From positions 372,001-436,000 of the forward strand of contig NZ_FOWE01000001.1 of assembly GCF_900115395.1 (NCBI RefSeq): 64,000 bases of DNA, read 5' to 3'. Of the stretch, positions 1 through 64,000 are shown in pieces (position 1 is the first letter of the stretch; each line of letters opens with the position of its first letter). The DNA is from Geodermatophilus obscurus (GTDB lineage: Bacteria; Actinomycetota; Actinomycetes; Mycobacteriales; Geodermatophilaceae). The notes below the pieces were generated by a model. It ran no database searches. It was not told where the DNA came from and saw nothing but the letters and a program-made list of their open reading frames with translations. The position numbers and the translations under genes were made by a program.

Positions 1-91
1 CGGTGTCCAGCCCGCCGGGGCCGGCGGGCCGCCCGGACCCGGCCGGGTCGGGGGCAGCGATCCCGTCGTGGACGTGCAGGTCGGTGCTCAT
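1..91 (-). CDS. 5' end of an unidentified gene, running off the left edge
   Basis: Only the first 30 codons lie in the window. The ATG at 91 (complement) has a strong purine-rich site (GGAGGGAGG) about 7 bases upstream. A TAGCGT hexamer at 132-137 on the same strand is a plausible -10. The visible peptide begins MSTDLHVHDG and continues into a Gly/Pro/Asp-rich stretch, which looks like an unstructured N-terminus rather than a recognisable domain. No function can be assigned from so little sequence. The signals, not similarity, support the call. Confidence 0.55.
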   Translation of the reverse strand, partial: MSTDLHVHDGIAAPDPAGSGRPAGPGGLDT

Positions 92-131
92 GGCGTCCGC
101 CTCCCTCCGCGGTACCGGGTCCGGAGCGCGG

Positions 132-137
132 ACGCTA
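132..137 (-). promoter_or_regulatory. candidate -10 hexamer TAGCGT for the gene starting at 91
   Basis: TAGCGT on the minus strand lies about 40 bases before the ATG at 91, giving a leader of roughly 35 bases that contains the GGAGGG site. No convincing -35 was seen, which is common for actinobacterial sigma-70-type promoters. The remaining sequence up to 348 shows no supported gene. Confidence 0.3.
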
Positions 138-348
138 GGCCGCCCCACGCCGGGCCGCCCCGCGAGCGGGGGCACGTCACCGGGGAGAGGGCACCGGGCC
201 GCCCGTTCGGGTCCGGCAGCCGCAGGTGCTCGCCGAGCGTCACGTCCCCCGTGCGGGTGGTCGGCCGCGCGCCGTCCTGCCGGGGACGGCCGGGGAGCCC
301 CACGCTCGTGCCGTGCCCTCCGACGACCGGCTGCCGGCTCCCGGCGAC

Positions 349-588
349 ATGACCGTCCCGCCCTGGTCGGGGTGGGAGGAGGTCCTCGCCGGGGTGCTGG
401 TCCTCATGGCGGCCGGCGTCGTCCTCCTGCTCGCCGCGCTGGCGCGCGGCGGGGCAGGGGAGCGCGCCGACTGGCAGGCCTGGCTGGCGGCCCGGCCGAC
501 CCGGCGCACCGCGGACTCCCCGGCCGCGGCGCCGGGGCCTGCGACGGCGCCGGGGCCGGAGACGTGCGGGGGCCCGCCCGGCCGCTGA
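349..588 (+). CDS. small single-pass membrane protein, unknown function
   Basis: A 79-aa reading frame starting MTVPPWSGWEEV. Residues about 10-30 form one clear hydrophobic helix (VLAGVLVLMAAGVVLLLAAL). A charged stretch with a WQAWLAARP motif follows, then a Pro/Ala-rich tail, so it looks like a membrane-anchored small protein. An upstream in-frame start at 226 exists, but it adds only low-complexity Arg/Pro sequence and lacks a ribosome binding site. The gene converges on the MMPL transporter 6 bases away. I do not recognise a family. The membrane segment in the middle of a usable frame is the main support. Confidence 0.45.
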   Translation: MTVPPWSGWEEVLAGVLVLMAAGVVLLLAALARGGAGERADWQAWLAARPTRRTADSPAAAPGPATAPGPETCGGPPGR

Positions 589-594
589 CCGGCG

Positions 595-2724
595 TCAGCT
601 CCCGACCGGGGCCTGCGACGGCGCCGGGGCCGCGGCGACCCCGGCGGCGGGCACCTCGGGCTCGTCGGGACGCCGCGCCAGCCGGCTGGGCCACCACATC
701 CACCGGCCGACGTCGAGGGTCAGGGCGGTGACCAGCACCGAGCGGACGACGATCGTGTCCAGCAGCACCCCCAGGGCGACGGCGACGCCGAGCTGCGTGA
801 GGAAGGTCAGCGGCAGGGTGCCCAGCACCGCGAAGGTCGCCGCGAGCACCAGCCCGGCCGAGGTGATGACCCCGCCGGTGGCGGCCAGCCCGACGAGCGC
901 GCCGCGCCGGGTGCCGTGGTCGGCGGCCTCCTCCCGCACCCGGGTCATCAGGAAGATGTTGTAGTCGATGCCGAGCGCGACGAGGAACACGAAGACGAAC
1001 AGCGGGAAGGAGCTGTCGGTCGCGGTCACGCCGATCGTCCAGTCGAAGACGAGGGCGCTCAGGCCGAGGGCGGCGCCGTAGGACAGCACCACCGTCGCGA
1101 TCAGCAGCAACGGGGCCACCAGCGCCCGGAGCAGCAGGGCGAGCACCGCCAGGACGACGAGCATGATCAGCGGGATGACCACGCGGTTGTCCCGCTGCGA
1201 GGCGTTCTGGACGTCGAGGTTCAGGGCGGTGTTCCCGCCGACCAGCGCCTGGCCGTCGCCGGCGTCGTCGAGCGCGGTGCGCAGCCGGTCGATGGTGGCG
1301 TAGGCGGCGGCGCTGTCGAAGCGGTCGGCCAGCGAGGCCTCCACGAGCGCGTCGTCCCCGACCACCTGCGGGTCCCCGACCTGGGCGATGCCGTCGGTCG
1401 CGGCCACGGCGTCGGCGACCTCGTCGGCGGTGTCGGCCGTCGTCACGACGTAGACGGAGTTGCCCGCGACGGCGGGGAAGTGCCGGGCCGCCGCGGCGTC
1501 GCCCGCGATGGACTCCGGGGTCCCGCGGAAGCTCTCGGCCTGGGTCAGCCCGCTCGGGTCGAGCCGGGTCACGGCCAGGCAGGCGAGCAGGAGCAGCACG
1601 CTCGTGACCACCCAGGTGGCCCGGGGGCGCGGCCGGATCGCGGCACCCACGCGGGCCCAGATCCCCGTCGCGCTCGGCTCGGCGCTGCCGAAGCTCGGCC
1701 GCACCGGCCAGAACACCCAGCGGCCGCAGATGACCAGCAGCGACGGCAGCAGCGTCATGAGCACGAGCAGGGTGACGGCGACGCCGATGGCGGCGACCGG
1801 GCCCAGGCCCGCGGTCGAGTTCATCTGCGCGGCGACCAGGCACAGCATGCCCAGCACCACGGTGCCGCCGCTGGCCAGGACGGCCGGCCCGGCCCGGTGC
1901 ACGGCCTCGGTCATGGCCTCGTGCCGGTCGGTGTGCAGCCGCAGCTCCTCCCGGTACCGCGCGACCAGCAGCAGGGCGTAGTCGGTGCCCGCGCCGACCA
2001 CCAGGACGGTGAGGATGCTCGCGCTCTGGGCGTTCACCGTGAGGTCGGCGTAGCGGGCCAGCAGGTAGACCACCGCCTGCGAGCAGAACAGGGCGATGAC
2101 CGCCGAGAAGATCGGCAGGATCCACAGCACCGGGCTGCGGTAGGTGAGCAGCAGGATCACGATGACGACGCCCAGGGCCGCGATCAGCAGCGTGCCGTCG
2201 ATCCCGGCGAAGGCCTCGGAGGAGTCGGCCGCGGAGCCGGCGGGACCGGTCACGTAGGCGGTCAGCCCGTCGGGGCCGTCGGAGGCCTCGGCGCGCATCC
2301 CGTCGACCAGCGGGGCGATCGCCTCCCAGCCGTCGGGTCCCACGTTCAGCGGAACGACCAGCTGCAGCGCCTGCCCGTCCTCGGACGGGATGGGCCCCAC
2401 CACGGCGCCGTCGAGCGCGTCCAGGCGGCCGAAGGCCTCGACGTCCTGCTGCACCGCCGCCTGGTCCTCCGGCGTCAGCCCGTCCGTGCGCTCGTAGAGC
2501 ACCACCGCGGGGATGAGGTCGGGGTCCGAGCCCAGGTCGACCTGCCGCTCCAGTGCCCGGGTCGACTCCGCGTCCGACGGCAGCCACGCCGCGACGTCGT
2601 TCTCCTGCTGGTCGGTCAGCCCGCCGGCCAGCGGGGCCGACACCCCGGCCAGCACCAGCCAGACCACGAGCACCACCCACTTCAGGCGCGGGTGGCTGAC
2701 ACGGGACGCGAACGACCTGCCCAC
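595..2724 (-). CDS. MMPL/RND-family membrane exporter
   Basis: A 709-aa protein with the two-repeat MMPL architecture. Each half has one N-terminal transmembrane helix, an extracytoplasmic domain, then a block of about five helices. The hallmark motif GTDYALLLVARYREEL is in the first block and GIDYNIFLMTRVREE in the second; these carry the Asp-Tyr pair associated with proton relay in MmpL proteins. The length fits the shorter bacterial MMPL type, without the cytoplasmic tail of mycobacterial MmpL3. Family members export lipids, siderophores or drugs using the proton gradient; the substrate here is unknown. It starts at an ATG preceded by GGAGGAGCC. No accessory (MmpS-like) gene is adjacent. 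The promoter must lie in the 485-base divergent gap upstream. Confidence 0.88.
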   Translation of the reverse strand: MGRSFASRVSHPRLKWVVLVVWLVLAGVSAPLAGGLTDQQENDVAAWLPSDAESTRALERQVDLGSDPDLIPAVVLYERTDGLTPEDQAAVQQDVEAFGRLDALDGAVVGPIPSEDGQALQLVVPLNVGPDGWEAIAPLVDGMRAEASDGPDGLTAYVTGPAGSAADSSEAFAGIDGTLLIAALGVVIVILLLTYRSPVLWILPIFSAVIALFCSQAVVYLLARYADLTVNAQSASILTVLVVGAGTDYALLLVARYREELRLHTDRHEAMTEAVHRAGPAVLASGGTVVLGMLCLVAAQMNSTAGLGPVAAIGVAVTLLVLMTLLPSLLVICGRWVFWPVRPSFGSAEPSATGIWARVGAAIRPRPRATWVVTSVLLLLACLAVTRLDPSGLTQAESFRGTPESIAGDAAAARHFPAVAGNSVYVVTTADTADEVADAVAATDGIAQVGDPQVVGDDALVEASLADRFDSAAAYATIDRLRTALDDAGDGQALVGGNTALNLDVQNASQRDNRVVIPLIMLVVLAVLALLLRALVAPLLLIATVVLSYGAALGLSALVFDWTIGVTATDSSFPLFVFVFLVALGIDYNIFLMTRVREEAADHGTRRGALVGLAATGGVITSAGLVLAATFAVLGTLPLTFLTQLGVAVALGVLLDTIVVRSVLVTALTLDVGRWMWWPSRLARRPDEPEVPAAGVAAAPAPSQAPVGS

Positions 2725-3209
2725 GGCGGGCTCCTCCGGGTCTGCCGGGCCCCCGCACCCCGGACGGCGACGGTGCGGCGCGGACGCTAGCGAGGGAGGG
2801 TGTGACCCGTCACCCGACTTCCGCGCGCGGACGGCGGCCCGCGGCGGGGCCCGGCGTGCGCTGCACCGACGTCACCGGCCGTTTGCGCACCGTGACCGGT
2901 CCCGGGCGCCGCGCTCGCGGACGACGCACCGGGACCGCCCTGCCGGTCGCCCCGGGTCCCTCGGCGGGCCACGGTCACGGGGCTCCGGGCGTCGGCGACC
3001 ACGTGCTGGCCGACCGGAGCGAGGACGGCTACCGGTCCCGCGACGTCGGGGTGACCGGGAGCGCGTGGACCGGACCGGGGCCGCGCGCCCGGCCGTGTCG
3101 GCAGGGTGTCGGTCCCGTGACGGACCGTTCACACCCCGGCTTCCTCCGGTCCACCCGGGTCACCTAGCCTCCTGCGCACTGGCCTGTGCCCCATGAGGGA
3201 GATCACTGC
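2725..3209. other. 485-base divergent intergenic region
   Basis: This gap separates the MMPL gene (minus) from the 5'-nucleotidase gene (plus). It holds a TAGCGT-like -10 on the minus strand near 2790, a short palindrome GTGAC-CC-GTCAC at 2802-2813, and a TAGCCT -10 candidate for the plus gene at 3165-3170. Frames cross it, but they are Arg/Pro-rich with no family-like sequence, so I call no gene. Confidence 0.5.
3165..3170 (+). promoter_or_regulatory. candidate -10 (TAGCCT) of the 5'-nucleotidase gene
   Basis: TAGCCT lies 40 bases before the ATG at 3210, predicting a leader of about 33 bases that contains the AGGGAGA ribosome site. The same hexamer occurs before ssb (37886-37891, minus) and before the PIG-L gene (51568-51573), which suggests a preferred -10 form here. 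Confidence 0.35.
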
Positions 3210-4877
3210 ATGAAGTCCCGTCCCGTCGTCGCACTCACCGCCACGGCGTGCCTGTCCGTCCTCGCGGTCACGACCGCCGCCCCCGCCGCCGCCAAGCCGG
3301 CCGGGCCCAAGCCGGTCGACGTCCAGCTGCTCGCCTTCAACGACTTCCACGGCGCGCTCACGCCGCCGTCGGGCTCGGGCGGGCGGGTGTCCACCGGCGC
3401 CACCACCACCGTCGACGCCGGCGGCGCGGCCTACTTCGCCACCCACCTGCGCCAGCAGGAGGCGGAGAACAAGGACACGCTGACGATCAGCAACGGTGAC
3501 CTGATCGGCGGCAGCCCGTTCCTGTCGGCGCTGTTCCGTGACGAGCCGACCGTCGAGGCGATGAACCTCCTCGGCCTCGACATCGCCACCGTGGGCAACC
3601 ACGAGTTCGACGAGGGCGTCGCCGAGCTGCGCCGCGTGATCGACGGCGGCGCCTGCCACCCCATCGACGGTTGCCTCGACGGCGACGGTTACGCGGGCTC
3701 CGACGCCGACTGGCTGGCCGCCAACGTCGTCGACCGGAGGACGCAGCAGCCGATCCTGCCCCCGTACGAGGTCCGCAAGGTCCGCGGCGTGGAGATCGGC
3801 GTCATCGGCGCGGTCCTGGAGGGCACCCCGTCCATCGTGTCGGCCGCCGGCATCGCCGACGTCCAGTTCCTCGACGAGATCCAGACGATCAACCGCTACG
3901 TCGCCGAGCTCCAGCGCCAGGGCGTCGAGACGATCGTGGTGTCGCTGCACGAGGGCGGCTCCGCCGGGACCGACGTCAACGGCTGCACCAACCCGACCGG
4001 CCCGGCCTTCGACATCACCCGCGGGATCTCCGACGCGGTCGACGTCGTCATGACCGGCCACTCGCACAGCGGCTACGTCTGCGAGGGCGCCAACGAGGTC
4101 GACGGCAAGCTCGTCACCCAGGCGCTGTCCAACGGCCGGCTCATCACCGACATCGACCTGAGCATCGACCGCCGCAGCGGCGACGTGGTGGCCGCGGCCG
4201 CCGAGAACGTGGTCGTCACCCGGGACGTGGCACCTGCCGCCGACGTGCAGGCCCTCGTCGACCGGTACGCCGCCATCGCCGCGCCGATCGCGAACGAGCC
4301 GGTCGGGGACGTCACCGCCGACATCACCCGCGCGCAGGAGCCCCTGTACGGCGCCGTCCTCGGCGAGTCGTCGCTGGGCAACCTCATCGCCGATGCGCAG
4401 CTGGCGGCCACCGACGACGAGGCGGGCGCCGTCGCGGCGTTCATGAACCCCGGCGGCGTGCGCGCCGACCTGCTGGCCGGCGAGGTCACCTACGGCGAGG
4501 CGTTCGAGGTGCAGCCGTTCAACAACCTGCTCACCACGCTCGACCTCACCGGTGCGCAGCTGTACGCGCTGCTGGACCAGCAGTTCACCCTCGGTCGGGT
4601 GCTCGCCCCGTCGGCGTCGGTCGCCTACACCGTCGACGACGCCACCGGCACGGTGGTGCCCGGGAGCCTGACGATCGGCGGCGTGGCCGTCGACCCCGCC
4701 GGGACCTACCGGATCACGGTGAACAACTTCCTGGCCGGGGGCGGTGACGGCTTCACGGTGCTGACGCAGGGCACCGACGTCGAGAACCAGCCCGGCTTCG
4801 ACGTCGACGCGCTGATCGCCTACCTGGCCGGGGAGCCGGTGGCCCCGCCGGCGACCGACCGGATCACGGTCGGCTGA
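3210..4877 (+). CDS. secreted 5'-nucleotidase / metallophosphoesterase (UshA family)
   Basis: A 555-aa protein. The first ~35 residues are a classic signal peptide (MKSR, a hydrophobic run, AAPAAA). The metallophosphatase core follows with LLAFNDFHGAL (metal Asp/His), GNHEFDEG (NHE motif), SLHEGG and TGHSHSGY. From about residue 360 comes the C-terminal 5'-nucleotidase domain, with the substrate-binding segments QPFNNLL and NNFLAGGGDGF that stack nucleobases in UshA. Family members hydrolyse extracellular nucleotides or UDP-sugars to salvage nucleosides and phosphate. The ATG at 3210 is chosen because AGGGAGA precedes it and the signal peptide starts there; the GTG at 3186 would spoil the signal. 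No sortase signal or C-terminal anchor is visible, so it is probably released. Confidence 0.9.
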   Translation: MKSRPVVALTATACLSVLAVTTAAPAAAKPAGPKPVDVQLLAFNDFHGALTPPSGSGGRVSTGATTTVDAGGAAYFATHLRQQEAENKDTLTISNGDLIGGSPFLSALFRDEPTVEAMNLLGLDIATVGNHEFDEGVAELRRVIDGGACHPIDGCLDGDGYAGSDADWLAANVVDRRTQQPILPPYEVRKVRGVEIGVIGAVLEGTPSIVSAAGIADVQFLDEIQTINRYVAELQRQGVETIVVSLHEGGSAGTDVNGCTNPTGPAFDITRGISDAVDVVMTGHSHSGYVCEGANEVDGKLVTQALSNGRLITDIDLSIDRRSGDVVAAAAENVVVTRDVAPAADVQALVDRYAAIAAPIANEPVGDVTADITRAQEPLYGAVLGESSLGNLIADAQLAATDDEAGAVAAFMNPGGVRADLLAGEVTYGEAFEVQPFNNLLTTLDLTGAQLYALLDQQFTLGRVLAPSASVAYTVDDATGTVVPGSLTIGGVAVDPAGTYRITVNNFLAGGGDGFTVLTQGTDVENQPGFDVDALIAYLAGEPVAPPATDRITVG

Positions 4878-4899
4878 CCTCCCGCCCACCCGCAGCACA

Positions 4900-4941
4900 C
4901 GGCGGGCGTCGCCGGTCCTCACGGGCCGGCGGCGCCCGCCG
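4900..4941 (+). terminator. strong hairpin after the 5'-nucleotidase gene
   Basis: Two 16-base arms (4900-4915 and 4926-4941) pair at 15 Watson-Crick positions plus one G-U, around a 10-base loop. The hairpin begins 22 bases after the stop codon. There is no U-tract, which is usual for actinobacterial terminators. Confidence 0.65.
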
Positions 4942-5058
4942 TCGGCGTTCCCGGGGCCGGTGCGCGGCCGCGACGGGCACGCTGGGATGCTCGTGGGGTC
5001 ACCGTCCCGGACCGGCGGGCGCGGCCTGCGGTCCCGCGCCCGAGGAGGTCCGCGCACC

Positions 5059-6267
5059 GTGCCCAGAGCCCTGCTGCTGGAGAACATCGACCCGGTGGCG
5101 GTCGGCCTGCTCGAGGCGGCCGGCTACGAGGTGGAGTCGCGGCGGGGGGCGCTCGACGAGGACGACCTCGTCGCCGCGCTCGACGGCGTCGACGTGCTGG
5201 GTATCCGGTCCAAGACCCAGGTCAGCGCCGAGGTGGCGCGGGCCCGTCCCGGCCTGGCAGCGGTGGGCGCCTTCTGCATCGGCACCAACCAGATCGACCT
5301 GGGCGCGGCGGCAGCGGCCGGCGTCGCGGTGTTCAACGCGCCGTACTCCAACACCCGCAGCGTGGTCGAGATGGCGATCGCCGAGATCATCGTCCTGGCC
5401 CGCCGGCTGGTCGACCGGGACCGCGCGCTGCACGCCGGCACCTGGGACAAGTCGGCGGCCGGCAGCCACGAGGTCCGCGGGCGGACGCTGGGCATCGTCG
5501 GCTACGGCAACATCGGCAGCCAGCTGTCGGTGCTCGCCGAGGCGCTGGGCATGCGGGTGCTGTTCTACGACCTCGAGGACAAGCTCGCGCTCGGCAACGC
5601 CGAACGCTGCGACACCCTCGAGGAGCTGCTCGAGCGCGCGGAGACGGTCACGTTGCACGTCGACGGGCGGGCCGGCAACGCGGGGATGTTCGGCGCCGAG
5701 CAGTTCGCCCGGATGCGCCGGCGCAGCCTGTTCCTCAACCTCTCGCGCGGGTTCGTCGTCGACCACGAGGCGCTGCGCGAGCACGTGCTCAGCGGGCACG
5801 TCGCCGGGGCCGCCGTCGACGTCTTCCCCGACGAGCCCCGCGAGCAGGGCGACGCGTTCACCTCCGTGCTGCGCGGCCTGCCCAACGTCATCCTCACGCC
5901 GCACGTCGGCGGGTCGACGCAGGAGGCACAGCACGACATCGGGCGGTTCGTCGCCGGCAAGCTCGTCGACTACACCGCCGCCGGGACGACGACGCTGAGC
6001 GTCAACCTGCCCACCGTGGTCCTGCACGGCTCGTCGGCGGCGCGCTTCGCGTTGCTGCACCGCAACGTGCCCGGTGTCCTCGCCCGCGTCGACGCGCTGG
6101 TCGGCGGGCACGGGCTCAACGTCGACGGTCAGGTGCTGGCCACCCGCGGCGAGCTCGGCTACGCCGTCACCGACGTGAGCGCGCCGCTGCCGCCGGACCT
6201 GCTGGCGGCGCTGCGGGCGCTCCCGGAGACCCTGCGGCTGACCGTCCTCGGCGGCCGGGCCGACTGA
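5059..6267 (+). CDS. serA: D-3-phosphoglycerate dehydrogenase, short (E. coli-like) form
   Basis: A 402-aa protein catalysing the first step of serine synthesis, oxidation of 3-phosphoglycerate with NAD. The substrate domain holds RSKTQV and FCIGTNQID. The Rossmann domain holds GIVGYGNIGSQLSVLA, the catalytic Arg in LNLSRGFVVD, and the His in LTPHVGGSTQEAQ. About 75 C-terminal residues (HRNVPGVLARVDALV onward) look like an ACT domain for serine feedback. The length matches the E. coli enzyme (410 aa), not the ~530-aa form usual in actinobacteria. GTG at 5059 is preferred because GAGGAGG precedes it by about 10 bases; longer versions add Arg/Gly-rich residues with no homologous look. Hairpins on both sides suggest a single-gene transcript. 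Confidence 0.92.
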   Translation: MPRALLLENIDPVAVGLLEAAGYEVESRRGALDEDDLVAALDGVDVLGIRSKTQVSAEVARARPGLAAVGAFCIGTNQIDLGAAAAAGVAVFNAPYSNTRSVVEMAIAEIIVLARRLVDRDRALHAGTWDKSAAGSHEVRGRTLGIVGYGNIGSQLSVLAEALGMRVLFYDLEDKLALGNAERCDTLEELLERAETVTLHVDGRAGNAGMFGAEQFARMRRRSLFLNLSRGFVVDHEALREHVLSGHVAGAAVDVFPDEPREQGDAFTSVLRGLPNVILTPHVGGSTQEAQHDIGRFVAGKLVDYTAAGTTTLSVNLPTVVLHGSSAARFALLHRNVPGVLARVDALVGGHGLNVDGQVLATRGELGYAVTDVSAPLPPDLLAALRALPETLRLTVLGGRAD

Positions 6268-6276
6268 CGATCCGTC

Positions 6277-6298
6277 GACCGCGCACCCCCGCGCGGTC
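6277..6298 (+). terminator. hairpin after serA
   Basis: Perfect 8-base arms GACCGCGC / GCGCGGTC around a 6-base loop, starting 9 bases after the serA stop. Confidence 0.55.
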
Positions 6299-6372
6299 CG
6301 GACGCGCCGTCCCCCGGTCGCGGCGGGCGCCGGCCACCGCCCACGGCCGGGCCGGGAGGCCACGGTGCCCCC

Positions 6373-6840
6373 ATGGCAGCCGACCAGCCGTCCCCGTGGA
6401 CCGGAGCGCTCGCGGGGTACGCGGCGAGTCACGCCATGGACGTCGCGACCGGCTGGGTCTACGACCGGCAGAGCGAGGCGTCCCGGCGGCGGGCGGGGGA
6501 GATCGCGCCGGGCGGCACGCTCGTCCAGCTGGGCAAGCAGCTCGGCCGCGCCGCGGGCCGCGACCTCGACGGTGCGACGGCGGGCCGGGTGGCGACGGCG
6601 GTGCACCGCACGCTGGGTGTCGGCTACGGCGTGCTCGCCGCGGCGCTGGTGCGCCGGGGCGTGCGCCCCCTCGCCGCCGGTCCCCTCGTCGGTGCCGGCG
6701 CCTTCCTGCTCGTCGACGAGGGCACGGCGCTGCCGGCGATGACCGCCTACCCGCTGGTGAGCCACCTGCGCGGCGTGGTCGGGCACGCCACGGTCGGGGT
6801 CGTGATCGGCGTCCTGCTCCGGCTGACCGCCCGGCCCTGA
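6373..6840 (+). CDS. small membrane protein, possibly DUF1440/YagU-like
   Basis: A 155-aa protein with several hydrophobic segments: one near the N-terminus (GALAGYAASHAMDVATGW), a pair at about 83-118, and one at the C-terminus (VGHATVGVVIGVLLRL). The pattern of a short amphipathic start, WVYDRQSE, and later helices rich in Gly/Ala resembles the YagU-like membrane proteins, but I am not certain. The ATG lies 105 bases after serA, with no strong ribosome site visible (GGGAGG is about 14 bases upstream). The stop lies 23 bases before the next gene. Function unknown. Confidence 0.7.
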   Translation: MAADQPSPWTGALAGYAASHAMDVATGWVYDRQSEASRRRAGEIAPGGTLVQLGKQLGRAAGRDLDGATAGRVATAVHRTLGVGYGVLAAALVRRGVRPLAAGPLVGAGAFLLVDEGTALPAMTAYPLVSHLRGVVGHATVGVVIGVLLRLTARP

Positions 6841-6863
6841 CGACCGCACGCCAGGATGGTCCG

Positions 6864-7718
6864 GTGCGACTCGGCCTGACGTACGTCCCCACCTTCCCCC
6901 CGGAGCGGCTGCGGGAGGTGGCCATCGGCGCGGAGGCCGCCGGCCTCGACGAGCTGTGGGTGTGGGAGGACTGCTTCGAGCAGAGCGGCATCGCCTCGGC
7001 CGCGGCGGCGCTGGCCTGGACGAGCACGATCCCGGTGGGCATCGGGCTGCTGCCGGCCCCGCTGCGCAACGTCGCCCTCACCGCGATGGAGCTGGCCACG
7101 CTGGGGCGGCTGTTCCCCGGCCGGCTGGTCGCCGGCGTCGGGCACGGCGTCCAGTCGTGGATGGGCCAGGCCGGTGCCCGGGTGGCGTCCCCGCTGACGC
7201 TGCTGGAGGAGTACGCCACCGCGCTGCGGCGGCTGCTCGGTGGGGACCGGGTCACCGTCCAGGGCCGCTACGTCACCCTCGACGACGTCGCCCTCGGCTG
7301 GGCGCCGTCCCCGCCACCGCCGTTGATGCTGGGCGGGGTGGGGCCGCGGTCGCTCACGCAGGCCGCCCGGCTCGGCGACGGCAACCTGCTGGGCACCGCG
7401 ATGACCGAGGAGGAGGTCCGCGCCGCCTGCGACGCGGTGCGCGCCGCCCGCGACGGCGACCCGCACCCGGTGGTGGTGAGCGTGATCGTCGCGACCGGAC
7501 CGGACGCGCAGGAGCGGGTCGACCGCGAGGTGCCGCACTGGGGCCGGGCGCCGGGGGAGGGGGCCGCCGTCGCCGGGGACGCGGCGACCGTCGCCGCGGC
7601 GTTCCGCCGGCTCGGGGACGCCGGCGTCACCTCCGTCGCCGTCCACCCGACCCGGGACGAGCCGGACCTGGCCGGCCTCCTGCGCTTCCTCGGCCGGGAG
7701 GTCCGGCCCCTGCTGTGA
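6864..7718 (+). CDS. LLM-class F420/FMN-dependent oxidoreductase
   Basis: A 284-aa TIM-barrel luciferase-like protein. The N-terminal strand RLGLTYVP, WVWEDCFEQSGI, GIGLLPAPLRN and RLVAGVGHGVQSWMGQ follow the bacterial luciferase/F420-reductase pattern, as does LMLGGVGPRSLTQAARLGDG. Members use reduced FMN or F420 to oxidise or reduce small organic compounds; F420 is likely in an actinobacterium, but the substrate is unknown. The GTG at 6864 has no good ribosome site. CAGGAT sits exactly 6 bases before it, consistent with a leaderless transcript. An identical CAGGAT-N6-GTG arrangement occurs before the gene at 63022-63432. Confidence 0.82.
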   Translation: MRLGLTYVPTFPPERLREVAIGAEAAGLDELWVWEDCFEQSGIASAAAALAWTSTIPVGIGLLPAPLRNVALTAMELATLGRLFPGRLVAGVGHGVQSWMGQAGARVASPLTLLEEYATALRRLLGGDRVTVQGRYVTLDDVALGWAPSPPPPLMLGGVGPRSLTQAARLGDGNLLGTAMTEEEVRAACDAVRAARDGDPHPVVVSVIVATGPDAQERVDREVPHWGRAPGEGAAVAGDAATVAAAFRRLGDAGVTSVAVHPTRDEPDLAGLLRFLGREVRPLL

Positions 7719-7722
7719 GCCG

Positions 7723-7905
7723 TCAGGGGGCCCGGTCGGACGCGGCGGAGGCGACGGCCTCGTCCCGGGTCGGGAAGGGCCCGGCGGTGCGGCCGTCGGA
7801 CCGACAGGTCCAGCCGTAGCCGCCGGGGACCTGCTCGACGAGGTAGCCGTCCGGGTCGGCGGGTCCGTGTCCCGGGCGGTCGGTCGGGTCGCCGGGGTCG
7901 GTCAC
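7723..7905 (-). CDS. small conserved-looking protein coupled to the phosphodiesterase gene
   Basis: A 60-aa reading frame with GYLVEQVPGGYGWTCRSDGR and a following PFPTRDEAVASA helix. This resembles small DUF2188/AP2-like one-domain proteins (strands then helix), but I cannot name it firmly. Its GTG at 7905 overlaps the TGA of the upstream phosphodiesterase in a GTGA arrangement, strong evidence that it is translated. It converges with the oxidoreductase gene, leaving 4 bases between stop codons. Confidence 0.6.
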   Translation of the reverse strand: MTDPGDPTDRPGHGPADPDGYLVEQVPGGYGWTCRSDGRTAGPFPTRDEAVASAASDRAP

Positions 7906-9185
7906 GAGACCTCCACGTCGCGGAAGCGGACGGCGGCGCAGGCGCCGCCGAGGTGGACGACGGGCACGGGCCGGTGGGTGGCGTCGGGGACGGTGACCGT
8001 CCCCCCGGCGCTGCCCGCGCCCGCGGACAGCCCCGCGCCGGTGACGGTGACCTGCAGCGATGTCCAGGTGCCCGGCGCCGGCGGGTCGCCGCCCGTCGAG
8101 GCCGCCGGCACGGTGGCCTCCCCGTCGGTGAGCCGCCGGACCTCCAGGTCGCCGTCGGCCCGCAGGGTGACCAGGTAGCCGTCGACCCCGGGGGAGTCGG
8201 CCGACGGCCGGTACGGGTGGTCGTCGGTGCTGAGCAGCACCGACGCGCAGCAGCTGCCCGGGTCCCCGCGGGTCGCGTCGATGCGGAGGTCGAGGCGCAG
8301 CGTGAACGCCGCCGGGTCGGGCGGGGCGAGGAAGCCCAGCAGCGTGCAGGCGGTGGTCTCGGCGACGTCGAAGCCCCAGGTCGCGTCGTCCGGGTGGAAC
8401 CGGCCGCGGCTGGTGTCGGGCAGCATGCCCGGCAGCCACACCTGCCGGGCGAACAGGTCGCGGGTGCGGCGCGCGGCGTCCCCGGCGACGTACACGGGGT
8501 CGTCGGAGAAGAGCGCGTCGACGCCGGCGGCGACGAGGGCGTCCCGGTGGTGGCGCCGGTTGACGGTGTGGCAGGCCACCTCGATCCCCGCCGCGTGCGC
8601 GCGGGCGCACAGCTCCGCGGTGACGGAGCCGGCCTCCGGGCCGATCCAGCCGACGCCCTCGGCCGCCGCCCGGTCGACGTCGGTGGTGCCGAGCCAGATC
8701 ACCCGGTACCCCCGGGCGAGGGCCAGCCGGCAGTCGGCGAGGGCGAAGGACTGCAGGAGCACCGTGGCCGGGTCGATGCCCCGCCGGTCCAAGGCGTCGA
8801 CCATGGGCCCCATCGCGTCGGCGCTCTTGGCCTCGGCGCACAGCAGGACGCGGTTGCCGAACTCCACGAGCACCTCGTCGAACAGCGGCGGGCGCAGTCC
8901 GTCGGGCCAGCCGCCGCCCAGCGTGGCCGAGGCGTCGATGTCGAGCTGCTTCCACGAGACCGACGTGTGCTCGGCGACGTTCCCGCTGGAGGTGGTCATC
9001 CGGTCCACGGTGCCGTCGTGCATGACGCCGAGCCCGCCGTCGGCGAGCCGCGCCACGTCCTGCTCGATGACGGGCAGACCCTGGCCGACCGCGACGCGGT
9101 AGCCCTCCATCGTGTGCTCGGGCACCTGCAGGGCGCCGCCGCGGTGCGCGATGACGAAGGGCCGGGGCAGGTCGGCGAAGTCCAC
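7902..9185 (-). CDS. glycerophosphodiester phosphodiesterase with C-terminal beta-sandwich domain
   Basis: A 427-aa protein. Residues 1-250 carry the GDPD TIM-barrel motifs: AHRGG, PEHTMEGYR, HDGTVDRMT, CAEAKSAD, and the late strand DALFSDDPVYVAG. Residues ~265-427 are a beta-rich domain (TWGFDVAETTACTLLGF ... VRFRDVEVS) resembling a lectin/carbohydrate-binding sandwich. Family enzymes hydrolyse glycerophosphodiesters to glycerol-3-phosphate and an alcohol. No signal peptide is present, so it is probably cytoplasmic despite the sugar-binding-like tail. The start is GTG at 9185. A 60-aa gene is coupled at its 3' end. Confidence 0.85.
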   Translation of the reverse strand: MDFADLPRPFVIAHRGGALQVPEHTMEGYRVAVGQGLPVIEQDVARLADGGLGVMHDGTVDRMTTSSGNVAEHTSVSWKQLDIDASATLGGGWPDGLRPPLFDEVLVEFGNRVLLCAEAKSADAMGPMVDALDRRGIDPATVLLQSFALADCRLALARGYRVIWLGTTDVDRAAAEGVGWIGPEAGSVTAELCARAHAAGIEVACHTVNRRHHRDALVAAGVDALFSDDPVYVAGDAARRTRDLFARQVWLPGMLPDTSRGRFHPDDATWGFDVAETTACTLLGFLAPPDPAAFTLRLDLRIDATRGDPGSCCASVLLSTDDHPYRPSADSPGVDGYLVTLRADGDLEVRRLTDGEATVPAASTGGDPPAPGTWTSLQVTVTGAGLSAGAGSAGGTVTVPDATHRPVPVVHLGGACAAVRFRDVEVS

Positions 9186-9203
9186 GCGGGGCCGGGGACG
9201 GGG

Positions 9204-9374
9204 TCAGGCGGGCTCGGGCACGCCGCCGGTGTCGCCGCCCGGGTCGTCCGGCGTCGCCTCGATCGGCGGGGGCGGCAGCGGCTCGGGAGCGTCGGGCAGC
9301 AGCTCGGCCGGGTCGTCGGGCACCGGCTGGGTGGGGTCGAGCTCCGGCTCCGGCTCGGGCAGCGGCGAGACCAT
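9204..9374 (-). CDS. small Pro/Glu-rich protein, unknown
   Basis: A 56-aa protein beginning MVSPLPEPEPELDPTQPVPD and continuing as acidic, proline-rich sequence without Cys or hydrophobic segments. Short proline/acid-rich proteins of this type are annotated in many actinobacteria without known role. The ATG at 9374 is preferred over an upstream in-frame GTG at 9386. The ORF lies 18 bases upstream of the phosphodiesterase on the same strand, which suggests co-transcription. Composition alone could be accidental in GC-rich DNA, so confidence is moderate. Confidence 0.45.
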   Translation of the reverse strand: MVSPLPEPEPELDPTQPVPDDPAELLPDAPEPLPPPPIEATPDDPGGDTGGVPEPA

Positions 9375-9437
9375 GCGGGCAGTCAACCAGCGGGGAGCCG
9401 CGCAGGCGAGGCCCGGCCGCAGCGGACCCCCCGCCGG

Positions 9438-10592
9438 TCAGCCGCGCAGCGCGGCGTTGAGCCGGGCCGCCCGGCGCACCAGGTGGTCCCGCTCGGGCAC
9501 GGTGGACGCCGACCGGGCCGCCTCGGCGTAGAGCCGCGCCGCGGTCGCCAGGTCGCCGTCGCGCTCGTGCAGATAGGCCGCGGCGGCGGTGTGCCGGGGC
9601 AGGGCGGGGTCGAGCCCGGCCAGCGCCGCCAGCCCCGCCCGCGGCCCGTCGGCCTCACCCACCGCCACCGCCCGGTTGAGGCGGGCCACCGGGCTGCCGG
9701 TGAGCCGCACCAGCTCGTCGTACCACTCGACGATCTGCACCCAGTCGGTCTCCGCCGCCGTGCGGGCGTCGGCGTGCAGCGCGGCGACGGCGGCCTGGGC
9801 CTGGTACTCGCCGAGCCGGTCGCGGGCCAGGGCGGCCTGCAGCACCGCGACGCCCTCCGCGACCAGCCGCGTGTCCCACAGCCCGCGGTCCTGCTCGGCC
9901 AGGGGCACGAGGCTGCCGTCGGGCCGGGTCCGGGCGGGGCGCCGCGCGTGGTGCAGCAGCACGAGCGCGAGCAGGCCCGACACCTCCGCGTCGTCGACGG
10001 CCGCCGCCAGCCGGCGGGTGAGCCGGATCGCCTCGGCGGCGAGGTCGACGTCGCCGGTGTAGCCCTCGTTGAAGACGAGGTAGAGCACGCGCAGCACCGT
10101 GGCGACGTCGCCGGGGCGGTCGAGCCGGACGCCGGCGACGGTCCGCTTGGCCCGGCTGATCCGCTGGGCCATCGTCGCCTCCGGGACGAGGTGGGCCCGC
10201 GCGATCTGGCGCGTGGTCAGCCCGCCGACCGCGCGCAGGGTGAGCGCGACCGCCGAGGCCGGGCTGAGCGACGGATGGGCGCACAGGAAGTACAGCGCGA
10301 GCGTGTCGTCCTCCTCCCGGCCCGGCTCCGGTGCCGGCTCCTCCTCGACGACCAGCTCCCGCCGGCGCCGGGAGGTGTCGGCGCGGACGGCGTCGAGGAA
10401 CCGGCGCCACGCGACCGCCACCAGCCAGGCCCGCGGGTCCCGCGGCGGGTCGTCCGGCCACACGCGCAGGGCCTCGACCAGCGCGTCCTGGACGGCGTCC
10501 TCGGCCGCCGCGAAGTCGGCTCCGCGGCGGACGAGGACCCCGATGACGGTGGGGACGACCGCCCTCAGAAGGGCCTCGTCCACCGGCGTCAC
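9438..10592 (-). CDS. ECF42-type RNA polymerase sigma factor
   Basis: A 384-aa protein. Residues 1-~60 form the sigma-2 region ([19 protein letters not shown]), followed by [16 protein letters not shown]. Sigma-4 follows at about 100-160 ([38 protein letters not shown]). The long C-terminal half (~200 residues, [10 protein letters not shown] ... ARLNAALRG) is a helical TPR-like extension. This is the layout of ECF42 sigma factors, which are known to be linked to DGPF/YCII genes. The GTG at 10592 overlaps the TGA of exactly such a gene (GTGA), settling both the start and the pairing. No anti-sigma factor is adjacent, as expected for this group. Confidence 0.9.
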
Positions 10593-10996
10593 TCCGTGAT
10601 GGTCGCGGGCATGGACAGCAGGGGACGCAGCTCGAGCCACTCGTGGATCGGCCGCCCGCCCGCACCCGGGGCCGCGGACAGCTCGGCGGCGACCTCCAGC
10701 GCCCGCTCGTGGCTGTCGACGTCGATGAGCATCCAGCCGGCGACGAGGTCCTTGGTCTCGGCGAAGGGGCCGTCGGTGACCGGCGGGCGGCCCTCGCCGT
10801 CGGAGCGGACCCAGGTGCCCTCCACGGACAGCGCCTGGCCGTCCACGAACTCGCCGGTGCCCTCCAGGCGGGTGGCCCAGTCCTGCATGTAGCGCACGTG
10901 GGCGTCGACCTCCTCCGGCGTCCAGCGGTCCATCGGGACGTCGTTCACCGCCGCCGGCGCGCCGCGGTAGTGCTTGAGCAGCAGGTACTTGGCCAT
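10589..10996 (-). CDS. YCII/DGPF-domain protein partnered with the ECF42 sigma factor
   Basis: A 135-aa protein starting [12 protein letters not shown], with the family signature [20 protein letters not shown] (the DGPF motif). It ends in a WLELRPLL strand. These dimeric alpha/beta-barrel proteins are always found near ECF42 sigma factors; their biochemical role is not established. The gene is first in a two-gene minus-strand operon, with its stop overlapping the sigma factor start. The ATG has AGGGAGAAC just upstream. Confidence 0.9.
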
Positions 10997-11107
10997 GTCG
11001 TTCTCCCTGGTGAGGTACGGCCCATCGTGGCCGTGACACCCAGGGGACGAAACCGGGCCCCCGTTCTCGACATCCGTCCGCGACGGCCCTCGGGTCGCCG
11101 GCAGGCG

Positions 11108-13141
11108 CTACTCCCGCCGGGTGGACACCAGGGGCGACGGCGGGACCGTCCCCGGGGCCGGACGGCGGGACCCGTCCGGCGGGTCGTGCGGGAGGACGGC
11201 GCCGTCGCTCAGGACGACGCCGTCGTCGCACCGCGCCTCGATCGTGCCGCCGCCGAACTGCTCGGCGTAGAGGGAGGCGTAGAGGCCGCCGCGGTCGAGC
11301 AGCTCGGTGTGGGTGCCGCGCTCGACCACCCGCCCCCGGTCGAGCACGAAGATGGTGTCGGCGGCCAGGACGGTCGACAGCCGGTGGGCGATCGCGATGG
11401 TGGTGCGGCCGCGCATCGCCTCCTCGAGAGCCTGCTGCACCAGCCGCTCGCTGGCCGTGTCGAGGGCGGAGGTCGCCTCGTCGAGGATGAGCACGCGGGG
11501 GTCGGCGAGCAGCACCCGCGCGATGGCCAGGCGCTGCTTCTCACCGCCGGAGAGCCGGTAGCCGCGCTCGCCGACGGTCGTGTCGTAGCCCTCGGCCAGC
11601 CGCTCGATCCGCTCGTCGATGTTGGCCGCGCGGGCCGCGGCCCGGACCTCCTCATCGGTGGCGTCCGGGCGGCCGTAGCGCAGGTTGTCCCGCACCGAGG
11701 CGTGGAAGAGGTAGGACTCCTGCGTCACGACGCCGACCGCGCGCGCCAGCGTCGCCCGGGTCAGGTCGCGGACGTCGTGGCCGTCGAGGGTCACCCGGCC
11801 GCCGTCGACGTCGTAGAGGCGCGGCACCAGGTAGGACGCCGTCGTCTTGCCGGCGCCGCTGGGGCCGACGAAGGCGACCAGCGACCCGGCGGGGACGTCG
11901 AGGGTCACCCCGTCGAGCACCCACGGCTGCGTCCCGTCGGCGGCCGCGCGGTCGCCGGTCGCGTAGCGGAACCGCACGTCCTCGAAGGCCACGTGGCCGG
12001 CCACGTCCTCCTTCCGCAGGTCGAGCGCGCCGGGCCGGTCCTCGATCGCGGGCTCGAGGTCGAGGTACTCGAAGACGCGCTCGAACAGCGCGAGCGAGGT
12101 CTGCACGTCCACCCCGACGCGCAGCAGCGCGACCACGGGGAACAGCAGCCGGGTCTGCAGGGTCGTGAACGCCACGATCGTCCCGGCGGTGAGCGTGTCG
12201 GCGCCCCCGGCGAGGAAGACGCCGCCGATCGACAGCCCGGCCACCAGGTACACCAGCGCCGGGGTGAGCCCGAAGAAGGCCTGGACGGTGGCGAAGAAGG
12301 ACTGGCCGGTCATGGTCTGCCGCACCTGCAGGTCGGCCTGCCGGGCGTTCTCCTCCGCGTAGCGCCGCACCTCGGCGTCCTGGCGGTCGAAGACCTTGGC
12401 CAGCAGCACCCCGCTGACCGACAGCGTCTCCTGGGTGATGGCGGTCATGTCGGCCACCGACCGCTGCGTGGCGCCGGCGACGCGGCGCCGGACCCGGCCG
12501 ACCCGCACCTGCAGCAGGACGAACACCGGCAGCAGCACCACCGCGACCAGCGTCAGCCGCCAGGACAGCACCAGCATGGCGACCAGCGCGCTGAGGACGG
12601 TCACGACGTTGCCGAGGATCGAGGACGCGGTGTCGGTGACCACCGACTGGACGCCGGCGACGTCGCTGCCCAGCCGGCTCTGGATCTCCCCGGTGCGGGT
12701 GCCGGTGAAGAACGCCAGCTCCATCCGCTGCAGGTGGGCGAACAGCCGGTCGCGCAGGTCCCGCATGACGGCGTTGCCCAGGCGGGTGGTCAGCCAGGTG
12801 GTGGCCACCCCCAGGACAGCGCCCAGCAGGGTGATGCCGACGCTGGCGGCCACGAGCGCGACCAGCAGGCCCAGCCGCGGCTCCCCGATCGAGCCGTCGG
12901 CCGTGCGCGGGAACAGGGCGCGGTCGAAGACCGCCTGGGTGAGGAACGGCAGCACGATGCCCAGCAGCGACGACACGAGGATCGCCGCGGCGACGACGGC
13001 GACCCGCCGGCGGTAGGGGCGGAACAGGGCCACGACCCGCCGCCCGGTGCGGTCGGGCGCCGCGGCGCGCTCCCCGGCGGGCCCGCTCCCGCCGGCGCCG
13101 CCCACCGCCGCCCGGGCGGGCCCGGGCGGGCCGACGGTCAT
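11108..13141 (-). CDS. ABC exporter, fused membrane and ATPase domains
   Basis: A 677-aa half-transporter of the ABCB/MsbA type. A poorly conserved Ala/Gly-rich N-terminus (~35 aa) is followed by six transmembrane helices (about 40-330). The ATPase has Walker [11 protein letters not shown]-loop [13 protein letters not shown], signature [16 protein letters not shown], Walker [13 protein letters not shown] and switch His in AIAHRLSTV. The last ~50 residues are a Pro/Asp-rich extension. Such proteins act as homo- or heterodimers exporting lipids or drugs; no second half-transporter is next to it, so a homodimer is likely. The start is the ATG at 13141. A 300-base gap with a hairpin element separates it from the upstream dehydrogenase. 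Confidence 0.88.
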
Positions 13142-13222
13142 GGACAGACCCTGTCGGACGGGGGGCGGGGAGTCCAGTGCTCCCCGGGGTCGCCGGTGCG
13201 CCGTGGGCGAACACCCGCCGCC

Positions 13223-13452
13223 GCGGCCGTCAGGTCATGTACGGCAGCGAGGTGACTCCTGGACCTCGCGCACGTCCGCTCACCCTCGGGAACCGCGCCC
13301 GGCGCAGTGCTCCTGCGGTGTCCTCCACGCTCCTGCGGCACCGCACGACCGCGGGAGCGTGGACGACGCCGCAGGACCCCGGCCCGATGCGTGCCCGAGG
13401 CGGCTCGATGCCTCCCCCCTCGCGCCCCCTGCTGGCGGCCGTCAGGTCATGT
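13223..13452. repeat. 18-base direct repeats flanking a ~194-base hairpin-bearing segment
   Basis: The 18-mer GCGGCCGTCAGGTCATGT occurs at 13223-13240 and again at 13435-13452. The second copy is the 3' end of the zinc alcohol dehydrogenase gene (stop plus final Met-Thr codons). The first copy therefore duplicates that gene end 212 bases away. The segment between contains the long hairpin at 13311-13376. This could be a small non-autonomous insertion with an 18-base target duplication, or a local duplication; no transposase is visible. Confidence 0.6.
13311..13376 (+). repeat. long near-perfect inverted repeat (28-base arms)
   Basis: Arms 13311-13338 and 13349-13376 pair over 28 positions. 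In the plus-strand RNA there are 25 Watson-Crick pairs, 2 G-U pairs and 1 mismatch, around a 10-base loop. In the minus-strand RNA, the sense of the flanking genes, the two G-U pairs become A-C mismatches. The better fold is therefore on the strand opposite the genes, which argues against a simple terminator. Confidence 0.7.
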
Positions 13453-14416
13453 CGACGGCGATCTTCAGCTGGCCGGGCCGCGGCGCGATGGCGGCGGTGA
13501 ACGCGGCCTGCACGTCGGCGACGGGGTGGACGTGCGTGACGTAGCGCTCCCGCAGCTCCGGGTGGCCGGCGAGGTAGGTGCCGGCGTCGGCGAGCACCCG
13601 GCGCCGCTCCAGGGCGACACCCGAGCGCAGCGTCAGGTTCTTGCGCAGGAAGGTCATCATGTCGAACGGGTAGACCGGGTCGTCGGGGACGCCGAAGTAG
13701 AAGACCTGGCCGCCGTGGGCCACCGCGTCCAGCGCCGGCTGCAGCGTCGAGACCTGGTGGCCCACCGCCTCCACGACCACCGAGGGCCGGTCGGCGTCGG
13801 ACAGCCCGGCCGCCCACCGCTCGGCCCGCGCGGTCACGACCTCGTCGACGCCGAAGACGGCCGCGTCGTCGGAGCGGTCGACCGGGTCGACGCCGGTCAC
13901 CCGGGCCGCGCCGCGGGCCTGGAGCACGGAGCTGAACAGCAGGCCGATCGGGCCCTGGCCGATGACGGCGACCCGCTGCCCCGACACGTCGCCGAGCTGC
14001 TCGACGGCGTAGAGCACGCAGGCCAGCGGCTGCAGCATCACCGCCGTCGTGGGTGGCAGCGCGGCGTCGTAGGGGGCCAGGCCCTCGCCGTCGGTGACGA
14101 CGAGCTCGGCGATGCCGTCGAACATCGACGCCCACCCGACGACGAGGTCACCGGGGGAGTGGCCCGGGTGCCTGCTGGCCACGACCTCCCCGACGGTCTC
14201 GTGCATCGGGAAGCCCGGCGCCCGGGTGGCACCCCAGCCGTCCTCGGCCGCCGGGTGGGGCCACAGGCCGCCGCGGAAGTTGGGCAGGTCGCTGCCGCAG
14301 ATCGCGCCGGCGCGGGGGGCCAGCAGCACGTGACCGGGCGCCAGGGCGGCGGGGTCGGGTGCCGCGACCTCGACCTGCTCGAACCGGAAGGGGCCGCTGA
14401 GCGTCTGTGCCCACAC
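13442..14416 (-). CDS. zinc-type alcohol dehydrogenase (MDR family)
   Basis: A 324-aa medium-chain dehydrogenase. GAICGSDLPNFRG carries the catalytic zinc Cys; MHETVGEVVA is the conserved His/Glu segment; VAVIGQGPIGLLFSSVLQARG is the Rossmann NAD(P)-binding loop, followed by the acidic GVDPVDRSDDA. The structural-zinc Cys cluster of classical enzymes is absent. Substrate unknown: sugar alcohol, threonine-like or another secondary alcohol. The GTG at 14416 is the first in-frame start of the recognisable domain (VWAQTLSGPFRFEQ). Its 3' end is duplicated 212 bases downstream, at 13223-13240. Confidence 0.85.
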   Translation of the reverse strand: MWAQTLSGPFRFEQVEVAAPDPAALAPGHVLLAPRAGAICGSDLPNFRGGLWPHPAAEDGWGATRAPGFPMHETVGEVVASRHPGHSPGDLVVGWASMFDGIAELVVTDGEGLAPYDAALPPTTAVMLQPLACVLYAVEQLGDVSGQRVAVIGQGPIGLLFSSVLQARGAARVTGVDPVDRSDDAAVFGVDEVVTARAERWAAGLSDADRPSVVVEAVGHQVSTLQPALDAVAHGGQVFYFGVPDDPVYPFDMMTFLRKNLTLRSGVALERRRVLADAGTYLAGHPELRERYVTHVHPVADVQAAFTAAIAPRPGQLKIAVDMT

Positions 14417-14533
14417 GAGGCGTCTCCGTCCTGCTGGGTGCCGGGGAGCCCCAGCGTGCAGGACCACCGCGGGAGTGCGCGCGTCCGGTGCGGGTCGTTG
14501 CCGCGGGGGGCGTCGGCACGGTTGGCTGGCGGG

Positions 14534-15313
14534 GTGCGGACCCGGGTCGGCGACGTGGAGGTCCACTCCGTCGAGCACGGGAGCGGCCGGCCGGTGCTGG
14601 TGCTGCACGGTGGCGGCGTCGACCACCGCGAGGCCGAGGCCTGCTTCGAGCCGGCCCTCGCCGGGGTCCCCGGGCTGCGGCGGGTCTACCCCGACCTGCC
14701 CGGCACGGGCCGCACCCCCGCGCCCGCGACCCTGCGCAGCGCCGACGACGTCGTGGGCGTGCTGCTCGCCTTCGCCGACGCGGTCGCCGGGAGTGCCCGG
14801 TACCTGCTCGCCGGCCACTCCGCGGGCGGGTACCTCGCGCTGGGGATGGCCGCCCGCCGGCCGGAGCGCGTCGCCGGCCTGGCCCTCGTCTGCCCGCTGC
14901 TCACCGGGGTGCGCGACGTCCCGGCGCACCGCGTCGTCACCGGGACCGGGACGCTCGGCGACGACGGGTTCCGCGGTTACTTCGTGGTGCAGACCCCCGG
15001 GATGCTCGACCGGTACGAGCGGTTCGTCGCCCCGGCCGCCGCCCTCGTGGACCACCCGGCCCTCGAGCGGATCGGCGAGCGGTGGGAGCTCGCCCCCGAC
15101 CCCGGGCAGGCGTACCCGGGCCCGGTGCTGGTCGTGGCGGGGCGGCTGGACTCGACGGTGGGCTCGGCCGCCGCCACCGACCTCGCCGGCCGCCACCCGC
15201 ACGCCACGCTGGCCGTGCTCGACGACGCGGGCCACGCGCTGCCCCACGAGCAGCCGGACCTGCTGCGCGCCCTGCTCACCGAGTGGCTGGCGCGGGCCGC
15301 GCGCGCCCGCTGA
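14534..15313 (+). CDS. alpha/beta hydrolase
   Basis: A 259-aa hydrolase. LVLHGGGVDHRE forms the oxyanion region, LLAGHSAGGYLALGMA the nucleophile elbow (Ser in GHSAGG), VLVVAGRLDSTVG the acid strand, and DDAGHALPHEQPDLL the catalytic His. Close in type to prolyl-aminopeptidase/haloperoxidase-like hydrolases; substrate unknown. The GTG start has no clear ribosome site. It is divergent from the zinc dehydrogenase (118-base gap) and followed 51 bases later by the alpha-galactosidase. Confidence 0.83.
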   Translation: MRTRVGDVEVHSVEHGSGRPVLVLHGGGVDHREAEACFEPALAGVPGLRRVYPDLPGTGRTPAPATLRSADDVVGVLLAFADAVAGSARYLLAGHSAGGYLALGMAARRPERVAGLALVCPLLTGVRDVPAHRVVTGTGTLGDDGFRGYFVVQTPGMLDRYERFVAPAAALVDHPALERIGERWELAPDPGQAYPGPVLVVAGRLDSTVGSAAATDLAGRHPHATLAVLDDAGHALPHEQPDLLRALLTEWLARAARAR

Positions 15314-15364
15314 CCCGGGGAGTCGCGGGCGAGGTCGCCGGCCACCACGGGGCGGTGGGCGACA

Positions 15365-17722
15365 ATGCGGGGAACCGCCCGCCGGCGCACGTCCGCCGGC
15401 CCGCCCGCCGGCGAGGACCACCGCAGCGGCGGACGTCCGGCCGACCTGACCCCGGAGAGCACCCTGACCAGCACGTCCCGCACCGCACCGACGCCCCCCA
15501 CCGCCAGCGAGGCGGCGACCGAGCGCCGGAGCACCGAGCCGGTGACACCCGCGCCGGCCGCCGCCGACCGGTTCGTGCACTGGCGGGCGGCCGGCGTGAG
15601 CGTCGTGCTCGCCCTCGACCCGGTGGGTGGCCTCCTGCCGCAGGTCGTGCACTGGGGCGCCGACCTGGGCGACCTCGACGCCCGCGACCTCGCGGCTCTG
15701 GCACTGGCCGCGGTGCCGTCGGTGGGGGACCACCCGACCGACGTCGTGCGTCAGCTGACCCCGCTGCCGGAGCACGCCCGGGGCTGGGTCGGCCGGCCCG
15801 GGCTGGAGGGGTCGCGCGCCGGCCGGGACTGGTCGCCGACCCTGCGCCTGCGCGACCAGGACGTCACGACGGCCGGTGACGGGACCGCCCGGCTCACCGC
15901 CCGCGCCGGCGACCCGGTCGCCCGGCTGGAGGTGCTGCTCGAGCTGGAGCTCACGCCGTCGGGCCTGCTCCGGACCCGGGCGCAGGTGACCAACACCGAC
16001 GGCGTCGAGCCGTACCGCCTCGACGCGCTGCGCCTGGTGCTGCCGGTGCCGCCGGAGGCCGGGGAGCTGCTGGACTTCACCGGCCGGCACACCCTGGAGC
16101 GGGTGCCGCAGCGCACCCCGTTCGCCGCGGGCCTGCACGCGCGGGAGGTGCGCACCGGCCGCACCGGCCTCGACGCGGTGCACCTGCTCTGCGCCGGCAC
16201 CCCCGGCTTCTCGTCCCGCGCGGGCGAGGTGTGGGCGGTGCACCTGGGCTGGTCGGGCAACCAGGTGCACGACGCCGAGCGGCTGCACAACGGGGCCCGG
16301 GTGCTCGGTGCCGGCGAGCTGCTGCTGGCCGGCGAGGTGGAACTGGCGCCCGGCGCGGCGTACCGCTCGCCGTGGCTGTACGCCTCCCACGGGCAGGGCC
16401 TCGATGCCGTCGCGGGCCGCTTCCACGCCTGGCTGCGCGCCCGGCCGGACCACCCGGCCCGCCCGCGTCCGGTCACGCTGAACACCTGGGAGGCGGTGTA
16501 CTTCGACCACGACGTCGAGCGGCTCACCGGCCTCGCCGGGATCGCCGCGCGGCTCGGGATCGAGCGGTTCGTCCTCGACGACGGCTGGTTCGGCTCGCGG
16601 CGGGACGACACGTCGGGGCTGGGGGACTGGCGGGTCTCCGCCGACGTCTGGCCCGACGGCCTGCACCCGCTGGTCGACCGGGTGCGCGAGCTCGGCATGG
16701 AGTTCGGGCTGTGGGTGGAGCCGGAGATGGTCAACCTCGACTCCGAGCTGGCCCGTGCCCACCCGGAGTGGCTGTTCAGCGCCGGCGGGCGGGTCGGCGA
16801 CCCGTCCCGCAACCAGCACGTGCTCGACCTGGCCCACCCGGAGGCCCACGAGCACGTGCGCTCGCACCTGCAGGCGCTGCTCGACGAGTACGCGATCGCC
16901 TACCTGAAGTGGGACCACAACCGCTACCTCGTCGACGCCGGCCACACGCCCGGAGGCGAGCCGGGGGTGCACGCCCAGACCCGGGCGACCTACCGCCTGC
17001 TCGACGAGCTGCGCGCGGCCAACCCCGGCCTGGAGATCGAGTCCTGCGCCTCCGGCGGGGGGCGGGTGGACCTGGGGATCCTGCAGCGCACCGACCGGGT
17101 GTGGGCGTCGGACACCAACGACGCGCTCGAGCGGCAGGGCATCCAGCGCTGGACGCAGCTGCTGCTGCCGCCCGAGCTGGTCGGCACCCCCGTGGGGCCG
17201 CCGCGGTCGCACACCACCGGCCGCACCCACGACCTGTCCTTCCGCGCGGGGACGGCGCTGTGGGGACACATGGGCGTCGAGTGGGACCTCGCCGCCGCCT
17301 CACCGGGCGAGCAGGAGGAGCTGGCCGCGTGGATCGCGCTGCACAAGCAGCTCCGTCCGCTGCTGCACACCGGGACCGTCGTCAACGGCGACCACCCCGA
17401 CCCGCACGTGCAGGTGCACGGCGTCGTCGTGCCCGGGCACGACGACGCCCTGTACGCGCTGGTCGCCGTCGGCCGCTCGGTCACCTGGCCGCCCGGGCCC
17501 GCCCGCCTGCCCGGCCTGCACCCCGATCGCCGGTACCGCGTGCGCCTGCAGCCGCCGGGCACCGACACCGGCGGCGGCTGGCCGGGCCTGCCGCCCTGGT
17601 GCGCCGACGACGCCGGCGTCGTGCTGACCGGCCGCAGCCTCGCCCTCGCGGGGCTGCAGGTCCCGCCGATGCACCCCGAGCACGTCCTCCTGGTCCGCGC
17701 CACGGCCGTGACGGAGGACTGA
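15365..17722 (+). CDS. alpha-galactosidase, glycoside hydrolase family 36
   Basis: About 785 aa. Residues ~70-330 are the N-terminal beta-sandwich, then the TIM barrel with PVTLNTWEAVYFDHD, ERFVLDDGWFGSRRDD, LWVEPEMVNLDSEL, the nucleophile Asp in YLKWDHNRYL (near residue 517) and the acid/base Asp in WASDTNDALERQ (near 582). IESCASGGGRVDLG is also typical of GH36. The enzyme removes alpha-1,6-galactose from raffinose-type sugars. There is no signal peptide, so it is cytoplasmic. The start is uncertain: the first ~60 residues are Thr/Ala/Pro-rich. GTG at 15542 is a good alternative, and a GGAGAG followed by CTG near 15466 is a third. No sugar transporter is adjacent. Confidence 0.9.
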   Translation: MRGTARRRTSAGPPAGEDHRSGGRPADLTPESTLTSTSRTAPTPPTASEAATERRSTEPVTPAPAAADRFVHWRAAGVSVVLALDPVGGLLPQVVHWGADLGDLDARDLAALALAAVPSVGDHPTDVVRQLTPLPEHARGWVGRPGLEGSRAGRDWSPTLRLRDQDVTTAGDGTARLTARAGDPVARLEVLLELELTPSGLLRTRAQVTNTDGVEPYRLDALRLVLPVPPEAGELLDFTGRHTLERVPQRTPFAAGLHAREVRTGRTGLDAVHLLCAGTPGFSSRAGEVWAVHLGWSGNQVHDAERLHNGARVLGAGELLLAGEVELAPGAAYRSPWLYASHGQGLDAVAGRFHAWLRARPDHPARPRPVTLNTWEAVYFDHDVERLTGLAGIAARLGIERFVLDDGWFGSRRDDTSGLGDWRVSADVWPDGLHPLVDRVRELGMEFGLWVEPEMVNLDSELARAHPEWLFSAGGRVGDPSRNQHVLDLAHPEAHEHVRSHLQALLDEYAIAYLKWDHNRYLVDAGHTPGGEPGVHAQTRATYRLLDELRAANPGLEIESCASGGGRVDLGILQRTDRVWASDTNDALERQGIQRWTQLLLPPELVGTPVGPPRSHTTGRTHDLSFRAGTALWGHMGVEWDLAAASPGEQEELAAWIALHKQLRPLLHTGTVVNGDHPDPHVQVHGVVVPGHDDALYALVAVGRSVTWPPGPARLPGLHPDRRYRVRLQPPGTDTGGGWPGLPPWCADDAGVVLTGRSLALAGLQVPPMHPEHVLLVRATAVTED

Positions 17723-17792
17723 GCCAGACGCGCCGGCCCCCCGCGGACCGTCGCGGTGTGTGACAGTCCTGCGCTCCGACGGGAGGAGTGTC

Positions 17793-18035
17793 ATGCGGGC
17801 GCGGACGGTGTGGGGCGTCGTGTGGATCGTGGTGGGGCTGGCGGTGTCGATCGGCGGGATGGTGCTGGCGATCGTCGACCCCGGACGTGCCGTGCTCGGC
17901 GGCATCGGCTTCGGGGTCGGGATCCTGCCCTTCGTGGTCGGGTTGTTCCTGGTCCGGCACGCCCTGCCCGAGCCGGAGAACGGCGGCGGGCGGCCGTGGA
18001 ACACGGCGGGCAGCCTCTGGGACGTCTTCGACTGA
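17793..18035 (+). CDS. small two-helix membrane protein
   Basis: An 80-aa protein. Two hydrophobic helices (WGVVWIVVGLAVSIGGMVLA and IGFGVGILPFVVGLFLV) are separated by a short IVDPGRAV turn, ending with a polar PENGGGRPWNTAGS tail. GGGAGGAG 6 bases before the ATG fixes the start. No family recognised. Confidence 0.65.
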   Translation: MRARTVWGVVWIVVGLAVSIGGMVLAIVDPGRAVLGGIGFGVGILPFVVGLFLVRHALPEPENGGGRPWNTAGSLWDVFD

Positions 18036-18087
18036 GCGCTGCTGGAACCCCTTGCCGGGACGGCGGCGCGCGAGGAGCTTCCGCGCC

Positions 18088-18420
18088 GTGCCGGACAGCA
18101 GCGCGGGGCCGCCGCTCGAGGAGTTCCTGACCGCGGCGGACGCGGTGGCCCGGGCGCGGCCCGGGGGGGACCCCGAGTCGGCCCGCGAGGTGTTCCGGGA
18201 GGCGGCCACCCTGCTCGACGACGGCCTCGCCCTCGACGGGCTGGACGCCCACGACAGGCGGGCCGTCGTCGCCGGGCTGTGCGCCGACCTGGTCACGGCG
18301 GACCCCGGCGCCGCGATCCGTGCACGGTCCCGGGCCACGACGGGCGACCGCTGCGACCTGCACGACCCGGAGGCCGTGTCCGCGGCCTACGTCCTCGCCG
18401 CGCAGGTCCTGCAGCTCTGA
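18088..18420 (+). CDS. hypothetical helical protein
   Basis: A 110-aa protein, mainly helical and acidic (EEFLTAADAVARARPGG, ESAREVFREAATLLDDG, DRRAVVAGLCADLVTAD), ending with AAYVLAAQVLQL. GAGGAG lies about 11 bases before the GTG. The helix-turn-helix-turn pattern might be a repeat-like scaffold, but no family is evident. It follows the small membrane protein by 52 bases and precedes the MFS gene by 42. Confidence 0.6.
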   Translation: MPDSSAGPPLEEFLTAADAVARARPGGDPESAREVFREAATLLDDGLALDGLDAHDRRAVVAGLCADLVTADPGAAIRARSRATTGDRCDLHDPEAVSAAYVLAAQVLQL

Positions 18421-18462
18421 CGGCCCGACCGGGGACGTCCCGGCCTCGTATCGTCCTCCGGC

Positions 18463-19626
18463 ATGCGAGCCCCGGCGCCGGTCGACTCCGCCCGCGGCTG
18501 GGGGATGGTCGCCGCGGCGTTCGCCGGGATGTTCGCCTCGTTCGGGATCGCCTACTCCTTCGGCGCCTTCCTGGAGCCGATGGCCGAGGAGTTCGGGGCC
18601 GGTCGCGGTGCCACGTCGGCCTTCTTCGCGCTGACCTCGCTCACCTACTTCGGCCTCGGTGCTCTCAGTGGGGTCGCGGTGGACCGCTACGGGCCCCGGC
18701 GGGTGCTGCTCGTCGGGGCGCTCGCCCTCGGCGCGGGGCTGGCCGCGACCTCGCGCGCCGGCGAGCTGTGGATCGGGCTGGTCACCTACGGGCTCGGCGT
18801 CGGCATCGGGGTGGCCTGTGCCTACGTCCCGATGGTGGCCGTCGTCGGCGGGTGGTTCGAGCGGCGGCGCACGCTCGCGATCGGGGTGGCGGTCACCGGG
18901 ATCGGCCTGGGCACCCTCACCGTCGCCCCGCTGGCCGCCCTGCTCATCGACGAGGTCGGGTGGCGCACCACGCACTTGCTGCTCGGCGGGGCCGGCGCGG
19001 CCGTCCTCCTGGTCTGCGCGGCGGTGGTCACCCGCCCGCCGGTGCAGACCGGGCCGGCGGCGCTGACGCTGGGGGAGGCCGTGCGCAACCGCGACTACCG
19101 GCGGCTGTACCTGGCGTCCGGGCTGCTGTCGGTCGCGCTGTTCGTCCCCTTCGTGCACCTGCCCGGGTACGCCGTCGCGGCCGGGGCCGACCAGGTCGCG
19201 GCGGCGGCACTGGTCGGGGTGATCGGCGCCGCCAGCACCGCCGGCCGGCTGGTGCTCGGGGTGGTCGCGGCGCGCACCGGCGCGCTGCGCGCCTTCCAGG
19301 GGTGCTTCCTCACCATGGGCGCGAGCTTCGCGCTGTGGCTCCTCGGCGGCGGCTACGGCCTGCTGCTCGCCTTCGCCGTGGTGCTGGGCGTCGGGTACGG
19401 CGGCTTCGTCGCCCTCGGCCCCGCGGTCGTCGCCGAGCGCTTCGGCACCACCCGCCTGGGCGGGCTGCTGGGCGTGCTCTACACCAGCGCCGGTCTCGGG
19501 TCGGCGGTGGGCGCTCCGCTCGCCGGGGTGACCGTCGACGCCACCGGCTCCTACGCCCCGGCCGTGCTCGGGTGCCTGGTCCTCGGGCTGGTCGCGTACC
19601 TGGTCACGCTCACCGTCGGCCGCTGA
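18463..19626 (+). CDS. MFS transporter, oxalate/monocarboxylate-like
   Basis: A 387-aa, 12-helix carrier. The first half has the loop 2-3 motif SGVAVDRYGPRRVLLVGAL, and the second half has AASTAGRLVLGVVAARTG. GWFERRRTLAIGVAVTGIGLGT is typical of the OFA/MCT branch (oxalate:formate antiporter and monocarboxylate carriers). Substrate unknown. A TATCGT hexamer ends 8 bases before the ATG and no ribosome site is seen, suggesting a leaderless mRNA. It converges with the enoyl-CoA hydratase-like gene (6-base gap). Confidence 0.85.
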   Translation: MRAPAPVDSARGWGMVAAAFAGMFASFGIAYSFGAFLEPMAEEFGAGRGATSAFFALTSLTYFGLGALSGVAVDRYGPRRVLLVGALALGAGLAATSRAGELWIGLVTYGLGVGIGVACAYVPMVAVVGGWFERRRTLAIGVAVTGIGLGTLTVAPLAALLIDEVGWRTTHLLLGGAGAAVLLVCAAVVTRPPVQTGPAALTLGEAVRNRDYRRLYLASGLLSVALFVPFVHLPGYAVAAGADQVAAAALVGVIGAASTAGRLVLGVVAARTGALRAFQGCFLTMGASFALWLLGGGYGLLLAFAVVLGVGYGGFVALGPAVVAERFGTTRLGGLLGVLYTSAGLGSAVGAPLAGVTVDATGSYAPAVLGCLVLGLVAYLVTLTVGR

Positions 19627-19632
19627 GGCCCC

Positions 19633-20373
19633 CTACCGCCGGGACAGCGACGCGAGCGCGGCCTCGATCCGCCGCCGGGTGTCGTCGGAGGTCCAGCCGG
19701 CGAGGACGGCGGCGTCGCCGCCGGCGGTGGCGTCGATGGTGGCGTCGATGGCGGCGTCGGCGGGACGGTGCAGGGCCGCCTTGGCCATCCGGTAGGCCTC
19801 CGGCGACCGGGCGGCCGCCTCGCCGGCCAGCGCGAGCGCCCGCGGGAGCAGGTCGGCGGGTCCGGGGAGCTCGTCGGCCATCCCCAGGGCGAGCGCCTGC
19901 TCGGGCTCCACGGCCTCGGCGCCGAGCACCACCCGGCCGGCACGGGGGCCGAGCGCGTGGCGGGCGATCTCCAGGGCGGCCGCCGGGAAGGGGACGCCCA
20001 CCACCAGCTCGGTCAGCCCCATCCGCCCGGCCGACACCAGCCGCACGTCGCAGGCCAGCGCGAGCACACACCCGCCGGCGATGGCGTGCCCGTTCACCGC
20101 CGCGACCGTCGGCCGCGGGTGGTCGAACACGGCGCGGAACGTCCGGGACAGCGCGGTGAGGAGCTCCGCGGTGTAGGGCCGGCCGCCGTCGAGGACGCGG
20201 CGCAGGTCCACCCCGGCGGAGAACGACGAGCCGCTGCCGGTGATCACCAGCGCCCGGTCGGACGCGGTGACGGCGCCGGTGAGGGCGTCGAGCAGCTCCA
20301 CGTCGAGGGCGCCGACCCGGCCGTGCTCGATGCGCAGGACCGTGACGTCGCCGTGGTCCTTGGTGACCAGCAC
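19633..20373 (-). CDS. enoyl-CoA hydratase/isomerase family protein
   Basis: A 246-aa crotonase-fold protein. SSFSAGVDLRRVLDGG forms the first oxyanion-hole turn, and AAVNGHAIAGGCVLALACDVRL the second. The usual hydratase glutamate near GxPE is partly kept in MGLTELVVGVPFPAAALE. The C-terminal ~30 residues contain a short AIDATIDATAGG repeat. It may be a hydratase, isomerase or thioesterase of acyl-CoAs. The GTG at 20373 starts the first conserved strand. A fatty-acid role fits the acyl-CoA dehydrogenase 1.2 kb away. Confidence 0.82.
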   Translation of the reverse strand: MLVTKDHGDVTVLRIEHGRVGALDVELLDALTGAVTASDRALVITGSGSSFSAGVDLRRVLDGGRPYTAELLTALSRTFRAVFDHPRPTVAAVNGHAIAGGCVLALACDVRLVSAGRMGLTELVVGVPFPAAALEIARHALGPRAGRVVLGAEAVEPEQALALGMADELPGPADLLPRALALAGEAAARSPEAYRMAKAALHRPADAAIDATIDATAGGDAAVLAGWTSDDTRRRIEAALASLSRR

Positions 20374-20498
20374 CGGGCCATCATGCCCGCAGGGAGGCGG
20401 CGCTGCCCGGCACGGAGGTGGTTGTCCCGGTGCCGCCCCCGGCGTACGTTCCGCCGCCCGGGCACACCCCGGTGAGGGGACCGTCACGAGGAGCGCCG

Positions 20499-21563
20499 GT
20501 GAGGGCAGATCCACAGGCACCCGGCGGAGCCCCCGCCGAGCCGACGGTGCCGGTCGCCGACCCCACGGCCGTGCACGCCGTCGTGGGAGCCGGGGGAGCC
20601 ACCGGACGGCGGCTGGTGGCCCACCTGCACCGCGCCGGGTACCGCGTGCGCGCGGTCACCCGCGACGGCCGGGACGTCGGCGTCCCGGGCGTGGAGACGG
20701 CGGGCGCGGACGCCACCGACGCCCGGGACCTGGCGGCCGCCTGCCGGGGCGCGGTCGCCGTCCACCACTGCGTCATGCCGGTGCTCGCGCGCTGGCGCAG
20801 CGACTTCCCCGTGGTCACCGACGCCCTCGTCGACGCCGCCTCCCGCGTCGGGGCGCGCCTGGTCTACGCGGACGACACGTGGATGTACGGCCGCGTCGGC
20901 GGGCCGATGACCGAGGACACCCCGTGGCGGCCGGTGAGCTCCAAGGGGGTGCTGCGCGCATGGCTGGCCGAGCGGATGCTCCACGCCGCCGCGGCCGGGC
21001 GCCTGCAGGTCAGCGTCGTGCGTGCGGGGGAGCTGTACGGGCCCGGCGTGCGGTCGCTGCTCGGCGACAACGTGTTCGTCCCGGCACTGCGCGGATGGCC
21101 GGTGCAGTACCTCGGCGACCCCGACCTGCCGCTGACGCCGACGTTCATCGACGACTTCGCCGCCACCCTCGCCGCCGCCGGGACGGCGGACACCTCCGAC
21201 GCCGGGGTGTGGCACGTGCCCCACCCCGGTGCGACCACCGGGCGGGCGCTGGCGGCCGAGGCGTGCCGGCAGGCCGGCACCCGGCTGCGGCTGGTGCGGC
21301 ACGGGAGTGCGCGGGTCCGCCGGCTCGGCTCGGTCCTGCCGCTGGCCCGCGAGGGCGCCGAGATGGTCTACCAGTTCGAGCAGCCGTTCGTGGTGGACGG
21401 CGGGCGCGCTGCCCGGGCGTTCGGGACCACCCCCACTCCCTACGAGGAGGGGGTGCGCCGCACCCTGGCCGCCGTGCGCCACGGCGGCCACGGCGGTCGG
21501 GGCGGTCGGGGCGGTCGGGAACCGTTGTCCGACGGGGGGGACAGGGGTGATGGTGGTGCATGA
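20499..21563 (+). CDS. NAD(P)-dependent epimerase/dehydratase-like protein
   Basis: A 354-aa extended-SDR protein. VHAVVGAGGATGRRLVAHLH is the nucleotide-binding motif, followed by VYADDTWMYGRVGGPMTEDT, where the active-site Tyr context is altered compared with YxxxK enzymes. Then come VRAGELYGPGVRS, FIDDFAATLA and a C-terminal substrate part. The extreme C-terminus is a low-complexity (H/R)GG tail from a tandem GGCGGTCGG-like repeat at about 21484-21520. The GTG at 20499 is chosen for the AGGAG upstream; a longer version adds only Pro-rich sequence. Its stop overlaps the start of the acyl-CoA dehydrogenase (ATGA). Confidence 0.8.
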   Translation: MRADPQAPGGAPAEPTVPVADPTAVHAVVGAGGATGRRLVAHLHRAGYRVRAVTRDGRDVGVPGVETAGADATDARDLAAACRGAVAVHHCVMPVLARWRSDFPVVTDALVDAASRVGARLVYADDTWMYGRVGGPMTEDTPWRPVSSKGVLRAWLAERMLHAAAAGRLQVSVVRAGELYGPGVRSLLGDNVFVPALRGWPVQYLGDPDLPLTPTFIDDFAATLAAAGTADTSDAGVWHVPHPGATTGRALAAEACRQAGTRLRLVRHGSARVRRLGSVLPLAREGAEMVYQFEQPFVVDGGRAARAFGTTPTPYEEGVRRTLAAVRHGGHGGRGGRGGREPLSDGGDRGDGGA

Positions 21564-23491
21564 CGTCGCACCCGTCGTACGAGCAGTCGAAGCAGGTGGC
21601 CGAGGCCGGCCGTGAGACCGAGTGGACCAGGCCGTCGTTCGGCAAGGAGCTCTTCCTCGGCAACTTCCGTCTCGAGCTGATCCACCCGCAGCCGGAGCTC
21701 GACGCGGCCGCGGTCGACGAGGGTGAGGCGTTCCTCGGGCGCCTCCGTACCTTCCTCGTCGACCGGGTCGACCCGCGGCGGATCGAGCGGGAGGCGAGGA
21801 TCCCCGAGGACGTCATCCGGGGCCTCGAGGACCTGGGCGCGCTGGGCATGAAGATCCCGAGGGAACACGGTGGGCTCGGGCTCAGCCAGGTCTACTACAA
21901 CAGGGCCCTGGCGATGGCCGGCACCTGGCACTCGTCGCTCTCGACACTGCTGTCCGCCCACCAGTCGATCGGTCTGCCCGAGCCGTTGCGCCTGTTCGGT
22001 TCCGAGGAGCAGAAGCGCACGTGGCTGCCCCGGCTGGCCAGGGACTCCATCTCGGCGTTCCTGCTCACCGAGCCCGACGTCGGCTCGGACCCGGCGCGCA
22101 TGAGCACGACCGCCGTCCCGACCGAGGACGGCACGGGCTACCGGATCAGCGGCACCAAGCTGTGGGCGACCAACGGCGCCATCGCCGACGTGGTGGTGGT
22201 CATGGCCGTGGTCCCGGAGTCCGACGGCCACCGGGGCGGCATCACCGCCTTCATCTGTCCCTGCGATCGCGAGGGCATCACCGTCGAGCACCGCAACGAG
22301 TTCATGGGACTCCGGGGCATCGAGAACTCGGTCACGCGCTTCGACGACGTCTTCGTCCCCACCGAGGACGTCATCGGCGGCGAGGGCAAGGGCCTGCGGA
22401 TCGCGCTCACCACGCTCAACACCGGCCGGCTGTCGCTGCCGGCGTTCTGCGTGTCGGCGGTCAAGTACTCGCTCAAGATCGCGCGCGAGTGGTCGGCCGA
22501 ACGGAAGCAGTGGGGCCGGCCCATCGGCGAGCACGACCCGATCGCGCAGAAGCTCGCCTGGCTGGCGGGCACCGCGTTCGGCCTCGAGGCGGTGCTCGAC
22601 GTGTCCAGCCGCCTGGCCGACGACAAGCGCAACGACATCCGCATCGAGGCCGCCCTCGCCAAGCTGTACGCGTCGGAACTCGGCTGGACCGCCGTCGACG
22701 AGATGGTGCAGATCCGCGGCGGTCGCGCCTACGAGACCGCCGAGTCGCTCGCGCGACGCGGCGAGAAGCCGGTACCGGCCGAGCAGATGCTGCGCGACAT
22801 GCGGATCAACCGCATCTTCGAGGGGTCCACGGAGATCATGCACCTGCTGATCGCCCGCGAGGCCGTCGACGAGCACCTCAAGGTGGCGGGGGACCTGGTG
22901 CTCGGGAACGCCGGCCCGGCCCGGAAGGCGAGGGCCGCCGCGACGGCCGGCGCCTTCTACGCCACCTGGTTCCCGAGGCTCACCGTGGGCGCCGGCCAGC
23001 GGCCGGGCTCCTTCACCGAGTTCGGGGAGCTGGCCGGGCACGTGCGCTACGTCGAACGCTCCTCCCGCAAGCTCGCGCGCTCGACCTTCTACGCGATGGC
23101 CCGCTACCAGGCGCGCCTCGAGCGGAAGGGCCACCTGCTCGGCCGGATCGTCGACATCGGTGCCGAGCTCTACGCGATCTCCTGCGCGTGCGTCCACGCG
23201 GACACCATCGGGCGCGAGCAGCCCGGCCGCCGCCAGGAGGCCAGGGAGCTGGCCGACCTGTTCTGCACCCAGGCGCGCCGCCGGGCCGACCGGCTCTTCG
23301 CGCAGCTGTGGGCCAACGACGACCACGCCCAGTACGAGGCCGCGCAGCGGGTGCTCGCCGGCCGGTACGCGTGGTTCGAGGAGGACGTGCTCGACCCGGC
23401 GGGCGACGGCCCGATGATGCCGACGCACGCGCCGCCGACCGCCGAGCGGTCCGGGGCTCCCCGGGCGGCGGAGGCCACGGCCACCCGTTAG
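21560..23491 (+). CDS. acyl-CoA dehydrogenase, long VLCAD/ACAD9-like form
   Basis: A 643-aa FAD enzyme. The N-terminal helical part contains GLEDLGALGMKIPREHGGLG; the FAD-binding middle has AFLLTEPDVGSDPARM and WATNGAIADVVVVMA; the C-terminal helical part holds ERKQWGRPIGEHD, the FAD-contacting QIRGGRAYETAESLA and the catalytic-Glu segment RIFEGSTEIMHLL. A further ~200 residues form the extra helical domain of VLCAD/ACAD9-type dimeric enzymes. It performs the first step of beta-oxidation of long acyl-CoAs. The ATG overlaps the epimerase TGA (ATGA). It converges on the M20 gene, with a hairpin in between. Confidence 0.92.
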   Translation: MTSHPSYEQSKQVAEAGRETEWTRPSFGKELFLGNFRLELIHPQPELDAAAVDEGEAFLGRLRTFLVDRVDPRRIEREARIPEDVIRGLEDLGALGMKIPREHGGLGLSQVYYNRALAMAGTWHSSLSTLLSAHQSIGLPEPLRLFGSEEQKRTWLPRLARDSISAFLLTEPDVGSDPARMSTTAVPTEDGTGYRISGTKLWATNGAIADVVVVMAVVPESDGHRGGITAFICPCDREGITVEHRNEFMGLRGIENSVTRFDDVFVPTEDVIGGEGKGLRIALTTLNTGRLSLPAFCVSAVKYSLKIAREWSAERKQWGRPIGEHDPIAQKLAWLAGTAFGLEAVLDVSSRLADDKRNDIRIEAALAKLYASELGWTAVDEMVQIRGGRAYETAESLARRGEKPVPAEQMLRDMRINRIFEGSTEIMHLLIAREAVDEHLKVAGDLVLGNAGPARKARAAATAGAFYATWFPRLTVGAGQRPGSFTEFGELAGHVRYVERSSRKLARSTFYAMARYQARLERKGHLLGRIVDIGAELYAISCACVHADTIGREQPGRRQEARELADLFCTQARRRADRLFAQLWANDDHAQYEAAQRVLAGRYAWFEEDVLDPAGDGPMMPTHAPPTAERSGAPRAAEATATR

Positions 23492-23523
23492 CCGGTCCCG
23501 CCGGGGGGCGCCACGGGCCCGGC
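23491..23523. terminator. shared hairpin between convergent genes
   Basis: Arms 23491-23500 and 23514-23523 pair at 9 of 10 positions around a 13-base loop. The hairpin lies in the 71-base space between the acyl-CoA dehydrogenase and the M20 amidohydrolase, so it could serve both transcripts. Confidence 0.45.
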
Positions 23524-23562
23524 CGCGAGCCGCTCCGGGGCGGTGCGGCGGGCTGCTCGACG

Positions 23563-24792
23563 TCAGCCGGTCGCCGCGACCGTCCCGGCGGCGTCCCGCT
23601 CGAGCGCGCGCACCGCGAGCTCGGCGTGCAGCAGCACGCCGTCGGCCAGCACCTCGTCGCTGAACTGGGCCCGCGGGCTGTGGTTGTTGGGGGCCGTGGA
23701 CCAGTCCTCGCCGACGGTGGCGCCGAGGAACAGGTAGCAGCCGGGGACCGCCTCCAGCACCCGGGAGAAGTCCTCGGACCCCGCGTGCGGGAACACCCTG
23801 GGCGCGTACCGGTCCGCGCCGAACACCTCCGTGGCGACCGCCGCGGCGAACGCCGCGTGGTCGGGTGCGTTCACGGTGACCGGGTACTCCTCGAGGTACT
23901 GAGCGTCGGCCTCCAGGCCGTAGCCGGCGGCCACCGACCGGCAGAGGAGCACCGACGCCTCCCGCATCCTGTCCCGGGCCTCAGCCGAGAACGTGCGGAC
24001 GGTCGCCTGGAAGGTGGCCTCGTCCGGGATGATGTTCCGCTTCGTGCCGGCGTGGAAGAGCCCGACGGTCAGGATGACCGGGTCGAAGACGTCGAACGTG
24101 CGGGTGACCATCGTCTGCAGGTCGCCGACCAGCTGCGCGGCCACGGTCACCGGGTCCTTGGCCAGGTGCGGCGCCGAGCCGTGGCCACCGGCGCCGCGCA
24201 CGGTCACCCGGAGCTCGTCGCTCGCGGCCATCAGCGTGCCCGGCCGGGTGGTGAACTGCCCTCGGGGGTTCATCGCCGACATGACGTGCATGCCGTAGGC
24301 CGAGGACACCCGCTGTCCCGCCGCGTCCAGCACGCCCTCGGCGAGCATGTGGCCGGCGCCGTCCCAGCCCTCCTCGCCGGGCTGGAACATGAAGACCACG
24401 TCCCCGGCCAGGGTCTCCCGGTGGGCGTGCAGGAGCCGCGCCGCCCCGACGAGCATCGCGGTGTGCAGGTCGTGCCCGCAGGCGTGCATCACCCCCTCGA
24501 CCTCGCTGCTGAACGCCAGGCCGGTCTCCTCCTGCACCGGCAGCGCGTCCATGTCGCCGCGGAGCAGCACCGCCGGCCCCCGCCGGCCGCCACGCAGCAC
24601 AGCGGTCACCGAGGTGGTCGACGTCCCGGTCGACACCTCCAGCCCGAGGCCCTCCAGGGCCGCGAGCACCGTCTCCTGGGTGCGGGGCAGCTGCAGCCCG
24701 ACCTCCGGCTGCCGGTGCAGCCGGTGCCGCAGCTCCACCAGCTCGCCCTGCATCGCGCGGGCGTCCTCGCGCAGTGCCTCTGACCGGCTCAC
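23563..24792 (-). CDS. M20D amidohydrolase (hippurate hydrolase/aminoacylase-like)
   Basis: A 409-aa metallopeptidase-fold enzyme. RGDMDALPVQEE carries the first metal Asp region, MHACGHDLHTAMLVGAARLL the Cys/His metal pair of M20D, FMFQPGEEGWDGAGHM the Glu-Glu pair, and PHAGSEDFSRVLE the final metal His. GAGGHGSAPHLAKDPV lies in the dimerisation domain. The family hydrolyses N-acyl amino acids, hippurate or indole-acetyl amides. The GTG at 24792 has GAGGAGAAC directly upstream. It is divergent from the Lrp-type regulator, which probably controls it. Confidence 0.9.
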   Translation of the reverse strand: MSRSEALREDARAMQGELVELRHRLHRQPEVGLQLPRTQETVLAALEGLGLEVSTGTSTTSVTAVLRGGRRGPAVLLRGDMDALPVQEETGLAFSSEVEGVMHACGHDLHTAMLVGAARLLHAHRETLAGDVVFMFQPGEEGWDGAGHMLAEGVLDAAGQRVSSAYGMHVMSAMNPRGQFTTRPGTLMAASDELRVTVRGAGGHGSAPHLAKDPVTVAAQLVGDLQTMVTRTFDVFDPVILTVGLFHAGTKRNIIPDEATFQATVRTFSAEARDRMREASVLLCRSVAAGYGLEADAQYLEEYPVTVNAPDHAAFAAAVATEVFGADRYAPRVFPHAGSEDFSRVLEAVPGCYLFLGATVGEDWSTAPNNHSPRAQFSDEVLADGVLLHAELAVRALERDAAGTVAATG

Positions 24793-24898
24793 GTGTTCTC
24801 CTCGCCCGCGCCCGTCGACCGTGCCCGACGGCGCTCCGTCCCCGCGGGGCCTCGCTCGCTCGACCACGGACCCCTCCAGTGCGCTGCTCGGATCGTTG

Positions 24899-24938
24899 GG
24901 CATCGGCGACCACTCGTCCCGCGATTTGCAGGCATCGG
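24899..24938 (+). promoter_or_regulatory. paired GGCATCGG elements in the divergent M20/Lrp control region
   Basis: GGCATCGG occurs at 24899-24906 and 24931-24938, centres 32 bases apart (about three helical turns), within the 164-base region between the divergent starts. Lrp-type regulators bind several phased sites. An imperfect dyad CGAT-N8-ATCG (24922-24937) overlaps the second copy. This is a weak candidate operator. Confidence 0.25.
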
Positions 24939-24956
24939 TCATGGGAGGCTCCGTGG

Positions 24957-26006
24957 ATGCCAGAAGTGGTTGCGCTGGACGAGGACGACCTGGCGCTGGC
25001 CGAGGCGCTGCAACGCGACCCCCGGGCCCCGTGGACGACGGTGGCGGAGGTGGTCGGCACCAACGCCGTCACCGCGTCGCGGAGGTGGGAGCGGCTGCGG
25101 ACCACCGGTGCCGCCTGGGTCACGGGCACCCCCGGACCCGGCTCGCACCACGCCCAGGTGCTGGCCTACGTCGACGTCACCTGCATGCCCAGCGAGAAGA
25201 CCAGGGTCGCCCACGAACTCGCCCGCGACGCGCACGCGCTCTCGGTCGACATCACCGCCGGCGGCCGCGACCTGCTCCTGACCGTGGCCGCCGTCGACCT
25301 GCCCACCCTCGGCAGCTACCTGCTCGAGCGGCTCGACCGGGTGCCCGGCGTGACCGGCACGAGGGCCCGGATCGCCACCCGGCTCCACGCCGAGGGCAGC
25401 ACCTGGCGGCTGGGGGTGCTGCCCGCCAACGGCGCGACCGGCGCCGCGATACCGTTCATCCGCCCCGCCGTCCTGGACGAGGTGGACCGGGAGCTCATGT
25501 CGGCTCTCGGGGAGGACGGCCGGGCCTCCTACGCCGCGCTGGCCGCGGCGACCGGCATCAGCCAGCCCACCGCCCGCCGCCGGGTCGACCGGCTGATCGG
25601 CTCCGGCGCGGTGATCCTGCGGACGGAGGTGGCGGCTCCGCTGGCAGGCCTGCCGGTGATGGTGGTGCTGTCGGCCGACGCGCCGGCCGCCCGGCTGGAC
25701 GACGTCGCCTCGCGGCTCGGGCGGCTGCGCCAGGTCCGGCTGTCCGCCACCCTCGCGGGCACGCCCAGCCTGCTCGTGACCGCCTGGCTGCCCTCCCTGG
25801 AGGAGGTGCACCGGTTCGAGCAGGAGCTGGTGCACCAGGTGCCCGAGGCCGACGTGGTCGACCGGCTGGTCGTGCTCCGCTCCATCAAGCGGATGGGACG
25901 CCTGCTCGACACCTGGGGCCGTGCCACCGGCACGGTGCGGATGGACGTCTGGCGGCCGCCGGTACCGTCGTCGCCCGGAGAAACGGACGATCTCGTCACG
26001 CTCTGA
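24957..26006 (+). CDS. Lrp/AsnC-family regulator with two HTH-RAM repeats
   Basis: A 349-aa protein, about twice the normal 150-aa Lrp length. Repeat one has a winged HTH at residues 8-60 (LAEALQRDPRAPWTTVAEVV ... ASRRWERL) and a RAM sensor. Repeat two starts near residue 170 with DRELMSALGEDGRASYAALA, then GISQPTARRRVDRLIGSGAVI and a second RAM domain. Double-Lrp proteins are known in actinobacteria next to amino-acid or amide catabolic genes. GGGAGG lies about 9 bases before the ATG. It is flanked by M20 and dipeptide-transport genes, so it probably senses an amino-acid-like inducer. Confidence 0.88.
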   Translation: MPEVVALDEDDLALAEALQRDPRAPWTTVAEVVGTNAVTASRRWERLRTTGAAWVTGTPGPGSHHAQVLAYVDVTCMPSEKTRVAHELARDAHALSVDITAGGRDLLLTVAAVDLPTLGSYLLERLDRVPGVTGTRARIATRLHAEGSTWRLGVLPANGATGAAIPFIRPAVLDEVDRELMSALGEDGRASYAALAAATGISQPTARRRVDRLIGSGAVILRTEVAAPLAGLPVMVVLSADAPAARLDDVASRLGRLRQVRLSATLAGTPSLLVTAWLPSLEEVHRFEQELVHQVPEADVVDRLVVLRSIKRMGRLLDTWGRATGTVRMDVWRPPVPSSPGETDDLVTL

Positions 26007-26007
26007 C

Positions 26008-26021
26008 GTGACCGCTGTCAC
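26008..26021 (+). promoter_or_regulatory. CRP/FNR-type palindrome upstream of the dpp operon
   Basis: GTGACCGCTGTCAC is a perfect 5-base-arm dyad. Read as GTGA-N6-TCAC, it matches the core of the actinobacterial CRP consensus TGTGA-N6-TCACA: the flanking base is C on the left and A on the right. A further GTGAC lies at 26030 and GTCAC at about 26054. It sits about 60 bases before the TAGCTT -10 candidate, a usual activator position. Confidence 0.45.
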
Positions 26022-26079
26022 ATGTGGTAGTGACCCACCGTCGTTATCCGGACGTCACCCATTCGAGGGAGATGTGGCC

Positions 26080-26085
26080 TAGCTT
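26080..26085 (+). promoter_or_regulatory. candidate -10 (TAGCTT) of the dpp operon
   Basis: TAGCTT lies 38 bases before the ATG at 26118, leaving a leader of about 26 bases that includes GAGGAGG. No clear -35 is present, in line with an activated promoter. Confidence 0.35.
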
Positions 26086-26117
26086 TCAGCCACCGATCCG
26101 TCGAGGAGGCGCTGCTG

Positions 26118-27161
26118 ATGAGCAGTCCCGTTCTCTCCATCCGGGGGCTGACGACGGAATTCGTCACCCCCGCCGGAGTGGTCAAGGCCGTCAACGACGT
26201 GAGCTGGGACCTCTACCCCGGCGAGACCCTCGGCGTGGTCGGTGAGTCCGGCTCGGGCAAGAGCGTCACGGCCATGTCCATCCTCGGCCTGATCCAGAGC
26301 CCGCCCGGACGCATCGTGGCCGGCGAGATCGTCTTCGACGGACGCGACCTGCTCCACATGTCCCCGAAGGAGCTCCGGCGGCTGCGCGGCAGCGAGATCG
26401 GGATGATCTTCCAGGACCCGATGACCAGCCTGAACCCGGTGCTCACCGTCGGGCAGCAGATCTCCGAGGCGCTGCGGCTGCACGACTCCACGATGAGCCG
26501 CGCGGAGGCGCGGGCCCGTGCGGTCGAGCTGCTGACCATGGTCGGCGTGCCCAACCCCGCGGGACGCTACGACCAGTACCCCCACGAGCACTCCGGCGGG
26601 ATGCGGCAGCGCGCGATGATCGCGATGGCCATCGCCAACGACCCCAAGGTCCTCATCGCCGACGAGCCGACCACCGCGCTGGACGTCACGATCCAGGCGC
26701 AGGTCCTCGACGTCCTGCGGACGGCGCAGGAGCGGACGAACGCCGCCACCATCCTCATCACCCACGACCTGGGGCTGATCGCCGAGCACGCCGACCGGGT
26801 GGTCGTCATGTACGGCGGCAAGGTCGTGGAGGTCGCCGACGCCCTGTCGATCTTCTCCGCGCCGCGTCATCCCTACACCCTCGGGCTGATGAGCAGCCTG
26901 CCGCGGCTCGACGTGGACCTGCAGCGGCTGGACCCGATCCCCGGCTCGCCGCCGAACCTGATCGACCTGCCGCCGGGGTGCTCCTTCCACCCGCGCTGCC
27001 GGGTGTCCAGGGGGCGGGAGCCGTGCCGCACGGAGGTGCCGCCGCTCTACGACGTCGGGGGCGGGCAGTGGTCGGCCTGCCACTACTCCGAGGAGGTCCC
27101 CGCCGAGATGGCCGTGGTGTCCCGTGAGATGGGTGCCGCCCTGGGGAGCACCGGCGCATGA
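26118..27161 (+). CDS. dipeptide/oligopeptide ABC transporter ATPase (DppD/OppD type)
   Basis: A 347-aa ATPase. Walker [19 protein letters not shown]-loop [20 protein letters not shown], signature [18 protein letters not shown], Walker [18 protein letters not shown] and H-loop [15 protein letters not shown] are all intact. The C-terminal oligopeptide-ATPase extension contains the Cys-rich motif [17 protein letters not shown] typical of OppD/DppD, which binds a 4Fe-4S cluster in some members. It energises import together with DppF. The ATG is preceded by GAGGAGG. Its stop overlaps the dppF start (ATGA). Confidence 0.92.
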
Positions 27162-28216
27162 GCTCCGCGCACGCCCACGCCGCCGCGGCGCCGCCGCAGG
27201 ACCTGCACGAGCGCACCGCGCACGGCGAGGAGATCCTGCGGGTCGAGGACCTCAAGACGCACTTCCCGATCCGCGGCGGGGTCACCCGTCGCCAGGTCGG
27301 GACCGTCTACGCGGTCGACGGCGTGAGCTTCACGCTGACCGCCGGCGAGACCCTCGGCCTGGTGGGGGAGTCCGGTTGTGGCAAGACCACCACGGGCCGG
27401 ACCCTCGTCAAGCTGCTGGAGCCGACCGCCGGCAGGGTCGTGTTCAAGGGCAACGACATCAGCGGCTTCACCCGGTCGCAGATGAAGGCGGTCCGCCGGG
27501 AGATGCAGTTCGTCTTCCAGGACCCCTACACCTCGCTGAATCCGCGGATGACCGTGCGCGCGATCATCGGTGAGTCGTTGCAGATCCACGGGCTGGCCAG
27601 CGGCAGGGAGCTGCGCTCGCGGGTCGATGCCCTGCTGGAGTCGGTGGGGCTGGCCGTCGTGCAGGCCGACCGGTACCCGCACGAGTTCTCGGGCGGTCAG
27701 CGTCAGCGGATCGGCATCGCCCGCGCGCTGGCCCTCGACCCGCAGGTCCTGGTCCTGGACGAGCCGGTGTCCGCGCTGGACGTGTCCATCCAGGCGCAGG
27801 TGGTCAACCTGCTGCAGGAACTGCAGAAGCGGCTCGGCCTGGCCTTCGTCTTCATCGCCCACGACCTCGCGGTGGTGCGGCACATCTCCGCCCGCGTCGC
27901 GGTCATGTATCTGGGGAAGATCGTGGAGATCGGCGACCGGGCGGACATCTACGCCCGCCCCACGCACCCCTATACGCAGGCCCTGCTCTCGGCGGTGCCG
28001 ATCCCGGACCCCACCAAGCGGGGCAGCCGGGGACGGATCATCCTGACCGGCGACGTGCCCAGCCCGGCCAGCCCTCCCTCGGGCTGCAACTTCCGGACAC
28101 GCTGCCCCAAGGCCCAGCAGATCTGCGCCGAGGAGGAGCCGGCACTCATCGACCGTTTCGGCCACGGGCACCCCAGTGCCTGCCACTTCGCCGAGGTCGT
28201 GCCGGTGATCACCTGA
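27158..28216 (+). CDS. dipeptide/oligopeptide ABC transporter ATPase (DppF/OppF type)
   Basis: A 352-aa ATPase. Walker [37 protein letters not shown], signature [18 protein letters not shown], Walker [19 protein letters not shown] and [15 protein letters not shown] are intact. The tail contains [19 protein letters not shown], the OppF Cys motif. It pairs with the preceding DppD as the two ATPases of a heteromeric importer. The ATG overlaps the dppD TGA. The stop is 84 bases before the binding-protein gene. Confidence 0.92.
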
Positions 28217-28300
28217 GTGTCCCGGGACCGGCGAGCCGTCCCGTACCCCACCGTCCCTGGTCCGTCCGTCCACCGTGTCACTCCGTCAGAGCGGGAGACC

Positions 28301-29896
28301 ATGAACACCACCACCACAGCGCGCCGCCGCACCTCCAGGAGCAGGTCCCTCGCCGCCGCCGCGGCGCTCGCCCTGCTGGTGGGCGCCTGCAGCGTCGAGG
28401 ACCCCGAGGCGCCTGCGGGGGACGGGGAGGGCGGCGGAGGCGTCTTCTCCATCGCCGTCGGCATCGACCCGGACACCTTCGACCCGGCCGGGCAGACCAC
28501 CACCACGGTGCAGAACATGGTCGACTACGTGGTCGAGACGCTGGTGACCGTCGACGACGAGGGCACCGTCGGACCCCGGCTCGCCGAGACGTTCGAGACC
28601 TCCGAGGACGGGCTCACCGTCACTCTCGGGCTCGTCGAGGGCGCGCAGTTCCACGACGGGACGCCGTTCGACGCCGAGGCCGTCAAGTTCAACCTCGAGC
28701 GGATCATCGACCCGGCGCTCACCGTCCCGCTGGGCTCGCCCTACGAGGTCATCCAGTCGGTGACCGCGGTCGACGAGTCCACCGTGGAGATCACGCTGAC
28801 CCGCCCCTCGCCGGGCTTCCTCAGCGCCCTCTCCGTGACGACGGCGGCGATGATCTCCCCGGCCTCGGTCGAGACCGGGGGCAACACCAACCTCAACTAC
28901 CAGAACCCGGTCGGCACCGGGCCCTACACCTTCGACTCCTACACGGCCGGTGAGACCGTGACGGTGCAGAAGTTCGCCGACTACTGGGGCGAGGAGCCCC
29001 ACTACGACACGGTGAACTTCCGGATCGTCCCGGAGGCCGCCACCCGGGAGAGCCTGCTGCTCGCCGGCCAGGTGGACATGATCATCCTGCCGCCGGTCTC
29101 GGACATCGAGGCGCTGCAGAACAACGGCGACGTGGAGGTGCTGCTCGCCCCCAGCGACCGCACCATCTTCATCGCCCTGGACAACAACGACCCCGTGCTG
29201 TCCAACCCGCAGGTGCGGCAGGCGCTGAACTACGCCGTCGACAAGGAGACCATCGTCGACAGCGTGCTCTTCGGGGCCGCCGAGGTGATGAACGCGCCCA
29301 TGGCGCCCAGCCTCTTCGGCTACTGCGAGACCGGGTCCTACGACTACGACCCGGACCGGGCGCGGCAGCTGCTGGCCGAGGCGGGCGCCGAGGGCGCCAC
29401 CCTGGACCTGCTGACCCCCAGCGGCCGCTACGTGCAGGACGCCCAGGCCGCCGAGGCCATCGCCGGCTACCTGCGGGAGGTCGGGCTGACGGTCAACGTC
29501 ACCACCAGTGACTTCCCGTCGTTCCTCGCGCGGGTGAACGCACCGCCGTCGCCCGAGACCGTGGACATGCACCTGCTCGGCTGGGCGCCCGCCTACCTGG
29601 ACGCGGACTTCCAGATGCAGATGTTCCGCCAGGCCACCCACCCGCCGGCGGGCCTGGGGACGGCGTTCTACACCAACCCGGAGGTCGAGGCGATCCTCGC
29701 CCAGGCCGACGTGGAGATCGACCAGGACACCCGGGAGCAGCTCTACTGCGACGCCTCGGAGATCATCTGGGAGGACGCGCCCTGGATCTTCCTGTGGACG
29801 CAGTCGTTCCCGATCGTCCACTCGACCGACGTCGAGGGCATCGGCTCCACGCCGACGGAGAAGTTCGACGCCATCTACGCGCGGCCGGCCAGCTGA
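28301..29896 (+). CDS. peptide/nickel-type ABC substrate-binding lipoprotein (DppA type)
   Basis: A 531-aa SBP_bac_5 protein. The N-terminus has Arg residues, a hydrophobic run and the lipobox LVGAC with lipidated Cys30, so it is membrane-anchored on the outer face. Typical segments are DPDTFDPAGQTT, GLVEGAQFHDGTPFDAEAVK, NPVGTGPYTFDSYTAGE, VRQALNYAVDKETIV and a C-terminal lobe ending SFPIVHSTDVEGIGS. The family binds peptides, glutathione, opines or nickel chelates; specificity is set here by neighbouring enzymes only. The ATG at 28301 has GGGAGA upstream. A perfect stem-loop directly follows the stop. Confidence 0.92.
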   Translation: MNTTTTARRRTSRSRSLAAAAALALLVGACSVEDPEAPAGDGEGGGGVFSIAVGIDPDTFDPAGQTTTTVQNMVDYVVETLVTVDDEGTVGPRLAETFETSEDGLTVTLGLVEGAQFHDGTPFDAEAVKFNLERIIDPALTVPLGSPYEVIQSVTAVDESTVEITLTRPSPGFLSALSVTTAAMISPASVETGGNTNLNYQNPVGTGPYTFDSYTAGETVTVQKFADYWGEEPHYDTVNFRIVPEAATRESLLLAGQVDMIILPPVSDIEALQNNGDVEVLLAPSDRTIFIALDNNDPVLSNPQVRQALNYAVDKETIVDSVLFGAAEVMNAPMAPSLFGYCETGSYDYDPDRARQLLAEAGAEGATLDLLTPSGRYVQDAQAAEAIAGYLREVGLTVNVTTSDFPSFLARVNAPPSPETVDMHLLGWAPAYLDADFQMQMFRQATHPPAGLGTAFYTNPEVEAILAQADVEIDQDTREQLYCDASEIIWEDAPWIFLWTQSFPIVHSTDVEGIGSTPTEKFDAIYARPAS

Positions 29897-29903
29897 CCGG
29901 CCA

Positions 29904-29932
29904 GGCCGCCCCTGCCCCCGGCAGGGGCGGCC
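29904..29932 (+). terminator. intercistronic stem-loop after the binding-protein gene
   Basis: Perfect 13-base arms (29904-29916 and 29920-29932) with a 3-base loop, starting 8 bases after the stop. It stands inside the operon between the binding-protein and permease genes. Such stems usually protect the upstream mRNA or partially terminate, raising binding protein over membrane components. Confidence 0.7.
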
Positions 29933-29983
29933 CGCCGGACGGCGGCGCACCGCATCCCGACGGGCACGGAGGAGAGGCGAGGG

Positions 29984-30910
29984 ATGAAGGGCACCGCCGC
30001 GCACATCGTGCGCACCCTGCTGTTGTCGCTGATCACCCTGTTCGGGGTGTCGGTGCTGATCTTCCTGATGCTCCGGGTGCTGCCCGGCGACCCGGCCCGG
30101 GTGCTCGCCGGGCTGAACGCCAGCGAGGAGCAGGTGGCCCGGCTCCGGGAGCAGCTGGGGCTTGACCAGTCGCTGCTGGCCCAGTACTGGTCGTTCATCA
30201 CGGGGGTGGTGACCGGTGACCTCGGGGAGTCGGCGCGGACCTCGCGACCGGTGTCCAGCGAGATCGCGGTGCGGCTCCCGGCGACGCTGATCCTCGCGGT
30301 CACCGCCACGGTGATCGGCTCGGTGGTCGGCATCACCGCAGGCGTGATCGCCGCCGTCCGGCGCAACTCCCTGCTCGACCACGCGATCTCCAGCGTGGCG
30401 ATGATGGGCGTCTCGATGCCGGTCTACTGGCTGGGCCTGCTGCTCATCCTGCTGTTCGCGGTCACGCTCGGCTGGCTGCCGGCGGCCGGCAGCGGCGAGC
30501 CGCTGAGCATCGTGCTGCCCGCGGTGACCCTGGCGGCGTTCTCCACGGCGCTGGTCTCCCGGATGACCCGCGCCAGCATGCTGGAGGTGCTCGGCCAGGA
30601 CTACATCCGCACGGCGGAGGCCAAGGGCGCCGCCCCGAGGACGGTGATCATCAAGCACGCGCTGCGCAACGCGTTCATCCCGATCCTGACGGTCATCAGC
30701 CTGCAGTTCGGGGCGCTGCTGGGCGGGGCGGTGCTCACCGAGACCGTGTTCGGCTGGCCGGGCATCGGGCGGCTGCTCGTCGACTCCATCGGGGCCCGCG
30801 ACTTCGCCGTCGTCCAGGGGATCGTGCTGGTCTACGCCGCCGTGTTCATCCTGCTCAACGTGATCGTCGACGTCCTCTACGTCGTCGTCGACCCGCGGAT
30901 CCGGTACTGA
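29984..30910 (+). CDS. peptide ABC transporter permease (DppB type)
   Basis: A 308-aa, six-helix permease. The N-terminal helix RTLLLSLITLFGVSVLIFLM is followed by LRVLPGDPARVLAG, the conserved DppB feature. The coupling helix (EAA loop) is RTAEAKGAAPRTVIIKHALR. The C-terminus FAVVQGIVLVYAAVFILLN ... VDPRIRY is typical of BPD_transp_1 proteins. It forms the import channel with the next gene. Start ATG with GGAGAGG upstream. Confidence 0.92.
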   Translation: MKGTAAHIVRTLLLSLITLFGVSVLIFLMLRVLPGDPARVLAGLNASEEQVARLREQLGLDQSLLAQYWSFITGVVTGDLGESARTSRPVSSEIAVRLPATLILAVTATVIGSVVGITAGVIAAVRRNSLLDHAISSVAMMGVSMPVYWLGLLLILLFAVTLGWLPAAGSGEPLSIVLPAVTLAAFSTALVSRMTRASMLEVLGQDYIRTAEAKGAAPRTVIIKHALRNAFIPILTVISLQFGALLGGAVLTETVFGWPGIGRLLVDSIGARDFAVVQGIVLVYAAVFILLNVIVDVLYVVVDPRIRY

Positions 30911-30925
30911 CGGGGAGGGGACCCG

Positions 30926-31771
30926 ATGAGAGCCTGGCGGCGCTTCCGCCACCACCCGCCGGCCATGATCGGCCTGGGGATCATCGTGACGTTCGTCGGG
31001 CTGGCGATCCTGGCCCCGGTCATCTCGCCCTACGACCCGAACGCCCAGGACCTCGCCTCGTCCATCCAGGGGCCCTCCGCGGACCACTGGCTGGGCACCG
31101 ACCAGCTGGGCCGGGACATCGCCACCCGGCTGATGTACGGCGCCCGGATCTCGCTGCTGATCGGCGTGCTCGCCGTGCTCATCGGCCTGGTCGTCGGCGT
31201 GCCGCTCGGGATGGTCGCCGGGTACTACGGCGGTTGGGCCGACCTGGCCATCTCCCGGTTCGCGGACATGATGTTCGCCTTCACCAGCATCCTGCTGGCC
31301 CTCACGCTGGTCGCCGTCCTGGGCGTCAGCCTGCAGAACGTGATCATCGCGGTCGGGATCAGCGTGATCCCGGTGATCATCCGGCTGGTGCGCTCGTCGG
31401 TGCTGAGCCTGCGCGAGGAGCCCTACGTCGAGGCGGCGCGGGCGCTGGGCGCGAGCGACTTCCGGATCATCACCCGGCACGTCTTCCGCAACTCCCTGAC
31501 CCCGGTGCTGGTGCACGGCACGCTGAGCATCGGGGTGAGCATCCTGCTCGCTGCCGGGCTCGGCTTCCTGGGCCTCGGCGTGCAGTCACCCACTGCCGAG
31601 TGGGGCACGATGCTGGGCGAGGGGCGGCAGTTCATCTTCAGCGCCCCCCACCTGACCACCTTCCCCGGGATCGCGATCTTCCTCGCCATCCTCGCCTTCA
31701 ACCTGCTCGGCGATGGGCTGCGGGACGCCCTCGACCCGCGGATGCGGACCGTCGACCGGCCCGCCGCGTGA
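30926..31771 (+). CDS. peptide ABC transporter permease (DppC type)
   Basis: A 281-aa permease. It has a short N-terminal segment with one helix (MIGLGIIVTFVGLAILAPVI), the DppC motif HWLGTDQLGRDIATRLMYGA, the coupling helix EAARALGASDFRIITRHVFR, and the C-terminal GLGFLGLGVQSPTAEWGTML and NLLGDGLRDALDPRM. It starts 15 bases after dppB with GGGGAGG. Its TGA overlaps the GTG of the PLP dehydratase (GTGA), tying transport to catabolism. Confidence 0.92.
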   Translation: MRAWRRFRHHPPAMIGLGIIVTFVGLAILAPVISPYDPNAQDLASSIQGPSADHWLGTDQLGRDIATRLMYGARISLLIGVLAVLIGLVVGVPLGMVAGYYGGWADLAISRFADMMFAFTSILLALTLVAVLGVSLQNVIIAVGISVIPVIIRLVRSSVLSLREEPYVEAARALGASDFRIITRHVFRNSLTPVLVHGTLSIGVSILLAAGLGFLGLGVQSPTAEWGTMLGEGRQFIFSAPHLTTFPGIAIFLAILAFNLLGDGLRDALDPRMRTVDRPAA

Positions 31772-32763
31772 TCGGCGGCTCCCGCACGAGCGCGACCGCG
31801 CTGGTCGGCATCGACGACGTCCGGCGGGCCGCCGACCGGCTGGCCGGCCGGGTGCACCGCACCCCGGTGCTGCGGTCGACCACGCTCGGCGGGCTCTGGG
31901 ACGTGCGGCTGGACCTCAAGGCCGAGGTGTTCCAGCGGACCGGCAGCTTCAAGTCCCGCGGGGCCCTCAACACGGTGCTGTCCCTGCCGGTCGAGGAACG
32001 AGCCCGCGGGGTGATCACCCTGTCGGCCGGGAACGCCGGTGCGGCCGTCGCGTACGCGGCGGCCAGCGTCGGCGTGCCGGGGACGGTGGTCATGCCGGCG
32101 ACGGCGGTGCCGGCCAAGATCGCCGCCTGCCGGGCGTACGGCGCCGACGTGGTGCTCACCGACGGTGATCTGGTCGACACCTACCTGGCCACCGTGGCGG
32201 AGACCGGTCGCGTCCCGGTGCACCCCTTCGACGACCCCGCCGTGGTGGCCGGCACCGGCACCGTCGGGCTGGAGATCGCCGAGGACGTGCCGGACGTCGA
32301 GGTGGTGCTGGTGCCGGTCGGCGGCGGCGGGCTGATCTCGGGCGTGGCCGCCGCGCTTGCGGACCTCGCCCCCGGCGTGCGGGTGATCGGGATCGAACCC
32401 GAGACCGCCGACGTGGTGTCCCGCAGCCTGGACGCCGGCACACCGGTGCGGCTGCCGGGTGCCCGCAGCGTCGCCGACGGGCTGGCGGCGCCGATGAGCT
32501 CGCAGCTGACCCTGGACCACGTCCGGGCCTTCGTCGAACGCGTGGTGCGGGTCAGCGACGAGGACGTGCTGCGGGCGCTGGCCCTCGCGGTGCCGCGGAC
32601 CAAGCTGCTGCTCGAACCGTCCGCTGCCGCACCGCTGGCCGCCCTGATGACCGGCGTCCTGGACCTGCCGCCCGGCACCCGCGTGGTCTCCGTGGCCAGC
32701 GGCGGCAACGTCGACCTGGCCCTGTTCGGCCGGCTCCCCCCCACCCCCCGAGAGGTCCGATGA
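31768..32763 (+). CDS. PLP-dependent threonine/serine dehydratase-like enzyme
   Basis: A 331-aa fold-type II PLP enzyme without the ACT regulatory domain, so catabolic-type. The PLP Lys is in TGSFKSRGALNTVL, the phosphate loop is PVGGGGLISGVAAAL, and EPSAAAPLAAL and VASGGNVDL are near the C-terminus. The usual S-G-N-H-A-Q segment reads SAGNAGAAVAYAA, so the conserved His after Asn is missing; this may mean a different amino-acid substrate than threonine. It overlaps dppC at its start and the amidohydrolase at its end. The role is probably to deaminate a hydroxy- or substituted amino acid released from the imported compound. Confidence 0.85.
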   Translation: MIGGSRTSATALVGIDDVRRAADRLAGRVHRTPVLRSTTLGGLWDVRLDLKAEVFQRTGSFKSRGALNTVLSLPVEERARGVITLSAGNAGAAVAYAAASVGVPGTVVMPATAVPAKIAACRAYGADVVLTDGDLVDTYLATVAETGRVPVHPFDDPAVVAGTGTVGLEIAEDVPDVEVVLVPVGGGGLISGVAAALADLAPGVRVIGIEPETADVVSRSLDAGTPVRLPGARSVADGLAAPMSSQLTLDHVRAFVERVVRVSDEDVLRALALAVPRTKLLLEPSAAAPLAALMTGVLDLPPGTRVVSVASGGNVDLALFGRLPPTPREVR

Positions 32764-33995
32764 CTCCCGCCAGCTTCCTGCTCCGCGACGTGACGGTCCT
32801 CGACGGCACGGGCGCCGACCCCGTCCCCGGACAGGCGGTGGTCGTGGAGGGCCGCCGCATCGCCTGGATCGGGCCGGCCGACCAGGCGCCCAGCACCGCC
32901 CCGGAGTCGGTCGTCGACGGGGGCGGGCGCACCGTCCTGCCCGGTCTGGTCAACTGCCACGTGCACCTGACGGCCGACGGTGCCCCCGACCTGTTCGCCC
33001 AGGTCGCCGGGGACACGGTGCCGGTGGCCACCCTGCGGGCCGCCCGGAGCGCGTGGACCACCCTGCAGTCGGGCGTGACGACGGTGCGCGACTGCGGCGC
33101 CGCCGACGACATCGTCGTCGAGCTGGCGAAGGAGATCGCCCGGGGGGCGGTCCCCGGCCCGCGGGTGCAGGCCGCCGGCCGGGTGATCACGATGACCGGC
33201 GGGCACGGGCACTTCATCGGCCGCGAGGCCGACGGCCCGGACGAGGTCCGCAAGGCCACGCGGGCCGAGATCAAGGCCGGGGCGGCGGTGATCAAGGTGA
33301 TGGCCACGGGCGGCGTGCTGACCCCCGGCGTGACGCCGACGCAGACCGCCCTGCTGCCGGAGGAGCTGGCCGTGGTGGCGCAGGAGGCGCACAACTCCGG
33401 TCGGCGGGTGACGACGCACGCCATCGGCCGGGCCGGCATCCACAACGCCCTGCTCGCCGGGATCGACTCGGTCGAGCACGGCTTCTACTTCGACGACGAG
33501 CTGCTCGAGCTGGCGATCGACCAGGGCGCCTTCCTCGTGCCCACCATGCTCGCCGTCGACGGGATCGTCCGGAACGGGCGCGCGCAGGGGATCCCCGGCT
33601 GGGTGGTGGAGAAGGCCGAGTCCGAGGCGGCGCAGCAGCGGGAGAGCTTCGCCGCGGCGGTCACCTCCGGCATGCGGATCGCCGCGGGCACCGACGCCGG
33701 GACGCCGTTCAACGCCCACGGCGACCTGGCCCGCGAGCTCGCGCTGATGGTGCAGCACGGGCTGACCCCGATGCAGGCGCTGGTGTCCGCGACGTCCGGC
33801 GCCGCGGCGAACCTGGGCATGGACGGCGAGATCGGCACGCTCGAGGTGGGCAAGCTCGCCGACCTCGTGCTGGTCGACGGCGACCCGCTGGCCGACGTCA
33901 CCGCCACCGGACGGGTGGTGCTCGTCGTGAAGGACGGCGTGGTGCACCACGACGAGCTGGCCGGGACCGGGGCGGCGGTGCCCGTTCCGGCCTGA
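32760..33995 (+). CDS. metal-dependent amidohydrolase, prolidase/arginine-carboxypeptidase type
   Basis: A 411-aa amidohydrolase-superfamily TIM-barrel. LPGLVNCHVHLTAD gives the HxH metals, AAVIKVMATGGVLTPG the bridging carboxylated Lys, VTTHAIGRAGI and SVEHGFYFDD the two His, and AGTDAGTPFNAHG the final Asp. The C-terminal beta-sandwich ends GKLADLVLVDGDPLADVTA. Relatives hydrolyse Xaa-Pro or Xaa-Arg dipeptides and cyclic imides. It is the last gene of the dpp transcript, coupled by ATGA, so it probably opens or cleaves the imported compound. Confidence 0.88.
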   Translation: MTPASFLLRDVTVLDGTGADPVPGQAVVVEGRRIAWIGPADQAPSTAPESVVDGGGRTVLPGLVNCHVHLTADGAPDLFAQVAGDTVPVATLRAARSAWTTLQSGVTTVRDCGAADDIVVELAKEIARGAVPGPRVQAAGRVITMTGGHGHFIGREADGPDEVRKATRAEIKAGAAVIKVMATGGVLTPGVTPTQTALLPEELAVVAQEAHNSGRRVTTHAIGRAGIHNALLAGIDSVEHGFYFDDELLELAIDQGAFLVPTMLAVDGIVRNGRAQGIPGWVVEKAESEAAQQRESFAAAVTSGMRIAAGTDAGTPFNAHGDLARELALMVQHGLTPMQALVSATSGAAANLGMDGEIGTLEVGKLADLVLVDGDPLADVTATGRVVLVVKDGVVHHDELAGTGAAVPVPA

Positions 33996-33997
33996 GC

Positions 33998-34022
33998 CCT
34001 GCGGGGGAGGGCTCCCCGCGGG
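33998..34022. terminator. hairpin between convergent catabolic transcripts
   Basis: Arms 33998-34006 and 34014-34022 pair at 8 Watson-Crick positions plus one G-U, with a 7-base loop. It begins 2 bases after the amidohydrolase stop and ends 4 bases before the stop of the convergent M20 gene. Confidence 0.55.
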
Positions 34023-34025
34023 CGG

Positions 34026-35255
34026 TCAGTAGGCCAGCCGGTGCAGGGCGCTGGCCAGCACTGAGGCGCCACGGGCACAGTCGAGCAGCGAGGTGAACTC
34101 GGCCGGGGTGTGCGAGCGCCCCTCGACGCTGGGCACGAACACCATCGCCGTCGGCACGCGGGAGGCCATCAGCTGGCTGTCGTGCCCGGCGCCGCTGGGC
34201 ATCCGCCGCCAGCTCGCGCCGCACCGCTCGGCGGCGTCCCGGCAGACGTCGAGCAGGCCCGCGTCCATCGTCGCCGGCTCCTCGTCCTTGTCGCGGACGA
34301 CGTCCACCACCACCCCGTGCCGCTCGGCCACGGTCGCGCAGATCCGGTGCACCCCGTCGAGCAGCCGGTCCCGTACGGCGAGGTCGGGGTGCCGGAGGTC
34401 CAGCGAGAACCGTGCCAGTCCGGGCACGACGCTGGGCTGGCCGGGCTCGACGGTCCAGCGGCCGGCGGTGACCACCGCGGGCCGGCCCTCCTGCTCGACC
34501 AGCGCGGTGATCTCCCGGGTCATCTGCGCGGCCGCCTGCAGCGCGTCCCTCCGCAGGTCCATCGGGGTGGCGCCGGCGTGGTCCTGCCGGCCGTGGACGG
34601 TGATCGTCTCCCAGGCGATGGCCGGGATGACCTCCACGAGGCCGATGTCGACGGCCTCGTCGGCCAGCACCCGGCCCTGCTCGACGTGGAGCTCGAGGAA
34701 GGCCCTCAGGTCGTGCCGCTCGGCGTCGGCCACGAGGCCGGGGTCGAGGCCGGCGCGGCGCATCGCCTCGGCCATCGTGACCCCGTCCCGGTCCCGGAGC
34801 CGCTCGGGCTCGTCCGGGGCGACCAGTCCGAGCAGCGCCCGGGTGCCGAAGAAGTTGGCCGGGAAGCGGCTGCTCTCCTCCTCGCAGAGGGCGACGACCT
34901 CCAGGGTCGTGGTCGGGGTGCCGTGCGAGCGCAGCGCCGCCAGCGCGGCCAGGCCCCCCACGACGCCGAGGGCACCGTCGTACTTCCCGCCCGAGGGCAC
35001 CGTGTCGACGTGCGATCCGGTCAGGACCACGCCGTCCCCGGAGCCCGGCAGCCGTCCGAAGACGTTGCCCACCGCGTCGACCCGGCCGTCGAGTCCGGCC
35101 TCGTCGATCCAGGTCAGGAGGGTGTCCCGGGCGCGCTGCCAGGCGTCGTCGTACTGGAACCGGTACATGCCCTCCGGGGTCTCCCCGATGGCGCCGAGCT
35201 CCTGGATGTAGGTGCCGAGCAGGTCCTGGTCGACGGGAACGGCGTCGGTGCTCAT
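34026..35255 (-). CDS. N-carbamoyl-amino-acid hydrolase / allantoate amidohydrolase family
   Basis: A 409-aa M20-fold zinc hydrolase. TGSHVDTVPSGGKYDGALGV has the first metal His and Asp, ALCEEESSRFPANFFGTRAL the Glu pair, FLELHVEQGRVL the next His, and DHAGATPMDLRRDAL the dimer-domain substrate His. PSGAGHDSQLMASRVPTAMV is the diagnostic block of carbamoylases/allantoate amidohydrolases. It splits N-carbamoyl groups or ureides, releasing ammonia and CO2. The ATG at 35255 has CGGAG upstream. It forms a minus-strand pair with the dehydratase 63 bases upstream. Confidence 0.9.
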   Translation of the reverse strand: MSTDAVPVDQDLLGTYIQELGAIGETPEGMYRFQYDDAWQRARDTLLTWIDEAGLDGRVDAVGNVFGRLPGSGDGVVLTGSHVDTVPSGGKYDGALGVVGGLAALAALRSHGTPTTTLEVVALCEEESSRFPANFFGTRALLGLVAPDEPERLRDRDGVTMAEAMRRAGLDPGLVADAERHDLRAFLELHVEQGRVLADEAVDIGLVEVIPAIAWETITVHGRQDHAGATPMDLRRDALQAAAQMTREITALVEQEGRPAVVTAGRWTVEPGQPSVVPGLARFSLDLRHPDLAVRDRLLDGVHRICATVAERHGVVVDVVRDKDEEPATMDAGLLDVCRDAAERCGASWRRMPSGAGHDSQLMASRVPTAMVFVPSVEGRSHTPAEFTSLLDCARGASVLASALHRLAY

Positions 35256-35318
35256 GCGTGCTCCGCGCGGGTCGGGCCGATCGGCAGGGTGCCGGTCGTC
35301 GGCGGCGGGGGGCACCGG

Positions 35319-36269
35319 TCAGACCCCCGTCGCGGGCAGCACCGACCACGAGGCCGGATCCAGGTTGGCGCCGCAGACGAGCACCCCGACGCGCTCACCC
35401 GGCGCGCCGACGTAGGCACCGCAGAGCAGTGCCGCGACGGCGGTGGCACCGCCCGGTTCGGCGAGCACCCGCAGCTCCTCCCAGAGGACCTCCTGGGCCC
35501 GACGGATGGCGGCGTCGGGCACCAGCAGGGACTCGTCGACGTACCGGCCGGTCACCTCGGCGGCGATGGTGCCCAGGCGGCGGGCACCGAGCGCGTCCGC
35601 GGCGATCCCGCCGACCTCGACGTCGACCGGGCTCCCGGCAGCCCGTGCCGCGTGCAGCGTCGGGGCGCGTTCGGGCTCCACCGCGACGACCCGGACGCTG
35701 TCGGTGTACCAGCTGGCGCACCCGGCGATCAGCCCGCCGCCGCCGACGGCGACCAGGACGGTGTCGAGGTCCGGTGCCTGCCGGCTGAGCTCGTAGGCGA
35801 CCGTCCCCTGGCCCACGACGACCTCCCGCTGGTCGTAGGCGTGCACCCGGACGGCGCCGGTGCGGGCCTCCTCGTCCAGGCTCCGCTGGTAGGCCTCGGC
35901 GTAGTCGTTGCCCACCGGCGTGACCTCGGCGCCGTAGCGCCGGATCCGCGCCAGCTTCGCCTCGGGCGCGTTGGCCGGCACGAAGACCCGTGCCCGGTGC
36001 CCGAGCCGCGCGGCGGCGTAGGCCACCGCCGCCCCGTGGTTGCCGCCGGACGCCGCGATGACCCCGGCCTCCGGGACCGGCGCGGACAGCAGCGTGTTGA
36101 AGGCGCCCCGGGCCTTGAAGGACCCGGAGTGCTGGAGGCCCTCGAGCTTGAGGACGACGTCGTGCGGCAGGCCGGCCCGGTCGGCACCCAGGAGGACGGT
36201 GGGGGTGCGCCGCACGTACGGCGCGATCCGCAGCGCCGCCCGCCGGACCTCGGACCGCGCGATGGTCAT
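35319..36269 (-). CDS. second PLP-dependent threonine/serine dehydratase-like enzyme
   Basis: A 316-aa fold-type II enzyme. The PLP Lys is in HSGSFKARGAFNTLL. SGGNHGAAVAYAAARLG keeps the Asn-His pair that the other copy (31768-32763) lacks. AVGGGGLIAGCASWY is the phosphate loop and AEPGGATAVAALL the later helix. No ACT domain. The ATG at 36269 has GAGGAGG 4-5 bases upstream. Two such dehydratases in one locus suggest two amino-acid products, or one dehydratase and one racemase. EutB of ectoine degradation belongs to this family, but no other ectoine gene is here. Confidence 0.87.
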   Translation of the reverse strand: MTIARSEVRRAALRIAPYVRRTPTVLLGADRAGLPHDVVLKLEGLQHSGSFKARGAFNTLLSAPVPEAGVIAASGGNHGAAVAYAAARLGHRARVFVPANAPEAKLARIRRYGAEVTPVGNDYAEAYQRSLDEEARTGAVRVHAYDQREVVVGQGTVAYELSRQAPDLDTVLVAVGGGGLIAGCASWYTDSVRVVAVEPERAPTLHAARAAGSPVDVEVGGIAADALGARRLGTIAAEVTGRYVDESLLVPDAAIRRAQEVLWEELRVLAEPGGATAVAALLCGAYVGAPGERVGVLVCGANLDPASWSVLPATGV

Positions 36270-36473
36270 GCGACCTCCTCCCGGTGGGTGCTCCCGGCGG
36301 CGCCGCCGCCCGAGCGGTATCCGGCACCGTACCGGCCTCCGCCGGACGGCACCGACCGTCGCCGGCGGCCTCCCCCTCCGGCCCGTCAGGGGCCAGGATC
36401 GGCTCATGAGCGTCGGCGAGCGGTGGCCGATCCGTACCCGGCCGCCCCGAGACGCCGACCACCCGGAGGTCCC

Positions 36474-37235
36474 GTGCTGCTCGAGAAGATGACGTCCGGG
36501 GAGATCCGGGCCGCGCTCGCCGGGGGACGGCACGACGTCGTCGTTCCGTGCGGAGCGGTGGAGCAGCACGGCCGCCACCTGCCCCTCGACGTGGACGCCG
36601 TGCACGCCGACCGGCTGGCCCAGGAGGTCGCCGAGCGGCTCGGGACCGCGCTGGTCGCCCCGACAATCCGGGTCGGCGTGTCGCCGCACCACATGGCCTT
36701 CCCCGGGACGATCAGCCTGCGGCCGGAGACGTTCGAGGCGGTCTACTCCGACTACTGCCGGAGCCTGGCCGCGCACGGGTTCCGCGCCATCCTGTGCTTC
36801 TCCGCGCACGGCGGGAACTACGCGCCGCTGGCGGAGATGGAGCAGCGGCTGGACGACCTGGTGGGGCCGGACTGCCGGGTGCTGGTCTTCTCCGACCTGC
36901 TGGGCCTCGTCCGGGTGTGGCGGTCGTGCGTCGAGGACGGGGGAGGGCGTCCCGAGGACGTCGGCGGACACGCGGACGTGGCCGAGTCCTCCGTGTACGC
37001 CCACCTCCGGCCCGGCGACGTGCGGACGGACCAGCTGGCCCGCGGGTACACCGGACCGGTGGACGACGCCGTGCTGGAGCGCCTGTTCACCGGCGGGATC
37101 GAGGCGCTCTCCGACACCGGGGTCATGGGCGATCCGCACGGGTTCTCGGAGGCCATCGGTGCGCTGTGCGTGCAGCGGGTCGCCGACATGATCGCCGGCC
37201 ACTTCCGCGAGCGGATGGCGCCCACGGGCAGCTGA
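36474..37235 (+). CDS. creatininase-family amidohydrolase
   Basis: A 253-aa protein. VVPCGAVEQHGRHLPLDVDA carries the Glu, His and Asp metal ligands, SPHHMAFPGTISLRPETF the substrate loop, FSAHGGNYAPL the His of the second site, and GGHADVAESSVYAHL the late Glu/His. Creatininase-fold enzymes open cyclic amides or cleave formamides (creatininase, mycofactocin MftE, F420-related ArfB). No mycofactocin or F420 genes are nearby, so a catabolic amide role is likelier. GTG at 36474 follows CGGAGGT; ATG at 36489 is an alternative. It is divergent from the dehydratase. Confidence 0.85.
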   Translation: MLLEKMTSGEIRAALAGGRHDVVVPCGAVEQHGRHLPLDVDAVHADRLAQEVAERLGTALVAPTIRVGVSPHHMAFPGTISLRPETFEAVYSDYCRSLAAHGFRAILCFSAHGGNYAPLAEMEQRLDDLVGPDCRVLVFSDLLGLVRVWRSCVEDGGGRPEDVGGHADVAESSVYAHLRPGDVRTDQLARGYTGPVDDAVLERLFTGGIEALSDTGVMGDPHGFSEAIGALCVQRVADMIAGHFRERMAPTGS

Positions 37236-37299
37236 CCCGGACCGCTCCGCGACGGACACGGCCGAACGGCCAGGCGTGGTCGGCGGGCAGCAGCCCCGG

Positions 37300-37331
37300 G
37301 GCGCCGCCGTCCCTCGGGGAACGGCGGCGCC
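37300..37331. terminator. hairpin between the creatininase-like gene and ssb
   Basis: Perfect 11-base arms (37300-37310, 37321-37331) with a 10-base loop, in the 103-base gap between converging genes. It is placed to end both transcripts. Confidence 0.6.
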
Positions 37332-37338
37332 ACGGTGC

Positions 37339-37836
37339 TCAGAAGGGCGGCTCCTCGCCGGTGCCGCCGGCCGGCGCGCCCCAGGGATCGGACGAGCCGC
37401 CTCCGCCGGTGCGGGCGAGCGCCTCCTCGGCGCCGGCCCGGCCGCCGGGGGCCCCGCCGCCGTCCCCGGAGCGCGAGACCCGGGTGACCGTCGCCGTCGC
37501 GTAGCGGAGCGACGGGCCGATCTCGTCGACCTCGAGCTCGATCACGGTGCGGTTCTCGCCCTCCTTCGTCTCGAAGGAGCGCTGCTTGAGGCGGCCCTGG
37601 GCCATCACCCGCGAGCCGCGGGTCAGCGACTCGGCGACGTGCTCCGCCGCCTGCCGCCACACGCTGCAGCGGAGGAACAGCGGCTCGCCGTCCTTCCACT
37701 CCTGCGTCTGGCGGTCGAGGGTGCGCGGGGTCGAGGCGATGGTGAAGTTGGCGACCGCCGCGCCCGAGGGTGTCCAGCGCAGCTCGGGGTCGCTGGTCAG
37801 GTTGCCGATGATGGTGATGACTGTGTCGCCGGCCAT
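37339..37836 (-). CDS. ssb: single-stranded DNA-binding protein
   Basis: A 165-aa SSB. Residues 1-~113 form the OB fold ([65 protein letters not shown]). A Gly-rich linker of about 45 residues follows, then the acidic tip EEPPF, the protein-interaction tail that recruits repair enzymes. The ATG at 37836 has GGAGG 7 bases upstream; the in-frame ATG 10 codons earlier lacks one. It is not in the rpsF-ssb-rpsR context of the housekeeping gene, so it is probably a second, damage-related paralogue (as SsbB is in other actinobacteria). Its promoter matches the RecA-NDp motif. Confidence 0.92.
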
Positions 37837-37885
37837 GATCCGGTCCTCCGTGTCGTGTCGGTGCATCGCTCAGGTGAGCGTCTGG

Positions 37886-37908
37886 AGGCTAGGGCGACCC
37901 ACCGACAG
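37886..37908 (-). promoter_or_regulatory. RecA-independent DNA-damage promoter (RecA-NDp/PafBC type) of ssb
   Basis: On the minus strand the sequence reads TGTCGGTG, 8 bases, TAGCCT. The published mycobacterial RecA-NDp consensus is tTGTCRGTG-N8-TAnnnT. Every uppercase position and the 8-base spacing match; only the weak first base differs (C). The predicted RNA start lies about 43 bases before the ssb ATG. In mycobacteria these promoters are activated by PafBC after DNA damage, independently of LexA. Confidence 0.7.
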
Positions 37909-37950
37909 TTCCGTGCCTTCGCTGCCGGCCCACCGCCGCAGGACCGCGGA

Positions 37951-37973
37951 CTGTCACCGGTGCGTGGAACGCT
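37951..37973 (+). promoter_or_regulatory. degenerate RecA-NDp-like element upstream of recD2
   Basis: CTGTCACCG, 8 bases, AACGCT. The TGTC core, the purine after it and the spacing are kept, but the GTG part reads CCG and the -10 begins with A instead of T. It is located 38-60 bases before the recD2 GTG, the right place for a promoter. Much weaker than the ssb and ATPase elements. Confidence 0.3.
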
Positions 37974-38010
37974 CGGTCGTCGGACGACGCACGAGCGAGG
38001 GGGAGCGCAG

Positions 38011-40248
38011 GTGGGGGAGGCGCGGGCCGGGGCGGTGCTGGAGGCGACGCTGGAGCGGATCACCTTCGCCAACGCCCAGACCGGGTACACCGTGGCCCGC
38101 GTCGACACCGGGCGCGGCGGTGACCTGGTCACCGTGGTGGGCTCGCTGCTTGGCGCGCAGCCGGGGGAGACCCTGCGGCTGCGCGGGCGCTGGGGAGCGC
38201 ACCCCCAGTACGGCCGGCAGTTCCTGGTCGACGACTACACGACGGTGCTGCCGGCCACCGTGCAGGGCATCCGCCGCTACCTGGGCTCCGGGCTGGTCAA
38301 GGGCATCGGCCCGCGGCTGGCCGAGCGGATCGTCGACCACTTCGGCGTCGACGCGCTGCGGGTCATCGAGGAGGAGCCGGCGCGGCTGGCCGAGGTGCCG
38401 AACCTGGGCCCGAAGCGGACCCGGCTGATCACCGCGGCGTGGGAGGAGCAGCGCGCCATCAAGGAGGTCATGGTCTTCCTGCAGGGCGTGGGTGTGTCCA
38501 CCTCGCTGGCCGTGCGCATCTACAAGCAGTACGGCGGCGCCTCGATCGGCGTCGTCCGCACCGAGCCCTACCGCCTGGCCGCCGAGGTGTGGGGGATCGG
38601 GTTCCGCACCGCCGACACGATCGCGGCCGCCGTCGGGATCCCGCACGACAGCACCCAGCGGGTCGAGGCGGGGGTCCAGTTCGTGCTCTCCGAGGCGACC
38701 GGGCAGGGGCACTGCTTCCTGCCCGAGGCCGAGCTGGTCGCCCGGGCGGTCGAGATCCTGCAGGTCCCCTCCGTCCTGGTCGGTCACTGCCTGGCCCTGC
38801 TGGTGGCCGACCAGGGGGTGATCCGGGAGGAGTTCCCCGGAGCGGCCGGGCAGCCCCCGACGGTCGCGTACTACCTCGTCCCCTTCCACCGCGCGGAGGT
38901 CTCCCTGGCCGCGGGGCTGCGGCGGCTCGCGACGGCCGACGTCGACCGGATGCCGGCCTTCGCCGCCGTCGACTGGGACGCCGCGCTGGCCTGGCTGCAC
39001 CGGCGCACCGGCGTGGACCTCGCGTCCGGCCAGCAGGAGGCCGTGCGTCTGGCGCTGACCGAGCGGGTCGCCGTGCTTACCGGTGGCCCCGGCTGCGGCA
39101 AGAGCTTCACGGTCCGCTCGATCGTCACCCTCGCGGCCGCGAAGGGCGCGCGGATCGTGCTGGCGGCGCCGACCGGGCGGGCCGCGAGGCGGCTGACCGA
39201 GCTGACCGGCGTGGAGGCGGTCACGGTGCACCGGCTCCTGGAGCTGCGCCCGGGAGGGGCCGCCGGCTTCGACCGGGACCGGCCGCTGCCGGCCGACCTG
39301 GTCGTCGTCGACGAGTCCTCGATGCTGGACCTGCTGCTGGCCAACAAGCTGGTGCGGGCCGTCGCGCCCGGCGCGCACCTGCTCCTGGTCGGCGACGTCG
39401 ACCAGCTGCCCTCCGTCGGTGCCGGCGAGGTGCTGCGCGACCTGCTGGCCGCGGGCACCCCGGTGCCGCACGTGCGCCTGACGCAGGTCTTCCGGCAGGC
39501 CGGCCGGTCGGGGGTGGTGACCAACGCCCACCGCATCAACGCCGGGCAGGTGCCCGAGGTCCGCGGTCTCGACGACTTCTTCCTCTTCGCCACCGACGAC
39601 GCCGAGGAGGCCGCCCGGCTCACCGCCGACGTCGTGGTGCGCCGGATCCCGGCCCGGTTCGGCCTCGACCCGCGCCGCGACGTCCAGGTGCTGACCCCGG
39701 TGCACCGCGGGCCGGCCGGCGCCGCCGCGCTCAACGAGCTGTTGCAGGAGGCGCTGACGCCGGCCCGGCCCGACCGCCCCGAGAAGCGGTTCGGCGGGCG
39801 GGTGTTCCGGGTCGGGGACAAGGTCAGCCAGATCCGCAACGACTACGACAAGGGGCGGAACGGGGTCTTCAACGGGACCCAGGGCGTCGTCACCGCGGTC
39901 GACGCCGTCGAGCAGACCGTCACCGTCCACACCGACGAGGACGAGTCGATCCGCTACGACTTCGGCGAGCTCGACGAGCTGGTGCACGCCTACGCCGTCA
40001 CCGTCCACCGGTCCCAGGGCAGCGAGTACCCCTGCGTCGTCGTCCCGCTGACCACCAGCGCCTGGACGATGCTGCAGCGCAACCTGCTCTACACCGCGGT
40101 CACCCGCGCCAAGCAGCTGGTCGTGCTCGTCGGGTCACCGCGGGCCCTCGCCCAGGCGGTGCGGGCCGCCGGCTCCGGACGGCGGCACACCGCCCTCGCG
40201 CACCGGCTCCGCGGCGCGGCGCCCGGGGCCGACGCCGCCGCGGCCTGA
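38011..40248 (+). CDS. recD2: RecD2-type 5'-3' DNA helicase
   Basis: A 745-aa SF1B helicase. The N-terminal ~330 residues are the RecD2-specific domain with helix-hairpin-helix elements (GLVKGIGPRLAERIVDHFG, LAEVPNLGPKRTRLI). The motor has motif I TGGPGCGKSFTVRSIV (residues ~354-369), Ia APTGRAARRLTELTG, II VVVDESSMLD, III LLLVGDVDQLPSVGAGEVL, IV LTQVFRQAGRSGVV, and motifs V/VI in DFGELDELVHAYAVTVHRSQG and LLYTAVTRAKQLVVLVG. RecD2 acts outside RecBCD in repair and replication-fork processing. The GTG at 38011 follows AGGGGGAG. It is divergent from ssb, sharing a 174-base control region. Confidence 0.93.
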   Translation: MGEARAGAVLEATLERITFANAQTGYTVARVDTGRGGDLVTVVGSLLGAQPGETLRLRGRWGAHPQYGRQFLVDDYTTVLPATVQGIRRYLGSGLVKGIGPRLAERIVDHFGVDALRVIEEEPARLAEVPNLGPKRTRLITAAWEEQRAIKEVMVFLQGVGVSTSLAVRIYKQYGGASIGVVRTEPYRLAAEVWGIGFRTADTIAAAVGIPHDSTQRVEAGVQFVLSEATGQGHCFLPEAELVARAVEILQVPSVLVGHCLALLVADQGVIREEFPGAAGQPPTVAYYLVPFHRAEVSLAAGLRRLATADVDRMPAFAAVDWDAALAWLHRRTGVDLASGQQEAVRLALTERVAVLTGGPGCGKSFTVRSIVTLAAAKGARIVLAAPTGRAARRLTELTGVEAVTVHRLLELRPGGAAGFDRDRPLPADLVVVDESSMLDLLLANKLVRAVAPGAHLLLVGDVDQLPSVGAGEVLRDLLAAGTPVPHVRLTQVFRQAGRSGVVTNAHRINAGQVPEVRGLDDFFLFATDDAEEAARLTADVVVRRIPARFGLDPRRDVQVLTPVHRGPAGAAALNELLQEALTPARPDRPEKRFGGRVFRVGDKVSQIRNDYDKGRNGVFNGTQGVVTAVDAVEQTVTVHTDEDESIRYDFGELDELVHAYAVTVHRSQGSEYPCVVVPLTTSAWTMLQRNLLYTAVTRAKQLVVLVGSPRALAQAVRAAGSGRRHTALAHRLRGAAPGADAAAA

Positions 40249-40267
40249 CCGGACGGCCGGGGCCGGT

Positions 40268-40290
40268 GGCGTTCGCCGGCGGCGAACGCC
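40268..40290 (+). terminator. perfect inverted repeat after recD2
   Basis: 10-base arms GGCGTTCGCC / GGCGAACGCC around GGC, 19 bases after the recD2 stop and about 40 bases before the ATPase promoter. A terminator is the simplest reading. The GTTCG...CGAAC order is the reverse of a LexA box, so it is not one. Confidence 0.5.
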
Positions 40291-40331
40291 GCCCGTGACG
40301 GGAGGTGGGTGTCAAGCCGACACGCCGGTTT

Positions 40332-40354
40332 CTGTCGGTACCCGTCCCTAGTGT
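40332..40354 (+). promoter_or_regulatory. RecA-NDp/PafBC-type promoter of the ATPase-nuclease operon
   Basis: CTGTCGGTA, 8 bases, TAGTGT. Compared with TGTCRGTG-N8-TAnnnT, only the last G of the upstream box differs (A). It shares CTGTCGGT, the exact spacing and CCCTAG with the ssb promoter, although the rest diverges, which suggests a functional pair. The predicted RNA start is about 32 bases before the ATG. Confidence 0.6.
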
Positions 40355-40392
40355 CCGGGGTGACATCTTCCCCGTGTCACCAAGGAGCTCCC

Positions 40393-41991
40393 ATGACCGT
40401 CCCCGGTCTCAAGACCCGCAAGCCCACCGGCCGCGTCCCGTGGCCGTGCATCCTCCTCGAGGGAGAGGAGAAGGCGGGCAAGAGCTGGGCCCTCGCCCAG
40501 TTCAGCAGCAGCGACAGGATCGGCGCGCTCTACTGGATCGACCTCAACGAGGGCGCCGGCGACGAGTACGGCGCGATCCCCGGCGCGAGGTACCAGCTGA
40601 TCGAGCACGACGGTTCCTACGCCGCGGTGCTCGCCGCGGTGCAGGCGGTCAAGGCCGAGGCGCGCCGCGCCGCCGACGCCGGTCAGCCGCCGGTGGTGCT
40701 GGCGATCGACACCGGCTCGGCAATCTGGGACGGCCTGAAGGACTGGGCCAGCGACCGCGCCGCCAAGTCGGCCCGCAACCGCGAGCTGCTCAAGCGCGAC
40801 CCCAACGCCGAGGTCACCATCAGCCAGAACCTGTGGAACGACGCGGGCTCGCGCTGGCGCAAGCTGCAGACCGAGCTGCTCACCTTCCCCGGCATCGTGG
40901 TGGTCACCGCCCGCGGCAAGGAGGTCACCGAGGTCGACGCCAACGGCCGTCCGATCGAGGGGCAGAAAACCTGGTCGGTGCAGACCCACCGGGAGTTCCC
41001 GTACGCGGCCTCGGTGTGGATGCGCCTGCGCCGCGGGCGCCGGCCGCTGATCGTCGGCGCGCGCAGCGTGCACGTCGGCATCAAGCCCAACAGCGACCCG
41101 GCGCGGGAGGTCACCGACTCGGCGGCCACCGGCCGGCTGCTGGAGTGGCTGGTCTTCGACGCGCTCAAGTGCGACCCGGGCACCGCGCACGTGCGTGACC
41201 TCGTGTCCTTCCACGGCGGCGGGCTGCTCGAGCACGAGCGCACCGAGGAGGCCCGGGCCCCCCGGCAGGCCACCCAGCAGGAGGACTGGCCGGCCGCCCG
41301 GCAGGTGAGCCAGCAGGCGGCCCAGCCGCCCGCTCGGCAGGTCACGCAGCAGGCGACGACGCCGGCCGCGCCACCGACCGGCCGCGCGGGTGTCCGGCCG
41401 GGCGCATCGCAGGAGCCCGACGTCGCCGACCTGGTCGACCGGATCGGCGACGCCCGCGGCGACGACGAGCTGCGCGAGGTGTGGACCGAGGGCAACCGCG
41501 CCGGGCTCCTGCAGGCCGAGGTGGCGACCCCCAGCGGCTCGTACACGATCGCGGAGCTGATCCGCGCCCGGCACGAGCAGCTCCTCGAGGCGTCGATGAA
41601 GGCCCACCCGGCCGGACGGCGCCGCGTCGCGACCGGCGACCCGTCCGCTCCGCAGACGCCGCCCGCGGTGGTGCAGGCCGCCCAGGCCGCGTCCGCGGCC
41701 GCGCAGGCGGCCATGGCCGCGCCCCGTCCGGAGGACGGTCGCGAGGTCGCGCCGGCGAACCCGCTGCTGGAGTCCTCGCCGACCCCGGACGACCCGAAGG
41801 ACCGGCGCAGCACCGCCGCGCGACGCGGCGTGCTCGCCAGCCTCGAGGCGCTGGGCGTGACCGGGGAGCAGATCGGCGCCCGCTTCGGCCGGCCCGTCGA
41901 GCACGTGGCGACCAAGCGGCTGACCGCGCTGGTGCGCGAGGTCATCGCCGCGCAGCGCACCGGCACCGACGGCCGCTCCGACGTCGCCTGA
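40393..41991 (+). CDS. RecA-fold ATPase resembling phage Sak4-type recombination proteins
   Basis: A 532-aa protein. Residues 1-~260 are a compact ATPase: Walker A GEEKAGKSW at 24-32 and Walker B VVLAIDTGSAIW with Asp106. TISQNLWNDAGSRWRKLQTE and FPGIVVVTARGKEVTEVD follow, as in phage Sak4/RecA-like single-strand annealing ATPases. Residues ~280-360 are Gln/Ala/Pro-rich with two RQV(S/T)QQA repeats, likely a flexible linker. A helical segment DLVDRIGDARGDDELREVWT, like C-terminal regions of phage recombinases, and a final helical domain follow. AAGGAG precedes the ATG. It is transcribed with the RecB/Cas4-like nuclease. Function inferred: DNA pairing or loading in repair; no phage structural genes are near. 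Confidence 0.8.
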   Translation: MTVPGLKTRKPTGRVPWPCILLEGEEKAGKSWALAQFSSSDRIGALYWIDLNEGAGDEYGAIPGARYQLIEHDGSYAAVLAAVQAVKAEARRAADAGQPPVVLAIDTGSAIWDGLKDWASDRAAKSARNRELLKRDPNAEVTISQNLWNDAGSRWRKLQTELLTFPGIVVVTARGKEVTEVDANGRPIEGQKTWSVQTHREFPYAASVWMRLRRGRRPLIVGARSVHVGIKPNSDPAREVTDSAATGRLLEWLVFDALKCDPGTAHVRDLVSFHGGGLLEHERTEEARAPRQATQQEDWPAARQVSQQAAQPPARQVTQQATTPAAPPTGRAGVRPGASQEPDVADLVDRIGDARGDDELREVWTEGNRAGLLQAEVATPSGSYTIAELIRARHEQLLEASMKAHPAGRRRVATGDPSAPQTPPAVVQAAQAASAAAQAAMAAPRPEDGREVAPANPLLESSPTPDDPKDRRSTAARRGVLASLEALGVTGEQIGARFGRPVEHVATKRLTALVREVIAAQRTGTDGRSDVA

Positions 41992-42029
41992 GCCCCGCTG
42001 CCGGAGCGGGGCCGGTCCCCCGCTCCGGC
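41992..42029 (+). promoter_or_regulatory. two mutually exclusive hairpins between ATPase and nuclease genes
   Basis: Hairpin 1 pairs 41992-41999 with 42005-42012 (perfect 8 bases, 5-base loop). Hairpin 2 pairs 42000-42010 with 42019-42029 (perfect 11 bases, 8-base loop). They share 42005-42010, so only one can form. The second ends about 8 bases before the nuclease ribosome site. This resembles an attenuator or processing switch, but it could be a terminator with incidental overlap. Confidence 0.5.
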
Positions 42030-42050
42030 GCCCCGATGGAGGGAGACGCG

Positions 42051-43100
42051 ATGACCGCCGTCCTGCCTGCCCGTCCCAGCGCCGCCGAGCGGCGCGCCGC
42101 CCCCAGCCTGGCCGCGGCCGTCCGTGACCTCGACCGCCGCCGGTCCCGCTCCCGCCAGCGGATGATCGGCGCCTCCGAGCTCGGCGAGTGCCGCCTCCGG
42201 GCGGCCTACCGGGTCGCCCGGCGCCGGCCGACGAACACCCGTACGGGGCTGCAGGCCTTCCTGGGCACCGAGCTGCACCGCGGGGTGCTGCGCGCGCTGC
42301 GGCGCCAGTACGGCGGGCTGACCGAGGTCGCGCTGAGGGGCGAGCAGGTCAAGGGCCGCTGCGACTGGTGGCACGCCCCGGTCGTGGAGGACCTCAAGAC
42401 GACGTCGCGGTTCGGCTTCGAGCGCGTCCTCACCCGCGGGGTCCCGGTGCGGCACTGGTTCCAGGTGGCGGTCTACGCCTGGCTGCTCCGGACCGGGCAG
42501 ACCGCCGACCGCCGGCTGCCGGCGGGCTCCGCGCAGGACGTCGACGGACTGCGCATCCGCTACCTGTCCCGCGACTCGGGCGAGGACGTGGTGTTCGAGG
42601 CCGGCCACGACCCGGCGCTGACCGCCGAGGCGCTCATGTGGCTCACCGACGTCTACGCCACCGTGGAGGAGGAGGGGGACGAGGCCGTCCCGCGCGACGG
42701 GTTCGGCCCCGGCGTGGACACCATGTGCGACTGGTGCCCCTTCCTCGACCTGTGCTGGGGCCTGCCCGTCGACCCGGAGACGGAGGGCGACGTGTCCCGC
42801 CAGTCCCGCCTGACGGTCACCGACGAGGACTACGTCGCCGCCGTCCGCGACTACGACGCCGCTCGGGCGGCCGAGAACGAGGCGCGGCGGTCCAAGGAGT
42901 ACGCCCGGGAACGGCTCCGGGGCCGGTCCGGGCCGGCCGGCGAGCTGCACTGCGAGTGGTCCGGGGGCGGCCTGCGCACGCAGGTGGACAAGGACGCCGC
43001 CGTCGAGCGGCTGGCCGAGCTCGGTGAGGTCGTGCCCACCCGGACCGGTCGCAGCCCGCAGACGATCCGGGTGACGCGCAACGGCGTCCGGCCCGACTGA
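42051..43100 (+). CDS. RecB/Cas4-like PD-(D/E)XK nuclease with candidate Fe-S cysteines
   Basis: A 349-aa nuclease. LGTELHRGVL gives the early His (76), GRCDWW the metal Asp (105), VVEDLKTT the E-D-x-K core (113-116), and HWFQVAVYAWLL the RecB-type Q-x3-Y motif (Gln138, Tyr142). Four Cys, one at 47 (LGECRLRAAYR) and three at 226, 229 and 235 (MCDWCPFLDLC), have the C...CxxC-x5-C spacing that binds 4Fe-4S in Cas4 and AddB. About 110 further residues are helical (AAVRDYDAARAAENEARRSK). GGAGGGAG precedes the ATG. No Cas1, Cas2 or CRISPR is near, so a recombination exonuclease partnering the upstream ATPase is likely. Confidence 0.85.
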   Translation: MTAVLPARPSAAERRAAPSLAAAVRDLDRRRSRSRQRMIGASELGECRLRAAYRVARRRPTNTRTGLQAFLGTELHRGVLRALRRQYGGLTEVALRGEQVKGRCDWWHAPVVEDLKTTSRFGFERVLTRGVPVRHWFQVAVYAWLLRTGQTADRRLPAGSAQDVDGLRIRYLSRDSGEDVVFEAGHDPALTAEALMWLTDVYATVEEEGDEAVPRDGFGPGVDTMCDWCPFLDLCWGLPVDPETEGDVSRQSRLTVTDEDYVAAVRDYDAARAAENEARRSKEYARERLRGRSGPAGELHCEWSGGGLRTQVDKDAAVERLAELGEVVPTRTGRSPQTIRVTRNGVRPD

Positions 43101-43129
43101 CCGGCCGGTGCCCGTCCGTCGTCGACGGG

Positions 43130-43158
43130 TCGACAACCGTCCCCCCCGGGTGCACCAT
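43130..43158 (+). promoter_or_regulatory. candidate promoter of the 90-aa SOS gene
   Basis: TCGACA at 43130-43135, a 17-base spacer and CACCAT at 43153-43158. The LexA box starts on the last base of the -10, the classic arrangement for repression. Confidence 0.45.
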
Positions 43159-43173
43159 CGAACACAGGTTCGA
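43158..43173 (+). promoter_or_regulatory. LexA/SOS box (perfect)
   Basis: TCGAACACAGGTTCGA is a perfect 6-base-arm dyad equal to the actinobacterial/Bacillus-type SOS consensus TCGAAC-N4-GTTCGA. It lies 50 bases upstream of the ATG at 43224. LexA repression of that gene, relieved after DNA damage, is predicted. Confidence 0.8.
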
Positions 43174-43223
43174 AGGCCCGGGCACTCGCCGCCCGGTCAG
43201 CCCGATTCCTGGGGAGGCCCGGA

Positions 43224-43496
43224 ATGACCACCGTCTCGACGTCCCACCTGCCCGCCGGTGAACCGGTCCTGACCACCGACGTCGTCGGCTCGGACTTCGG
43301 TCTGCCCCTGGTCCGGCCGACCCGGCGGAGGCAGGGGAGCCGGGTCCGCGTCGTGCGCTCGCGCTGCCGGGCCCACGGCGGGGTCGTCGTGTGGTTCACC
43401 GACGGCACCAAGACACCTCCCCTCCACGGGCGCACGGCCTGGGTCGTCGCCGAGCCCGGGCCGGACGCGCAGACCCCGGCGGGCGAGGTCGCCTGA
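43224..43496 (+). CDS. small SOS-controlled protein, unknown function
   Basis: A 90-aa protein with GGGGAGG about 6 bases before the ATG and a perfect LexA box upstream. The N-terminal third is polar (TTVSTSHLPAGEPVLTTDVV). The middle is very basic (RPTRRRQGSRVRVVRSRCRA). The C-terminal part, GGVVVWFTDGTKTPPLHGR and AWVVAEPG, is beta-rich. It has one Cys and no membrane segment. I recognise no family, including SulA, ImuA or DinB fragments. Small damage-induced proteins often block division or modulate nucleases, but nothing in the sequence proves this. It follows the nuclease by 123 bases with its own promoter. Confidence 0.72.
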   Translation: MTTVSTSHLPAGEPVLTTDVVGSDFGLPLVRPTRRRQGSRVRVVRSRCRAHGGVVVWFTDGTKTPPLHGRTAWVVAEPGPDAQTPAGEVA

Positions 43497-43809
43497 GGCG
43501 GCTGACCTCGCCCCGGTCCTGGGACCCTCGAGCACGAGACGCACGCCGTGTACGGCGGCCGGACCTCGGTGCACGAGGATCCCGAGCCGACCGCTGCCGA
43601 TCCCGGCTGGTCGACGGGCGTTCACTGCGTCGGCACCGGGCGGCTGATCCGTCGAGTCGACCATCTGACCTCCTCCGGCCGCTGAGAGGACGCTGGTCCC
43701 CGGAGGGTGCCGACCCGGGACCACAGGTCGGCCGCGCTCCGGAGGAGCTGCCGGGCTCCCGGAGGCCGTGCCCTCGCCTGGCGGTGGCCGCGGCGTGCTC
43801 GACACGCCT
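43497..43809. other. 313-base region without a supported gene
   Basis: It lies between the SOS gene and the convergent FAD protein. A minus-strand ATG at 43664 has an excellent GGAGGAGG site, but its frame runs entirely through the complement of the SOS gene as Arg/Gly/Pro-rich sequence, so it may be a relic start. Nothing else is apparent. Confidence 0.4.
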
Positions 43810-45069
43810 CTACCGAATCGCCACGCTGCCCGCACGTGTCGCCCTGGCAGCGCCGGCCTGGACGCGCAGGCTCCGGGCGACCTTCGCGGGACTGAGGAAC
43901 CGCCACGGCGTGATCAGCCTCCCTCCGTAGCGGGCGAGGCTCGACGCCAACTGCTCGTCGTGCACGGCCGCGGCGAACATGAGGCGCTCGAGGGGGTTCA
44001 ACCTCCGTCCGCCGGCGAGGTCGGCGATGAAGAAGTGGTGGGCGGCCAGGGCGTGGTGGTGCCGGCGGGCGTATCGCTGGAGGGCGCGGTCGACCTCGGC
44101 CGCAGACGAGGTCGACCGCCCCAGCACCGGCCCGATCTCGTCGGCGAGCCACGCGGAGGACTCGAGCGCCCATCCACAGCCGACCCCCCACAGGTAGTCG
44201 GTGGTGAGGGCGGCATCACCGACCAGGGCGAGGCCCGGTGCTGCCGCCTTCCTGCTCACGTCGGGGTAGTGCGGGACACCCACGTAGTCGGACACCCGCC
44301 GGCCGCGGCTCAGGTCGGGTGCGTCCGGCAGGCCCGCGAGCATCCGGCGGACGTTGCCGTCGACGTCCTGGCGGAAGTCGGCCAGCTTGTCCGCCGTCAG
44401 CATGACGGTGACGACGGTGGTTCCGCCGTCGTTCGGGAAGACGTAGGCGACGTCGGGGTCGGTGAACCACATGAGTGCTCGCGACCCCCGGGGGAGGGAG
44501 AGGCCCTCGAAGGAGGCGAAGTAGGCGAAACGCCCGTGCTTCCTCTCCTTCACGGGCACCCCGGCCCACGACGCCACGGGGGAGTGCCGCCCGTCCGCGC
44601 CGACCACGACGTGAGCAGTGAACTCTCGCTCGTCGCCGGTGTGGTCGGTCCCCCGGACCCCGTGTATGCGACCGTCCTCCCGGATCAGCTGCGTCGCCCT
44701 GACACCGAGCCGGAGGTCGACCCCCGGCGTCGCAGCGGCGGCCGTGCGCAGCATGGGGTCCAGGACGCTGCGCCGGATGCTGTAGCCGTGGAAGCCCTCA
44801 TCGGGCGGGCGGATCCACCCGTACCGGGTCCAGAGGTCGAGGGCGTTCGGGACCGCCCCGGCTGCCTCCAGCTGCGGGACCAGTCCGATCCTCTCGAAGA
44901 CCGCTGCGGCGCCCGGCTGCATGTAGTGGGTGCACGCGCGCTTGTAGTGGCCCGGGTTCCGGTGCTGCTCCAGCACCGTGACCCGGAGACCCTGCTGGGC
45001 GAGGAGGATCGCCGCAGCGCAGCCGCCGAGGCTGCCCCCGACGACCAGGACGTCGGACGTGTCCGGCAT
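43810..45069 (-). CDS. FAD-dependent monooxygenase/reductase (PHBH-like fold)
   Basis: A 419-aa flavoprotein. The N-terminal VLVVGGSLGGCAAAILLAQQ is the dinucleotide motif, with the acidic strand end VTVLEQHR. VVVGADGRHSPVASWAG is the second FAD/NAD motif (D-G fingerprint). GLALVGDAALTTDYLWGVG is the GD motif binding the ribityl chain. The substrate part contains HGRFAYFASFEG and a Trp-Tyr-rich centre; family members hydroxylate aromatic or polyketide substrates or reduce isoprenoids. C-terminal helices include RYARRHHHALAAHHFFIAD, a striking His-rich run. No biosynthetic cluster surrounds it. Confidence 0.83.
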   Translation of the reverse strand: MPDTSDVLVVGGSLGGCAAAILLAQQGLRVTVLEQHRNPGHYKRACTHYMQPGAAAVFERIGLVPQLEAAGAVPNALDLWTRYGWIRPPDEGFHGYSIRRSVLDPMLRTAAAATPGVDLRLGVRATQLIREDGRIHGVRGTDHTGDEREFTAHVVVGADGRHSPVASWAGVPVKERKHGRFAYFASFEGLSLPRGSRALMWFTDPDVAYVFPNDGGTTVVTVMLTADKLADFRQDVDGNVRRMLAGLPDAPDLSRGRRVSDYVGVPHYPDVSRKAAAPGLALVGDAALTTDYLWGVGCGWALESSAWLADEIGPVLGRSTSSAAEVDRALQRYARRHHHALAAHHFFIADLAGGRRLNPLERLMFAAAVHDEQLASSLARYGGRLITPWRFLSPAKVARSLRVQAGAARATRAGSVAIR

Positions 45070-45482
45070 GACCGCCTGCCCTTCCTCGGTCCCGACGGGC
45101 CGCGCGGAGCGGTGTCCGCCTGCTCACCGCGGTTGAACCGGCCGTGGAGGCGGGCGACCCCGCCACGACTCCGGAAGCTAGACGTGGCGCGTCACCGGGA
45201 CGTCACCGTCGCCGCGCTCGTCGCCGCGCGTCACCCCGGAGCGCGGCGTCGGTGCTCGGGGACGAGGGGACTGCGGCACGTGGCAGCACGGGATCGGTTG
45301 CCGGCGTGCTGGACCGGGTGGATCCAGCGGCCGGGTGGGACGGGGCGCCGGATCGTCAACGACCCCGGGTCGGACGCCGACCCGGCGCCGCGCGAGGTGC
45401 AGTCGTCCGACCGATGCGCCGACGTCCGTCCCGGCCCCAGGCTGGACCGGTCACCGGGGTCCAGCGACGGCGAGGTCCGACC
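45070..45482. other. 413-base divergent intergenic region
   Basis: It separates the FAD protein (minus) from the cupin (plus). It holds an 11-base palindrome CGGTT-G-AACCG at 45130-45140, a minus-strand TAGCTT -10 candidate at 45175-45180 and three GTCACC words between 45190 and 45240. These could be operator half-sites. No gene is supported. Confidence 0.35.
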
Positions 45483-45851
45483 ATGACCGAGGCACCCACC
45501 CACCGCTCCTCCTCGACGGACGCGTTCGCCGGGAGGCTCGAGCGCAGGGAGGTCCAGCGCAGCCCGTCCTCGGTCCCCGGACGGGAGATCGTGCAGGTGC
45601 TGACGTCGATCCCGGTCGGTGTGTCGTCCGGCTGGCACACGCACCCGGGGGAGGAGGTCGGCTACATCGTCGCCGGGACGGTGGAGATGCGGATCCGGGG
45701 ACGGGACACCCTCACCCTGCACGCCGGTGAGGGGTTCCTCATCCCGCCCGGCACGCCGCACGACGCGCGCGACGTCGGCCCCGGGACGGGACAGATGCTG
45801 TCGACCTACCTGGTGGAGGTCGGGCGGCCGCTGGTGACGCTGCTCGGGTAG
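45483..45851 (+). CDS. cupin-domain protein
   Basis: A 122-aa single cupin barrel. SSGWHTHPGEEVGYIVAGTV is motif 1 (His-x-His...Glu metal ligands) and PPGTPHDARDVG is motif 2 with the later His. No secretion signal: the N-terminus is polar (MTEAPTHRSSSTDAF). Small cupins of this type sense or modify small molecules, such as quercetinase- or anti-sigma-like proteins. Function unassigned. The ATG has GCGAGG upstream. It converges with the ATP-grasp operon (16-base gap). Confidence 0.82.
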   Translation: MTEAPTHRSSSTDAFAGRLERREVQRSPSSVPGREIVQVLTSIPVGVSSGWHTHPGEEVGYIVAGTVEMRIRGRDTLTLHAGEGFLIPPGTPHDARDVGPGTGQMLSTYLVEVGRPLVTLLG

Positions 45852-45867
45852 GTCGCCGGCCGCGTCC

Positions 45868-47298
45868 TCACCCGACGACCCACGTGTCCTTGCCGCCACC
45901 GCCCTGGGAGGCGTTGACGACCAGCTCCCCCTCGGTCAGCGACACCCGGGTGAACCCGCCCGGCAGCACGATCGTCTCGTCGTCGGCGCAGAAGGCGTAC
46001 GGCCGGTAGTCCACGTGCCGCGGCACGAGCGCGCCGTCGACGACCGTCGGGTGGGTCGACAGGGCCACCGGCTCCTGGGCGATCCACTCCCCGGGCGCGG
46101 CCAGGACGGCGGCGCGGGCGCGCTCCAGCCGGCCGGCGTCCGCCCGCGGGCCGATGAGCACCCCGTGGCCACCGGAACCGGACCGCGGCTTGAGCACCAG
46201 CTCGGGCAGCCGGTCGAGCGCCGCCCGGCACCGGTCCGGGTCGCCCAGGTCGTAGGCCGGCACCGAGCGCAGCCGCGGCTCCTCGCCGAGGAAGAAGCGC
46301 ACGAGGTCCTCGACGTAGGGGAAGGTGCGCTTGTCGTCGGCGACGCCGGTGCCGAAGGCGTTGACCACGGTCACCGTGCCCGCGCGGAGGGGGCCCAGCA
46401 GCAGCTCGCCCAGCTCCGAGGGGCGGCCGTCGTCGTCGGTCAGCCGCTCCTCGCTCGTGCGCCGCCAGAGCAGGTCCACCCGCCGTCCGTCGGGCAGCAC
46501 GAGGGCGTCGCCGCGGGTGGTCAGCTCGGAGGGCAGCACGACCGGCGCGCCGACCATCTCCCCGAACCGGTCGATCTCCCAGGCCACCGCGCTGCGCGGC
46601 CCGTCCCCGAGCACGGCCACCACCGGGTCGGGGACGTCGGTGGCGGCGGCGAGCATCCGCCGCATCGCCGCGACGGCGGCCTCCCGCACCGGCGCCGGTG
46701 TGGTGCTGGAACGGCCTTGCTGCAGGGGCCCGCGTCGGGGGTCCGAGGCGTGGGGGGCAGCGAGGTCCTCGATGAGGCGCGGCGCCACCAGGTCCCGCGC
46801 GGCGAGGGCGTAGGCCAGCAGCGACGGCGTCCGCACGTTGTCCTCCAGGACGACGAGCTCGCCGTCGGCGCCGCGGACGACGTCGGGCCCGGCCATGCCG
46901 ATCCAGCGCCGCGGCGGCGGCAGGCCGGGGGTCAGGTAGCGGTTGGTGTCGAGCACCGCGGCCGGGACGACGCCGGCGCGGACCGCCTCGCGCGGACCGT
47001 GCGCGTCGGCGACGAAGGCCTCCAGTGCCCGGAGCCGCTGGGTGAGGCCGGCGGCCAGCCGCTCCCACTCGGCACGCCGGAGCACCCGCGGGACCGGGTC
47101 GACGGTGAAGAGGTGCGCCTCCCCGGCTGGGCCGTGCTGCAGGTCCAGGTCGGCGGCGGCCCGGGCCACGTCCGCGGCCAGCGCACCCGGGCCGTACGCG
47201 CGGACGGCGGCCAGCGAGGCCGCCGCGTGCTCCCGGTCGCCGCCGTCGGGCAGCAGCGCCTCGTCGAGGGCCTGCGCCGGGGCGTCCCCGGGGCTCAC
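45868..47298 (-). CDS. circularly permuted ATP-grasp protein (type 2)
   Basis: A 476-aa protein of the CP_ATPgrasp (DUF404/407) type. LQHGPAGEAHLFTVDPVPRV, WIGMAGPDVVRGADGELVVL and EDNVRTPSLLAYALAARD are the family's N-terminal blocks. VNAFGTGVADDKRTFPYVED and VLKPRSGSGGHGVLIGPRAD form the nucleotide-binding part, and RHVDYRPYAF and VVNASQGGGGKDTWVV the end. Members often neighbour alpha-E and transglutaminase-like genes, absent here. GTG at 47298 overlaps the TGA of another ATP-grasp gene (GTGA), so the two enzymes are made together and may form amide bonds in one small peptide-like product. Confidence 0.85.
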   Translation of the reverse strand: MSPGDAPAQALDEALLPDGGDREHAAASLAAVRAYGPGALAADVARAAADLDLQHGPAGEAHLFTVDPVPRVLRRAEWERLAAGLTQRLRALEAFVADAHGPREAVRAGVVPAAVLDTNRYLTPGLPPPRRWIGMAGPDVVRGADGELVVLEDNVRTPSLLAYALAARDLVAPRLIEDLAAPHASDPRRGPLQQGRSSTTPAPVREAAVAAMRRMLAAATDVPDPVVAVLGDGPRSAVAWEIDRFGEMVGAPVVLPSELTTRGDALVLPDGRRVDLLWRRTSEERLTDDDGRPSELGELLLGPLRAGTVTVVNAFGTGVADDKRTFPYVEDLVRFFLGEEPRLRSVPAYDLGDPDRCRAALDRLPELVLKPRSGSGGHGVLIGPRADAGRLERARAAVLAAPGEWIAQEPVALSTHPTVVDGALVPRHVDYRPYAFCADDETIVLPGGFTRVSLTEGELVVNASQGGGGKDTWVVG

Positions 47299-48176
47299 GC
47301 GGCCGCCGCCGCACGCTCCGCCGCCGCGCGCTCGGCGACGGCCAGGGCCGCGCGGGCCACCCACCGGCCCTGCTGGGGGTCGGTGACGTCGAAGCCGAAG
47401 GGCGCGTTGGCCTCCAGCGCGAGCAGCCGGCCGTCCTGCTCGACGAGCACGTCGACGCCCATCAGCCCGCCACCGAGCGCGGCGACCATCCGCTGCGCCA
47501 GCTGCGCCATCTCCGGCGGCGCCTCGTACACCCGCGGGTAGACCGTCCCGTGGGTGACCAGCGCACCCTCCTCCCGGGACTTCTCGTAGACCAGGGAGGT
47601 GTCGGTGGGCGTGGCGAAGATGCGCGCGCACGCCGGTTCGGCGATCCACTCCTGCAGCAGCGCCGCGCCGCGCCGGTGGCCGCCGGCCGCCTCGTGGGCC
47701 CGCCAGGCCCGGTCCACCGCGGAGGCGGCGTCGAGGTCGCCGACCAGCTCGATGTAGCGGGCGCCGTCGCCCAGCGAGGGCTTGAGCACCATCCGCCGTC
47801 CGGGCATCGGCCACTCCCGGACCCGGGCCAGGTCCCACGCCGCGGGCTGCGGCACGCCGGCGGCCGCCCACACGGCGTGGGTGACGAGCTTGTCGGCGGA
47901 GGCGACGAGCGAGGCGACGGGGTTGAGCAGGGGCACGCCGGCCGCCTCGAGCAGCGTGGCCAGGGCGAAGGTGGGCGCGTAGGCGACGACCTCCTCGACC
48001 AGCACGTGGGCGATCGCCAGGTCGTAGCGACCCGCCGGCGGACCGGAGACCGGCCAGTCGGCCGGCACGCGGGCCAGCCGCTCGACCTCCGCGCCCTGCT
48101 CCTCCAGCGCCCGGACCCAGGCGGCCGCGTAGCCGGCGTCCTCGTACCAGTCCTCGTCGGTGATCACCAGCAGCAC
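47295..48176 (-). CDS. ATP-grasp ligase-like protein (RimK/GshB fold)
   Basis: About 293 aa. VLLVITDEDWYEDAGYAAAW is the N-terminal Rossmann-like half, then VPLLNPVASLVASADKLVTH, RRMVLKPSLGDGARYIELVG (ATP-binding Lys), ALLQEWIAEPACARIFATPT, and MGVDVLVEQDGRLLALEANA, the metal-binding E-x-N of ATP-grasp ligases. RimK/glutathione-synthetase relatives attach amino acids to carboxylates. GTG at 48176 is preferred because GGAGG then lies 8 bases away; GTG at 48182 sits too close to the same site. First gene of a two-gene operon with the permuted ATP-grasp protein. Confidence 0.83.
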   Translation of the reverse strand: MLLVITDEDWYEDAGYAAAWVRALEEQGAEVERLARVPADWPVSGPPAGRYDLAIAHVLVEEVVAYAPTFALATLLEAAGVPLLNPVASLVASADKLVTHAVWAAAGVPQPAAWDLARVREWPMPGRRMVLKPSLGDGARYIELVGDLDAASAVDRAWRAHEAAGGHRRGAALLQEWIAEPACARIFATPTDTSLVYEKSREEGALVTHGTVYPRVYEAPPEMAQLAQRMVAALGGGLMGVDVLVEQDGRLLALEANAPFGFDVTDPQQGRWVARAALAVAERAAAERAAAAA

Positions 48177-48289
48177 GCGCACGTCCTCCCTGTGCCCGCG
48201 CTCCCGGCCGGACGAACCACGCGCCCGCCACAGCACGGACGCACCACGGGACACCCGCAGGACATGTCCCGGCCCTACCGTGCGGGCGC

Positions 48290-50269
48290 ATGACAGAGGT
48301 GGTGCCGGGCCGGCCGTCGGCCGCCGCACGCCGGCGGCGCTACACCGCCGAGCTGACGGGGGCGCTGCCGCCGAGCGAGCCCTTCGAGGCGTGGCTCGCG
48401 GCCGGCGGCGGCCTGGCGCCGGACTTCGCCCGGCTCCCCGCGCGCACCGGGCTGTGGTCACCGGTCGAGGGCCTCCCCGCCGGCCCGGACGGAGCCGCCG
48501 CGTGGCCGGCCCGCCGCGCGGTGCTGCGCGCCCGCTGGCGCCGGTGGCTCACCGGCGACCTGCCGCCCGCCCCGCGCCGCACACCCGCCCGCGTCGACCG
48601 GGTCCGGACGGCGGGCGGGGTGGAGGTCCGCGAGCTCCGTGTCGGTGAGGGCTGGGTCGGGGCGGGCTGGTCGGTGCGGGCGCGGCTGCTGCTGCCCGTG
48701 CCCGCGGCCGGTGTGCGGCGCGACGTGCCGGTGTACCTGCTGCAGTCCAGCCACGGGACGTGGGCGGAGGCTGCGCTGGCCCGCGGGTGGGGCGCCTGCC
48801 TGGTGTCGGCCGCGGACGGCGACGACGACACCGAGGCCGTCGAGCGCGCCTTCCCCTCGGCCGTCGCCGGCCGCCTGGCCTGGCGGGCGTGGGCGCTGTC
48901 GCGGGTCCTCGACGCGCTGCAGGACCAGCCGGGGGTGGACGCCCGCCGGGTGCTGGTCGGCGGGCACAGCCGCAACGGCAAGACCGCGCTGCTGGCCGCT
49001 GCGTACGACGACCGCTTCGCCGGCGTCGTCTCCAGCTCCAGCGGCGTGCTCGGCGCCATCCCCGCCCGGCTGTGCACCGACCGCCACTTCGGCGAGGGGG
49101 TCGAGCTGCTCACCCGGCACTACCCCGGCTGGTACGCCCCGCAGCTGCGCTGGTTCGCCGGGCGGGAGCACCGGCTGCCCACCGACGCCCACGAGCTCCT
49201 CGCGCTGGCCGCCCCGCGGCCGGTCCTGGTGTCGGTGGCGGTCGAGGACCCGGTCGAGCGCGTCCCGGCCGCCCGCGCGGCGGTCGACGCCGCGCGCGAC
49301 GCCTACGCCCTGCTCGACCGGGAGGACGCCCTGGAGCTGGCGCTGCGTCCGGGAGGGCACCGGGCCGACGGGTCCGCGGTGGCCGCCCAGCTGGACTGGG
49401 CGCAGTCAGTGCTCGGCGGCCCGCCCCGTCGACCCGGGCGCACGGCGGTGGCGCCGTCCCCGGTCCCGTGGCCGGCCGACCGCGTGCGCCCGGGTCCACG
49501 GCCGGTCCGCGGTGCGGAGCTGCGCGCCGCCGTCCGCGCCGCGATCGGCGCGGCCGGGCGGACCACCGGCGGCCCGCCGGCCTCGGGGGAGGACGCCCTG
49601 CGGACCCCGGACGGCGTCGCCGTCACACTCCTGCACCCGCCGGACGGGGGCAGCGGCCGGGGGCTCGTCCTCTGGCTCGGCCCGCCCTGTGCGGCGACCG
49701 GGTGGCGGGCCGGGTACGAGCAGGCCGAGCCGCTGCCGGCGCTGCTGGCCGCGGCCGGCTGGGTGGTCGCGTGCCACGACCCGGTCGGCACCGGTTCGCG
49801 GCACGGCGAGCACCCCGGGCCGGGCTCCTCGCCGCTGGGCCGGATGACCGCCGACGCGGCCGCCGTGGCCGTCGTCGCGGCAGCGGCCACCGGGCACGAC
49901 CGGGCCTGGGTCGCCGCCTACGGCACCGGGGCGCTGGTGGCGCTGCACCTGTCCGCCCTGGGCGCCGGGCCGGAGGACGTGCCGCCGGCCGGGATGGTGC
50001 TGGCAGCCCCCAGCTGCGGTGAGCCGCTGCTGCGGGCCCGCCCCGGGTACACCCTGGCCGACCTGCTCGCCGCGACGGCGGACCGCCCGGTGGTCGTGCT
50101 GGACCCCGCGTGGGACCCCGAGGCGCCGCCGCGCGCGGTGGCCGCCGCCTGCCGGGCCGCCGGCGTGCCGCGGGTGCCGCTGGCCGACTGGCACCGGCTC
50201 TCCGCCGCCACCCGGGCGGTGATGGTCGACTGGCTGGACGTGCACGGCTCCCGGCGGGACCCGGTCTGA
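48290..50269 (+). CDS. two-module alpha/beta hydrolase, N-terminal CE15-like
   Basis: A 659-aa protein. The first module (~95-375) looks like the CE15 glucuronoyl-esterase family: VLVGGHSRNGKTALLAAAYD with Ser227 in the characteristic GxSRNGK elbow, HYPGWYAPQLRWFAGREHRL, PTDAHELLALAAPRPVLVSV, and His357 in LRPGGHRADG. The second module (~435-655) resembles another alpha/beta hydrolase (LVLWLGPPCAATGWR, WVVACHDPVGTGSRHGEHPG, AWVAAYGTGALVAL), but the nucleophile position reads Gly. It is probably non-catalytic. There is no signal peptide, unusual for CE15, which normally acts on lignocellulose outside the cell. TACCGT ends 8 bases before the ATG and no ribosome site is seen, suggesting a leaderless mRNA. 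Confidence 0.75.
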   Translation: MTEVVPGRPSAAARRRRYTAELTGALPPSEPFEAWLAAGGGLAPDFARLPARTGLWSPVEGLPAGPDGAAAWPARRAVLRARWRRWLTGDLPPAPRRTPARVDRVRTAGGVEVRELRVGEGWVGAGWSVRARLLLPVPAAGVRRDVPVYLLQSSHGTWAEAALARGWGACLVSAADGDDDTEAVERAFPSAVAGRLAWRAWALSRVLDALQDQPGVDARRVLVGGHSRNGKTALLAAAYDDRFAGVVSSSSGVLGAIPARLCTDRHFGEGVELLTRHYPGWYAPQLRWFAGREHRLPTDAHELLALAAPRPVLVSVAVEDPVERVPAARAAVDAARDAYALLDREDALELALRPGGHRADGSAVAAQLDWAQSVLGGPPRRPGRTAVAPSPVPWPADRVRPGPRPVRGAELRAAVRAAIGAAGRTTGGPPASGEDALRTPDGVAVTLLHPPDGGSGRGLVLWLGPPCAATGWRAGYEQAEPLPALLAAAGWVVACHDPVGTGSRHGEHPGPGSSPLGRMTADAAAVAVVAAAATGHDRAWVAAYGTGALVALHLSALGAGPEDVPPAGMVLAAPSCGEPLLRARPGYTLADLLAATADRPVVVLDPAWDPEAPPRAVAAACRAAGVPRVPLADWHRLSAATRAVMVDWLDVHGSRRDPV

Positions 50270-50356
50270 GCGCGGCCCCGGTCGGGGAGCCCGACCTGGC
50301 AGCATGCGGCAGGACGCGGGTCCGGGAGGTCTGGTGGTCGTGGGGAGAGCCGGTCG

Positions 50357-51502
50357 GTGAGCGGGTTCGACCTCGCCGTCCCGCGCCGGGTGGTGTTCGG
50401 CCCGGGGCGCGCGGACGACCTCGCGGACCTGCTGGCTGCCCTGGGGCGCAGGGTGCTCCTGTGTGCCGGGAGGGACCCGTCGCGCCACCGGTCCCTCCTG
50501 GGCGCGATCGAGCCCGTCGCGGTCGTGTCGGTCGCGGGCGAGCCCACGGTCGGCGCGGTGCGGGCGGCGACCCGGGAGGCGCGGGACGCCGGCGTCGACG
50601 TGGTCGTCGCGATCGGCGGCGGCAGCGTCCTGGACACCGGCAAGGCCGTCGCCGCCCTGCTGGGCAACGGCACCGACCCGCTGGACCACCTGGAGGTCGT
50701 CGGCCGCGGCGTGCCCGTCGAGCGGCCGGCGCTGCCCTGGGTCGCGGTCCCCACGACGGCGGGCACCGGTGCGGAGGTGACCGCCAACGCGGTGCTGTCC
50801 TCCCCGGAGCACGGCGTCAAGGCGAGCATCCGCAGCCCGCACCTGATGGCCGCGGTCGCCCTGGTCGACCCGCTGCTCACGCTGACCTGCCCGCCGGGCG
50901 TCACCGCCGCCAGCGGGCTGGACGCGCTCACCCAGTGCCTGGAGCCCTACGTCTCGCCCCAGGCCAACCCGGCCACCGACGCCGTCGCGGCGGCCGGGCT
51001 GCGGCGAGGTGCACGAGCGCTGCGGACCGCCTACGAGGACGGCGGGGACCTCGCGGCCCGCGAGGAGATGGCGCTGTGCAGCCTGTTCGGCGGCATCGCG
51101 CTGGCCAACGCGAAGCTGGGGGCCGTCCACGGCATCGCCGGCGTCGTCGGCGGCACGGTGGAGGCGCCGCACGGCGCGGTGTGCGCCGCCCTGCTGGCTC
51201 CGGTCGTCGAGGCGAACGTCCGGGCGCTGCGGGAGCGCGAGCCGGACTCCCCCGCGCTGCGTCGCTACGCCGAGGTCGCCCGGCTGCTGACCGGGCGCGA
51301 CGACGCCACCGTCGAGGACGCGGCGGGCTGGCTCCGCGCGACGGTGGCCGCCCTCGACGTGCCGCCCCTGGGGGCGGTCGGTCTCCGGCCGGCGCAGCAC
51401 GCCGAGGTCACCGCGAAGGCGGCGCGCTCCAGCAGCATGCGCGGGAACCCGGTACGGCTCACCGACGACGAGATCGGGGCGGTGCTGCGCGCGGCGTCGT
51501 GA
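50357..51502 (+). CDS. iron-containing alcohol dehydrogenase / maleylacetate reductase-like
   Basis: A 381-aa group III dehydrogenase. VVFGPGRADDLADLLAALG, AIGGGSVLDTGKAVAALL (NAD loop) and VAVPTTAGTGAEVTANAVLS are diagnostic. Metal ligands Asp189, His258 (GAVHGIAG) and His272 (APHGAVCAALL) are present. The usual second ligand, four residues after the Asp, is Gln193 (LDALTQCLE) rather than His. GTG at 50357 follows GGGGAGAG by 7 bases. Substrate unknown: aldehyde/alcohol or maleylacetate type. It stands alone between the CE15-like gene and the PIG-L gene. Confidence 0.87.
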   Translation: MSGFDLAVPRRVVFGPGRADDLADLLAALGRRVLLCAGRDPSRHRSLLGAIEPVAVVSVAGEPTVGAVRAATREARDAGVDVVVAIGGGSVLDTGKAVAALLGNGTDPLDHLEVVGRGVPVERPALPWVAVPTTAGTGAEVTANAVLSSPEHGVKASIRSPHLMAAVALVDPLLTLTCPPGVTAASGLDALTQCLEPYVSPQANPATDAVAAAGLRRGARALRTAYEDGGDLAAREEMALCSLFGGIALANAKLGAVHGIAGVVGGTVEAPHGAVCAALLAPVVEANVRALREREPDSPALRRYAEVARLLTGRDDATVEDAAGWLRATVAALDVPPLGAVGLRPAQHAEVTAKAARSSSMRGNPVRLTDDEIGAVLRAAS

Positions 51503-51567
51503 CCGGGTGCGCCGAGGGAGCCGTCCGGGGTGGCGCCGTCGACGTCCCGGACCGCCGGATCCGCCAC

Positions 51568-51573
51568 TAGCCT
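51568..51573 (+). promoter_or_regulatory. candidate -10 (TAGCCT) of the PIG-L/cNMP gene
   Basis: TAGCCT lies 57 bases before the GTG at 51630, inside a 127-base gap after the dehydrogenase. It uses the same hexamer as the ssb and 5'-nucleotidase promoters. Confidence 0.3.
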
Positions 51574-51629
51574 GGGCCGATCCGCGGGTCCAGGTCGAAC
51601 CCGCGAGCGGCAGACGAGACGGGGACCGC

Positions 51630-52787
51630 GTGGCGCACGACTCGTCGGTGGAGGGCCCCGGTCGCAGACCCCCGCAGGTGCTGGGGGTCTTCGCCCACCC
51701 GGACGACGAGACGCTCGGTGCCGGCGGCACCCTCGCCAAGTACGCGAGCGCCGGCGCCGAGGTCAGCGTGGTCGCGTTCACCCGGGGCGGGGCCGGCCAG
51801 ATCCGGGACGCCGCCGTGGCGACCCGGGCCACCCTGGGAGCGGTCCGGGAGCGGGAGCTCGAGGCGGCCGGGAAGGAGCTCGGGCTCGCACGGACGAGGT
51901 GCCTAGACCACCCGGACGGCGGCCTCGCCGCGGTCGACGGTCGCGTCCTGGCCGAGCAGGCGTCGGAGCTGCTCGGCGAGTTCGCCCCCGACGTGGTCGT
52001 CACCTTCGGACCCGACGGCTTCTCCGGTCACCCGGACCACACGGCGGTGGGGGCGGCGGTCACCGCGGCCTGCTCCGAGCTGCGCTCCCGTCGGCCGATC
52101 CGGCTCTTCCACTGCCACCTGCCGCGCAGCAGGATGCTGCTGCGCGACCGCCTGGCCGAGTGGGTCGTCGAGCTGACGAGCCGCTTCACGGGCTCCAGGG
52201 ACTTCGTCCGCGCCCTGTCGGTCTTCTCGCGGGAGACGACGGCTCTCGGCTACGCGGCGGACTTCGTCAGCGTGGAGTGGTTCCCGTCCGGCACCTACCT
52301 CATGGAACAGGGTGAGGAGGCGACGACCATGCACTTCCTCCTGTCCGGTTCCGTGGAGATCCGGCGCGAGGGTGCCGACGGCCGGGTGCGGGTGGTCGAC
52401 CGGTCGGGCCCGGGGGAGTTCGTCGGGGAGACGGGCATCGCCACCGGCCGGCCCCGCAACGCGCACGTGGTCGCCGTGGACGACGTCACGAGCCTCGTGT
52501 TCCTGGCGGCCGGCCCTCCCTCCGTCGACCGGCAGCGGGACGACGCCGTCCCCCTGCTCACCCGCTCGCTGCCGTCCGGGGACCTGGTCGACGCCCGGGT
52601 CAGCGCGTGCATCGACGTCACGGACTTCGTCGGCCACAAGATCCGGGCCACGGCCGCACACCGCTCCCAGTACCCGATCGACCCGGCGATGTTCCCCGAC
52701 TCGATCCTCCGGGAGATGTTCGGCGTCGAGTACTTCGTCCAGGTCCTCCCGGAGCGGGAGCTGGACCGGTCCCTGTTCGGCTCCTAG
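51630..52787 (+). CDS. PIG-L/LmbE deacetylase with an inserted cyclic-nucleotide-binding domain
   Basis: A 385-aa protein. Residues 17-~210 are the PIG-L deacetylase core: VFAHPDDETLGAGGTLAKYA (zinc His23, catalytic Asp25/Asp26), RERELEAAGKELGL, and FGPDGFSGHPDHTAVG with zinc His134 and His137. Residues ~214-293 form a cNMP-binding (CRP-like) beta-roll: FPSGTYLMEQGEEATTMHFL, LSGSVEIRREG, GPGEFVGETGIATGRPRNAH and VVAVDDVTSLVF. The deacetylase C-terminal part then resumes (DARVSACIDVTDFVGHKIRA, HRSQYPID, FGVEYFVQVL). PIG-L enzymes deacetylate N-acetylglucosamine-type amides (MshB, Mca, GPI and antibiotic pathways). Allosteric control by cAMP/cGMP or another ligand is inferred. Its stop overlaps that of the convergent PLP gene. 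Confidence 0.82.
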   Translation: MAHDSSVEGPGRRPPQVLGVFAHPDDETLGAGGTLAKYASAGAEVSVVAFTRGGAGQIRDAAVATRATLGAVRERELEAAGKELGLARTRCLDHPDGGLAAVDGRVLAEQASELLGEFAPDVVVTFGPDGFSGHPDHTAVGAAVTAACSELRSRRPIRLFHCHLPRSRMLLRDRLAEWVVELTSRFTGSRDFVRALSVFSRETTALGYAADFVSVEWFPSGTYLMEQGEEATTMHFLLSGSVEIRREGADGRVRVVDRSGPGEFVGETGIATGRPRNAHVVAVDDVTSLVFLAAGPPSVDRQRDDAVPLLTRSLPSGDLVDARVSACIDVTDFVGHKIRATAAHRSQYPIDPAMFPDSILREMFGVEYFVQVLPERELDRSLFGS

Positions 52788-53737
52788 AGCTCGGCCGCCA
52801 CGTCGTCGAACAGCGCCGTCGAGAAGTAGCGCTCCATGCGGTCGGGCAGGACCGTGGCCACGTGGTGCCCGGGGCCGAGCCGGGCGGCGAGCCGACGGGC
52901 CGCGGCGATGTTGAGCCCGCTCGACGGGCCGATGCCCAGGCCGCGACGACCGAACTCGCGCGCGGTGGACAGGGCCTCCGGCTCCGGGACGAGCACGGCC
53001 TCGGCGAGCCCGACGGCGGCGGGGTCGAGGAGCCGGCTCATACCGTCGACGATGCCCGGGATCCCGCCGGCGACCTCCGGACGACCGTCCGCGGTCCCGG
53101 TCGCCACCGGCATCGCCCGCGCGACGACCGTGTCGTGGCCGTGGTCCCGCAGTGCGTGTGCCACGCCCATGAGCGTGCCCCCGGTGCCGACGCCGGCGAC
53201 GAAGCCGTCGAGCCGGACCCCGACCTGCTCGATGAGCTCGGGCCCGGTCGAGTGCCGGTGCGCGAACACGTTGCGCGGGTTCTCGAACTGCCGGGCGGCG
53301 TAGAGGTCGGGCTCGGTCGCCCAGTCCCGGAGCATCGCGGCGACCGCTCCGTCCATGCCCAGCTCGGCCGGGGTGAGGACGACGTCGCCGCCGAGCCGGC
53401 GGATCATCAGGACCCGCTCGCCGCTGACCGTCTTGGGCATGTAGGCCCGGAACGGCAGGCCCACGGTGGCGCAGACCATGCTCAACGCGATCGAGGTGGA
53501 CCCGCTCGACGCCTCCACGACGACGGTCGAGGGGGACACCTCGCCCGACGCGATCGCGTGCGCGACGATGCTCGTCGCCATCCGGTCCTTGGTGCAGCCG
53601 CTCGGCAGCAGGTGGTCGAGCTTCAGCCAGAGCGTGCACCCGCTCGCCTCGTCCTCGAACGGGACGGTCGGGGTCTCGAGCGGGAGCCGCAGGAGCCAGG
53701 ACGCACGCTCGCCGAACGTCGATCGACCCTGCAACAC
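52784..53737 (-). CDS. cysteine-synthase-type PLP enzyme
   Basis: A 317-aa fold-type II PLP enzyme. The PLP Lys is in LLPSGCTKDRMATSIVAHA (Ser-Gly-x-x-Lys-Asp-Arg as in cysteine/cystathionine synthases), then VVVEASSGSTSIALSMVCAT (substrate loop), GFVAGVGTGGTLMGVAHAL (phosphate loop) and GIGPSSGLNIAAARRL. Closest in style to CysK/CysM and CBS-like synthases; the donor is unknown. GGAGGAGG precedes a GTG-GTG-TTG run; GTG at 53737 has the best spacing (5 bases), with TTG at 53734 next. It converges on the PIG-L gene, with TAG stops on both strands sharing CTAG, and is divergent from a cNMP-binding gene. Confidence 0.85.
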   Translation of the reverse strand: MLQGRSTFGERASWLLRLPLETPTVPFEDEASGCTLWLKLDHLLPSGCTKDRMATSIVAHAIASGEVSPSTVVVEASSGSTSIALSMVCATVGLPFRAYMPKTVSGERVLMIRRLGGDVVLTPAELGMDGAVAAMLRDWATEPDLYAARQFENPRNVFAHRHSTGPELIEQVGVRLDGFVAGVGTGGTLMGVAHALRDHGHDTVVARAMPVATGTADGRPEVAGGIPGIVDGMSRLLDPAAVGLAEAVLVPEPEALSTAREFGRRGLGIGPSSGLNIAAARRLAARLGPGHHVATVLPDRMERYFSTALFDDVAAEL

Positions 53738-53854
53738 CACCGCCTCCTCCGGCTCGTGGCCCCACCCTGGACCGCAGCGGGACCGAGACGGCTGACGGCG
53801 AGCATCCGCGCGTGCTCCCCGCCCTGGCAAGGGACTCCGGCGTCGCCCGGAACA

Positions 53855-53873
53855 GGTCGGTCTCCGGCCGACC
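53855..53873 (+). promoter_or_regulatory. inverted repeat in the PLP / cNMP-protein divergent region
   Basis: GGTCGG-N7-CCGACC in the 219-base gap between divergent starts. A TACCGT hexamer follows at 53879-53884, pointing toward the cNMP-protein gene. The dyad is a plausible operator for both genes, but the regulator is unknown; it does not match the CRP consensus. Confidence 0.3.
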
Positions 53874-53956
53874 GGGGCTACCGTGTCGGGACGCGAGCCC
53901 ACCCGGACGTCCCGGGGCGGTCCTCGCCGGTCCCGACGACCTTCCGGAGAGCGTGC

Positions 53957-54460
53957 GTGGACGCGGAGAGACCACTGGCCGTCCGGGCCTTCTGCCCGTT
54001 CCGGCTCGTCGTCGACGAGGACCTCGACCAGCTCGGCCGGGAGATCGCGACCAGCGTCGCGGCGGCCGGCTCGACCCTGTTCGAGGAGGGCGACCCGGCG
54101 GACGGCGTCGCCACGGTCCTCGAGGGCGCCGTCGAGGTCGTCACGGGCGGCCGGGTCATCGCGACGCTCGGCCCGGGGTCACTGCTCGGTGAGCTCTCGG
54201 TGTTCGTGCCCTCCGCCTCGCGCACCGCGACGGCCCGGGCGAGCTCCGCGGTGCGGATGGTGACGTGGCGCGCGGCCGACGTCCGTGGCCGCCTCGCGCG
54301 TCACGAACGCCTGGCCACGGCGATCGTGGCCGACATGGCCTTCGTCCTCGCGGACCGGCTCGACCGGCGCACGCAGGACGTCGTCGCGCTGCTCAGGGCC
54401 GCCGGGACACGCCTGCCGGTGTCCGAGCTGGAGCGCTTCCGCAGCCGCGCCGTGGAGTAG
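53957..54460 (+). CDS. stand-alone cyclic-nucleotide-binding-domain protein
   Basis: A 167-aa protein. Residues ~10-120 form a CRP-type beta-roll: LVVDEDLDQLGREIATSVAA, STLFEEGDPADGVATVLEGA, VEVVTGGRVIATLGPGSLLG, ELSVFVPSASRTATARASSA. The phosphate-binding cassette is degenerate (G-E-L-S-V-F, then R-T-A-T). A long helix follows (ERLATAIVADMAFVLADRLD), with no C-terminal HTH, so it cannot act as a classic CRP activator. It may be a sensor partner for a nearby enzyme. GTG at 53957 follows CGGAGAG by 6-7 bases. It lies next to the PIG-L enzyme bearing the same kind of domain. Confidence 0.75.
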   Translation: MDAERPLAVRAFCPFRLVVDEDLDQLGREIATSVAAAGSTLFEEGDPADGVATVLEGAVEVVTGGRVIATLGPGSLLGELSVFVPSASRTATARASSAVRMVTWRAADVRGRLARHERLATAIVADMAFVLADRLDRRTQDVVALLRAAGTRLPVSELERFRSRAVE

Positions 54461-54462
54461 CG

Positions 54463-54483
54463 GCCGCCGTCCGGGACGGCGGC
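54463..54483 (+). terminator. hairpin after the cNMP-protein gene
   Basis: Perfect 9-base arms GCCGCCGTC / GACGGCGGC with a 3-base loop, beginning 2 bases after the stop codon. Confidence 0.6.
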
Positions 54484-54699
54484 ACCTCGTCGGGACGGGC
54501 GTGTCCCCGCAGGCCCGAGCGCCGTGTGCACCGGCCTGTGTCGGGCCGGCGACACGCCACCCACCGGGCCACGCGGAGGACCGGCCGGCCGACCGCGGTC
54601 CGCCGGGACCGCCGCGTCCTCAGGCTGCTCGCGTCGGTCCCGGCTGATGGCGACGACGGAAGACGCCCCGATCGCGGGCGCTGGTCCTACGCTCCTGCC

Positions 54700-54819
54700 G
54701 TGGGCAACATCGGCAAGGAGATCCGCCGCATCGAGGTCCTGCCCGTGCCCGAGCCGACCCCCGAGCCGGCCTCGCCGGAGCGACCCGAGCCGCGCCGAGA
54801 TCCATCGCCTGCGAGGTAG
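54700..54819 (+). CDS. tiny Pro/Glu-rich protein, probably leaderless
   Basis: A 39-aa protein: GNIGKEIRRIEVLPVPEPTP followed by Glu/Pro-rich residues and PSPAR. A basic GNIGKE-RRIEV start followed by a proline-acid tail is a pattern seen in very short conserved actinobacterial proteins of unknown role. TACGCT sits exactly 6 bases before the GTG and no ribosome site exists, fitting a leaderless mRNA. The stop is 5 bases before the next gene, so the two are probably co-transcribed. Confidence 0.5.
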   Translation: MGNIGKEIRRIEVLPVPEPTPEPASPERPEPRRDPSPAR

Positions 54820-54824
54820 CCGCC

Positions 54825-55652
54825 GTGGATCCCTACGGTGGCTTCGAGCCACAGGTGGGCGAGATCAGGGCCCTGCGCACCTTCCGGATCGGCCCGGACG
54901 GTGCGCTGTACCCCCTGTTCTCGAACGACGCCTGGCACGACGGTGCCAACACCGCGCGCTGCCTCAAGGAGCACCGCACACCGCATCCCAGCCCGGCACC
55001 GGACTGCACGTGCGGTTTCTACGCCTTCGGCGGGGAGCAGTGGGTCGGTGACCACCCACGGAGCCGCCACGTCCTCGCGGTGGTCGCCTGCTGGGGTCGC
55101 GTCATCGCGGGAAGCCGCGGACTGCGGGCCGAGCACTGCCGGATCGAGGCCCTGTGGCTGTCGGCCGCCGTGCCGGCGGGCCTCGTCGAGCGGGTCCTCC
55201 ACAACCACCCCTCGGTGGCGGTCCACCGGGACCGGTCCCGGATGCTGGCCGAGCACCCGCCGACCGAACTGGACTGCTACGAGCGGCCCGGCGGTGGGAG
55301 AGGCCGTCCCGTCGGACGGCTGTGGTGGTCGGCTGCGATCGCGGCGGCCGTGCTGGGCGTCCTCCCCGCCCACTGGCTGGGGGGAGCCCAGAACGCCGTA
55401 CTCGTGTCGGTCGTCCTGGGAACGGCCTTCGCGGTGGCGGCACTGCCCGTCGCCCGGCGCGGCAGCGACGTCGACGTGTCCGGCCGACGCCTGCTCTGCC
55501 TGGCGACCTCGATCTGGCTCGTGGCCTCCTTCCTGGGGCCCCTCGGCTCGGTGTTCGTCCGGTTGCCGCTGCTGCAGGCCGTGTCGATCGTCGGGCTCCA
55601 GCACGTGTGCCTCCTCATCGAAGGCCGGCGCATACCGGCCCAGATCCTCTGA
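54825..55652 (+). CDS. two-part protein: Cys-containing soluble domain plus membrane helices
   Basis: A 275-aa protein. Residues 1-~155 are soluble: RALRTFRIGPDGALYPLFSN, DAWHDGANTARCLKEH, then PAPDCTCGFYAFGGEQWV. This W..G..TA.C....P...C.CG.YA arrangement recurs in uncharacterised actinobacterial proteins and may bind a ligand or metal through Cys. From ~165 come about four hydrophobic helices (LWWSAAIAAAVLGVLPAHWL, AVLVSVVLGTAFAVAALPVA, LLCLATSIWLVASFLGPLGS, and a C-terminal one). The GTG start has GCGAGG about 9 bases upstream. Function unknown. Confidence 0.7.
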   Translation: MDPYGGFEPQVGEIRALRTFRIGPDGALYPLFSNDAWHDGANTARCLKEHRTPHPSPAPDCTCGFYAFGGEQWVGDHPRSRHVLAVVACWGRVIAGSRGLRAEHCRIEALWLSAAVPAGLVERVLHNHPSVAVHRDRSRMLAEHPPTELDCYERPGGGRGRPVGRLWWSAAIAAAVLGVLPAHWLGGAQNAVLVSVVLGTAFAVAALPVARRGSDVDVSGRRLLCLATSIWLVASFLGPLGSVFVRLPLLQAVSIVGLQHVCLLIEGRRIPAQIL

Positions 55653-55906
55653 CCGCACCCCGCTCCGTCGGCGACGGACGCTGGAGGGGAGCGGCCCCGT
55701 GGACCCACGGAGGAGACCGGGCCCGGTCCGCCATCGGGGTGCGCACGCGGCCGCCGGGTGCCGGGGCCGGGTCCTGCCGGGGGAGTCGGCCCCCGGCGCA
55801 CACCTCGACCGGTCCTGCACGCCCGTCGTGGGCACCGGGAGGCGTCATGACCGCCGGCACCGGTCTCCGGGACCGCTGCACGGCGCCGGGCCCGGGCAGC
55901 GCGGGG

Positions 55907-56386
55907 TCACGTCGTGCGACGGGCGGCCCTCCTCGGCCGCGGGGCCGGGCGGACGACGAGCACCGGGCACGGCGCGTAGTGCTGCACCCGCTCGGCGGTG
56001 CTGCCGACGAGGAACGCGTCGCTGAGCCCGCGCCCGCCGGCGGCCACCACGACCAGGCCCGCGTCGACCTGCTGCGCCGCCTCGATGATCTCGGCGGCAG
56101 GCGACCCGCTGCGGATCTGCTTGTCGATGACCGGCCCCCAGCCGTCGAAGACGGCCGCCACCGCGTCGACGGCGTTCTGCGCCTCCTCCCGGAAGCTGCC
56201 CGTCCACTCGCCGGCACGGCGCTGCTGGACCTCGGAGATCTCGTCGGCGAAGGCGACCGAGGCCAACGGCCGGATGACCGCGACCACCGAGATCGTGGTG
56301 ATCTTCGCGGGGTCCGCGAAGGACGTGAGGTGGCGGGCCGCGGCCAGGGACTGCGGTGACCCGTCGGTGGCGACGACGACGTGCAT
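55907..56386 (-). CDS. universal stress protein (UspA family)
   Basis: A 159-aa single-domain Usp. HVVVATDGSPQSLAAARHLT is the N-terminal strand and ATP-base site. AGLVVVAAGGRGLSDAFLVG and STAERVQHYAPCPVLVVRPA carry the G-2x-G-9x-G-(S/T) ATP motif, so it is the nucleotide-binding class. The tail is Arg-rich. The start is 1 base after the permease stop, so it is co-transcribed with the APC permease and may regulate it, as other permease-Usp pairs do. The upstream 254-base gap (55653-55906) shows no gene. Confidence 0.88.
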   Translation of the reverse strand: MHVVVATDGSPQSLAAARHLTSFADPAKITTISVVAVIRPLASVAFADEISEVQQRRAGEWTGSFREEAQNAVDAVAAVFDGWGPVIDKQIRSGSPAAEIIEAAQQVDAGLVVVAAGGRGLSDAFLVGSTAERVQHYAPCPVLVVRPAPRPRRAARRTT

Positions 56387-56387
56387 C

Positions 56388-57818
56388 TCAGACGTCCCTC
56401 CGGGAAGCGGCCTCGGGATCGCCGCGCCGGGCGCCCGGGGGGCGGTTCCGCGCGCCGGCGGCGTACTCGACCAGGAAGAGCACGACCCCGACGGCGATCA
56501 GCCCGGCGCACCAGATGAGCGACGAGGGGTCGTCGTAGATCGAGAACCCCAGGATGGCCAGGTTGCCGACCAGGCCGACGAGCAGCAGGGGTGTGTTGGC
56601 GCGGTAGGTGCGCTCGTCCTCGTCCCGCCCGCGCAGCTTGAGGCACGCGACGATCACGAGGGCGTAGATGGCCAGGAGCAGGACGACGGTGACCAGGGCG
56701 AGGCGGTTGACCAGGTCGATGCCGCCACCCGCCTCGAGCACGACCGTGCCCGTGACCAGCAGGGCCGCGACCACCACCCCGCTGAAGACCAGCCCGACCC
56801 ACGGGCTGCGGCGGGTCGCGTGGATCTTGGCGAAGGCACCCGGGACGACGTCCTCCTTCGCCATGCCGTAGAGGATCCGCGGCTGGGTGACGATCGTGAC
56901 CAGGGTGGTGTTGGTGATCGCGATCAGCGCGATGACCGAGAACAGCGTCGTCATGAAGTCGGTCGAGAAGGGCAGGATGCCCTGCCGGACGACCTCCAGC
57001 AGCGCCGCGTCGGACTCCGCCAGCACGTCGGTGGGCACGGTGAGCGCGGCGGCCATGGACACCAGGACGTAGACGGTGCCCGCGACGACCATGCCGCCGA
57101 CGAGGGACCGCGGGAAGGACCGGTGCGGGTCGATCGTCTCCTCGGCGACGTTGGCCGTGTTCTCGAACCCGGTCATCGCGAAGAAGGAGAAGGCGATGCC
57201 GGCGAGGACGGCGAGCGCGGGGTTGCCGGAGACGCTGATGTCGGCGAGGACGCCGAAGTCGGCGTTCCCCTGGGCGATGTACCAGACGCCGATGACCATC
57301 ACGATCACCAGTCCGGCGACCTCGACGAAGGTCATCAGCATGTTCATCACCACCGACTCGGTGATGCCGATGAAGTTGACGACCACCAGGGCGAGGAGGA
57401 AGACCAGCGACACGAGCAGGGCCGGCGGACCCTCCCAGAGGGTGGCGAAGTAGGAGGCGAACCCGGTCGCCAGCGAGCCCGTCGCCGCGAAGCTGGCCGA
57501 CAGGAACGCCACGGTGACCAGGAACGTCAGCGCCGTGCTGCCGAACGCCTTCTTGACGTACAGCGCGGCACCGGCGGCCTGGGGATACTTGGTCACCAGC
57601 TCGGCGTAGGCCGCCCCGGTGATGGCCGCGACGGTGACCCCGAGGGCGAACGCGAGCCAGAACGCCCCGCCGACGGCGGCGGCGACCAGGCCGATCAAGA
57701 CGTAGATGCCGGAGCCGAGGACGTCACCGAGGGTGTAGAAGAACAGCTGCCTGCCGGTGATGGACCTCCGCAGACCGCTGTCCTCCTCGTCGACGGTGCC
57801 GGTGCTGGTCTCGGCCAC
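56388..57818 (-). CDS. APC-family amino acid permease
   Basis: A 476-aa permease with about 12 helices. The first helix contains TLGDVLGSGIYVLIGLVAAA, the G-S-G-I unwound substrate site. FSFFAMTGFENTANVAEETI is the TM6 Gly-Phe-Glu motif of the APC superfamily, and YGMAKEDVVPGAFAKIHATR the conserved TM8-9 loop. The C-terminus is a short basic tail. Amino-acid or polyamine uptake is likely; specificity unknown. GTG at 57818 has only a weak GGGG site. It heads a two-gene operon with UspA and is divergent from the E1 gene. Confidence 0.88.
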   Translation of the reverse strand: MAETSTGTVDEEDSGLRRSITGRQLFFYTLGDVLGSGIYVLIGLVAAAVGGAFWLAFALGVTVAAITGAAYAELVTKYPQAAGAALYVKKAFGSTALTFLVTVAFLSASFAATGSLATGFASYFATLWEGPPALLVSLVFLLALVVVNFIGITESVVMNMLMTFVEVAGLVIVMVIGVWYIAQGNADFGVLADISVSGNPALAVLAGIAFSFFAMTGFENTANVAEETIDPHRSFPRSLVGGMVVAGTVYVLVSMAAALTVPTDVLAESDAALLEVVRQGILPFSTDFMTTLFSVIALIAITNTTLVTIVTQPRILYGMAKEDVVPGAFAKIHATRRSPWVGLVFSGVVVAALLVTGTVVLEAGGGIDLVNRLALVTVVLLLAIYALVIVACLKLRGRDEDERTYRANTPLLLVGLVGNLAILGFSIYDDPSSLIWCAGLIAVGVVLFLVEYAAGARNRPPGARRGDPEAASRRDV

Positions 57819-57984
57819 GAGGACCCCGCTTCGTCGAGGGCGGACTCAAGACCCGTCACGGAAGCCCCATCCGGTACCGGTGTCAACCCGGGGCGCCTGC
57901 ACGCCCGGCAGGCGGGGCCGCCGGGCGCTGGGCGGCAGCCGTGCCGGGCCGGTGCTGGACCACGCCGCCCGCTCGGGACAGAGT

Positions 57985-60207
57985 GTGCCGGTGGAGCAGG
58001 TCGACGAACACCTCATCGAGACGGTCAAGGGCCTCGACGCCGTCGCGGGCAGCGGGGCTCGGCGGGCCCTGCCCCCGGACCTGTCCGCCGAGGAGGTCCT
58101 CCGGCTGTTCGACGCCCAGCTGGGCAGCCGGCACCTGGACCTGGCCGCCCGCTGGCTGCGGGGACGGGGTGAGGGCTTCTACACGATCGGCTCGTCGGGA
58201 CACGAGGGCAACGCGGCCGTCGCGGCGGCGCTGCGCCCGACCGACCCCGCGCTGCTGCACTACCGCTCCGGCGCCTTCTTCGTCGAACGGGCGAGGCAGG
58301 TGGACGGCGGCTCGGACCCGCTGCGCGACGTGCTCCTCGGCGTCGTCGCGGCCGCCGAGGAGCCGATCTCGGGTGGCCGGCACAAGGTCTTCGGCCGCCG
58401 CGACCTCGCCGTGCTGCCGCAGACGTCGACGATCGCCTCCCACCTGCCCCGCGCCCTCGGCATGGCGTTCGCCGTCGACCGGGTCCGCAAGCTCGGGCTG
58501 GAGGGGGAGTACCCGCGCGACGCCGTCGTCGTCTGCAGCTTCGGGGACGCCTCGGCGAACCACTCGACGGCCACCGGCGCGGTCAACGCCGCCGTGCAGG
58601 TCGGCTTCCGGGGGCTCCCGATGCCCCTGCTGCTCGTGTGCGAGGACAACGGCATCGGCATCAGCGTGCCCACCCCGGACGGCTGGGTGGCGCACGCCTA
58701 CGGCAGCCGCCCGGGCCTGGAGTACTTCACCGCCGACGGCGCCGACCTGGTCGACGCCCTGACCACCGCCCGGCGGGCGGCCGACTGGGTCCGGCGGCAC
58801 CGCCGCCCGGCGTTCCTCCACCTGCGGACGGTCCGGCTGATGGGGCACGCCGGCACCGACGTCGAGAGCGCCTACCGGCGGGCCGACCGGATCGCCGCCG
58901 ACCTGCGCCGCGACCCGCTGATCGGCACCGCCCGGCTGCTCGTCGACACCGGGCTGCTCACCCCGGCGGAGGTGCTCGACCGCTACGAGGGCACGCGGTC
59001 CCGGGTGCTCGACCTGGCCCGGGAGGTCGCCGGCCTGCCCCGGCTGCGGTCGGCCGCCGAGGTGGTGGCGCCGCTCGCGCCGGCCACGCCGTCCGAGGTG
59101 GCCCGGGTCGCCGCCGAGGCGGCCCCGCCCGAGCGCCGCGCCGCGGTCTTCGGGGGCACGCTGCCCGAGGACGAGCCGCCGATGACGCTGGCGCAGTCGA
59201 TCAACCGGGCGCTGCTCGACGTCATGGCACGCCACCCGGGCGCCCTGGTCTTCGGGGAGGACGTCGCGGCCAAGGGCGGCGTCTACGGGGTGACCCGGGG
59301 CCTGCTGCGTAAGGCGGGCGCCGCCCGGGTCTTCGACACCCTGCTCGACGAGCAGACCGTCCTGGGGCTCGCCCTGGGCGCCGGTGTGTCCGGCCTCCTG
59401 CCGATCCCGGAGATCCAGTACCTGGCCTACCTGCACAACGCCGAGGACCAGCTGCGCGGTGAGGCGGCGACGCTGCAGTTCTTCTCCGACGGGCAGTACC
59501 GCAACCCGATGGTCGTCCGGATCGCCGGCTACGGGTACCAGAAGGGCTTCGGCGGTCACTTCCACAACGACGACGCCGTCGGGGTGCTGCGCGACGTCCC
59601 CGGCCTGGTCATCGCCTCGCCCGGGCGGCCCGACGACGCCGCCGCGATGCTGCGCACCTGCGCGGCGGCGGCGACGGTCGACGGCGCCGTGTGCGTCTAC
59701 CTGGAGCCGATCGCGCTCTACCACACCCGTGACCTGCACGCCGACGGCGACGACGGGTGGACCGCGCCGTACCGCCCGCCGGGGGAGTGGGCCGAGCACC
59801 ACGTGCCGCTCGGCCGCGCCCGCACGTACGGCGAGGGCACCGACCTCACGCTGGTCAGCTGGGCCAACGGCCTCGCCATGAGCCTCCGGGTCGCCGCCCG
59901 CCTCGAGCGGGAGGGGATCGGGTGCCGCGTGGTCGACCTGCGCTGGCTGGCCCCCCTGCCGGTGGCGGACGTCGTGCGGGAGGCGGAGGCCACCGGCCGC
60001 GTCCTGGTCGTCGACGAGACCCGCCGCACCGGCGGTGTCTCCGAGGGCGTGCTGGCGGCCCTGGTGGACGCCGGGTTCACCGGGCGGATGGCCCGGGTGG
60101 CCAGCGCCGACAGCTTCATCCCGCTCGGGGACGCCGCCCTGCACGTGCTCGTCTCCGAGCGCGACGTCGAGGCAGCCGCCCGGGAGCTGGTGCGACGGGA
60201 GCGGTGA
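57985..60207 (+). CDS. fused E1alpha-E1beta 2-oxoacid dehydrogenase (thiamine-dependent)
   Basis: About 740 aa. The first half (1-~375) is E1alpha: YTIGSSGHEGNAAVAAALRP, HYRSGAFFVERARQ, and the ThDP motif VCSFGDASANHSTATGAVNA ... CEDNGIGISVPTP. The second half (~395-740) is E1beta: MTLAQSINRALLDVMARHPG, VFGEDVAAKGGVYGVTRGLL, DEQTVLGLALGAGVSGLLPI, and the C-terminal transketolase domain DLTLVSWANGLAMSLRVAAR ... VVDLRWLAPLPVADV. Separate E1alpha and E1beta genes are usual for branched-chain or acetoin enzymes; here they are one chain. No E2 or E3 gene is adjacent. GTG at 57985 is 6 bases after GGGA; GTG at 57991 is equally possible. Confidence 0.88.
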   Translation: MPVEQVDEHLIETVKGLDAVAGSGARRALPPDLSAEEVLRLFDAQLGSRHLDLAARWLRGRGEGFYTIGSSGHEGNAAVAAALRPTDPALLHYRSGAFFVERARQVDGGSDPLRDVLLGVVAAAEEPISGGRHKVFGRRDLAVLPQTSTIASHLPRALGMAFAVDRVRKLGLEGEYPRDAVVVCSFGDASANHSTATGAVNAAVQVGFRGLPMPLLLVCEDNGIGISVPTPDGWVAHAYGSRPGLEYFTADGADLVDALTTARRAADWVRRHRRPAFLHLRTVRLMGHAGTDVESAYRRADRIAADLRRDPLIGTARLLVDTGLLTPAEVLDRYEGTRSRVLDLAREVAGLPRLRSAAEVVAPLAPATPSEVARVAAEAAPPERRAAVFGGTLPEDEPPMTLAQSINRALLDVMARHPGALVFGEDVAAKGGVYGVTRGLLRKAGAARVFDTLLDEQTVLGLALGAGVSGLLPIPEIQYLAYLHNAEDQLRGEAATLQFFSDGQYRNPMVVRIAGYGYQKGFGGHFHNDDAVGVLRDVPGLVIASPGRPDDAAAMLRTCAAAATVDGAVCVYLEPIALYHTRDLHADGDDGWTAPYRPPGEWAEHHVPLGRARTYGEGTDLTLVSWANGLAMSLRVAARLEREGIGCRVVDLRWLAPLPVADVVREAEATGRVLVVDETRRTGGVSEGVLAALVDAGFTGRMARVASADSFIPLGDAALHVLVSERDVEAAARELVRRER

Positions 60208-60256
60208 CCGGGCCCCGCGGCGGGCGCGGGAGCCGGGCCGCTGGCAGGGTGGCCGC

Positions 60257-61165
60257 ATGCCCACGTCCTCTCCCGTCGTCGTGGTGACCGGTGCGAACGG
60301 ACTGGTGGGCGCCGCGGTGTGCCGGGCGCTCGTCGAGCGGTCGGCGCGGGTGCGCGCCGTCGTGCGCCGCGCCGGCAGCGCGCCCGCCCTCGACGGGGTC
60401 ACCGAGCACGTCGGCGACTTCGCCCACCAGGGCTTCGCCCGCACGGTCACCCGGGGCGCCGACGCGGTCGTCACCACGGTCCACCCGATGGGCTCACCCC
60501 GGGACGTGCAGCACCGGGTGGCCGTCGAGGGCACACCGGTCCTCGCCCGGGCCGCCCGGGACGCCGGTGTGGCCCGGCTCGTGCACGTGTCGACGGCCGG
60601 GGTCTACGACCGCTCGGCCGGCGTCGGGGACGTGGCCGAGGACGGCGCCCTCCTGCCCGAGGGCAGCGGCGACTACCCCGACACCAAGAACGCCACCGAC
60701 GCCGCGCTGGCGCGGGTCGGCGGGCTCACCACCGTGCTGGTGCGCCCGCCGGCGGTCGTGGGCGCCGGTGACACGTCGGTGTGGAACACGCTGCGACCGC
60801 AGGCGGTCCGCGACGGCGAGCGGCGGGCGAACCCGGCGCAGACCTGGCCCTGGGTGCACGTCGAGGACCTGGCCGCCTTCATCGCCGACGTCGCCACGGG
60901 CGCCGTCGCGACCGCCGACGACCCGGAGCGGGGCCCCGTGGCAGGGAGCACGACCCCGGTGGTCGTCGCGGGCGAGCCCGCGACCTGGCGGGACTACCTC
61001 GGCACGGTGACCGACGCGCTGGGCGTCGCCGCCGAGTGGACCGACGAGCCGGTGTGGACCGGGCAGCTGCGCGCCGACCGCGCGCGCGGGTGGGGCTGGG
61101 TGCCCCGAGTGGGGCTCGCCCGGGCCATGGACGAGCTGCGGCGGGGCCTGACGAAGCCGGCCTGA
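60257..61165 (+). CDS. NAD(P)-dependent SDR/epimerase-like protein
   Basis: A 302-aa atypical/extended SDR. VVVVTGANGLVGAAVCRALV is the nucleotide motif, then GADAVVTTVHPMGSPRDVQH, LVHVSTAGVYDRSAGVGDVA, and YPDTKNATDAALARVGGLTT with Tyr-x3-Lys. VHVEDLAAFIADVATG is the later conserved helix. Substrate unknown. CAGGGT ends 6 bases before the ATG, consistent with a leaderless start. It follows the fused E1 gene by 49 bases. Confidence 0.82.
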   Translation: MPTSSPVVVVTGANGLVGAAVCRALVERSARVRAVVRRAGSAPALDGVTEHVGDFAHQGFARTVTRGADAVVTTVHPMGSPRDVQHRVAVEGTPVLARAARDAGVARLVHVSTAGVYDRSAGVGDVAEDGALLPEGSGDYPDTKNATDAALARVGGLTTVLVRPPAVVGAGDTSVWNTLRPQAVRDGERRANPAQTWPWVHVEDLAAFIADVATGAVATADDPERGPVAGSTTPVVVAGEPATWRDYLGTVTDALGVAAEWTDEPVWTGQLRADRARGWGWVPRVGLARAMDELRRGLTKPA

Positions 61166-61302
61166 CGACGCCCGCTTGACGGCGCGGCCCCGGCGGGGTC
61201 ACGGGGACCGGTCCCCGCGCGGACCGGGGCGGGACGGCCCGCGGCGGGCGGGTTGGCCACGACCGAGTCGCGCGCACCGGTCGCGAGGGCCACCCTGGGC
61301 CG

Positions 61303-62244
61303 GTGAGGATCCTGGTCACCGGCGCGTCGGGGTTCGTGGGCAGCCGGCTGGCTCCCGCGCTGGAGGAGGCGGGCCACGACGTCCGCGCCATGACCCGCCG
61401 GCCGGAGCACTACGAGGGAGCCGGCACCCCGGTCGCCGGGGACGTCGGCGACGAGGAGTCGCTCCGGGCCGCGCTGAAGGGGTGCGAGGTCGCCTACTAC
61501 CTCGTGCACTCCCTCGGCGACGCCGACTTCGAGCACAAGGACGCCGACGCGGCGCGGGCCTTCGCCCGGGCCGCCTCCGCAGCCGGTGTCGAGCGGATCG
61601 TCTACCTCGGCGGCCTGGGCCGGGACGGCGACCGGCTGTCGCGGCACCTGCGCAGCCGCCGGGAGGTCGAGCGGCTGCTGGGCGGCACCGGGGTACCGGT
61701 GACCGTGCTGCGCGCGGGCATCGTGGTCGGCCACGGCGGGGTGTCGTGGGAGATGACCCGCCAGCTCGTGGCCCACCTGCCCGCGATGGTCACCCCCCGG
61801 TGGGTCAGCACGCGGACCCAGCCGATCGCGGTCGCCGACGTCGTCCGGTACCTCGTCGGTGTCCTCGACGCACCGCAGGCCGAGGGGCGGGTGTTCGAGG
61901 TCGGCGGGCCCGAGGTGCTCACCTACCTGCAGATGCTCAGCCGCGTCGCCGAGATCCAGAACCGGCACCTGTTCGTCGTCCCCGTGCCGCTGCTCAGCCC
62001 GCAGCTGTCCTCGCGCTGGCTGGCCCTGGTCACCGACGTCGACGTGGGCACCGGCCGCTCGCTCATCGACTCGATGACGAACGAGGTGGTCGTCACCGAC
62101 GACGCCATCCGCTCGGTCGTCCCCCTCGACCCGATGGACTACGACGAGATGGTGCTCGCCGCCCTCATCGAGCGGGCGCGCGAACGCCGCCGGCAGGGCG
62201 GGGACCGGCGCGGCGGGTGGCTGAGCCGCGGAGCGCGGCGGTGA
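61303..62244 (+). CDS. NAD(P)H-binding protein (NmrA/atypical SDR)
   Basis: A 313-aa protein. RILVTGASGFVGSRLAPALE is the Rossmann start, MTRRPEHYEGAGTPVAGDVG follows, and VAYYLVHSLGDADFEHKDAD is typical of atypical SDRs lacking the Tyr-Lys pair (complex I NDUFA9-like, DUF2867-linked). PIAVADVVRYLVGVLDAPQA and GGPEVLTYLQMLSRVAEIQN follow. Its TGA overlaps the next gene's GTG (GTGA). A CACCCT hexamer lies 6 bases before the GTG start. A 14-base perfect palindrome GGGGACCGGTCCCC is at 61203-61216 upstream. Confidence 0.82.
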   Translation: MRILVTGASGFVGSRLAPALEEAGHDVRAMTRRPEHYEGAGTPVAGDVGDEESLRAALKGCEVAYYLVHSLGDADFEHKDADAARAFARAASAAGVERIVYLGGLGRDGDRLSRHLRSRREVERLLGGTGVPVTVLRAGIVVGHGGVSWEMTRQLVAHLPAMVTPRWVSTRTQPIAVADVVRYLVGVLDAPQAEGRVFEVGGPEVLTYLQMLSRVAEIQNRHLFVVPVPLLSPQLSSRWLALVTDVDVGTGRSLIDSMTNEVVVTDDAIRSVVPLDPMDYDEMVLAALIERARERRRQGGDRRGGWLSRGARR

Positions 62245-63002
62245 CCCGCAGCCGGGCCGGCCGGGCCCTCGAGGCCCGGCTCCTGCGGGCGGCCGCGCCG
62301 CTGCTGCGGCCGGTGCCGCGCGACCACCGGGAGAGCGACGAGGCGTTCCGGCGCCGCCGGCGGGTGACCGGCGGCGTCGCGGTGGCCGGCGCGTCGCTGC
62401 TGGGGGTGTCGCTGTCGACCCCGCCGGGCTCGCCGCGGTTCTACGGGCTGACCCTCGGGGTCGCCGGCACCTGGGTGGCCGGGGGGCTGGCGTCGGGTCC
62501 GCTGCACCTGGGACGGATCTTCGGGCCCGGCGACCGGCTGCGCCGGCCGCTGCTCACGCCGGTCGTCTCGGGGGTCGCCGCCTTCGGGGCGTTCTACGCC
62601 GCGGCGCTGGTCGCCCGGCGGATCCCGGTCCTGGAGCGGGCGATCAGCGCGGTGCTCCGCTACGCCGACCAGGGGTCGACGCCGCTCGTGGCGACCACCA
62701 CGCTGGCCAACGGCGTGGCGGAGGAGGTCTTCTTCCGCGGCGCGCTGTACGCGGCGGCGGGGGCCCGGCGGCCGGTGCTCGTCTCGACCGCGGTCTACGG
62801 GCTGGCCACGACCGCCACCCGCAACCCGGCGCTCGTGCTGGCGAGCGTGCCGATGGGGCTGCTGTTCGGGGTGCAGCGCCGGATCACCGGCGGCATCCAG
62901 GCGCCGGTGCTCACGCACGTGGTGTGGTCGACCCTGATGCTGCGCTACCTGCCGCCGCTGTTCGCCGACGGCCTCGCGGAGGAGCAGTCGTCGTCGGGGT
63001 GA
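62241..63002 (+). CDS. CPBP-family intramembrane metalloprotease
   Basis: A 253-aa membrane protein. After a basic N-terminal ~50 residues come several helices. ANGVAEEVFFRGALYAAAGA is the E-E-x3-R motif, and APVLTHVVWSTLMLRYLPPL contains the conserved late His. These are the CPBP/Rce1-type protease features. Members process prenylated or signal proteins, or act in bacteriocin immunity. Translationally coupled to the NAD(P)H-binding protein, a pairing worth noting but of unknown meaning. Confidence 0.82.
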   Translation: MTRSRAGRALEARLLRAAAPLLRPVPRDHRESDEAFRRRRRVTGGVAVAGASLLGVSLSTPPGSPRFYGLTLGVAGTWVAGGLASGPLHLGRIFGPGDRLRRPLLTPVVSGVAAFGAFYAAALVARRIPVLERAISAVLRYADQGSTPLVATTTLANGVAEEVFFRGALYAAAGARRPVLVSTAVYGLATTATRNPALVLASVPMGLLFGVQRRITGGIQAPVLTHVVWSTLMLRYLPPLFADGLAEEQSSSG

Positions 63003-63021
63003 CGGAGCGGCGCGGGTCCCG

Positions 63022-63432
63022 CTAGGCGGCGCGGCGGGACGTCAGCAGGTCGAGCAGCGCCCGGGCGTAGGCCTCGGCCGGGTCGGCGCCCTCGTACCCG
63101 CTCGTCGCGCCGTCGACCCGGAGCGTGACCCGGTACCCGTTGCCGGTCGGCGCCAGCCCGGCGAACGCGTCACCGAGCAGCTCGCGGAGCTGGTGCTCGG
63201 CCGGGATCCACAGCGTGTCGGACTGCTCGACCGCGTCCAGCGCCCACTCCGTCGTGCCGTTGAAGCCGATGACCGGCCCGGTGGGGAACCGGTGGACCTC
63301 GATCGTCATGTCCGAGAGCACGAAGACGTCGTCGTCCATCTCTCGCCCGGGGATGACGAAGCTGTCCCCGCGGGCGGGGGTCCAGTGCAGCCCCGCGTCT
63401 CGCAGGGCGCGGGCCAGCGCGACGGAGAGCAC
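63022..63432 (-). CDS. small conserved actinobacterial protein, unknown role
   Basis: A 136-aa protein: SVALARALRDAGLHWTPARG, DSFVIPGREMDDDVFVLSDM, TIEVHRFPTGPVIGFNGTTE, WALDAVEQSDTLWIPAEHQL. Similar proteins in actinobacterial genomes often carry the misleading name 'pilus assembly protein CpaE'; this lacks the CpaE ATPase motifs, so the name should not be used. CAGGAT lies exactly 6 bases before GTG at 63432, favouring this leaderless start. ATG at 63450 is in frame and possible. Confidence 0.7.
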   Translation of the reverse strand: MLSVALARALRDAGLHWTPARGDSFVIPGREMDDDVFVLSDMTIEVHRFPTGPVIGFNGTTEWALDAVEQSDTLWIPAEHQLRELLGDAFAGLAPTGNGYRVTLRVDGATSGYEGADPAEAYARALLDLLTSRRAA

Positions 63433-63479
63433 GGCACCATCCTGCGTCATCGCGGGCGCGGCCGGGTGCCCGCCGCGGG

Positions 63480-63839
63480 TCAGCCCTGCTCGGGGTCCGC
63501 CTCCTCGGCGAACTCGAGGAAGGCCGCGAACGCGCGGGGGCCGTACACGGTGCCCGGCCCGCCGTTCATCGCGATGGCGACGCCGAGCGCCTCGGCGACC
63601 TCCGACTCCGTGGCGCCGGCGCGGGCGGCGCCCCGTGCGTGCGAGGCGATGCAGCCGTCGCACTCCCTGCTGACCGCGATGGCGAGCGCGATCAGCTCCT
63701 TCGTCTTCCGGTCCAGCGCACCGGCGGCGTAGGCGGCCGCGTGCAACCGGCGGTAGCCGTCGTAGACCTCGGGGATCGCGCGGCGCAGCGCGCGGGCCGG
63801 TTCGCGGAGCTCGTCCTGGACGGCGTGACCGTGACCCAT
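63480..63839 (-). CDS. carboxymuconolactone decarboxylase / AhpD-like protein
   Basis: A 119-aa all-helical protein. KTKELIALAIAVSRECDGCI, then ASHARGAARAGATESEVAEA. The C-x2-C...H motif (ECDGCIASHARGA) is the AhpD-type redox site, so a peroxidase or disulfide function is likelier than lactone decarboxylation. The ATG at 63839 follows weak purines. It lies 47 bases upstream of the preceding minus-strand gene. Confidence 0.83.
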   Translation of the reverse strand: MGHGHAVQDELREPARALRRAIPEVYDGYRRLHAAAYAAGALDRKTKELIALAIAVSRECDGCIASHARGAARAGATESEVAEALGVAIAMNGGPGTVYGPRAFAAFLEFAEEADPEQG

Positions 63840-63927
63840 GACGCGATGGTGTCAGTCGGCGTGCCGCACGGCACGGTCCGACGACCGCGGTGCCCGGGGC
63901 CGGCGGTGGCCCGCCCGTGCTCCCGGC

Positions 63928-64000
63928 TCACCGCCCCGCGGCCGCACCGGTGGGGGAGCCGGGTGCGGGGGTCTCCGCGTCCGTCGTCGCGAGGACGGCC
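63928..64000 (-). CDS. 3' end of an unidentified gene entering from the right edge
   Basis: 24 codons ending AVLATTDAETPAPGSPTGAA plus AGR and a TGA at 63928-63930. The Pro/Ala/Thr-rich tail is what a C-terminus of a membrane or secreted protein often looks like, but it could be chance. The strand agrees with the two genes to the left. Function cannot be guessed. Confidence 0.35.
   Translation of the reverse strand, partial: AVLATTDAETPAPGSPTGAAAGR

Follow-up and report, generated by a model that had tools for sequence, protein, structure and literature searches.

Geodermatophilus is a soil bacterium of a stress-tolerant genus, and G. poikilotrophi has been reported to tolerate drying, mitomycin C and both UV and ionising radiation (PMC4119925). 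Within a stretch of 64,000 nucleotides from Geodermatophilus obscurus (the window), the genes ssb2 and recD2, an ATPase gene, a nuclease gene and a gene for a small protein are clustered at positions 37,339-43,496, together with two PafBC/RecA-NDp type promoters and one perfect LexA box (Table 1). The question raised by this cluster, hereafter the island, is whether a recombination module of phage type has here become a DNA-repair system of its host.

Table 1 Features of the island, in coordinates of the window.
Feature	Position	Strand	Basis
ssb2, host-type SSB paralogue, 165 aa, tail GEEPPF	37339..37836	-	PF00436, 4e-29; Pfam/NCBIfam
PafBC/RecA-NDp type promoter of ssb2 (TGTCRGT-N9-TANNNT)	37886..37907	-	≤1 mismatch, 24/24 loci including the window
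recD2, SF1B helicase, 745 aa	38011..40248	+	TIGR01448, E 1.5e-245, over its cut-off
PafBC/RecA-NDp type promoter of the ATPase gene	40333..40354	+	≤1 mismatch at -60/-61, 24/25 islands
Sak4-like RecA-core ATPase, 532 aa	40393..41991	+	core ~1-260, Walker A GEEKAGKS, helical C-terminal domain ~468-526
AddB/Cas4-type PD-(D/E)XK nuclease, 349 aa	42051..43100	+	PF12705 PDDEXK_1 and motif residues
Perfect LexA box CGAACACAGGTTCG	43159..43172		CGAAC-N4-GTTCG pattern search
Small protein, 90 aa	43224..43496	+	24/112 family genomes, all island-bearing

Gene content of the island

The initial annotation had described five neighbouring genes with known or plausible repair roles, three of them behind damage promoters of two regulons, with no phage structural, lysis or integration gene nearby. 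Profile and pattern searches confirm the genes and the promoter elements, and the absence of phage genes holds for the five flanking genes tested, all metabolic or housekeeping (M20 peptidase, PALP enzyme, creatininase, FAD oxidoreductase and ATP-grasp), among which there is no structural, lysis or integration gene. SSB2 is a host-type rather than a phage SSB: the genome's other SSB (on contig C20, the window being on C8) is 77% identical to it, and the SSB2 tail is nearly the same as that of SSB1. The sequence consequently gives no sign of a specific partnership between SSB2 and the ATPase. An SSB tree was poorly resolved apart from one SSB2 group (0.98). The small protein matched no profile family at E < 0.1; an SH3-like Pfam domain matched 2 of 17 members (best E 0.004) and is not relied on.

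The ATPase matches PF13479 (AAA_24) at 6.9e-6 and 26.5 bits, half a bit short of the cut-off of 27, and phrog_1366, which itself carries no function label, at 2.5e-48. The Walker A residues G24, G29 and K30 are invariant across 40 rows. A sequence search of solved structures gave no match for the ATPase. Its AF2 model has a mean pLDDT of 82, the core lying mostly above 90. Comparison of this model with Sak4 and RecA structures, as proposed in the initial annotation, revealed a RecA-type fold to which Sak4 and RAD51 proteins are about equally close. Foldseek placed RadA first (9.5e-7) and Sak4 (8rc5) at rank 18 (3e-5). VIA-align gave Z 14.8 with an rmsd of 3.4 over 192 residues for the solved Sak4 (8rc5, 219 residues), 15.2 for human BCDX2 (chain D) and 15.4 for the top row of the comparison, a RAD51-paralogue complex chain. 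In the model the ATPase core is thus RecA-type, with the Sak4 and RAD51-paralogue readings tied.

Nucleases of the AddB/Cas4 Fe-S family combine PD-(D/E)XK motifs with one upstream and three downstream cysteines, the latter arranged as C-x2-C-x5-C. The island nuclease follows this pattern: the motif residues H76, E92, D105, E113-D114-x-K116, Q138 and Y142 are invariant in 19/19 rows, and the Fe-S type cysteines C47 and C226-x2-C229-x5-C235 are likewise invariant. Profile searches matched PF12705 (PDDEXK_1) at 1.2e-5, above the cut-off, and phrog_1706 at 3.7e-15. The AF2 model of the nuclease was poor (pLDDT 42.5), and the single match of the nuclease sequence in a search of solved structures was at chance level (E 0.51) and was rejected.

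Median pairwise dN/dS values over 17-19 sequences reveal purifying selection on the ATPase core (0.19), the nuclease (0.20) and RecD2 (0.21). The corresponding values are 0.32 for SSB2, 0.42 for the small gene and 0.52 for the ATPase C-terminus.

Promoter motifs of two damage regulons

The PafBC promoter consensus has been published as tTGTCRgtg-8nt-TannnT (PMC5656591). A search of the island's own genome (4.96 Mb) gave 14 sites for the PafBC pattern, against 0 for the reversed pattern, and 11 sites for the LexA pattern, again against 0 for its control; both elements are thus much more frequent than chance would allow. Of the 22 pattern sites outside the island, 10 had a single ORF downstream examined by profile search. 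The ORFs following PafBC sites encode a proteasome ATPase, RadA, SbcD, GyrB and a RecB/AddB-like nuclease (below cut-offs), and those following LexA sites DNA polymerase IV, RecA, RuvC, DnaB and one weak LysM/YneA-like match; pup and lexA were identified at pattern sites by eye. Judged from the subset of sites checked, both patterns are thus markers of repair and damage genes in this genome. One further pattern site adjoins an aldo-keto-reductase-like ORF.

We then consider the 475 kb formed by the window and its homologous loci. All 31 strict PafBC matches in this sequence precede either ssb2 or the ATPase gene, and 10 of the 12 LexA sites lie at most 260 bases upstream of the small gene. With no more than one mismatch, the PafBC motif is found approximately 70 bases 5' of ssb2 in every one of 24 loci and 60-61 bases 5' of the ATPase gene in 24 of 26, the exceptions being island G057 (2 mismatches) and the prophage-like locus of G027 (4 mismatches). 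Among shuffled upstream sequences, 2/1000 reached one mismatch or fewer and none reached zero. No PafBC match better than two mismatches was found upstream of recD2, the nuclease gene or the small gene. Judged by promoter motif, ssb2 and the ATPase gene are therefore candidate members of the PafBC regulon and recD2 is not. Two-mismatch PafBC-like sites do occur before recD2 in small excess (6/24 vs 7/480 shuffles), for which we offer no explanation.

Among the island genes, the LexA operator CGAAC-N4-GTTCG precedes the small gene only, in 15 of 24 genomes and at most 330 bases upstream. The nuclease and small genes lie in one stretch in 18 genomes. Where they overlap by 4 nt (6 genomes), none has a LexA box, whereas a perfect box is present for 9/12 of the spaced small genes downstream of the nuclease gene. 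This pattern suggests that the small gene is mostly either part of a PafBC-type operon or under LexA. Small-gene copies located elsewhere have a LexA box in G048, G049, G050, G057 and G107 and none in G058, and the second copy of G052 has one at -241. By these tests, neither arrangement applies to the G058 copy or to three spaced copies, those of G040, G062 and the G052 island. In G043 and G111 the box lies about 250 bases 5' of a small gene with an uncertain start codon, and the G107 copy contains an in-frame TGA.

Distribution and inheritance

The initial annotation had proposed scoring the ATPase and nuclease for co-occurrence with ssb and recD2. RecD2 was found in 25 of 112 Geodermatophilaceae genomes (E 1e-100), and both a chromosomal ATPase and a second SSB are present in these same 25; the ATPase occurs additionally in G027 (40% identity), and two SSB matches additionally in G024, G033, G039 and G073. 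Across the 112 genomes screened, 22 of the 25 island genomes contain the nuclease (missing from G048, G049 and G050) and 24 the small gene (missing from G051). The 25 comprise 23 of the 26 examined genomes labelled as this genus and two others (g10 and g12). The island is absent from three congeners (G044, G059 and G061) and, outside the genus, from every genome except two, so that neither viability nor the general stress tolerance of the family depends on it. It is thus a trait of the lineage rather than what underlies tolerance in the family.

The arrangement is well conserved. In 24/25 islands ssb2 and recD2 lie next to each other in divergent orientation, the ATPase gene being approximately 0.1-4.4 kb downstream of recD2, and G057, which is split over three contigs (ssb2-recD2; ATPase-nuclease; small gene), nonetheless retains all genes. 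Up to 80% of sak4 genes are reported to adjoin ssb (PMC5928155); in the islands ssb2 is likewise close to the ATPase gene, on the far side of recD2, with G057 again the one split case. Across islands, identity is 85-94% for the nuclease and 89-97% for the ATPase core. Nuclease relatives at 85-94% identity were found at 18 loci, 17 of them Geodermatophilus records and one a 'Frankiales' MAG.

In a sample of 397 genomes of the order, 30 contain the ATPase: 18 in islands, G027, and 11 others. Around these 11, neither RecD2 nor a nuclease of the island kind was found within 10-16 kb, and an SSB is near in two. Integrase candidates in these neighbourhoods were confirmed in 5/5 cases and nuclease candidates proved to be YqaJ in 3/3; one ATPase has a core identical to that of plasmid pAmyja1, and for five the mobile context was judged by eye only. 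The nuclease is present in 19 of the same 397 genomes (16 islands and 3 others) and in 2 of 394 genomes of a class sample, namely the window's and G601, where the ATPase gene adjoins it.

A species marker tree of 1,567 columns, with modest support, replaced an earlier one built from 5 kb slices, which was discarded because of long artefact branches. Of the three congeners without the island, G061 groups with the island-bearing G051 (0.99), and the other two, G044 and G059, are interspersed with island-bearing genomes at supports of 0.27 to 0.49. These placements suggest that the island was later lost in all three. The island-bearing G060, G107 and G111 are placed outside the main island group, among genera lacking the island, such that there is no clean single-clade inheritance and gains, losses and transfer fit alike.

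Phage relatives of the ATPase and nuclease

The ATPase is of phage ancestry. Its core matches 147 phage records (best 55% among the matches listed, named actinophage 'RecA-like recombinases'), as well as 8 plasmids at 31-38% identity and 35 IMG/VR contigs at 36-60%. A profile search of neighbourhoods revealed a homologous nuclease just downstream of the ATPase in at least 10 of the 35 viral contigs, a lower bound because several viral stretches are incomplete. Absence of the nuclease from phages, as tblastn against 50,697 phage records and IMG/VR peptide patterns had indicated by returning nothing, is thus rejected, and these negatives reflect the limits of sensitivity. Fourteen of 16 nuclease positions are identical in the ten viral homologues, including all 12 catalytic and Fe-S type cysteine positions; I39 and C301 are not kept. 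In the one viral pair neighbourhood checked, a GH25 lysozyme gene and a gene judged tail-like by eye lie nearby. The proposal that the ATPase and nuclease form a pair of phage-module type is thus supported.

In a tree of 67 ATPase sequences, the 18 island ATPases form one group inside the phage tree (0.76), and this group joins the viral L131 with a support of 1.0 (labels as printed after re-rooting). A single domestication of the ATPase is therefore likely. The viral ATPases that have the nuclease form a branch separate from the island ATPases, and the viral ATPases closest to the island's have no such nuclease in the stretches read. Joint acquisition of ATPase and nuclease is consequently unsupported, and the nuclease may have joined the ATPase separately. 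The C-terminal domain of the island ATPase is absent from the three viral proteins aligned in full.

A proposed damage-inducible annealing route

We consider it probable (roughly 0.6) that the island is a chromosomally fixed, phage-derived module of Sak4-type ATPase and Fe-S nuclease, to which RecD2 and an SSB paralogue of host type have been joined and which has come under both DNA-damage regulons for damage-inducible repair. As reported for phage HK620, Sak4 anneals ssDNA with ATP, is stimulated by its SSB and requires the last six residues of that SSB (PMC5928155). From this work and the features of the island we infer a damage-induced annealing route, including its induction, the SSB contact, the annealing, the order of steps and the role of the small protein. 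Damage would give rise to ssDNA, which would activate PafBC and thereby turn on ssb2 and the ATPase-nuclease operon, while release of LexA would add the small protein. The nuclease and RecD2 would expose single strands at broken ends, and SSB2 would coat these. The SSB tail would recruit the ATPase, which would anneal complementary strands, and the outcome would be a RecA-independent single-strand-annealing repair route. Since ssDNA is reported to activate PafBC (PMC11804915), the DNA on which the module acts would also be the signal that induces it.

The tied structural comparison allows for a different role of the ATPase, that of a mediator like archaeal RadB or the RAD51 paralogues, which would load or remodel RecA on SSB2-coated DNA arising from RecD2 and the nuclease. 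By fold, the ATPase is no closer to Sak4 than to RAD51-paralogue complexes (Z 14.8 vs 15.2 for BCDX2 chain D), and the genome has a RecA with a LexA box. However, an ATPase beside an exonuclease is the usual layout of an annealase module, and the phage relatives do adjoin exonucleases (YqaJ in 3/3 tested ORFs, the island-type nuclease in 10/35 viral contigs); we regard the mediator role as unlikely. Less likely still is anti-phage defence, in which the RecD-like helicase, nuclease and ATPase would attack or block invading DNA upon induction by infection damage. In PADLOC, RecD2 is matched by two profiles for defence helicases of RecD-like type (E 8.6e-72 and 5.9e-44) and the nuclease weakly by Cas4 (0.0024), but these are probably family cross-hits, given that RecD2 is an equivalog match well above cut-off. 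Also against defence, at E 0.01 there is no PADLOC match for the ATPase, the small protein or SSB, and 23/26 genomes of the genus keep the island, with damage-type promoters of the host.

Very improbable, in our view, is a decaying prophage remnant that does nothing for the host and whose persistence next to ssb2 and recD2 is accidental. The phage-type ATPase and the three congeners lacking the island would fit such a remnant, but the high identity across islands (85-94% and 89-97%), dN/dS near 0.2 with intact catalytic residues, PafBC motifs conserved at a fixed distance, and the lack of a phage gene among the five tested flanking genes all argue against decay. The initial annotation took near-confinement of homologues to prophages with complete phage gene sets as evidence against a domesticated repair system. 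This confinement holds in part: elsewhere, where examined, the ATPase is found in phages, prophage-like stretches and plasmids, whereas in the island it has a chromosomal, syntenic position and evolves under purifying selection. The idea of a domesticated repair system thus retains the phage-type pair, the phage-free tested flanks and a conserved Geodermatophilus locus with damage-type promoters, and is weakened by the mobile setting of the ATPase elsewhere.

Phage annealase-exonuclease modules are well known, and a chromosomally fixed copy that is controlled by promoters of both host damage regulons and retained throughout most of a stress-tolerant genus would be a clear example of a viral recombination system converted to host repair. 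Deletion of the locus offers a test of Geodermatophilus survival after chromosome breakage, for which the island-less congeners are a natural comparison, and an actinobacterial Sak4-type protein may serve genome engineering.

Comparison with known systems

No prior description of a Geodermatophilus Sak4-type island was found in the literature searched, which was largely without subscription journals. To our knowledge, the described mycobacterial PafBC regulon contains no Sak4-type ATPase. The island shares with this regulon the promoter tTGTCRgtg-8nt-TannnT (PMC5656591), which in the island's own genome also precedes mpa, radA and sbcD. In the case of the AddB/Cas4/RecB-family Fe-S nucleases, the PD-(D/E)XK motifs and the C...C-x2-C-x5-C cysteines are shared, but the island nuclease stands alone without a helicase domain and its profile similarity is weak (PDDEXK_1 1.2e-5). 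The Sak4/SSB/exonuclease modules of phages (HK620; actinophage phrog_1366) resemble the island in the core-only RecA fold, the Walker A motif, the adjoining nuclease and a nearby SSB. In contrast to these, the island is chromosomal and syntenic in one genus, has PafBC-type promoters, is linked to a host-type SSB and RecD2, and encodes an ATPase with the additional C-terminal domain.

An analogy, made without sequence comparison, can be drawn with single-strand annealing by Deinococcus DdrB, a radiation-induced SSB-like annealing protein of another stress-tolerant genus (PMC3739723, PMC3834827). We tentatively raise the possibility, to which we give less than even odds, that Geodermatophilus has its own damage-inducible, RecA-independent means of genome reassembly, in which a domesticated phage-type annealase and exonuclease would act with a dedicated SSB, RecD2 and a new SOS-controlled partner under two regulons, as an independent counterpart of the DdrB type. 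The regulators would differ between the two genera, being DdrO/IrrE as reported for Deinococcus (PMC5552922) and, as the motifs in the island indicate, PafBC and LexA in Geodermatophilus.

Gene content of the island in related genomes

The nuclease is missing from the Geodermatophilaceae genomes G048, G049 and G050 (loci L051, L049, L066; L235, L232, L233), which are interrelated and one of which is a single 5.32 Mb contig. All three retain the ATPase, recD2 and ssb2, and their small gene sits elsewhere, with a perfect LexA box. An SSB2-type paralogue (L240, G033 C101) comes from outside the genus Geodermatophilus; by eye, its adjoining gene resembles a LigD polymerase domain.

A recD2-like stretch (L003, L004), ~110 kb from recD2 and 72-78% identical to parts of it, is perhaps another RecD-like helicase. 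The tRNA-Ile (gat) call spans 97 nt, more than is usual for a tRNA in bacteria.

Coordinates of the features discussed
Feature	Residues	Position
ATPase helical C-terminal domain	468-526	window ~41794-41970
tRNA-Ile (gat)		window 31753-31849
recD2-like stretch		G000 (own genome) C8:520893-521557

C-terminal domain and insertions of the ATPase

The helical C-terminal domain is conserved among island ATPases, is predicted with pLDDT >90 over residues 481-520, and is absent from the three viral homologues aligned over their whole length. An in-frame insertion of ~350 aa splits Walker A (GK|S) at an identical point in two island ATPases, L174 (G049 C38) and L175 (G107 C1), and in one viral contig homologue, L157. 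The inserts carry LAGLIDADG-like blocks, begin with Ala and have VTHN at the end, features that mark them as inteins, possibly of class 3. In mycobacteriophage terminases, inteins located in the P-loop have been described (PMC5050341).
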